Shown here piece by piece: positions 1 to 25,787 of a stretch of DNA of 25,787 nucleotides. The stretch's first letter is position 1; each line of letters begins with the position of its first letter. Both the position numbers and the translations under genes were made by a program. A model generated the notes under the pieces. It was not told the DNA's origin and did no database searches. It saw only the letters and a list, made by a program, of their open reading frames with translations. This stretch comes from a virus, in IMG/VR virus record IMGVR_UViG_3300025137_000258, positions 1 through 25,787 of that record; one strand, written 5' to 3'.

Positions 1-2
1 GG

Positions 3-551
3 GACCTCTCGGTATTCGCCAACCCTGGCAGCAACTGGGACAGCGCCACCAGCCTCGGATACTACGGCCTGCCAGACGGCAGCCTTGGGACCCAGAAAAC
101 CAGCACCTGGGGCGCCTGCTGGGTGCTCTATCTTGAGTGGGACATCACAAGCGCAGCCCGAGCGGCCTATGTCCCTGTCTCGGGTCAATCCGACTTCTCC
201 ACAGTCATCGGCAGCAAGCGAGGAGCAGCACTCGCAGACACCCAAGCTACCTGCGTCGTCCCTGCAGACTTGCGGTATGCAAACCGCCCAACGGGCGTGA
301 CGACGATTGCTCTATTTCCCAATGCCAGCGCGCAAAGCACACAGCGATGGCGCGGTATCTCGGGCGCTTGGTTCTACACGCCAGCAGGAGCTACAACCAT
401 CTACGGACTGCGCGTAGTCATCAAGGGCATCATGCATCCGCACAGCGTAGGCACTGCCAACTACCTCGTACATGACACCGGCTACAGCAACGGCGCGAGC
501 CTGTCGTACAACGGGGGCAACCTCGCAGTACTCGTGCAGAGGGTCAAATGA
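3..551 (+). CDS. C-terminal part of a beta-rich virion protein (5' end outside window)
   Basis: The reading frame is open from the first complete codon to a TGA, giving 182 residues with no start, so this is the 3' end of a longer gene that enters from the left. An in-frame GTG at 123 is not a credible start because the frame continues upstream with similar composition. The visible part is rich in Gly, Ser, Thr, Tyr and Trp with short alternating hydrophobic stretches, as in beta-structured tail or fibre proteins. I recognise no named domain. Its stop overlaps the next start as ATGA, so it is co-translated with the downstream structural genes. A tail or fibre role is inferred from context and composition only. 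Confidence 0.7.
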   Translation, partial: DLSVFANPGSNWDSATSLGYYGLPDGSLGTQKTSTWGACWVLYLEWDITSAARAAYVPVSGQSDFSTVIGSKRGAALADTQATCVVPADLRYANRPTGVTTIALFPNASAQSTQRWRGISGAWFYTPAGATTIYGLRVVIKGIMHPHSVGTANYLVHDTGYSNGASLSYNGGNLAVLVQRVK

Positions 552-1258
552 GTTTCAGCCCTCCCACAACCTTCAGTGATGGCACTGTTGTGACCTCGGC
601 CAACCTTGAGGGCAACTTCGAAGCCTTGCGGGTGTACCTGCACGGTGGGGTTGTCGCAGGTGACGTGCAGGCAGCGCAGTGGATTGACACCCGCCACATC
701 CAGCCCCCCAGCTACGAGCCATTCTCAGGGGTGCAGCATGGGGTCACTGGCCACCAGGGTGGCAACGATTCGGGCCTGGTGCGCCTGACCTTCTGCACCA
801 AGTACCTGACGGGGGGCGGTCGCGCAGACTCGCAAGCCTTTGAGCCTATCCCAGGCACTGCCATCACGCTCGACTGTAGGCGCGCCTGTACTGCTGTCTT
901 CCACTTCTGGTTTGAGATGGAGTGTGGGCCTGATGAAAGCACAGGGGCAGGGCAGGAAGCCAAAGAGGTGCGCCAGGTTTGGGTTGCGCCCTACGTCGAT
1001 ACGGTCGAGTCCGCTTTCTCCCAGTATCGGTCACACGCTCAAGAAGGCCTCAATCAGCAGGGCACCGGCTGGAGGGTCACCCAGCCCATCGGGGCAGAGG
1101 TGCCCTACCCCGCAGCAGGGGCCTATCAGTCACGGGATGGCGTCCTCCTACACACTGCCCCCAACGGGCGCTTTACCTTTGGCCTTGCCTCGCACTCTCA
1201 GATTGACCGCGTTGCTGTGGTCAACTGGGGTGTAGCCGTCGAAACCTTCTATCTCTGA
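548..1258 (+). CDS. Beta-rich virion protein, possible fibre or tail-surface component
   Basis: This is a 236-aa protein of unknown family. It starts at the ATG of an ATGA overlap with the upstream gene and has a plausible Shine-Dalgarno sequence (AGAGGG) just before it. The N-terminus (SPPTTFSDGTVVTSANLEGNF) resembles the short opening segments often seen in fibre-like proteins that attach to a larger particle. The remainder is Gly/Thr/aromatic-rich and predicted by eye to be mostly beta strand, with no transmembrane segment or signal peptide. It sits between a beta-rich structural fragment and the internal-protein genes, so a surface structural role is inferred. No catalytic motif is visible. 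Confidence 0.65.
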   Translation: MSFSPPTTFSDGTVVTSANLEGNFEALRVYLHGGVVAGDVQAAQWIDTRHIQPPSYEPFSGVQHGVTGHQGGNDSGLVRLTFCTKYLTGGGRADSQAFEPIPGTAITLDCRRACTAVFHFWFEMECGPDESTGAGQEAKEVRQVWVAPYVDTVESAFSQYRSHAQEGLNQQGTGWRVTQPIGAEVPYPAAGAYQSRDGVLLHTAPNGRFTFGLASHSQIDRVAVVNWGVAVETFYL

Positions 1259-1266
1259 GGTAGTCC

Positions 1267-1938
1267 ATGCCAGAACCCATTACCGCTACCACAGCGCTCC
1301 TCATCGGGGCAGGAGTCGCCAAGGTCGGCTCTGCAGTCGCCAAGGGCATCGGCAACCGCCGAGCAGCCAAGGCCATGCGCCTGACCCCAGCGCAAGAGGC
1401 AGAACTCGCACGCCTCAAGGCGCGCCAGGCACGCGGTGAGCTTGGCCTCACAAGCGGCGAAGAGGGGAAGATTCGGCGCCAGTTCGACGTTGCGCAGGAT
1501 GCAGCCACCCGAGACCTGCAGAACATGCAGCTACAACAGCAGGCAGCCCAACCCCAGGCGGTATCCGGTCGCCAGATTTTCCTACAGGCTCAGGCCGAGC
1601 AGGAAGCGCTCAGAGTCGGTGCCCGAGATGAAGGCATTGCAGTCCTCGAAGCGTCGCAGGCCGAGAGGGCGAACGAGCAACGGCGCATTGCAGAACTTGA
1701 GGGGCAGGCCACAGCAGCAGAGGCAGCGCTCAAGGCTGCCAATGCATCATTCGTCACGGGCAGCTTCGATGCAGCGGCAGACATCGGCATGCAGGGCGCC
1801 AGCATGGCCTTCCAGGCGGAGATGCAGAAGGCTGCCGTACCCAAGCAAAGCACCCAGAGCGTGTACCTGCGATACCAGCCCACTCGCCCAGCCGATGAAT
1901 TCACCTTTGGTGATGACTTCGTACCTCCAGCTCTCTGA
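1267..1938 (+). CDS. Probable internal virion protein with hydrophobic N-terminus and coiled coil
   Basis: This 223-aa protein begins with a Gly/Ala-rich hydrophobic segment (about residues 6-30: ALLIGAGVAKVGSAVAKGI), followed by a long Ala/Gln/Glu/Arg-rich helical stretch to about residue 185. The C-terminal tail is short and polar, rich in Pro and aromatic residues. This architecture, placed immediately before two much larger helical proteins, is typical of the smallest of the three internal or ejection proteins of short-tailed phages (the T7 gp14 position). A GAGG sequence precedes the ATG at a suitable distance, and the gap to the upstream stop is only 8 nt. The role is inferred from architecture and order; I cannot assign a sequence family. 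Confidence 0.6.
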   Translation: MPEPITATTALLIGAGVAKVGSAVAKGIGNRRAAKAMRLTPAQEAELARLKARQARGELGLTSGEEGKIRRQFDVAQDAATRDLQNMQLQQQAAQPQAVSGRQIFLQAQAEQEALRVGARDEGIAVLEASQAERANEQRRIAELEGQATAAEAALKAANASFVTGSFDAAADIGMQGASMAFQAEMQKAAVPKQSTQSVYLRYQPTRPADEFTFGDDFVPPAL

Positions 1939-1946
1939 GTCCAGCC

Positions 1947-3830
1947 ATGCCCAGCACCAGCTTCACCGGCAAGCGCGCCAACTTCATCGAGCAGTATGCC
2001 CGGACCGTGGCAGCGTACCAGCGGTATCAGGACATCACCCGCGAGATTCAATCTGAGCAGGACCGCCTCAATTGGCTGGACTCCCAGGTTGTGGCTGAGA
2101 ACCAGAACCTCACCAACCTGCAGGAAGTCTTCAGGGTACGCCCGCAGGACCTCGGCAGCGCTCAGGCTTTGCTACAGCAGCAGTATGCCTCTGAGGATGC
2201 AGGCCGTCGACGAGCTGCAGCGGGCAGGCTTGCACGGGAAGAGGCCTCGGACATCACAGACGCAGACAAGGCGCGCCTTACAGCCCTGGCTACCGAGGGC
2301 ACCCAGTACGACCAAGGCGCAGCGCAAGGCCTTGCACTTGAGCTAATCGGGGAAGACTCCACACCCCAGCAGACTGCTCAGGTTCTACGCATCCTCGAAG
2401 CAGGCTCCATCGATGCAGGTGTCATCAATGAAGTGGAAGTCAGGGCAGCCCGTGTGGCCCGTGGCAGGGTCCCCAGTGGCGCAGCTCGAGCACTGACACC
2501 CGAGGAGAAGGCTGCAGAGCGAGCACTGCAGCAGCAGCTTGAGTCTGCGTTCTTTGCCGGTCCTGCAGGCATCCGAGGCGGCTACGATGGCCAGGCCATT
2601 GTAGAGCGTCGAGAGTCGACAGCAGCCCCCGAGACTGTCAGCTTCAGCACCGAGAGCGATGCCTTTGACGCTGCCCTTGTGGCCATGCAGAACGGCGCCA
2701 TTACAGAAGACGAGTTTGAGAGCAAGGAAGACTTCCAGTTCGCCAAGAAGCTCTACGACGAGGCCAAGGCAAAGCGGGCATACCGCAACGACCAGCGCGC
2801 CAACTTCGAGCAGGAAGTCCTCAAGTCTCGGCAGCGGGTGACGCAGCTGGAGACAGCTCGAGCCGAGGCGCCAGGCGCCCAGTACACAGACCCAGGCAGG
2901 GAACGGGCAAAGCGCGAACTCATCGCCCGAGGCTTTGACCCGGACAAGAACGGAGGGCGGTACCTGCAGTACCAGCAGAGCCCCTACTACGGCGCCATGA
3001 TTCGGGCAGACAGCATCCTCACCGATGTCATCAGTGCAGACATGGAGCTGCAAGCGGTCGACAGCAACCAGCGCCTGGCTGCAGACCTCATCCGTCAGCT
3101 CGATGCACGGGGCAAGCCCTACGACATCACCAAGGTGGAGAAGCAGCTCGGCAAGGTTCTCAAGGGTGACGAGCTGCAAGAGGCTCTTGCCTTCGCACTT
3201 GCCACCAAGGAATACGACGCCCGAGGCTTCGAAGCACCCAGCCAACGGGAACTCCAACGGGCAGCCAAGCAGCGGGCAGCCACCGAGGAGGAGCAAGCGC
3301 GCGCCCTTGATGCGGAAATCACCGACACCATGGAGGGGGAGCTTGACCAGCAGGCCCTCTTCATGCAGCGCCTACCCAAAGACACGGTGCGCTCAGAAGA
3401 TACGGCGCGTCTGCGGGCTCGGGCGACAGAAGCCGCGCAAAGGGAAGTGGGGGAGATTGAGTTCCAAACCGCTGCCACCGATGCCCCAGACCCTGCGCCC
3501 ACCCCTGCGCCTGTTGTGGCCGAGGTCTTCAAAGACCCCAACGATGCGCGCCTCTCCTACCGGCGGGTTCCGAGTGGCTTCGCAGTCTTCGAGCAGGGCA
3601 AAGACAGACCCACCCTGGCAGCTAAGGGTACCCGAGCCTTCGAGAGCATCCAGTCCGTGGTCTCGGGCGGTCAGCCACTGCCACTGCCCACCCCTGCGCC
3701 TGTTGTGGCCGAGGTTGCCGAGGTAGCGCCGGCGCCTACCGCGCCTGCAGGAGAGGCCGAGCCTACGCCTGTACCGAAGCGCATCGTGGACATGACAGAC
3801 GACGAGCTGCGCGCCCTGGCAGGTGAATAG
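1947..3830 (+). CDS. Large coiled-coil virion protein, putative internal/ejection protein
   Basis: The 627-aa product is overwhelmingly alpha-helical, rich in Ala, Arg, Glu and Gln, with heptad-like stretches across roughly residues 1-500. The C-terminal 110 residues differ: two identical PTPAPVVAEV linkers (about residues 518-527 and 581-590) bracket a compact module of about 50 residues, then a second Pro-rich stretch leads to an acidic end. No enzymatic motif is seen. The gene starts 8 nt after the preceding stop, and its own TAG overlaps the GTG of the giant downstream gene by one base, so the three genes form one translational unit. By analogy with the middle internal virion proteins of podoviruses I infer a DNA-ejection role. 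Confidence 0.6.
   Translation: MPSTSFTGKRANFIEQYARTVAAYQRYQDITREIQSEQDRLNWLDSQVVAENQNLTNLQEVFRVRPQDLGSAQALLQQQYASEDAGRRRAAAGRLAREEASDITDADKARLTALATEGTQYDQGAAQGLALELIGEDSTPQQTAQVLRILEAGSIDAGVINEVEVRAARVARGRVPSGAARALTPEEKAAERALQQQLESAFFAGPAGIRGGYDGQAIVERRESTAAPETVSFSTESDAFDAALVAMQNGAITEDEFESKEDFQFAKKLYDEAKAKRAYRNDQRANFEQEVLKSRQRVTQLETARAEAPGAQYTDPGRERAKRELIARGFDPDKNGGRYLQYQQSPYYGAMIRADSILTDVISADMELQAVDSNQRLAADLIRQLDARGKPYDITKVEKQLGKVLKGDELQEALAFALATKEYDARGFEAPSQRELQRAAKQRAATEEEQARALDAEITDTMEGELDQQALFMQRLPKDTVRSEDTARLRARATEAAQREVGEIEFQTAATDAPDPAPTPAPVVAEVFKDPNDARLSYRRVPSGFAVFEQGKDRPTLAAKGTRAFESIQSVVSGGQPLPLPTPAPVVAEVAEVAPAPTAPAGEAEPTPVPKRIVDMTDDELRALAGE
3497..3526 (+). repeat. 30-bp direct repeat, copy 1 (Pro-Ala linker)
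   Basis: This 30-base stretch is identical to 3686-3715, exactly 189 bases (63 codons) downstream and in the same frame. It encodes the first PTPAPVVAEV linker of the 627-aa virion protein. Base-perfect identity suggests recent duplication rather than convergent Pro-rich composition. Confidence 0.9.
3686..3715 (+). repeat. 30-bp direct repeat, copy 2 (Pro-Ala linker)
   Basis: Second copy of the 3497-3526 sequence, encoding the second PTPAPVVAEV linker. The two copies bracket a module of about 50 residues, so recombination between them would delete that module cleanly in frame. Confidence 0.9.
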
Positions 3831-6800
3831 TGGCAACCGCTCAAGAGGCCCGCGTTGAGCTTGCACGGCGCGAGCTTGCACGGCGCGAGCTTGCACGCAG
3901 GCAGGCCGATGCTTTGCCTGTGCGCCCCATGCGAGCCGAGCAGACGCCCATCCCGGAGATAGCGCCACTTGCTGAGCTGGAGGCCGCCCAAGCTGCAGCC
4001 GTTGAGGAGCAGGTCTCGCAGGAGATGGCGCCAAGGGGTGGCAACATCCCGGCCGGTGAGTTCTCGGCCGAGCGGCAGCGCGTAGAAGCTCGCGCAGAGC
4101 GGCAGCAAGAGCGGCAGCGCAGCCAGGTGCTGCAACCGGGCAGGACAGAACCCCAGCGAGTGGCCGAGGGTGGCATCCCTACCCTGCGCCCTACTCGCAT
4201 CGTGACTCAGGAGATTCCTGCAGTGACTCAGCAGGGTGAGATTCTGACCGAGCGCAGCATCGTGGGCGACGATGGGCGTCTTCGGCCACCGACTGCAGAC
4301 GAGGAGACAGCCGAGGCCTTTGCCATGCAGCCTATCCTTGGGGCTGAGTCTGCCCGAGTCATCAGCGAGCGGGTGAGGGCTGAGCAGGCCGAGATTGACC
4401 GCAAGGTGGCAGCAGGCGAAGACGTTAGCCCCTTCGAGTACGCAGGGGCTGCCCTCGGTGGCATCCTCACCCGTCCGGGCGAGCAGACTGGTGTCTTTGA
4501 AACCGAGCTTGCGGCAGGCCTGCGCTCAACCCTCGGCTGGGTGTCTGCGCTCGCTGGAGAGGGATACTTCCGAGGTCTCGGCTACGAGGTGGACAAGAAC
4601 GGCATCCCCGTGGACCCGGATGATTTCGGGCTTGCCATCGCTCAAGGGCGCAGGGCTATCGGCCTGCCCGAGGTGGTCTACCCGCTGCAGCCCATCAGTG
4701 CGCCCATCCGCGCTCTTGTCAGCGGTCTGGATGAAGAGGCAGGGCAGCAGCTTGAGCGCCTCATCAAGTCCGTGCCTCAGCTCGCTGTACCGCTGCCCGG
4801 TGTGGCGACCACCAGCCAGACGGCAAAGCTGACCACCTTTGACCCGGAAGGCAGGCGCACAGTCCGCCAGGTGCGAGTACCCGACCCGAGAGAAGACTTC
4901 TCGGGATGGCTTGACGCCACACAGCGGCGCGTGTCGCAGAACGTGGCAACAGGCCGGACCATGGGCGACGAGTTCATCGATACCCCTGCGCTGCGGGACT
5001 GGTATGCCGAGGTCTGGGGGAACCCAGATGCCGCCTACTTCGGGGGCAGTCTGTTGGAGCTGTTCGTACCAGCCGGACCGGGCACAGCAGCCAAGGGCGC
5101 CAAGGGCTTGGCGAAGCTCACCAAGGCAGACAAGGCCACCAAGGCAGCGGTCAACCTTGCAGGCCGGTCCGCCATCCGAGCAGCGCAAGCCATCGAGCAG
5201 GGCAAGCCGTCGAGCAGGCTGGCAAAGCAGGCCCAGGCGGCAGCGCTGAGCCTTGCCAACCCTGTGGCCGATGTGGCGGCAGCAGTCACCCCTGGCAAGC
5301 TCTCAGAGGGGCGCGTAGTGCGCCGCGTGGCTGAGCAGGTTCTTGATGGGGCAGCGCTGGACAAGGCAGACGCAGCACGAGCCAAGGCAGCCATCAGGCC
5401 TACCAGCTCCACACCCCAGGCCATCATGAGGGATGTGGCGCCCTACCTGGGGGACCGGGCTAGTGTCTTTGGGCGCGCCCTGGTGCAGAACATCCCCGAT
5501 GATGTGGTGATGATTACCTCGAACGTGGGCGTCCCTCGGGTGCACGCCAACAGCATGCGCGCCAGCCTGGGCAGGTTTCGGCGCGAAGTCTTCAGCGGCA
5601 GCCCCAAGGATGTGGCCCACAGACTCCCTGGAGACCTCGGGCAGCAGGTGGCGCGCTTCGATGACTGGGGCAGTGTACCCACAGGCCTGCGCAGACAGGC
5701 CACGATTGTGCTCGAGGATGCCCATGCAGTCAGCCAAGCACCAAAGCAGGCGCGCCTTGCGCGAGACCTCACGAGCCTGCAAACGTGGTTCCGCACCACA
5801 GACAGCAACCTCACCAAGCGCCTGCTCAAGTCTCAAGGCCTGGACTCTCCAGCTATGCGAAGGGCTCGGGCAGTCTTCCGGCTGCGCGCCCTGCCCCTAC
5901 AGTCTGAGACTGCAGCGGTAGTGCAGGCCCGCCAGGCCATCCGAGGGGCAGCCACAACCGAGCTGCAGCGCCTCGGCAAGCGTTTGACCATACGCAGCAG
6001 GGAGCTGGGCAACGCAGATGATGCGGTTGACGGTCTGTTTGCGGAAGAGCTGGCATCTTCTCCCAGCCCCATCGGCGCAACCGAGGCATGGGAAAAGACC
6101 ATGGGCGCCATCTACGGCGACGAGAACGCAGGCAAGCGCCTGTTCAAAATTGCCCTTGAAAAGAAACTGATACCGAGCGCGAACGGCAAAGACGCCCTGA
6201 TAGGTCCCACTGTGGACACTTTGCGCGGGGTGGATGTCAGTCTCTACGATGACGGTGTGCAGGGCGTCGTTGGGGTCAGAGGTACGAACCTCGCATCCAA
6301 GCACTTTGCGCCGGACTACCAGAAGGCGCTCCTCAAGGTGGCAGTGGAAGAGGGCACCAAGAAGAACCTGGCAGCCCGTGGCAGGCTCACCGAGGCCATC
6401 GGCTCAGCGGTAGATGGCCTGGTGACGCAGGCCTCTCGGGTACCTGCAGGACTCACCAAAGCGGTGGAGCTGCTGGGTGATGGGGTCATCAACGAGCTGC
6501 CCGTACTGCGAGAGGGCAACCGGGTGCGCGCTCGGGTCTACGACCGGAACGCAAGCGCCGCAGAGCGCATCCTTGCCGAGAACGGGGAAGAGTTCGCTGA
6601 GTTCATCGAAGGCATCGCACCGAGAGCTAGGAAGGGGCTCAAGTCCGTTCTGGGGGAAGTGCTTGAGCTGTTCCTTGGGACAGGGCGCCGCAACTTTGCG
6701 CAGAATATGCAGTATGGCTTTGTGGGCCCCAATGTTGTGGGCTTCCCATACGCCCTATTCAAGCAGGCCATCACCCCACTGCTCACCGTAGGGCTACAGG

Positions 6801-8173
6801 GTTCAGCAGACATCGTCGACCAGGTGGTACGTCGTCGAGTCTTCGGGGGCGGCCTGACCACTACCGATGGGGTGTACTACACGGGCAAGCAGCTGCAGGA
6901 ACTCGGTGAGGAGCTGGGCCTTGGCTACACGACCGTGTCATCTGAGCGGGTGCGCAGCATCGCAGACGACCTGTTGAGAGATGCACGGCGAGCAGCAGAG
7001 GGACCGCTTGAGGGCTTGGTCAAGCGCGAACTCAACCCACTGGACAAGTCGTTCTGGACCCGTAGCGCTGAAGCTGTGGAAATGTCCATGAGGCAGGGCG
7101 CCTTTGAGGCCGAGCTGCTGAAGGGGCGGACACCCGAGCAGGCTGCCCAATACGCGCGGGATGCCCTCTTTGATTACTCCGAGGTGCCCGAGGCCATCCG
7201 GCAAGAGCTTGGGCGGTACTTCGCAACCGCTGCAGGCAACTCCAAGCTCTACACGGAACTCGTCAAGGCCATCATGGCGAACCCGGACAAGGCGCGCCTG
7301 GTGCTCAAGGCCCAACTGCAGAAGGCCCGAGCGCAGGACCCTCATAACCTGCACGGAGACAAGGCGCTCAAGTCCTTGGGTCTCGTGACGATAGGTGATG
7401 GCGTCTACTTCGGGCCGGAGGTGCCAGCCTTCGCGCCTGCAGAGGTAGCGCTCGGCATGGCTCGCCAGGGCAACCTTCTCGTGCAAGACCTGCGAGTCGC
7501 TACCCAAGCTGCGGAGCAGGTAGGGGCAGAGGTCAACCAAGTGGTTGAGGGTACGCAGACCATCACCCGCACTCTTGAAGATGCAGCCATGCCTCTGGTA
7601 CTGGATGCCTATGACCGCTTCCAGGCTGGGGCCGAGGTCAGTCCTGTAGGCATCCAGGGCGCTGCCCCCATCAGTGACGAGAAGATGTTTTGGGCCGCTG
7701 CTTTGTATGCCCACAACATGGACGCCAGCCGAGACTTGGGCCTGTGGGACTGGTTCGAGCGGGTCTTCAAGCCTGAGACAGTGATGCCCCCCAAGGGCAG
7801 CTTCAAGGAAGAACTGCCCGAATACTGGACCAAGGCACCCAAGGGGCAGCCCCATGTCTTGTGGGGTCGAGACGAGACCGGCATGCCGCTGTACAAGGTC
7901 CTCAAGCCGTCCGAGGATGGACAGCTTGCCATGACACTGCTGCGCGCTGCATCACCCAAGGCCATCGAACAGGCCTTCGTAGCCGGTACCAGCCTGGTGG
8001 AACCTGTGGCCGTCGAGCAGCAACCCACTGCTGTCTTCGGCGGTGACCTTCTGCCCCCATCGCCTGCCCGAGCTGCGCTTGATGCCACCCTCGGCCGAGC
8101 GCCGGAAGCAGACCCGGAGAGGGTCAGGCGCGCGCAGCTCGAGCAACTGTCAGGGGTCATTCAAGGCCAGTAA
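3830..8173 (+). CDS. Giant virion protein (1447 aa), putative ejection protein
   Basis: This is the largest gene in the window. It starts at a GTG that shares its first base with the upstream TAG. The N-terminus contains a short tandem repeat (ELARR, residues 10-24), then a long Glu/Arg/Gln-rich region. The middle is Ala-rich and helical; about residues 940-1000 hold an LFLGTGRRNFAQNMQYG stretch followed by hydrophobic segments, which could insert in a membrane. Near residue 1108 is YARDALFDYSEVPEAI, followed by a conserved-looking helical segment. As far as I recall, similar 'FDYS' segments occur in very large phage virion proteins and polyvalent-protein regions. No lytic transglycosylase active site is obvious. 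Size, order and composition support an internal or ejected protein like the largest podovirus core proteins; this is inference. Confidence 0.65.
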   Translation: MATAQEARVELARRELARRELARRQADALPVRPMRAEQTPIPEIAPLAELEAAQAAAVEEQVSQEMAPRGGNIPAGEFSAERQRVEARAERQQERQRSQVLQPGRTEPQRVAEGGIPTLRPTRIVTQEIPAVTQQGEILTERSIVGDDGRLRPPTADEETAEAFAMQPILGAESARVISERVRAEQAEIDRKVAAGEDVSPFEYAGAALGGILTRPGEQTGVFETELAAGLRSTLGWVSALAGEGYFRGLGYEVDKNGIPVDPDDFGLAIAQGRRAIGLPEVVYPLQPISAPIRALVSGLDEEAGQQLERLIKSVPQLAVPLPGVATTSQTAKLTTFDPEGRRTVRQVRVPDPREDFSGWLDATQRRVSQNVATGRTMGDEFIDTPALRDWYAEVWGNPDAAYFGGSLLELFVPAGPGTAAKGAKGLAKLTKADKATKAAVNLAGRSAIRAAQAIEQGKPSSRLAKQAQAAALSLANPVADVAAAVTPGKLSEGRVVRRVAEQVLDGAALDKADAARAKAAIRPTSSTPQAIMRDVAPYLGDRASVFGRALVQNIPDDVVMITSNVGVPRVHANSMRASLGRFRREVFSGSPKDVAHRLPGDLGQQVARFDDWGSVPTGLRRQATIVLEDAHAVSQAPKQARLARDLTSLQTWFRTTDSNLTKRLLKSQGLDSPAMRRARAVFRLRALPLQSETAAVVQARQAIRGAATTELQRLGKRLTIRSRELGNADDAVDGLFAEELASSPSPIGATEAWEKTMGAIYGDENAGKRLFKIALEKKLIPSANGKDALIGPTVDTLRGVDVSLYDDGVQGVVGVRGTNLASKHFAPDYQKALLKVAVEEGTKKNLAARGRLTEAIGSAVDGLVTQASRVPAGLTKAVELLGDGVINELPVLREGNRVRARVYDRNASAAERILAENGEEFAEFIEGIAPRARKGLKSVLGEVLELFLGTGRRNFAQNMQYGFVGPNVVGFPYALFKQAITPLLTVGLQGSADIVDQVVRRRVFGGGLTTTDGVYYTGKQLQELGEELGLGYTTVSSERVRSIADDLLRDARRAAEGPLEGLVKRELNPLDKSFWTRSAEAVEMSMRQGAFEAELLKGRTPEQAAQYARDALFDYSEVPEAIRQELGRYFATAAGNSKLYTELVKAIMANPDKARLVLKAQLQKARAQDPHNLHGDKALKSLGLVTIGDGVYFGPEVPAFAPAEVALGMARQGNLLVQDLRVATQAAEQVGAEVNQVVEGTQTITRTLEDAAMPLVLDAYDRFQAGAEVSPVGIQGAAPISDEKMFWAAALYAHNMDASRDLGLWDWFERVFKPETVMPPKGSFKEELPEYWTKAPKGQPHVLWGRDETGMPLYKVLKPSEDGQLAMTLLRAASPKAIEQAFVAGTSLVEPVAVEQQPTAVFGGDLLPPSPARAALDATLGRAPEADPERVRRAQLEQLSGVIQGQ
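3857..3897 (+). repeat. 15-bp in-frame tandem repeat encoding ELARR
   Basis: The unit GAGCTTGCACGGCGC is present in two perfect copies (3857-3871 and 3872-3886) plus an 11-base partial third copy. Each copy keeps the reading frame and adds ELARR at the extreme N-terminus of the giant virion protein. Exact DNA identity between copies suggests recent slippage. Confidence 0.9.
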
Positions 8174-8220
8174 TGCTATGATGGGGCTGCGCAGCCGGTC
8201 CAAGCACGAGGAGGAGCGCC
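8174..8220 (+). promoter_or_regulatory. Candidate extended -10 promoter and strong SD before the 146-aa virion gene
   Basis: The short gap after the giant gene holds TGCTATGAT (8174-8182), a good match to an extended -10 element (TGnTATnnT). No convincing -35 box lies 16-18 bases upstream, which extended -10 promoters can tolerate. A strong GAGGAGG-type Shine-Dalgarno follows just before the ATG at 8221. The same TGCTATG(A/C)TGG string recurs in the leader of the major capsid gene. Confidence 0.35.
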
Positions 8221-8661
8221 ATGCCCACCAGAATCACCCACTTTCTGCACCACAGCCCTGTCACAGGTGACCAAAGCGTGTTGACCAGCTTCAGCACCGG
8301 TGTGGTCCATGCCCATGACCTGCAGGCCTACCTCCCGGACTTCCAGCGTCTCAGCCGGAACTACCGGGGCATTGTGCAGGGCATCACCGTGAAGCTGACG
8401 GGCAGCACCAGCCCCACCAAGGTCACCATCCGGGTCTGCGCAGATGCAGCCGGTGACGAGGTCCTTGTGCCTGACACTGAGGCAGACCTGGTGGCAGGGG
8501 TGACCACTGCAGGGACCAAGAGCGCTACCTTCCGGGTAGACCTTCCACTCTGGCAGGATGTGGGTGGACCGGGCAACGGCACCCTGTACCTGTTTGCCAA
8601 GGTCGACAGCGCGACAGGGACGCCCAAGCTGGCAGCCACTGACATTTTCTGGCAGGAGTAG
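8221..8661 (+). CDS. Small beta-rich virion protein
   Basis: This 146-aa protein follows the strongest ribosome-binding site in the late block (GAGGAGG), which suggests high expression. The sequence alternates short hydrophobic strands with Gly, Thr and Asp turns (for example ITVKLTG, KVTIRVCADAAGDE, TLYLFAKVD). This looks like a jelly-roll or immunoglobulin-like beta sandwich. There is no signal peptide or membrane segment. It lies just upstream of a larger Ser/Gly-rich beta protein and probably works with it at the virion surface. I recognise no named family; decoration, fibre base or head-tail accessory protein are all possible. Confidence 0.6.
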   Translation: MPTRITHFLHHSPVTGDQSVLTSFSTGVVHAHDLQAYLPDFQRLSRNYRGIVQGITVKLTGSTSPTKVTIRVCADAAGDEVLVPDTEADLVAGVTTAGTKSATFRVDLPLWQDVGGPGNGTLYLFAKVDSATGTPKLAATDIFWQE

Positions 8662-8663
8662 GC

Positions 8664-9713
8664 ATGCCCATCACTCCATGCTTTGACCCCACTACAGGGG
8701 CGTCAGGCGGTGCAGCGGGTGGGGGAGGAGCTGCAGCAGCAGTCACGCCACCCAGCCCCACAAGTGAGAGCACGGCAGCAGGGGCAGCCCTGACCAACAA
8801 GACCTTCTCAGCCTTCACAGACCCAGCTGGGGTCATCGCCTCCTTTCAGGCAGTGACAACCACAGCCACAGGCTCGGCAAGCTGGTCAGGCAGTGGGCTC
8901 GGGGCCTATACACCCAGCTCGTCAGATGGCGACTCGGGCACCTTGAGCCTCAACGCACTGGCAGCAGGTGGGCAGGTCCTGGCTACGGCGGTGCACACCT
9001 ACGACCGGGCAAGCCCTGCAGGCGCGTCCTGGGTGGTGACCTCGGACACTGACCTCACAGCGCTGCCCAGCACCACCTTGAGCGCAGGCTCTCAGGTCAT
9101 TTCTGGGGTGACCCTGGTGTGTGATGGCGCTGGGGAGACTGTCGGAGGTGGGGCCGGCCTGACCGCAGGGGCAGCCGACGCCAGCTACCAAGATGTCAGC
9201 GCGTTCTTCTCGGGCGAGAACCCGCGCCTGGTGGAAATCAAAATCGTGAACGCTGCTTGGGGTGGCACTGGCACCGGGCACGCGGTCAGAGGCCGATTCT
9301 TTGCCGATACGGCTGCCTCGGGGCCGGCTGCGCAGACCCGCTACTACCCTTCCGGTTCGGCAATGCGATTTCAGGCACAGTGGCAACCAAGGTACGTGGG
9401 GGCAACGGGAGGGTTTAGTACCTCGGGCGGAAGCTACGACCACTCCGGGGACTCGGCTGTACTCACATGGTACTCCTACATCGCCATGGTCCGAGGTACC
9501 TTCTACGTCTGGATTTCCAAGACCGTCGACGTACCCACCTCCCTGGTGGACCTGCTCACCCCTGACGCATTTACCTGGGTGGTTGGAGTGAACGCTTACT
9601 CGGCCCTCGGCACAACGGCCTACCAGCCAGCCACAGCCCTGGCGGGCATCTTCAACCAGAACGCTGGAAGCCTCGGCCTCATCGAAAATGTCCGGACCCT
9701 GGAGTTCAAATGA
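8664..9713 (+). CDS. Beta-rich structural protein, candidate fibre/receptor-binding protein
   Basis: The 349-aa product begins with a low-complexity Gly/Ala/Ser/Thr/Pro region (about residues 8-45), then a Thr/Ser/Gly-rich beta region. The C-terminal domain is richer in Trp, Tyr and Phe (for example FQAQWQPRYVGAT, WYSYIAMVRGTFYVW). A flexible N-terminal linker leading to a compact aromatic beta domain is common in phage fibres and carbohydrate-binding virion proteins. It starts 2 nt after the previous stop behind a GGAG motif and ends in an ATGA overlap with the next gene. No glycosidase or lyase motif is apparent. The adsorption role is inferred from composition and position. Confidence 0.55.
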   Translation: MPITPCFDPTTGASGGAAGGGGAAAAVTPPSPTSESTAAGAALTNKTFSAFTDPAGVIASFQAVTTTATGSASWSGSGLGAYTPSSSDGDSGTLSLNALAAGGQVLATAVHTYDRASPAGASWVVTSDTDLTALPSTTLSAGSQVISGVTLVCDGAGETVGGGAGLTAGAADASYQDVSAFFSGENPRLVEIKIVNAAWGGTGTGHAVRGRFFADTAASGPAAQTRYYPSGSAMRFQAQWQPRYVGATGGFSTSGGSYDHSGDSAVLTWYSYIAMVRGTFYVWISKTVDVPTSLVDLLTPDAFTWVVGVNAYSALGTTAYQPATALAGIFNQNAGSLGLIENVRTLEFK

Positions 9714-10000
9714 GCCACGCACCAACCGAAGTCAAGCCCTGGGTCCTTGATGGTGGGGCGGTTGATGTCCCCTGTGACGAGCTGCTTGCCTACTGGCGAG
9801 ACGGTGACGAGACCTCAGACGTTGAGCTTAGCGACGGCTCAGTGGTCATCTCCTCACGGACTCCCCCACCTGGTGCCGAGGCAGTCAAGGCAGACATCCT
9901 GGCCCGAGTGGCAGACGGAGAGAGCACTCCAGTGCTTGCCTCCCACCTCGACGCCATGGGCTACCGTGCTGCGCTGCTTGCTTGGGCTGTGCGCAGCTGA
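9710..10000 (+). CDS. Small acidic protein of unknown function
   Basis: A 96-aa acidic protein that starts in an ATGA overlap with the upstream fibre-like gene and shares one base (TGATG) with the downstream start. The first half (PWVLDGGAVDVPCDELLAYW) looks like beta-strand segments, and the second half is helical and Ala-rich. There is no signal peptide, transmembrane segment or recognisable motif. Tight coupling to structural and lysis genes suggests late expression. It could be a fibre chaperone or a minor virion protein, but nothing in the sequence decides this. Confidence 0.6.
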   Translation: MSHAPTEVKPWVLDGGAVDVPCDELLAYWRDGDETSDVELSDGSVVISSRTPPPGAEAVKADILARVADGESTPVLASHLDAMGYRAALLAWAVRS

Positions 10001-10251
10001 TGGCGAGGCGCATCAAGAAGGGTGAACCAGGGTTTGGAAGAAAGAAGTTCGTGGCTACAGGCACCTACGAGGGAAAAACGTACACGGTCCGCTTCGGAGA
10101 CCCGGACATGGAAATCAAGCGAGACAACCCAAAGAAGCGCAAGGCCTTCAGGGACCGCCACAACTGCAGCGACCCAGGGCCACCAAACAAGGCGCGCTAC
10201 CACAGCTGCAAGATGTGGAGCAGCAAGCCAGTGAGCAAGATAGCCAAATGA
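10000..10251 (+). CDS. Small basic phage protein with RHNC...ARYxSCKxW motif
   Basis: An 83-aa, strongly basic protein. I place the start at the ATG sharing one base with the upstream TGA rather than the GTG 18 bases earlier. It carries the run VRFGDPDMEIKRDNPKKRKAF, then RHNCSDPGP and ARYHSCKMW. I recall this pattern as a recurring module in proteins of many environmental phages, without an established function. The two cysteines and the neighbouring His residues could bind a metal. It is the first of two Lys-rich, Cys-containing small proteins that flank the endolysin gene, and it is coupled to that gene by ATGA. DNA or RNA binding is possible given the charge, but this is inference. Confidence 0.7.
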   Translation: MARRIKKGEPGFGRKKFVATGTYEGKTYTVRFGDPDMEIKRDNPKKRKAFRDRHNCSDPGPPNKARYHSCKMWSSKPVSKIAK

Positions 10252-10892
10252 CAAAGCGCCCATGGCAGGTAGACTTTGACTGCTCTGGATGTGGCGCCTG
10301 TTGTCGGGCAGTGGGGTGCGATTTTCTGGAGGGCAACCGCTGCAGCATCTATCTGCACCGGCCTGACTTCTGCCGTGTGGGATACTCGTACGACCCCAAC
10401 ACGGACCTTGAGCAGTACCTCGAGGCAAACCGCCAAGCCTGCAAAGAGCTTGAGCTACTCTTTCCCCCGGAAGCACCTATGAGCTGGGCCTTCTCTTCCC
10501 GCAGCATGCAGCGGCTGAACACCTGTCACCCTGACCTCATCCTGCTGATGACTGAGGCCTTGGCAGACCCTGCCTGTCCGTCTGACATCAGTGTGCTTGA
10601 GGGCTACCGAGACGAGGAGCGCCAGAACCAGATGGTGGCCGAGGGCAAGAGTCAGCTCAAGTATCCCCGCAGCTTCCACAACAAGGTGCCCAGCATGGCT
10701 GTGGATGTTGCGCCCTACGTCGGCGGCATCACCTGGGACTGGGACTACTACTACCCGCTCGCTGAACACATCGAAGCGGTCTGGGCGCGCCTACAGTCTG
10801 AGCGTCGAGTCAGTGCAGGCCTGAGACTAGAGTGGGGTGGGGCATGGACCTCATTCGCTGACGGTCCGCACTGGCAGCTGGTGCAGGCGTAG
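10248..10892 (+). CDS. M15-family endolysin peptidase with N-terminal YkgJ-like cysteine-cluster domain
   Basis: This 214-aa protein starts at the ATG of an ATGA overlap. Residues 11-70 match the YkgJ-type cysteine-cluster signature: CSGCGACC near residue 12, then Cys24, a RCSIYLHRPDFCR segment and Cys65, which would bind zinc or iron. Residues 80-214 match the phage M15 D-Ala-D-Ala carboxypeptidase/L-alanyl-D-glutamate endolysin family. They begin with SSRSMQRLNTCHPDL, then VLEGYRDEERQ, SFHNKVPSMAVDVAPY (zinc ligands His144 and Asp153), and end LEWGGAW...DGPHWQL (His208). The enzyme would cleave peptidoglycan stem peptides at lysis. The family usually has the peptidase domain alone; the fused metal cluster is unusual. 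No signal peptide is present, so export would rely on the holin. An internal ATG at 10479 could yield a free peptidase. Confidence 0.85.
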   Translation: MTKRPWQVDFDCSGCGACCRAVGCDFLEGNRCSIYLHRPDFCRVGYSYDPNTDLEQYLEANRQACKELELLFPPEAPMSWAFSSRSMQRLNTCHPDLILLMTEALADPACPSDISVLEGYRDEERQNQMVAEGKSQLKYPRSFHNKVPSMAVDVAPYVGGITWDWDYYYPLAEHIEAVWARLQSERRVSAGLRLEWGGAWTSFADGPHWQLVQA

Positions 10893-10894
10893 CC

Positions 10895-11248
10895 ATGGCA
10901 GATGACGCATGCACCAAGAAGGTGAAGGCCAGCTACAAAGTCTGGCCGTCTGCCCGAGCCTCTCAGGCTGTCGCCAAGTGCCGGAAGGGTAAGGGTCAGG
11001 TCAGGAAAGGGAAAGAGGGCACAAGCCTGCGCCGCTGGGAACGGGAGAAATGGGTAGACAAAGCGACCGGGAAGCCCTGCGGGCACTCCGGTGACTCAAA
11101 GAGCCAATACTGTAGGCCGACCAAAGTGGTAAACAAGAAGAAGACCCCAAGCACCCGAGCGTCAAAAAAAGACGTACAGGACGCCCTGTTTGCCAAACGG
11201 GCAGGCAAGCGAGCCAAGCCCAAGCCCAAGCCCAAGAGGTACTCATGA
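10895..11248 (+). CDS. Small lysine-rich phage protein, DUF5872-like
   Basis: This 117-aa protein begins 2 nt after the endolysin stop. It is extremely basic, with a tail of KPKPKPK. The N-terminal motif CTKKVKASYKVWPSARAS, followed by AVAKCRKGK, then LRRWEREKWVD and PCGHSGDSKSQYC, matches a family of small viral proteins that I recall as DUF5872; the name should be checked. Paired cysteines and a histidine could form a zinc site. Function is unknown; positive charge suggests nucleic-acid association, either in the virion or during host takeover. The gene is coupled by ATGA to the next one and is embedded in the lysis cassette. Confidence 0.75.
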   Translation: MADDACTKKVKASYKVWPSARASQAVAKCRKGKGQVRKGKEGTSLRRWEREKWVDKATGKPCGHSGDSKSQYCRPTKVVNKKKTPSTRASKKDVQDALFAKRAGKRAKPKPKPKRYS

Positions 11249-11469
11249 ACCCGAAGAGAAAAGAGCAGCTGCGGAGACTGGGGCGCGCCCTGGTGGTCGG
11301 CAACCGTCAGACCATTGTGGCTGTGCTTGATGCAGTCATTGAGCCCAAGAGCCTGATGTGGGAGCGCATCAGCGACCTGGCTATTGGCTACGTGGTCGAC
11401 GCCCTGATTGAGGGGCGCGGTGATGTGGTGGAAGGAGTCCGTGAGGCTCTTGACCAGCTGGAAGGGTGA
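11245..11469 (+). CDS. Small protein of unknown function in the lysis cluster
   Basis: A 74-aa protein starting in an ATGA overlap with the previous gene. It has a basic N-terminus (NPKRKEQLRRLGRALVVGNRQ) followed by amphipathic helices with an acidic C-terminus (VVEGVREALDQLEG). A moderately hydrophobic stretch (DLAIGYVVDALI) is too short and charged at its edges to be a clear transmembrane helix. No family is recognised. Its place between the DUF5872-like gene and the holin-like gene suggests co-expression with lysis functions. Confidence 0.6.
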   Translation: MNPKRKEQLRRLGRALVVGNRQTIVAVLDAVIEPKSLMWERISDLAIGYVVDALIEGRGDVVEGVREALDQLEG

Positions 11470-11789
11470 TGCTGTACTTCCTGACCCTGCAGGCCGTTGC
11501 CTTGGCTCAGGAGGTGGCACCGGTTGTGACCTCACACCCAGACATGTGGGGTGTGGGTGGGGGAGGCATCGCAGGCCTGCTGTCTGCTGTGCTTGCGCTC
11601 CTTGTGAAGGATAAGCTACTGTCACCCCAACGGGATGGTGTGGCGCCATCTCAGGCCAACCAAGAGCTGCAAACGCGAGTCACCCGACTCGAACTGCAGA
11701 CGGAGGCCCTACGTGACACCCAGCGAGACCTCAGACAGCTCACCGAAACGCTCGGGCAGCTCATCCGTGACCTTGCCAGCAAGACGTAA
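11469..11789 (+). CDS. Holin-like membrane protein with C-terminal coiled coil
   Basis: This 106-aa protein starts at the ATG sharing one base with the preceding TGA, behind GGAAGG; a GTG three bases earlier is too close to that SD to be favoured. The N-terminus (LYFLTLQAVALAQ) could be a signal peptide or first membrane helix. A second hydrophobic segment (GGGGIAGLLSAVLALLV, about residues 31-48) is followed by KDK. The rest is a regular coiled coil (about 60-105, for example LQTRVTRLELQTEALRDTQR). Small size, one or two membrane helices and the place next to an unexported M15 endolysin suggest a holin, or a holin/spanin-like protein that disrupts the membrane at lysis. The family is not established from sequence. 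Confidence 0.6.
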   Translation: MLYFLTLQAVALAQEVAPVVTSHPDMWGVGGGGIAGLLSAVLALLVKDKLLSPQRDGVAPSQANQELQTRVTRLELQTEALRDTQRDLRQLTETLGQLIRDLASKT

Positions 11790-11790
11790 G

Positions 11791-11829
11791 AGGCAGGCAA
11801 CGCAGCTCTTGGCGCTGCACTGCCTGCTT
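11791..11829. terminator. Candidate bidirectional stem-loop between convergent operons
   Basis: The gap between the converging late and early operons holds a two-tier hairpin. The outer stem pairs 11791-11798 with 11822-11829 (8 pairs including one G-U). The inner GCAGC/GCTGC stem pairs 11802-11806 with 11814-11818 around a 7-base loop. No clear U-tract follows on either strand, so intrinsic termination is uncertain. It sits exactly where both transcripts should end. Confidence 0.4.
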
Positions 11830-11864
11830 CTGGTGCTGTCACTGCGGGCAACGCTGCCCAGCTA

Positions 11865-12251
11865 TCAGAACGGGATGTCAGGCGAAGGCTCACCCCTGTT
11901 GTAGCTGGTGGCGCTGCTGTCTCGCTGAGCAGGGGCGTCTTCCTTCGGCCCACAGAAGGCCCAGTCGCTGACCTTGACCTCAAGAGAGAAGCCCGTGCTG
12001 CCGTCCCGCTTCTCGTAGGTGCGGAGGCTCGGCTCACCGTTGACGGTCACCCACTTGCCTTTGACCAAGTGCTTGCCCGCTGCCTCGGCACGCTTGCCGA
12101 ACAGGGTGCAGGTCCACCAGCTCGTGGTCTTGTTGTCTCCCCAGCCCGTGTCATTGGGTAGGGTTAGGTTGCAGATGGTGGTACCGCTGTGGGTCTCTCG
12201 CATCTCGGGCGGTCGCGCCAGGCGCGCTGTGATTGTGATGTAGGCTGGCAT
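11865..12251 (-). CDS. ssb: Single-stranded DNA-binding protein
   Basis: The 128-aa product has the OB-fold pattern of bacterial-type SSB: ITITARLARPPEMRET near the start, then a T-x-x-x-N-x-x-L-P segment, WWTCTLFGKRAEAAGKHLVKGKWVTVNGEPSLRTYEKRDG, and a short linker. It ends with the acidic hydrophobic tip PDIPF that recruits partner proteins in this family. I choose the ATG preceded by GAGAGGACATC, because the frame extends upstream without an SD and into the preceding gene. It is the last gene of the leftward operon, 11 nt after the nuclease stop. It should coat single strands during replication and ERF-mediated annealing. Confidence 0.92.
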   Translation of the reverse strand: MPAYITITARLARPPEMRETHSGTTICNLTLPNDTGWGDNKTTSWWTCTLFGKRAEAAGKHLVKGKWVTVNGEPSLRTYEKRDGSTGFSLEVKVSDWAFCGPKEDAPAQRDSSATSYNRGEPSPDIPF

Positions 12252-12262
12252 GATGTCCTCTC

Positions 12263-13093
12263 TCAGGTCTTGGGGTGGGTGTAGTAGTTGGGCACTTCGA
12301 TGATGCGCCGCTTCTGGTAGCCAGGCCAGTGGCCCATGGTAGTACAGCCGTCGTACAGGTCCGCGAGGTCTCGGTACAGGGCAGCGGTCTCCATGATGGT
12401 GTTCGGGCCAAGCTCGCAAGCGACCACGTCATGGGGGGCAGCGGTTCGAGCGTACAGCGCAATGAGCTGCACCTGGTTGCGACCCATCGGGGCATACATG
12501 GCCCAGGCTGCCTGCAGGTAGTGGTACAACTGCAGATGGACCCGGTACCGCCCGATTGTATGGGTGATGCTGTGCTCGTCGAGTTCGCTGCTCGTGGTCT
12601 TGAGGTCCACGATGATGAGGCCATGCTCGTCGGAGTAGTGCAAGAGGTCCAGCTTGGCCTTGCAGGGGCCGTAGAGGCCTTGCCAGACGATAGCGCGCTC
12701 CACCTGGGTGCCACGATGCCCGAGGAGCTTCTGCAGCAGCGGGTGCCTCGTAGCAGCCTCAGCCACGGCCAACGCTCGGGCATGCTCGTCCTCGGTGAGG
12801 ATGTCTCGCTCGGTCTGCTTGGCTGCCCACTCCCGATACGCCTTGGTCCGGCGGTTGCCCGGTCCTTCCCACACTGCATACCGGTCTGCGAACTCGTCAG
12901 GCTCGAAGGTCAGGCAGTGAATGGCCGACCCCAGGGTCATGGCTGGCGTCTTCTTGGTGGGGTGCGCCAGGTGGTGCTGGTACTGCTGTGGGTTCTTCGC
13001 CAGCTCCTTGAGCGCTGTGGCGTTCATGGCAGGGAAGGCGAAGTAATCCGCATCAGTCCAGACGGCTGTCTGCTCAGGGGTGGGGATGGTCAT
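12263..13093 (-). CDS. RecE/Cas4-like PD-(D/E)XK nuclease
   Basis: This 276-aa protein shows the PD-(D/E)XK exonuclease pattern: a GSAIH motif (G55 to H59), KLDLL with Asp149, IVDLKTT with Asp163 and Lys165, and a downstream QLYHYL motif (Gln188, Tyr192). The N-terminal NATALKELAKNPQQYQ segment is typical of RecE/Cas4/PDDEXK_1-like phage nucleases. It would resect double-stranded ends to give 3' tails for the ERF protein. The start is the ATG of an ATGA overlap with the RuvC-like gene, preceded by CACAGAGGACAGC; the longer frame upstream reads through the neighbour. No iron-sulfur cysteine cluster is evident, so a RecE-like rather than true Cas4 protein is favoured. Confidence 0.88.
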   Translation of the reverse strand: MTIPTPEQTAVWTDADYFAFPAMNATALKELAKNPQQYQHHLAHPTKKTPAMTLGSAIHCLTFEPDEFADRYAVWEGPGNRRTKAYREWAAKQTERDILTEDEHARALAVAEAATRHPLLQKLLGHRGTQVERAIVWQGLYGPCKAKLDLLHYSDEHGLIIVDLKTTSSELDEHSITHTIGRYRVHLQLYHYLQAAWAMYAPMGRNQVQLIALYARTAAPHDVVACELGPNTIMETAALYRDLADLYDGCTTMGHWPGYQKRRIIEVPNYYTHPKT

Positions 13094-13584
13094 GCTGTCC
13101 TCTGTGTGTGGATGTGGTGGAGCACTGCAGCAAGGGCTTGCCATGCATGGGTGGTGAGACCCTGCAACGGTCCGTCATGGGTGTAGTGGTGTCCGTCCGG
13201 GTCAATGCCGTGCAGCTCACAGACACGGCGCCTGATGGCGCTGTCTGACTTGCCCAGCAGCTTCTTGATGTCCTTGCGGTGCGCTGCGTGGACTTGCATC
13301 TCGTGGATGTCTGCATACTCCCAGATGCGCCCCAGCATGACTGTGGTGTGAATCACAGACCAGCTGGGCGGGCCTGGGTGGGTGTGCTCGAGCACTACGA
13401 TGGGGTTGTCGTTGGCGAGAGCAGCGATGGCGTACCGCACACGGGTGGGGGAGGCCTTGCCGTCTGCCAGTGCCACGACTCCCACGTCTTTGCCTTTCGG
13501 CACGCAGTAGACCACCAGGCCGAGGGTCTTGGGACCCGGATCGATACCAATGTAGATGCTGGCGTCTTTGTAGGGGTCGGCCAT
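13090..13584 (-). CDS. RuvC-like Holliday junction resolvase
   Basis: The 164-aa product has the RNase H-fold signature of RuvC: YIGIDPGPKTLGLVVY with catalytic Asp15, and PIVVLEH with Glu66. It then has WEYADIHEMQVHAAHRKDIKKLLG and a terminal THAWQALAAVLHH helix in the position of motif IV. The expected Asp-x-x-Asp pair of motif IV appears as His146-x-x-Gln149. It would cleave branched intermediates before packaging. The gene begins 2 nt after the ERF stop with an AGGTG-type SD, and its TGA overlaps the nuclease ATG. RuvC-like identity is clear; activity is less certain because of the altered motif IV. Confidence 0.88.
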   Translation of the reverse strand: MADPYKDASIYIGIDPGPKTLGLVVYCVPKGKDVGVVALADGKASPTRVRYAIAALANDNPIVVLEHTHPGPPSWSVIHTTVMLGRIWEYADIHEMQVHAAHRKDIKKLLGKSDSAIRRRVCELHGIDPDGHHYTHDGPLQGLTTHAWQALAAVLHHIHTQRTA

Positions 13585-13586
13585 GG

Positions 13587-14222
13587 CTACACCTGCTCAG
13601 TGATGGTGGCCTTGATGACCTTGAGGCCGTTGCCGTCTGCAAGCCAGTCAAGGCAGCGGCGCTTCTGCTCGGGCGTCATGCCACCAAGCCGAGGGCGCTT
13701 TCCCTTGTCTGCCCAAGTGTTGAAGTGCTCCACAGTCAGGCCTGCGCTCTCCAGCTCGGCAGCAATGCGCGCTCCCCAGTCCTGCGTTGAGGGCAGCGAG
13801 CGGCGCCCCTGCTGCTGCGGTGCGCGTCGGCTGGCAGCGTTACCATCATCATCTTCCACGGGCAGCCCCATGATGGACTGCAGGGCATAGCGGCGCAGGT
13901 AGGTGATGGCCGACCCCACAGCCTGCGCGTCTTGCTTCTTGCCCATGGGTGCGCCTAAAGTGCTCTCCAGCACCTGGCCCGAGGTATGGCCGAGCACAGT
14001 AGTGAGCTGCACCTCGGTGCCATTGAGGTGGGGCAGCTGCAGGACGGTGATGCCCTGCGCGTTGAGCACAGGCACCACAGCGTCAAGCACAGCGGTCAGG
14101 CTGGCGTAGCTGCTGCGGTAGTGCGGGTTCTTGGAGTCCTTGACCGCTGCCCCCATGGAGGCTTGCGCCTTGCACAGTGCGGTGAATAGGTCTTTTCGGT
14201 CTTCTGTGAAGTTGTGCTGCAT
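13587..14222 (-). CDS. erf: ERF-family single-strand annealing protein
   Basis: A 211-aa ERF-type recombinase. Diagnostic motifs are KNPHYRSSYASL (residues 31-42), SGQVLESTLGAPMGKKQDAQ and GSAITYLRRYALQSIMGLPV, followed by acidic EDDDGN. After a Gln/Arg-rich linker there is a C-terminal helical domain with KRPRLGGMTPEQKRRCLDWL. It would anneal complementary single strands exposed by the neighbouring nuclease, together with SSB. I choose the ATG at 14222 because CAGAGGACA, the SD used across this operon, lies immediately upstream. An alternative ATG at 14243 forms an ATGA overlap with the primase stop but has a weak SD, and would add seven residues. Confidence 0.93.
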   Translation of the reverse strand: MQHNFTEDRKDLFTALCKAQASMGAAVKDSKNPHYRSSYASLTAVLDAVVPVLNAQGITVLQLPHLNGTEVQLTTVLGHTSGQVLESTLGAPMGKKQDAQAVGSAITYLRRYALQSIMGLPVEDDDGNAASRRAPQQQGRRSLPSTQDWGARIAAELESAGLTVEHFNTWADKGKRPRLGGMTPEQKRRCLDWLADGNGLKVIKATITEQV

Positions 14223-14239
14223 ATCTTGTGTCCTCTGTG

Positions 14240-16504
14240 TCATTGAAACTTCTGCTCGAAGTCGCTGCGTGTCAGGCGCTTGATTCCAAGCATTCCGGTG
14301 TCCGCGCCTTCTGGCTCACCGGGCTTGTGGTAGTACTTCGCACCGCCGGAGCGGTACCGAACAAATCCAACCGAGTGCAGGGCAGAAGCTAAGCTCAAGC
14401 CGAACCTCTGGGCGGACAGATTCCGGTCGATGGCTGCAGCGAACTCACCCACTGTGAAGCGGTTTTTCTTGCCTCCCTGGTTGCCGTCGTAGGCCGTCTG
14501 GGCGCACTGGGTGAACCAGTCCAGATACTGGAACTCACCGTTAGCCTTGCGCTGCCAGGCGCTTTCCTGAGCGTCCAGCCACCACTCCTGCCCCTGCTGA
14601 AAGTAGTGGAAGGCCTCGGCCAACATTTGGTCCCGGTACTTGCCGAGCCATCCGAGGTCTGCGCGCTCTCCTGCGCACTGGATGACCCAGTACCGCCGGC
14701 TGCCCGTTCGGTCCCTGAGTACGTCCTGCTCGTTTGACGACATCGTGATGACCGTGTGCCTCCTGTACGTCCGCATCTTCCGGCCAAACGGGGGGCGGAA
14801 GCGGTCCACAGCCGAGGTGATGAAGGCCTTCCGGGTCTCTTGGTCGGCTGTAGAGCTGCCGGCCATCTCGGCATCCTCGTAGATGAGAGCGCCGTACAGC
14901 TGGAGGTAGCAGTCCTTGTCCTTGATGTTGAAGCGAGTGTCTGAGTACAGCTCCTCCTGCCCTGGCCAGTTGGCCCACTCCCGCCACACAGACGACTTCC
15001 CCCACCCCTGTGGGCCAATCAGCAGGGCGCAGGTGTGTAGCTGGCACCCAGGCGAGAAGAGGCGCGCCATCAAGCCAATGACCCACTTGGCGCTGTACAC
15101 TCGATAGATGGGCAGGTCTTCGGTGTGGCAGACCTCCATCAGCCAACGGTCAATCCGAGGGCAGCCATCCCACTCCAAGCTCTTGACGTATTCCTGCACG
15201 GGGTTGCGCGCGTGCTGCTTCGCGACGAACTCTACCGAGGAGAAGAGGAGGTCTTTGCCAAGGCGCCACTGCCAGTCATAGGCCGCCTCCATGTGAGTCA
15301 CCACCCGTACCCAGATGGTGTCCTCTACGGGTTCGTGTCCGTCCATCTCGCGCTGTCGGAACTCGTCGAACCACAGGTTGAATTCACCGTCATGGGTCAG
15401 CATGGTGTGGAGGTTCGTCACTGTGTTGAGAATCTTGCCCGCCGTGCCGTCCCGCTTCGGGGGCGCTCGGTGCAAGTCCACCAGGCCGGGCGTCGAGCTG
15501 GGGCGGTAGCTGTTCCAGTACGTGGTTGCCTGTGGCGCGCTGTAGTAGCGGGCGCGTCCGTCCGGTTCCCTGTGAAAGAAGCCCGACCCCACCGAGGTAC
15601 CACCAAAGGGGCAGATGACCTTCAGGCGCTCACCGGGTGCGAGGGCGTCAGCGAGCTGCTGCCATGCTCTACCGTCTGCAAGTCGCTGAGACCTGAAGTC
15701 TACGTCGACGCTGACCGCTTGGCGTGGGCGCTTCCTGCTCGGCACGGGGCTGGGCTTGACCTTCGCCTTGTCATTGGCTGTGAGCTGCCCCTGCCTTCTC
15801 CACTGCTCGCGCAGGCGGCCTATCGTGTCCGAGTCCATCACCGTATCGGACGCACCGACCACATCCACGGACTGCATGCGCCAATTGCATTTGGTGTTCT
15901 GGCTACCCGGTGCGCGAGCAAGGCGCGCCCCTACATCGTGGGTCCGGTCGTATGCCTTGTGGTAGGTGGTCAGCGGTGGGTGGAAGCCCTGGGCTACCTC
16001 GGCTGCTTGCCGGTTGCACTCGTCTACCACTGCAGCATGCAGCTCGGTGAGGGCAGCCTTCTCAGTGCGCATGGTCTCGGTGAGAGCATAGTGGAAGTGG
16101 AAGCCCCACCCGCTGCAGATGGTGAGGGTGGGCGGTGCGCCCATCACAGACTCAAGGATGCCGCCCACATCCTGCAGGAGGAGGTCAAGGAAGGCCTGCC
16201 GCTGCTCCTCGGGCATCTGGTACATGTGGGCCTTGCGGTCCTGCGCTCGGTCGGGCAGTGCTTGCCCCCGAGCCAGCCGAGCCGAGTCCACCAGGCCGAG
16301 CAGGTCAAGGTCAAAGAACAGGGAGGTGACCCCCTTGCAGTTCTCGACGCTGCGACCCCTGCCCCGGTTGTCGACTGCTCCCCGATGGAAGTACCCGGTA
16401 CTGATGTAGTCCCCACCCTTGAGGGACTGCTCGACGTAGCAGCACCCATCGGGGGGCGTAGGCCACACGGCTCGTACTCGGGTGTCAGGATGCTGCGCGT
16501 TCAT
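14240..16504 (-). CDS. Replicative primase-helicase, PrimPol (AEP-like) fused to VirE-type P-loop helicase
   Basis: This 754-aa protein combines two recognisable parts. The N-terminal region resembles archaeo-eukaryotic primase-polymerase: LFFDLD (Asp65, Asp67), SGWGFHFHY (131-139) and VGARLARAPGSQNTK (191-205) match motifs I-III. The C-terminal region is a VirE-like superfamily 3-type ATPase: LLIGPQGWGKSS Walker A (495-505), ALIYEDAEM Walker B, ITMSSNEQDVLRD sensor 1, and RTGSRRYWVI with arginine residues (599-606). The protein would synthesise primers and unwind phage DNA. The ATG overlaps the upstream TGA as ATGA and follows AAGGGG; the 40 extra upstream codons overlap the neighbour and are rejected. 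No separate DNA polymerase gene is present in this window. Confidence 0.9.
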   Translation of the reverse strand: MNAQHPDTRVRAVWPTPPDGCCYVEQSLKGGDYISTGYFHRGAVDNRGRGRSVENCKGVTSLFFDLDLLGLVDSARLARGQALPDRAQDRKAHMYQMPEEQRQAFLDLLLQDVGGILESVMGAPPTLTICSGWGFHFHYALTETMRTEKAALTELHAAVVDECNRQAAEVAQGFHPPLTTYHKAYDRTHDVGARLARAPGSQNTKCNWRMQSVDVVGASDTVMDSDTIGRLREQWRRQGQLTANDKAKVKPSPVPSRKRPRQAVSVDVDFRSQRLADGRAWQQLADALAPGERLKVICPFGGTSVGSGFFHREPDGRARYYSAPQATTYWNSYRPSSTPGLVDLHRAPPKRDGTAGKILNTVTNLHTMLTHDGEFNLWFDEFRQREMDGHEPVEDTIWVRVVTHMEAAYDWQWRLGKDLLFSSVEFVAKQHARNPVQEYVKSLEWDGCPRIDRWLMEVCHTEDLPIYRVYSAKWVIGLMARLFSPGCQLHTCALLIGPQGWGKSSVWREWANWPGQEELYSDTRFNIKDKDCYLQLYGALIYEDAEMAGSSTADQETRKAFITSAVDRFRPPFGRKMRTYRRHTVITMSSNEQDVLRDRTGSRRYWVIQCAGERADLGWLGKYRDQMLAEAFHYFQQGQEWWLDAQESAWQRKANGEFQYLDWFTQCAQTAYDGNQGGKKNRFTVGEFAAAIDRNLSAQRFGLSLASALHSVGFVRYRSGGAKYYHKPGEPEGADTGMLGIKRLTRSDFEQKFQ

Positions 16505-16659
16505 TCGGTGCCCCTTGCAATTGCGCCAAGCTCGGCAGCGCATTCCCAGTAGCCTGCCCGGTTGCCCAGCTCGTAGCCTCGTCGGTAGGCCACAGCAGAA
16601 AACAGGGCAAGGCCTGCAACCCACAGTGTCAGGAGCAACAATCGGTCATCCGGGCTCAT
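16501..16659 (-). CDS. Small single-pass membrane protein
   Basis: A 52-aa protein beginning SPDDRLLLLTLWVAGLALF, with one clear transmembrane helix (about residues 7-25) followed by YRRGYELGNRAGYW and a short helical tail. The positive residues after the helix favour a cytoplasmic C-terminus. The start is the ATG at 16659, preceded by ACGGGG; it overlaps the upstream coiled-coil gene by 14 bases in another frame. The stop overlaps the primase start as ATGA, so its translation may set primase levels. Function is unknown; superinfection exclusion or membrane anchoring are possibilities only. Confidence 0.7.
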   Translation of the reverse strand: MSPDDRLLLLTLWVAGLALFSAVAYRRGYELGNRAGYWECAAELGAIARGTE

Positions 16660-16891
16660 TGGTTTCCCCGTAGGGAAACTGCACACAGTGCTCTTCCCCG
16701 TACTCGGCTGCCAGCTTCGAGAGTCGCTTCATGCGCTCTTTGGCTACCTGCAGGTTGATTTGAGCCTCTTGCAGGTCAGCCTTGACCCGGTCCAGCATCG
16801 CAACAGCGCGCCGGATGTCCTCGGACGCATGGTAGGCATCGGAGTCCGCGCGATGCAAGGCGCCGCGCACGCTTGTCCAGCGGTCAACCAT
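16646..16891 (-). CDS. Small coiled-coil protein of unknown function
   Basis: The 81-aa product is largely one helix with heptad-like spacing (about residues 20-65: SEDIRRAVAMLDRVKADLQE and following Lys/Leu/Glu repeats). A short polar C-terminus contains CVQFPYGETNEPG. The start ATG sits inside the 8-base ATGGTTGA overlap with the preceding gene, behind GAGGTGACCG. The stop lies within the start region of the small membrane protein. No catalytic or DNA-binding motif is seen. Coiled coils of this size in early operons are often inhibitors or adaptor proteins, but nothing here identifies a partner. Confidence 0.72.
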   Translation of the reverse strand: MVDRWTSVRGALHRADSDAYHASEDIRRAVAMLDRVKADLQEAQINLQVAKERMKRLSKLAAEYGEEHCVQFPYGETNEPG

Positions 16892-17153
16892 CGGTCACCT
16901 CGGTGCGGGCTGCAGCCTTACGGGCCATCTTTTCGCGCCACTCACGAAGGAGCATGCTCGCTTGGCCCATACGCACTTCCTGCCCCCTGTTCCAGAACAG
17001 CTTGATGCGGGCAAAATGCACCTTGTGCATGTAGCCCTCTTGGTCGGCTACAATCATGTAGTCACCAACAGCATGCAGGATGATGCCGGGCTTAGCCTTC
17101 TCCTTTCCATCGCTTTGCTTCTCAAGGAACGAACAGCTTAGTGCCTCACCCAT
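16884..17153 (-). CDS. Small basic protein of unknown function
   Basis: An 89-aa protein. Residues 22-55 (PGIILHAVGDYMIVADQEGY and KVHFARIKLFW) alternate strands and turns, suggesting a small SH3-like or Tudor-like beta barrel. The C-terminus is a basic helix (REWREKMARKAAAR) ending VTDG. The start lies in an ATGGGTGA overlap with the upstream gene, behind CAGGGGTGACCG. The last codons reproduce almost exactly the stop-SD-start arrangement found at its own start. No family is recognised; nucleic-acid or protein binding is a guess from fold type and charge. Confidence 0.7.
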   Translation of the reverse strand: MGEALSCSFLEKQSDGKEKAKPGIILHAVGDYMIVADQEGYMHKVHFARIKLFWNRGQEVRMGQASMLLREWREKMARKAAARTEVTDG

Positions 17154-17343
17154 CGGTCACCCCTGCAAGGCGCTGCAACTGCTTGCGCTCAATGCGACGC
17201 TGCAGGTCAGTGGAGACAAACGGGGCAACCACATCCTCAAGGTACTCGGGGACGGTCATGCCTGCGAGGCCTGCAGCAACCCGGAGGTCTGCCGCCAGGT
17301 GGATGCTGATGCGAGGGCGGTACGGCTCAGTAGGCTGAGACAT
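17146..17343 (-). CDS. Small ribbon-helix-helix-like protein
   Basis: I place the start at the ATG at 17343, which follows a GGGGG-containing SD, rather than at an ATG 189 bases upstream that would run through most of the neighbouring gene. The resulting 65-aa protein has PRISIHLAADLRVAAGLAGMTVPEYLEDVV, a beta strand followed by two helices, as in ribbon-helix-helix DNA-binding proteins. A basic tail (RRIERKQLQRL) ends VTDG. Such proteins usually repress promoters as dimers, so it is a candidate regulator of the divergent region upstream of the operon. The RHH assignment rests on pattern only. Confidence 0.65.
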   Translation of the reverse strand: MSQPTEPYRPRISIHLAADLRVAAGLAGMTVPEYLEDVVAPFVSTDLQRRIERKQLQRLAGVTDG

Positions 17344-17542
17344 TGTCTGCCCCCATGCGTGATGCGATTGCTGCCGAGATGGCTTCCGAGACTGTTGCCC
17401 CGGTACCGTGTCCGGTCTTGGTGCGGTTGCTTGCGTAGATGCGACAGCTGTACTGTTGCTTGCGTCGAACCCAGGAGATGCGGACCTCTGGGCTGTCAAG
17501 GGAAGACAGCGCCCCCCGAAGTAGTTGCTCAATACCGTTCAT
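17327..17542 (-). CDS. Small protein of unknown function (71 aa)
   Basis: A 71-aa protein whose ATG overlaps the preceding TGA as ATGA and is preceded by CAGAGGACAAGTC, the SD form shared by this operon. The pattern RISWVRRKQQYSCRIYAS, followed by GTGATVSEAISAAIASR, suggests a three-stranded sheet packed on a C-terminal helix, a common small-phage-protein fold. Its 3' end overlaps the RHH-like gene by 17 bases. I recognise no family and propose no function. Confidence 0.7.
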   Translation of the reverse strand: MNGIEQLLRGALSSLDSPEVRISWVRRKQQYSCRIYASNRTKTGHGTGATVSEAISAAIASRMGADNVSAY

Positions 17543-17943
17543 GACTTGTCCTCTGAGAGTTGAGTGATGGCGTCCACGAGCTGCGGGACCAGGTGTGCGA
17601 CCTGCAGCTCAAGAGTGTTGATGCGCTTGCACAACTGCGCGTGGGTGAGTCCATGGGCGCAACCAGCCAGCATGCCGAGGCGCTGCTCAAGGCGCTGCAG
17701 CTGCTGGATGATGTCGCTGTAGATGTCTGCGCTCGGTTCGTCTGCTGAAGCATCAGCCGCGTGCCCCAGGCGGTCGGTGTGCCTGCGGCGAAAACCTCGC
17801 TTTTGCAGTTCGCTCCTGATGGTGTGGTAGCTCATGCCTGTTGCTCGCAGCTCCTGAATCAGCGCGATGACCCGTTGCTCGTCAGGGTGCTTCTCCAGAA
17901 CCGTGACATCAGGAGCGATACGGTAGCCAAACGGAATCTTCAT
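17539..17943 (-). CDS. Orphan serine-recombinase-type helical DNA-binding protein
   Basis: The 134-aa protein opens with KIPFGYRIAPDVTVLEKHPDEQRVIALI, then ELRATGMSYHTIRSELQKRGFRRR. This strongly resembles the 'recombinase' segment that follows the catalytic domain in large serine recombinases (the IPFGYR...EQ.VI..I..L...G.S...IA..LN..G pattern). The catalytic Ser/Arg domain is missing, so it cannot recombine DNA by that mechanism. The second half (about residues 75-130) is a predicted coiled coil that could dimerise it. I infer a stand-alone HTH DNA-binding protein, possibly a regulator. Both ends couple to neighbours by ATGA. Confidence 0.72.
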   Translation of the reverse strand: MKIPFGYRIAPDVTVLEKHPDEQRVIALIQELRATGMSYHTIRSELQKRGFRRRHTDRLGHAADASADEPSADIYSDIIQQLQRLEQRLGMLAGCAHGLTHAQLCKRINTLELQVAHLVPQLVDAITQLSEDKS

Positions 17944-18359
17944 GCTGCACCCTCTTTGCGGTACGGCTCAATCCTGTCATCTGCGACCTGCATCATCTTG
18001 GCGATGAGTGCGCGACCTGCGAACCCGAGGTCAGGCCACCATTGGCCCACCATCTCAAAGAGCACAACAGACGGCCACTGCTCTTTGAATGCTGACTGCT
18101 GAGCAACCGCCTGATGCCACTCGGCCACCTGCTTGAGGTTGGCATTAAAGAATGGGTGCAGCTGGGCCTGAGCTTCTGCCAGTGTGGACTCGGGCCAGTT
18201 CAGCAGGTTGTACCGGTCTTTCAAGTCGTGACAGTTGATGCACAATGCTTGCACATCCTGTCCGCCCCTCCTGCGGGGTACTGGGAAGTGGTCCCACTCT
18301 CCCCGAGCTGCGCAACTGCGACCACAGAACGCGCAGCTCGTGTCCTTGCTTGGTCTCAT
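17940..18359 (-). CDS. HNH-type zinc protein, probable endonuclease
   Basis: This 139-aa protein carries two zinc-binding pairs, CAFC and CINC, bracketing WDHFPVPRRRGG, followed by His after the second pair (CINCHDLKD). This is the treble-clef arrangement of HNH endonucleases. The C-terminal two-thirds is Trp/Gln-rich and helical (HQAVAQQSAFKEQW, VGQWWPDLGF) and is not part of the core domain. I choose the ATG at 18359, which overlaps the 25-aa membrane peptide's TGA as ATGA. It may nick DNA in replication, host degradation or homing-like behaviour. HNH proteins also occur beside terminases as packaging partners, but here the strand and operon are those of replication. Confidence 0.8.
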   Translation of the reverse strand: MRPSKDTSCAFCGRSCAARGEWDHFPVPRRRGGQDVQALCINCHDLKDRYNLLNWPESTLAEAQAQLHPFFNANLKQVAEWHQAVAQQSAFKEQWPSVVLFEMVGQWWPDLGFAGRALIAKMMQVADDRIEPYRKEGAA

Positions 18360-18433
18360 ACGAACATCCACAGGGTCATACAGATGGCGATGCAGGCAAC
18401 AGCGGCAAAGTCTTCAAAGGTCTGGTGGGTCAT
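18356..18433 (-). CDS. 25-aa single-helix membrane peptide
   Basis: This tiny gene encodes 25 residues: a polar start (MTHQTFEDF) followed by AAVACIAICMTLWMFV, a continuous hydrophobic segment long enough to span or insert into a membrane. Translation evidence is strong for its size: CACAGAGGACATC before the ATG matches the SD of other operon genes, and the TGA overlaps the HNH gene start as ATGA. It is the first gene of the leftward operon. It could act as a leader peptide that couples translation to HNH, or as a small membrane effector. No homologue family is recognised. Confidence 0.6.
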   Translation of the reverse strand: MTHQTFEDFAAVACIAICMTLWMFV

Positions 18434-18527
18434 GATGTCCTCTGTGAAAAGTGCCCCGGAGCACCTGCAGCAGCAAAGCAGAGGTTGAAGGGGTTGGTGC
18501 CCCAGGGCTGGTCTGCATGTACCCAGT

Positions 18528-18560
18528 GGAGCCAATGGGCGCAAGGGGTCCATTGGTACC
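18528..18560. repeat. 11-bp imperfect inverted repeat (hairpin or operator)
   Basis: Arms 18528-18538 and 18550-18560 pair over 11 positions with one mismatch and one G-U, centred on CCAATGG/CCATTGG, around an 11-base loop. For leftward transcripts this lies in the 5' leader of the early operon, so it could be an RNA hairpin or a dimeric-protein binding site. Confidence 0.6.
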
Positions 18561-18600
18561 AAGTATGTCATTGTTGTGTCACAGGCCCCCAAATTGCCCC

Positions 18601-18622
18601 AAGTCTTGACCCTCCAACCCGT
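18601..18622 (-). repeat. Inverted repeat arm 1 (partner at 18782-18803)
   Basis: Read on the minus strand, this is ACGGGTTG, four variable bases, then GTCAAGACTT. Eighteen of 22 positions match the plus-strand sequence at 18782-18803, and the four mismatches are confined to the spacer. Two identical half-sites held at a fixed 4-base gap imply selection by a binding protein. Confidence 0.85.
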
Positions 18623-18746
18623 ACCCAGTCAAGAACCGCCTATAGTGGGGTTCGTAGCAAAAGGGACGGGTAAGGGCTTCCAGGGACTCTCCCAGTTTTC
18701 CCTTGTTTTCTACTCCAGTAGAATCTAACCAAGACCCGACCCTTTC

Positions 18747-18781
18747 TTGAAAAGACCATGGATAGGGTACAATGGATAGGG
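18747..18781 (+). promoter_or_regulatory. Candidate rightward promoter flanked by ATGGATAGGG direct repeats
   Basis: TTGAAA (18747-18752) and TACAAT (18768-18773) resemble sigma-70 -35 and -10 boxes, with a short 15-base spacer. The direct repeats ATGGATAGGG occur at 18758-18767 and 18772-18781, so they abut and overlap the -10 box, as operator sites often do. It would drive TerS and the head genes. The promoter call is tentative; the direct repeats are certain. Confidence 0.35.
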
Positions 18782-18803
18782 ACGGGTTGTATCGTCAAGA
18801 CTT
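18782..18803 (+). repeat. Inverted repeat arm 2 (partner at 18601-18622)
   Basis: This is ACGGGTTG-tatc-GTCAAGACTT on the plus strand, the mirror partner of the 18601-18622 site. It lies 23 bases before the TerS start and directly downstream of the ATGGATAGGG repeats. A protein bound here could control the rightward operon or form a loop with arm 1. Confidence 0.85.
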
Positions 18804-18825
18804 TGCTCTATAAGGGGTTGTACCT

Positions 18826-19077
18826 ATGCCAAAGACCAGCGGAACCATGACAGAGCGGCAGCTCCTTGAGGCTGTGGCGAAGCTCGCACCCGAGGCCATC
18901 AGCTGCATCGAGCGCACCCTGCAGGGCAGCGTCAGGCCAAACAAGGCCCAAGCGGACTGCGCCTGGCGCGTGCTGGACTGGTCCAAGGTGGCAGCAGCAG
19001 CACGGGCAGAGAGCGAGGAGACAAGCCCCGATGTTAAGGAGCTGGAGAACGTCCTGAGCCTCGTTGGGGAGTGGTGA
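18826..19077 (+). CDS. Probable terminase small subunit
   Basis: This 83-aa helical protein lies immediately before the large terminase gene, the usual TerS place. The segment LLEAVAKLAPEAISCIERTLQG, followed by NKAQADCAWRVLDWSKVAAA, resembles the central helices of small terminase-type proteins, which often read '...A..iLdr...'. The N-terminus is short and lacks an obvious full HTH. AAGGGG provides the SD. TerS would recognise phage DNA and regulate TerL. The protein is shorter than many TerS (often 120-180 aa), so the call leans partly on position. Confidence 0.68.
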   Translation: MPKTSGTMTERQLLEAVAKLAPEAISCIERTLQGSVRPNKAQADCAWRVLDWSKVAAAARAESEETSPDVKELENVLSLVGEW

Positions 19078-19100
19078 TAGATTGAGGGGCAGAGGACCCC

Positions 19101-20651
19101 ATGAGCATCTACATTCCCCCGAGCATCCCCGAGCGTCTGCACCCCAAGGTCATCGGCCTGGTGGGTGACCCTTCTGAGTTCTGTAGGCTTCACCGCGTGC
19201 AGGACAAGGACAGCAAGCGCGAGATACCCTTCAACCCGCTGCCGATGCAGGTGAAGATATTCAACGCAGTGAAGCGAGGGCACAATCGCATCCTCGTCAT
19301 CAAGGCGCGCCAGGTGGCCGCCACAACGGCTGCCAAGTTCGTGCTGCATCAGCAGTGGATGGCGACCCCTACCGCTGCACTACATGCCCTCGTGTCCCTA
19401 CGGGCTGAGTCTGCCACGGCCCTGCTCGACGACAACCGCCGATGGCTACACCACCCACCCGCCATCCTGCAGCGCCAGCTTGACACCCGCGCCAAGGGTG
19501 AGCTGCGCCTGGCAGACACCGGGGCAAGCCTGAAGGCTTTCACCTCGAGGTCAAGCACAGGCCTGCGCAGCTTCAGTCCCGCCGCTGTGCTGCTGTCTGA
19601 GTTCGCCTTCGCACTCGACCAGGAGGAGCTGCTGGCGCAGGCGCTGTCTGCTGTGGGTGACGGGCTTCTTATGATAGAGAGCACAGCAAACAACCCAGGG
19701 GACCGTTTTAGCGAGCTGATAGCGGGCGCCCCAGAAAACGGCTGGCACCTTATCACCCACTGGTGGCACGAGGAGCCCCGGTACACGGACGCAGACCCGG
19801 AGCACTTCGAGCACACGGAAGGGGAAGAGCAGCTCGTCAAAGAGTACCGGGTCACAGATGGACAGCTCGCCTGGCGCAGGCGCTACCTGGCCACCCTCGG
19901 GCCGTACAAGTTCCGCAGGGAGTACCCGGCCTGCCTCGATGATTGCTTCTTGGGACGGGAGGGCGGATACTACGGGGAAGAGGTCCTGCAAGACATCCAC
20001 GTCATAGACCACGAGCTGCACGGGAAACGACATGGCCGAGAGATTGAGGCGCCCCACCCGCATGACCGGTACGTCATGGGTGTGGACATCGGCGGGGGCG
20101 TGGGCGGTGACTACTCAGCCCTCTGTGTCATATCGGTATCTACCATGCAGCCCGTGTACACGGAGCGCAGCAACCGAGCCACCCCAGCAGCCTGGGCGCA
20201 CCGCTGCATACAGGTGGCATCTCGATACAACAAGGCGCTGATGCTGGCCGAGTCGAATAACCACGGGCATGCGTTCCTGCTCGAAGCCTCGCACTGTGGT
20301 TACCGAGAGCAGTGGCGCAACCCACAGGGGAAGCCCTGGGTGACATCGCTGCAGAGCAAGCTTGATGCCTTCGACACCCTGCGCGAGTCCCTGCAGGTGG
20401 TCAAGGTCATGGACCGGGTGACATGGATGGAGCTGCGCAGCCTCACCATCCCTGCGGGCAAGGTCGCACCTGAGGCCCCGAAAGGTGGCCATGATGACAG
20501 CGCCATGGCCATGGCGTTAGGGTTCCGGTGTCTCCGCGATATTCCGTCCTCTTGGCGGACTCATGCGCTACAATCGGGCCGAACTCGCATCGATGACCTC
20601 ATCCAATCGAGCCGAGCCCGGCGCATCCGGTCCCACAACCTGCCCTTCTGA
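19101..20651 (+). CDS. terL: Terminase large subunit (packaging ATPase-nuclease)
   Basis: The 516-aa protein has both TerL domains. In the ATPase, RILVIKARQVAATT (about residues 63-76) is a KxRQ-type Walker A, AVLLSEFAF (162-170) is Walker B, and MIESTANNPGD (191-201) is the coupling motif. In the RNase H-fold nuclease, VMGVDIGGG holds Asp329, MLAESNNHGH holds Glu384, and GGHDDSAMAMALG holds Asp465 and Asp466. It packages DNA into proheads through the portal and cuts concatemers. The SD is GCAGAGGACC before the ATG. The P-loop has Ala where KARQxG-type terminases usually carry Gly. The family identity is secure; the packaging strategy (headful, cos or repeats) cannot be read from this alone. 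Confidence 0.93.
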   Translation: MSIYIPPSIPERLHPKVIGLVGDPSEFCRLHRVQDKDSKREIPFNPLPMQVKIFNAVKRGHNRILVIKARQVAATTAAKFVLHQQWMATPTAALHALVSLRAESATALLDDNRRWLHHPPAILQRQLDTRAKGELRLADTGASLKAFTSRSSTGLRSFSPAAVLLSEFAFALDQEELLAQALSAVGDGLLMIESTANNPGDRFSELIAGAPENGWHLITHWWHEEPRYTDADPEHFEHTEGEEQLVKEYRVTDGQLAWRRRYLATLGPYKFRREYPACLDDCFLGREGGYYGEEVLQDIHVIDHELHGKRHGREIEAPHPHDRYVMGVDIGGGVGGDYSALCVISVSTMQPVYTERSNRATPAAWAHRCIQVASRYNKALMLAESNNHGHAFLLEASHCGYREQWRNPQGKPWVTSLQSKLDAFDTLRESLQVVKVMDRVTWMELRSLTIPAGKVAPEAPKGGHDDSAMAMALGFRCLRDIPSSWRTHALQSGRTRIDDLIQSSRARRIRSHNLPF

Positions 20652-20661
20652 GAGCCACCCC

Positions 20662-22350
20662 ATGCTGACCCCTGAGCAGTGCCAGTCTATCTGCAACCAG
20701 CATGACCTGTACTGGGACGGCAGACGTGACGAGATGCGGCAGCTGCGGAACCTCTACATGACGCGCTTCTTCGGGTCTGAGCGTCCGGTGCTTGATACGG
20801 TCCTGCGCACCGAGGTGCCCAAGGCCTACGCAGTGGTGGAGAGCTACCTCGGCTCCCTGTACGCCAAGAACCCGAGCGTGGAAGTGCAGGCCGACATCCG
20901 GGGCAGAGGCAACCCGGAGGTAGCCGAGGCCACAGCCAATACCTACCTGCTCACCGTTCGAGAGCAGCTCGAAGACGCTACGCGCCTGGCGCTTATCTAC
21001 CCGGCGGGCTTCATCAAGCTGGCGCCTGTGATGTCGGCCGACCCCCTAAAGCGGGTGAGCTGTGCAGCACTGCCCCCATGGGAGGTCATCGTAGACGCGA
21101 CCTCGAGCAGCTGGGAGCAGCAGCGCTACGTTGGGCACGTCTACCTGATGCCCTTGCTCGAAGCGGCGCAGCGCTACAGCAAGAGCGAGGGGGAGCTGCG
21201 CGCTCGGGCTTACTCGAAGTGGATTGAGTCCACAGGCATCGCAGGCAAGGACCAGATTCTGGGCCTCGGTGACCCTACCCAGACGCCCCCCGAAGAGCAG
21301 TGGGTCAGGGTGGTGGAGCTGTACGACCTGCTTCATGACTCCCTGGTGGTGTGGTCGCCAGACTATGCCGATGGGCAAGAGCACCTTTTCACGGGGGTGA
21401 AAGTTCAGGTGGGTGCTCTTGACCCGGACGCTGCAGCAGACCAAGAGCGCCCGGATGCCGAGACCGAGCACGAGACCACAGGAATTCCTTACAAGACAGC
21501 CAACGGCAGGCCCGTGGTCCCCATCATCCCGCTCTACTTCTCGCGGGACCCTGACACCCCACTGCGTGGCTACTCGCTGATTCGACGGTCTCAGGACCAG
21601 TTCCGAGAACTCAACGTGATGCGCAGCTATCAAGCCAACGGGGTGCGCCGCATGGCTCGCCAGTGGATGGTACGGGCTGGGTTCCTCTCCGAGGACGCAG
21701 CGGCGAAGATTTCGCAGGGCATCGATGGGGAGTTCATTGAAGTGGACCTCCAACCAGGCGCCCCCCTTGAGGGCAACATGATGCCCGTACCCCAAGCGCC
21801 CATCCCTGCAGACATCACCCTCTACGCAGCGACCGTGCAGTCAGACATTGACCAAGCGGGACTCCTGGCGCCCTTCACTCGTGGAGAGGTCACCAAGAGC
21901 ACAGCCACAGAGCAGCAGCTCCTCGCGGCCTACACGAGCAGTGAGGTGGGCCGAATGGCGCGCACAAGAGATGGGGTCATTACGTCCATAGCCCGCACCT
22001 TCAACATCATGCTCAGCGTGGTCCTGGGGGAAGAGGCCGAGCCACTGAGCCTGCCCAACCCGGTAGGCCCTACCATCCTGTCAGCCGATGACCTCACAGG
22101 GGACTTCTCCTACTGGGCCATCGATGCAGGCACTACGCCCATGAGTGACCTTACAAAGCAGCAGGCTCTTGAGCGCCTGACCCCGTTGCTCGTGCAGCTC
22201 GGTGCAGACCCTGCCCAAGTGCTTGGTGAGATTGTTCGGACCTACCAGCTGCCCGAGTCCTTTGCCGAGGTTGCAGAACCTGAGCCACTGGCCCAACAGC
22301 CTGCTGCCCCTCAATCCCCTGTTGGGGGCCTTCCCCCCGGAGAAGTATGA
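20662..22350 (+). CDS. Portal protein
   Basis: The 562-aa product sits directly after TerL and looks like a phage portal. An N-terminal helical region with VLRTEVPKAYAVVESYLGSL is followed by ALIYPAGFIKLAP and ALPPWEVIVDATSSSWEQQR, the 'wing' segment typical of many portals. Next come RPVVPIIPLYFSRDP and RSQDQFRELNVMRSYQANG (stem or tunnel helices) and a disordered Pro-rich C-terminus. The dodecameric ring would dock TerL and the tail. I choose the ATG at 20662; an upstream ATG at 20563 would overlap TerL by 89 bases and adds a Ser/Pro-rich segment without an SD. The end overlaps the next gene by ATGA. Confidence 0.87.
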   Translation: MLTPEQCQSICNQHDLYWDGRRDEMRQLRNLYMTRFFGSERPVLDTVLRTEVPKAYAVVESYLGSLYAKNPSVEVQADIRGRGNPEVAEATANTYLLTVREQLEDATRLALIYPAGFIKLAPVMSADPLKRVSCAALPPWEVIVDATSSSWEQQRYVGHVYLMPLLEAAQRYSKSEGELRARAYSKWIESTGIAGKDQILGLGDPTQTPPEEQWVRVVELYDLLHDSLVVWSPDYADGQEHLFTGVKVQVGALDPDAAADQERPDAETEHETTGIPYKTANGRPVVPIIPLYFSRDPDTPLRGYSLIRRSQDQFRELNVMRSYQANGVRRMARQWMVRAGFLSEDAAAKISQGIDGEFIEVDLQPGAPLEGNMMPVPQAPIPADITLYAATVQSDIDQAGLLAPFTRGEVTKSTATEQQLLAAYTSSEVGRMARTRDGVITSIARTFNIMLSVVLGEEAEPLSLPNPVGPTILSADDLTGDFSYWAIDAGTTPMSDLTKQQALERLTPLLVQLGADPAQVLGEIVRTYQLPESFAEVAEPEPLAQQPAAPQSPVGGLPPGEV

Positions 22351-22865
22351 TGCCCCTGATGATTGCAACAGAAGCCCCCCAGGGCATGCCCGGAGACCTG
22401 GCAGCCCTTGCCGAGGAGCAGGATGCCGTCATCGGTGACGAGATGGCTGCCCTTGTGCCTCGGCCCGAGCGCCCCTACAGCGCCAAGGTCTACACAGCGC
22501 TCACCAAGGCCATCGCGACCGCTGCCCAGGTGATGGGGCTGGACCTCACACCCGAGAGCTACAGCGGACCGGTAGAGGAGATGGATGCCGACGTTGCGCG
22601 ATTCTTGGCCATGATGGCAGCAGCAGCAGAAGACTACGGCAAGCCCTTTCCCGTCGAGCTGGGAGACATCAAGGGAGACAGCGAGCTGACCGCCATCACT
22701 GCTGCCCTTCTCTCCCTCGGGAAGGACAAGGGCTTTGCTGAGTTCCTTGACGCCCCTGCAGAGCCGTCGGAGGTCATCGAAGAAGAGACCATCATGCCTG
22801 ACGGTGAGATGGAAGGAGAAGACGAGGAGGTCTTTGACTTCGGCAAGCGTATGCGGCGCCGCTGA
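22347..22865 (+). CDS. Acidic helical head-cluster protein of unknown function
   Basis: This 172-aa acidic protein is translationally coupled to the portal (ATGA) and to the next gene (one shared base). The first half is Ala-rich and helical (VYTALTKAIATAAQVMGLDL). The middle (AEDYGKPFPVELGDIKGD, then TAITAALLSLGKDKG) looks like a compact helical domain, and the C-terminus switches from highly acidic (EEETIMPDGEMEGEDEE) to basic (GKRMRRR). Small acidic proteins between portal and scaffold often assist head assembly, but I recognise no family. Confidence 0.65.
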   Translation: MMPLMIATEAPQGMPGDLAALAEEQDAVIGDEMAALVPRPERPYSAKVYTALTKAIATAAQVMGLDLTPESYSGPVEEMDADVARFLAMMAAAAEDYGKPFPVELGDIKGDSELTAITAALLSLGKDKGFAEFLDAPAEPSEVIEEETIMPDGEMEGEDEEVFDFGKRMRRR

Positions 22866-23341
22866 TGGCGTTTACAAGCATCAGGGCAAAGGTGGCGCAG
22901 CTCTTTGGCTTTGGAAAGAAGCCCAAGACCGTCATTCCCAAGACTCGTGGGCAGGCCTACTACCGCTCCTATGAGGGTGGGGTCAAGGGCAACCTGGTGC
23001 GCGCCATCGAGACCAAGCAGCCGGTCACATTCTTCTACCAAGACAAGTGGCAGCCTGAAGGGACACCCGGAGCACTCGGGCAGCGAGTGGGCAACCCACA
23101 CGCCATCTGGCGCGGTACGAACGGGCGCACCTATCTGCACCTGTACGTAGACCCGCAAAGCGCCACAGCCACGGGCGGCCTGCCTGGCTGGCGCACCTTT
23201 CTTGTCAACAGAATCCAAGGGGTGAGCGTGTTGGAGCTTGGCTCATCCTTCTTTGGTCGGCCTGTGCGGTTTGTCACTGCGCCAGGTTGGAACCCATCTT
23301 GGTACAGCCGAGTGGGTCAACCCATCAAGCTTCTTGAGTAG
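22865..23341 (+). CDS. WYL-like domain protein in the head gene cluster
   Basis: The 158-aa product begins with a basic, helical segment (MAFTSIRAKVAQLFGFGKKP). It continues with LVRAIETKQPVTFFYQD, then QRVGNPHAIWRGTNGRTYLH, LYVDP and WRTFLVNRIQGVSVLE. The order of a strand with an aromatic pair, an R-x-x-x-P-like strand, a G-x-x-YL strand and an R-x-F-x-x-x-R-I strand resembles the SH3-like WYL fold, which in other proteins senses ligands or nucleic acid. It lacks the usual N-terminal HTH. The location between portal and scaffold suggests a head-assembly or packaging accessory. The fold is inferred from pattern; the role is unknown. Confidence 0.6.
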   Translation: MAFTSIRAKVAQLFGFGKKPKTVIPKTRGQAYYRSYEGGVKGNLVRAIETKQPVTFFYQDKWQPEGTPGALGQRVGNPHAIWRGTNGRTYLHLYVDPQSATATGGLPGWRTFLVNRIQGVSVLELGSSFFGRPVRFVTAPGWNPSWYSRVGQPIKLLE

Positions 23342-23350
23342 AGGACAAAC

Positions 23351-24169
23351 ATGAGTCATGAGAGCGTAGCCGAGCAGGTTCTGGCAGAAGTGCAGCAAGC
23401 CCATCCCGAGGCAGCAGAAGCGCCACCGCCCGAGGCCCCTGAGGTCAGCCCCGAAGTGCAGGCGATGGCAGACGCCATGGCAGCCGATGGGGCGGAGGTG
23501 GAGATTGAGACGCAGGCCGAGGGAGAGGCACCCAAGAAGCGTGGGCTGAGCTGGGAGCAGGCCGTCAAGTCTGTGCCCCCAGACATCGCCAAGCTGATGC
23601 GCAGCATGCAGGCCGACTACACGCGGAAGACCCAAGAGGTAGCCGAGCAACGGAAGGACTTCATTCGGGAACGTGAAGCCCTGATGAAGGGCAAGGCAGC
23701 CATCGAAGACCCGGCCGAGCTGCCGGAGTACGACCCCTTCAACGAGGACAGCATCAACGCACGCATCCAGGCCGGTATCGCCAAAGGCCTCAAGGCCATG
23801 CTCGAACCCATGCAGGCCGAATACGAGCAGATGCAGGCGCAGGACAGCTACAAGTCGTTTCTGCAGGAACATCCCGAGTTCGAGACAGACACGGGCCTGC
23901 GTTCGGAAGTGCAGAGCCTTCTTGAGGGCAACGAGTCCCTGGACTTGGAAACAGCCTACTGGGCAGCTCGTGGCAAGAAGGCGAAGCTCGAAGCCAGCCA
24001 AGCCAAGGAGACCCGCAGCGCCAGGCGCAAGGCACGCCAAGAGGCAGCCCTCACAGCGACGGCCACACCTCGACGAGGAGGAACGGGCAGGGTGCCAGGG
24101 CGTCAGGACCTGAAGACCATGTCAGCGGCAGACATCCTGGCAGTAGCTCAGGCTATGCACCGCAAGTAA
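23351..24169 (+). CDS. Capsid scaffolding protein
   Basis: The 272-aa protein has the composition of phage scaffolds: Pro/Glu/Ala-rich at the N-terminus (APPPEAPEVSPEVQAMA), then a long charged coiled coil (about residues 80-230). The C-terminus is basic (RSARRKARQEAAL, then GRVPGRQDLKTM) and ends in a short helix (SAADILAVAQAMHRK). The basic C-terminal helix is typically the coat-binding end in this class. It lies directly before the coat gene and follows TAGAGGACAAAC, a strong SD. It would template prohead assembly and then leave. No protease signature is seen, so the protein may be recycled intact or cut by an unseen protease. Confidence 0.85.
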   Translation: MSHESVAEQVLAEVQQAHPEAAEAPPPEAPEVSPEVQAMADAMAADGAEVEIETQAEGEAPKKRGLSWEQAVKSVPPDIAKLMRSMQADYTRKTQEVAEQRKDFIREREALMKGKAAIEDPAELPEYDPFNEDSINARIQAGIAKGLKAMLEPMQAEYEQMQAQDSYKSFLQEHPEFETDTGLRSEVQSLLEGNESLDLETAYWAARGKKAKLEASQAKETRSARRKARQEAALTATATPRRGGTGRVPGRQDLKTMSAADILAVAQAMHRK

Positions 24170-24286
24170 GCGCGTGCTATGCTGGCTGTATGTGAGGCCA
24201 CCCCATTGTGGAGCCTTGCGCGTTTGGCACTGTGACGACCACAGCACGCCCCATCCCGCAAGCATCAAACCACAATGGAGGCCCCC
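24170..24286 (+). promoter_or_regulatory. Leader of the coat gene with candidate extended -10 and hairpin
   Basis: This 117-base leader holds TGCTATGCT (24175-24183), an extended -10-like element nearly identical to that at 8174-8182, without a clear -35. A stem-loop follows: AGGCCAC (24195-24201) pairs with GTG (24208-24210) and GCCT (24213-24216) across a two-base bulge. GGAGG at 24277-24281 is the SD for the coat gene. A dedicated promoter would help coat protein exceed scaffold and portal levels. Confidence 0.35.
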
Positions 24287-25297
24287 GTGGCTCCTCAGTC
24301 AGTAATCAGCACTACGCTGCAGCTACTGCGTGACAAGCTCGTCGACAACAGCTTTCTCGCACATCCCCTTTTCCGCGCCATCGAAGGCGCTGGCAACCTC
24401 GTTAAGGTCTCCGGTGGCCTTCGCGTGGAGCAGCCCGTCATCTTTGGCGAGCACTCCAGCATCACCGAGCTGAGCAACGGCTTCGAGCCGGTCTCCATGG
24501 CCGTCACTGACCCGTTCCAGACCGCCAAGTTCGAGTACGCCAACTTCACCCAGCCCATCATCCTTTCCGCTGTCGAGAAGGCAGCCAACAAGGGTGACCT
24601 CGCAGTCGTCAACATCCTCGAATCGAAGATGAAGAACGTCATGCTTGGGCTCAAGAAGGAAGTCTCGAAGCAGGTTATCGCAGGTAGCAGCACCACGCTG
24701 ACCACCATGCAGACCCTCAACGGGATGACCACGGCCGCCGGTACCGGTTGGCTCGAAGGTGTCGCCGCTGCCAGCCAGCAGAACACCGTGGGCGGACTCT
24801 CGAAGGCCACGTACCAGGCACAGAACTGGTTCAACCAGTTCTTCAACTCTGGCGCCAACTTCGACCTGTCACACCTCGACCAGCTGATGATCGATTGCCA
24901 GATTCGGAACCCCTCCGGCGAGTTCCCCGACATCATCTTGATGTCGCCGAAGTGCTTCGCAGCCTTCCAGGCCAAGCAGCAGAGCTTCGTGAACTACGTC
25001 AGCGCCTCTGACCGTGACTCGCTCGACCGGGACATGGTGGCCATGTGGCGCGGTGCGCGCATCTACGTGGACCCAAACCTTGGCTTCACCGCGCAGGCCC
25101 CTGCCCTGCCCGTCTCGGCCTACGTGCTGAGTAGCTCCAACTTCCAGCTCTACGCAGACACCGATGGATTCTTTGAAGTCGGTGACATGATGCCCGTTCC
25201 CGGTACCGCCACTGAGGCTGCGATGGTTTTCTGTCGCATGCAGCTGGTGACGGGCCATCTCGCCTCGCATGGCGTTCTTCTCAACGCGGAGGCCTAA
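24287..25297 (+). CDS. Major capsid protein
   Basis: This 336-aa protein directly follows the scaffold gene. The N-terminal part (STTLQLLRDKLVDNSFLAHP, then VKVSGGLRVEQPVIFGEHSS) and the KFEYANFTQPIILSAVEKAA stretch followed by NILESKMKNVMLGLKKEV are typical of HK97-fold coat proteins: an N-arm, a long spine helix and a beta-rich P domain. A later DIILMSPKCFAAFQ segment fits the A domain. I choose the GTG at 24287, placed five bases after GGAGG. An ATG at 24275 reads in the same frame but has no SD and itself contains that GGAGG. The HK97 fold is inferred from pattern and gene order. Confidence 0.87.
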   Translation: MAPQSVISTTLQLLRDKLVDNSFLAHPLFRAIEGAGNLVKVSGGLRVEQPVIFGEHSSITELSNGFEPVSMAVTDPFQTAKFEYANFTQPIILSAVEKAANKGDLAVVNILESKMKNVMLGLKKEVSKQVIAGSSTTLTTMQTLNGMTTAAGTGWLEGVAAASQQNTVGGLSKATYQAQNWFNQFFNSGANFDLSHLDQLMIDCQIRNPSGEFPDIILMSPKCFAAFQAKQQSFVNYVSASDRDSLDRDMVAMWRGARIYVDPNLGFTAQAPALPVSAYVLSSSNFQLYADTDGFFEVGDMMPVPGTATEAAMVFCRMQLVTGHLASHGVLLNAEA

Positions 25298-25300
25298 GTC

Positions 25301-25774
25301 ATGGCTACCTCTACTCTCGTTCAGTTCCTGGGTGATGGCATCACCTCCCCAACCGGGGCAGGCGCCGACACTTCCAACCGCCGCCAGGTGGAGACCTTCA
25401 TCAGTGGCGCTGCCATCATCAAGGGTGATGTGGTCATGCTCGATACGAGCAAGACCGGTGCAGACCGCGTCCTCTACATCAAGCAGTGCGCCAACGTCGC
25501 AACCGGAAACCCGCTGGCAGTGGGTGTGGCTCTCAACGCTGCAGCTGCAGCCGGTGAGCAGGTGCGCGTTGTGGTGGCTGGCTACGCGGCAGACGTTGAC
25601 TGCGCAGGCGGTACCATCCTCATCGGTGCAGCCCTCTCCGCAGGGAAAACGGCAGCCGGAGAGGTCGACACTGCAGCAGCAAGCGACACCGCTGGGCTGT
25701 TCGCTGTCGCGTTGGAAGCCAAGAGTGCCACGACTTCTAACAAGGTCGCCATCCACATCTTGAAACGCTTCTGA
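25301..25774 (+). CDS. Head decoration or minor head protein (DUF2190-like)
   Basis: A 157-aa protein beginning 3 nt after the coat stop. It is rich in Ala, Gly, Thr and Val with repeating beta segments (AIIKGDVVMLDT, ADRVLYIKQCAN, NPLAVGVALNAA, EQVRVVVAGYAADV). These match the DUF2190/recA-like capsid-stabilising pattern in which each protomer has a Gly-rich beta barrel. It would bind the outer capsid as a trimer or pentamer. It has no cysteine pair, signal or membrane segment. Position and fold pattern support a head decoration protein; alternatives are a head fibre base or minor coat protein. Confidence 0.7.
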   Translation: MATSTLVQFLGDGITSPTGAGADTSNRRQVETFISGAAIIKGDVVMLDTSKTGADRVLYIKQCANVATGNPLAVGVALNAAAAAGEQVRVVVAGYAADVDCAGGTILIGAALSAGKTAAGEVDTAAASDTAGLFAVALEAKSATTSNKVAIHILKRF

Positions 25775-25787
25775 GTCCCCCCCCGGG

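Follow-up and report, generated by a model that had tools for sequence, protein, structure and literature searches.

The closest described relatives of the two parts of the protein reported here are the M15C endolysins of Gram-negative phages (T5 Endo, RB49 and LysECD7) and ChiX for one part, and for the other the PF03692 proteins, to which YkgJ is usually assigned, and the flagellin lysine methyltransferase FliB. M15 catalytic domains are also found within two-domain proteins of Gram-positive phages (e.g. Ply500), whose known second domains are C-terminal and wall-binding. FliB is a SAM-dependent enzyme without a peptidase, and its N-terminal Cys-rich motif, CX4CX3CC, which the authors of the study liken to PF03692, binds an oxygen-sensitive [4Fe-4S] cluster (PMC8598068). 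In the literature on YkgJ or PF03692 in connection with phage lysis, FliB alone was informative.

The window, a 25,787-nucleotide stretch of viral DNA (IMG/VR record IMGVR_UViG_3300025137_000258), contains a gene that joins these two kinds of domain. The frame extends from the ATG at 10248 to the TAG ending at 10892 on the plus strand and displays no internal stop or frameshift, encoding 214 residues. The initial annotation, which had placed a Cys cluster and a complete M15 peptidase with its zinc ligands in this one frame, was thus correct in its coordinates as well as in its reading of the parts; the extent it gave for the cluster, residues 11-70, was also right, the metal site itself being predicted from sequence. 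It had further named a stop or frameshift between the domains as a sign that the fusion was false, and had proposed a search for other proteins with the same domain pair. L003, an independent 15.7-kb IMG/VR contig, has an identical fusion architecture and an intact frame (protein identity of 97% over residues 1-214; DNA identity to the window of ~95% over 10 kb). An assembly or sequencing artefact that fused two genes is therefore extremely improbable, as a contig ~5% divergent over 10 kb bears the same fusion, and the arrangement is more than chance. These two are the only fused sequences known. The fusion is thus real and uncommon, confined to one small lineage of uncultivated phages; both parts are of known kinds and their pairing appears to be new within the material searched. 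Features of the locus are listed in the table.

Coordinates of the fusion gene, its domains and surrounding features in the window
Feature	Position	Strand	Evidence or remark
Fusion gene, PF03692 (CxxCxxCC) domain plus M15C L-Ala-D-Glu peptidase, 214 aa	10248..10892	+	Open frame; L003 counterpart
Inserted module of 231 bp encoding the eight-cysteine domain (residues 1-77)	10248..10478	+	Clean block missing from L004 and L101; PF03692; 28 homologs; AlphaFold pLDDT 87
ATGA start/stop overlap with upstream gene; serves the fusion now, M15 formerly	10248..10251	+	CCAAATGA junction also in L003, L004, L101
Internal ATG (Met78), ancestral M15 start codon	10479..10481	+	ATGAGCTGGGC same as L101 M15 start
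M15C endolysin domain, residues 78-214	10479..10892	+	PHROG 465; sequence and fold matches to ChiX 5opz and the RB49 and T5 endolysins
His144, predicted Zn ligand	10677..10679	+	Alignment with the RSRH histidine of ChiX
Asp153, predicted Zn ligand (AVD)	10704..10706	+	Alignment with ChiX and M15C relatives
DGPH: catalytic Asp205 and third Zn ligand His208	10860..10871	+	Invariant in M15C alignment
Small basic gene (phrog_7595), upstream; likely real start ATG 10000	9982..10251	+	Conserved in L004, L012
DUF5872 gene, downstream	10895..11248	+	
Small protein, possible holin or spanin; hydrophobic stretch at the N terminus, tail coiled-coil-like	11466..11789	+	Sequence inspection only
terS (18826-19077) and terL (19101-20651); junction occupied by Cys gene in L009-L011, empty in window	18826..20651	+	Relatives

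The N-terminal domain contains eight cysteines, C12, C15, C18, C19, C24, C32, C42 and C65 (codons within 10281-10442), and two further cysteines lie in the M15 part at residues 93 and 110. Residues 1-78 taken alone score 23.7 bits against PF03692, above the gathering score of 23 bits, while the scan of the full-length protein gives 20.9 bits, slightly under it. The CxxCxxCC signature and the downstream cysteines are present, and in an alignment of 28 phage homologs, all of which match PF03692, the eight cysteines are invariant, as are Y35, R38 and P39. None of the NCBIfam or PHROG models fits the domain, and neither a fold search nor a sequence profile search of the PDB returned a match to it. 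Modelled alone with the 28 sequences by AlphaFold, the domain reaches a pLDDT of 87 and a pTM of 0.70; the first mixed alignment (A3), in which two M15-only proteins were misaligned onto the Cys domain, was excluded from folding. The domain shares with PF03692 proteins the CxxCxxCC motif, the C-x2-Y-x2-RP-x2-C element and a cysteine in the final helix, and differs from them in the short spacer between the CC pair and the next cysteine and in its fusion to a peptidase. In contrast to FliB, the window motif is spaced CX2CX2CC. By analogy with FliB and from the invariance of its cysteines, the domain would bind a metal centre, either a [4Fe-4S] cluster as in FliB or Zn.

The C-terminal domain is related by sequence to the PHROG 465 endolysin (5e-38), to ChiX (PDB code 5opz; 1e-17) and to the LysECD7, RB49 and T5 endolysins. 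The AlphaFold model matches 5opz with an E-value of 2e-8 and a TM score of 0.73 by target length, in agreement with an M15 fold, and the predicted Zn ligands H144, D153 and H208 align with those of ChiX and its relatives, together with the catalytic D205. The curated score of Peptidase_M15_4 (PF13539) is not reached (22.9 versus 25 bits), so the M15C assignment rests on the strong PHROG 465 match, sequence and fold. We infer that it acts as an ordinary Zn-dependent L-Ala-D-Glu peptidase of peptidoglycan. The window protein agrees with the M15C endolysins and ChiX in sequence, fold, catalytic Asp and Zn ligands but bears an extra N-terminal Cys domain; in addition, SFHNKVPSMAVD replaces SRHLTGHAVD, placing the ligands two residues further apart, a form common to the sister phage L004. 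It resembles Ply500-type enzymes in carrying an M15 catalytic domain within a two-domain protein, although its second domain is an N-terminal Cys cluster instead of a C-terminal wall-binding module. At residue 199 (10842-10844) the window has WGGAW where L003, L004 and most aligned M15C relatives have WGGDW (E in ChiX and N in L005), a substitution that may affect activity. PHROG 5115, named 'ferredoxin', matches window 10248-10889 over the M15 part and not over the Cys domain; the name may be a misannotation or may point to another architecture that combines M15 with Fe-S.

The origin of the fusion was examined by comparing the gene junction in related phages. L004 is a close relative (TerL 97% and M15 90% identical to those of the window) and L101 a second one (M15 75% identical), and in both the M15 gene starts immediately at the ATGA shared with the gene upstream. 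The L004 junction (ATGAC/TTGGGC) reads AAATGACTTGGGC and that of L101 (CCAA/ATGAGCTGGGC) reads CCAAATGAGCTGGGC, while the window has AAATGAC, followed by 231 bp and then CCTATGAGCTGGGC. The window thus carries exactly 231 bp (77 codons) more than L004 and L101 at this junction, with the frame kept and with ATGA (start/stop overlap) at both ends of the insert. Because the M15 gene of L101 starts at ATGAGCTGGGC, the internal copy of this sequence at 10479 in the window is recognised as the old M15 start. The initial annotation held that M15 endolysins of this type are normally single-domain, which is true of all 79 M15C relatives scanned, none of which has the Cys domain. Since these relatives lack the domain and L004 and L101 keep the old start, the module was gained on the branch leading to the window and L003, which also accounts most simply for the distribution. 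The domain was not found elsewhere in L004, although the 30-kb contig searched is a fragment and this result is weak. Some database records with seemingly >80% query coverage, from the Sphingopyxis VSN-002 and Leptolyngbya Lbo-JY16 phages, were rejected as further fusions, as was a Shigella plasmid match: the part upstream of M15 is a different gene or non-coding and is without the Cys domain. Free homologs can be aligned with the window up to residue ~76 (LFPPEAP versus LYPPKAR-VIDCRS and a stop), and therefore merely a C-terminal tail and the stop codon would have been lost upon fusion.

An ancestral start that persists inside the fusion raises the possibility of two products, with internal initiation at Met78 still yielding free M15 and the fusion being partly neutral. 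Conservation of ATGAGC at this position is in keeping with such a reading, which is nevertheless quite unlikely, since it is the fusion, not Met78, that now uses the coupled-start context of the ancestral gene. A ribosome-binding site at Met78 was considered and rejected: no signal above background was detected there, the SD energy of -3.5 equalling in practice the background median of -3.4 (ATGs in 3830-9713).

Homologs of the Cys domain are also encoded as stand-alone genes of ~75-115 aa in viral contigs from uncultivated phages, in about 40 sequence clusters or lineages (a first set gave 24, L003 among them, and a second, obtained with a different search pattern, gave 16). This eight-cysteine PF03692 family is widespread in uncultivated phages (L009, L012, L022, L025, L028, L032, L038, L046, L061, L236 and others), while no relative of the window domain or of three stand-alone versions was found in cultured phages (50,697 records). 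The genes usually lie among virion and packaging genes, mostly away from lysis genes, the virion roles of the neighbours being assigned from gene order and sequence, not from profile matches. L009-L011, with a TerL sharing 85% identity with that of the window, carry the Cys gene between terS and terL, where the window has a gap of only ~20 bp. In L046 the Cys gene separates terL from portal-like genes and in L236 the portal gene from the major capsid gene, and it precedes an internal-virion-like gene in L022, L061, L067, L201 and L223. In L012 (TerL 63% identical), within the same genome region as in the window, a stand-alone Cys gene overlaps the beginning of an unrelated endolysin gene (PHROG 894, M15A-like). 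The Cys domain of the window is 61% identical to that of L009 and 56% to that of L012, against TerL identities of 85% and 63%, so the copy in the window seems not to have moved recently from the terS-terL site, though small proteins may evolve faster. This common, uncharacterised Cys-cluster family would thus act as a nomadic small gene, settling at junctions in packaging, virion and lysis modules.

Several further neighbourhoods were recorded. In L180 (1396-2776; Burkholderia sp. Ac-20379) the Cys gene lies directly downstream of a match to the PADLOC candidate defence family PDC-M09A (1e-26). In L038, L059, L084 and L085 it lies 3-4 genes from an N-acetylmuramoyl-L-alanine amidase-like gene and adjoins a basic protein that by eye resembles the DUF5872 gene of the window. 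Small HExxH (zinc-peptidase-like) genes adjoin or lie near the stand-alone Cys gene in L016/L079, L028, L074, L032, L052 and L248.

A role in metal supply was evaluated on such neighbourhoods. According to this explanation the Cys domain hands Zn (or Fe) to phage metallopeptidases, either as donor or as chaperone, and its fusion channels Zn to M15. The fusion to M15 in the window and the overlap with an M15A-type endolysin gene in L012 are consistent with it, and in the first set same-strand HExxH genes occur within two genes in 4 of 24 lineages, against a mean of 1.75 for random genes (20 of 500 draws reach 4). The link to zinc peptidases, formed on that set, failed in the independent one, where 1 of 16 lineages against a random mean of 1.04 represents no excess, and the sister M15 enzymes do without the domain. 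Metal supply is thus a weak rival and, in our judgement, very unlikely.

The full-length AlphaFold model (pLDDT 86, pTM 0.66) predicts both domains with confidence, joined by a less certain linker (residues 71-80 at pLDDT 68). The structure prediction proposed in the initial annotation thus returned two folded domains, and the Cys domain may or may not pack over the M15 cleft. The description of the parts in that annotation stands. Its suggestion that a regulatory N-domain holds the peptidase inactive until lysis found no backing in the comparisons, given sister enzymes without the domain, stand-alone versions in ~40 lineages and a recent, precise insertion. In its explicit form, an Fe-S or Zn cluster domain would block the M15 active site as long as the protein is in the reducing cytoplasm, and the peptidase would be freed when the cluster is lost or oxidised once the holin has opened. 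We know of no precedent for a cluster-gated endolysin that senses a redox or metal change. The M15 part has neither a signal nor a SAR sequence and its release would expose it to a redox change, the cysteines are kept in the fused form, and the related FliB cluster is sensitive to oxygen (PMC8598068). Such a switch is nevertheless unlikely: sister enzymes with M15 parts 75-90% identical do without the domain, which also occurs alone at non-lysis loci, the insertion is recent and lies at a gene boundary, and the linker is modelled with lower confidence.

These comparisons argue for a Cys domain that would have its own function and would have been recently acquired, rather than for a purpose-built prodomain. 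Many phages carry the domain on its own and the sister endolysins lack it, and for this reason we regard the fusion as probably two domains that are tethered and co-expressed but largely independent in activity. A nomadic late phage gene of the YkgJ/PF03692 type would have been inserted at the ATGA junction before an ordinary M15C endolysin gene, 231 bp in frame and with its own stop lost, giving a single 214-aa two-domain protein. The C-terminal peptidase would wait in the cytoplasm for the holin, while the N-terminal domain would bind a metal centre and do the same job as its free-standing relatives; fusion would tether and co-express the two domains rather than create a dedicated lysis switch. 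Two observations fit this account less well. The L012 copy that overlaps the start of an M15A-type endolysin hints at a link to lysis, and DNA divergence between the window and L003 is lower in the Cys module (2 of 231 bases, 0.9%) than in the M15 part (5.6%). Nearby, the gene at 9710-10000 is 1.7% different and 11245-11469 is identical, and the low divergence of the module may reflect selection or strong constraint in the fused state, or recent exchange. As sister phages without the domain exist, the enzymes of the window and L003 and those of L004 and L101 constitute a natural with/without pair for the role of the cluster.

The only match of the window TerL is that of Roseobacter phage CRP-7, at 25% identity, and the phage lineage is therefore far from cultured phages. 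On the minus strand, window 13090-13584 encodes a 164-aa protein with IYIGIDPGPKTLGLVVY near its start, which by eye resembles a RuvC-like resolvase and has no Pfam match.
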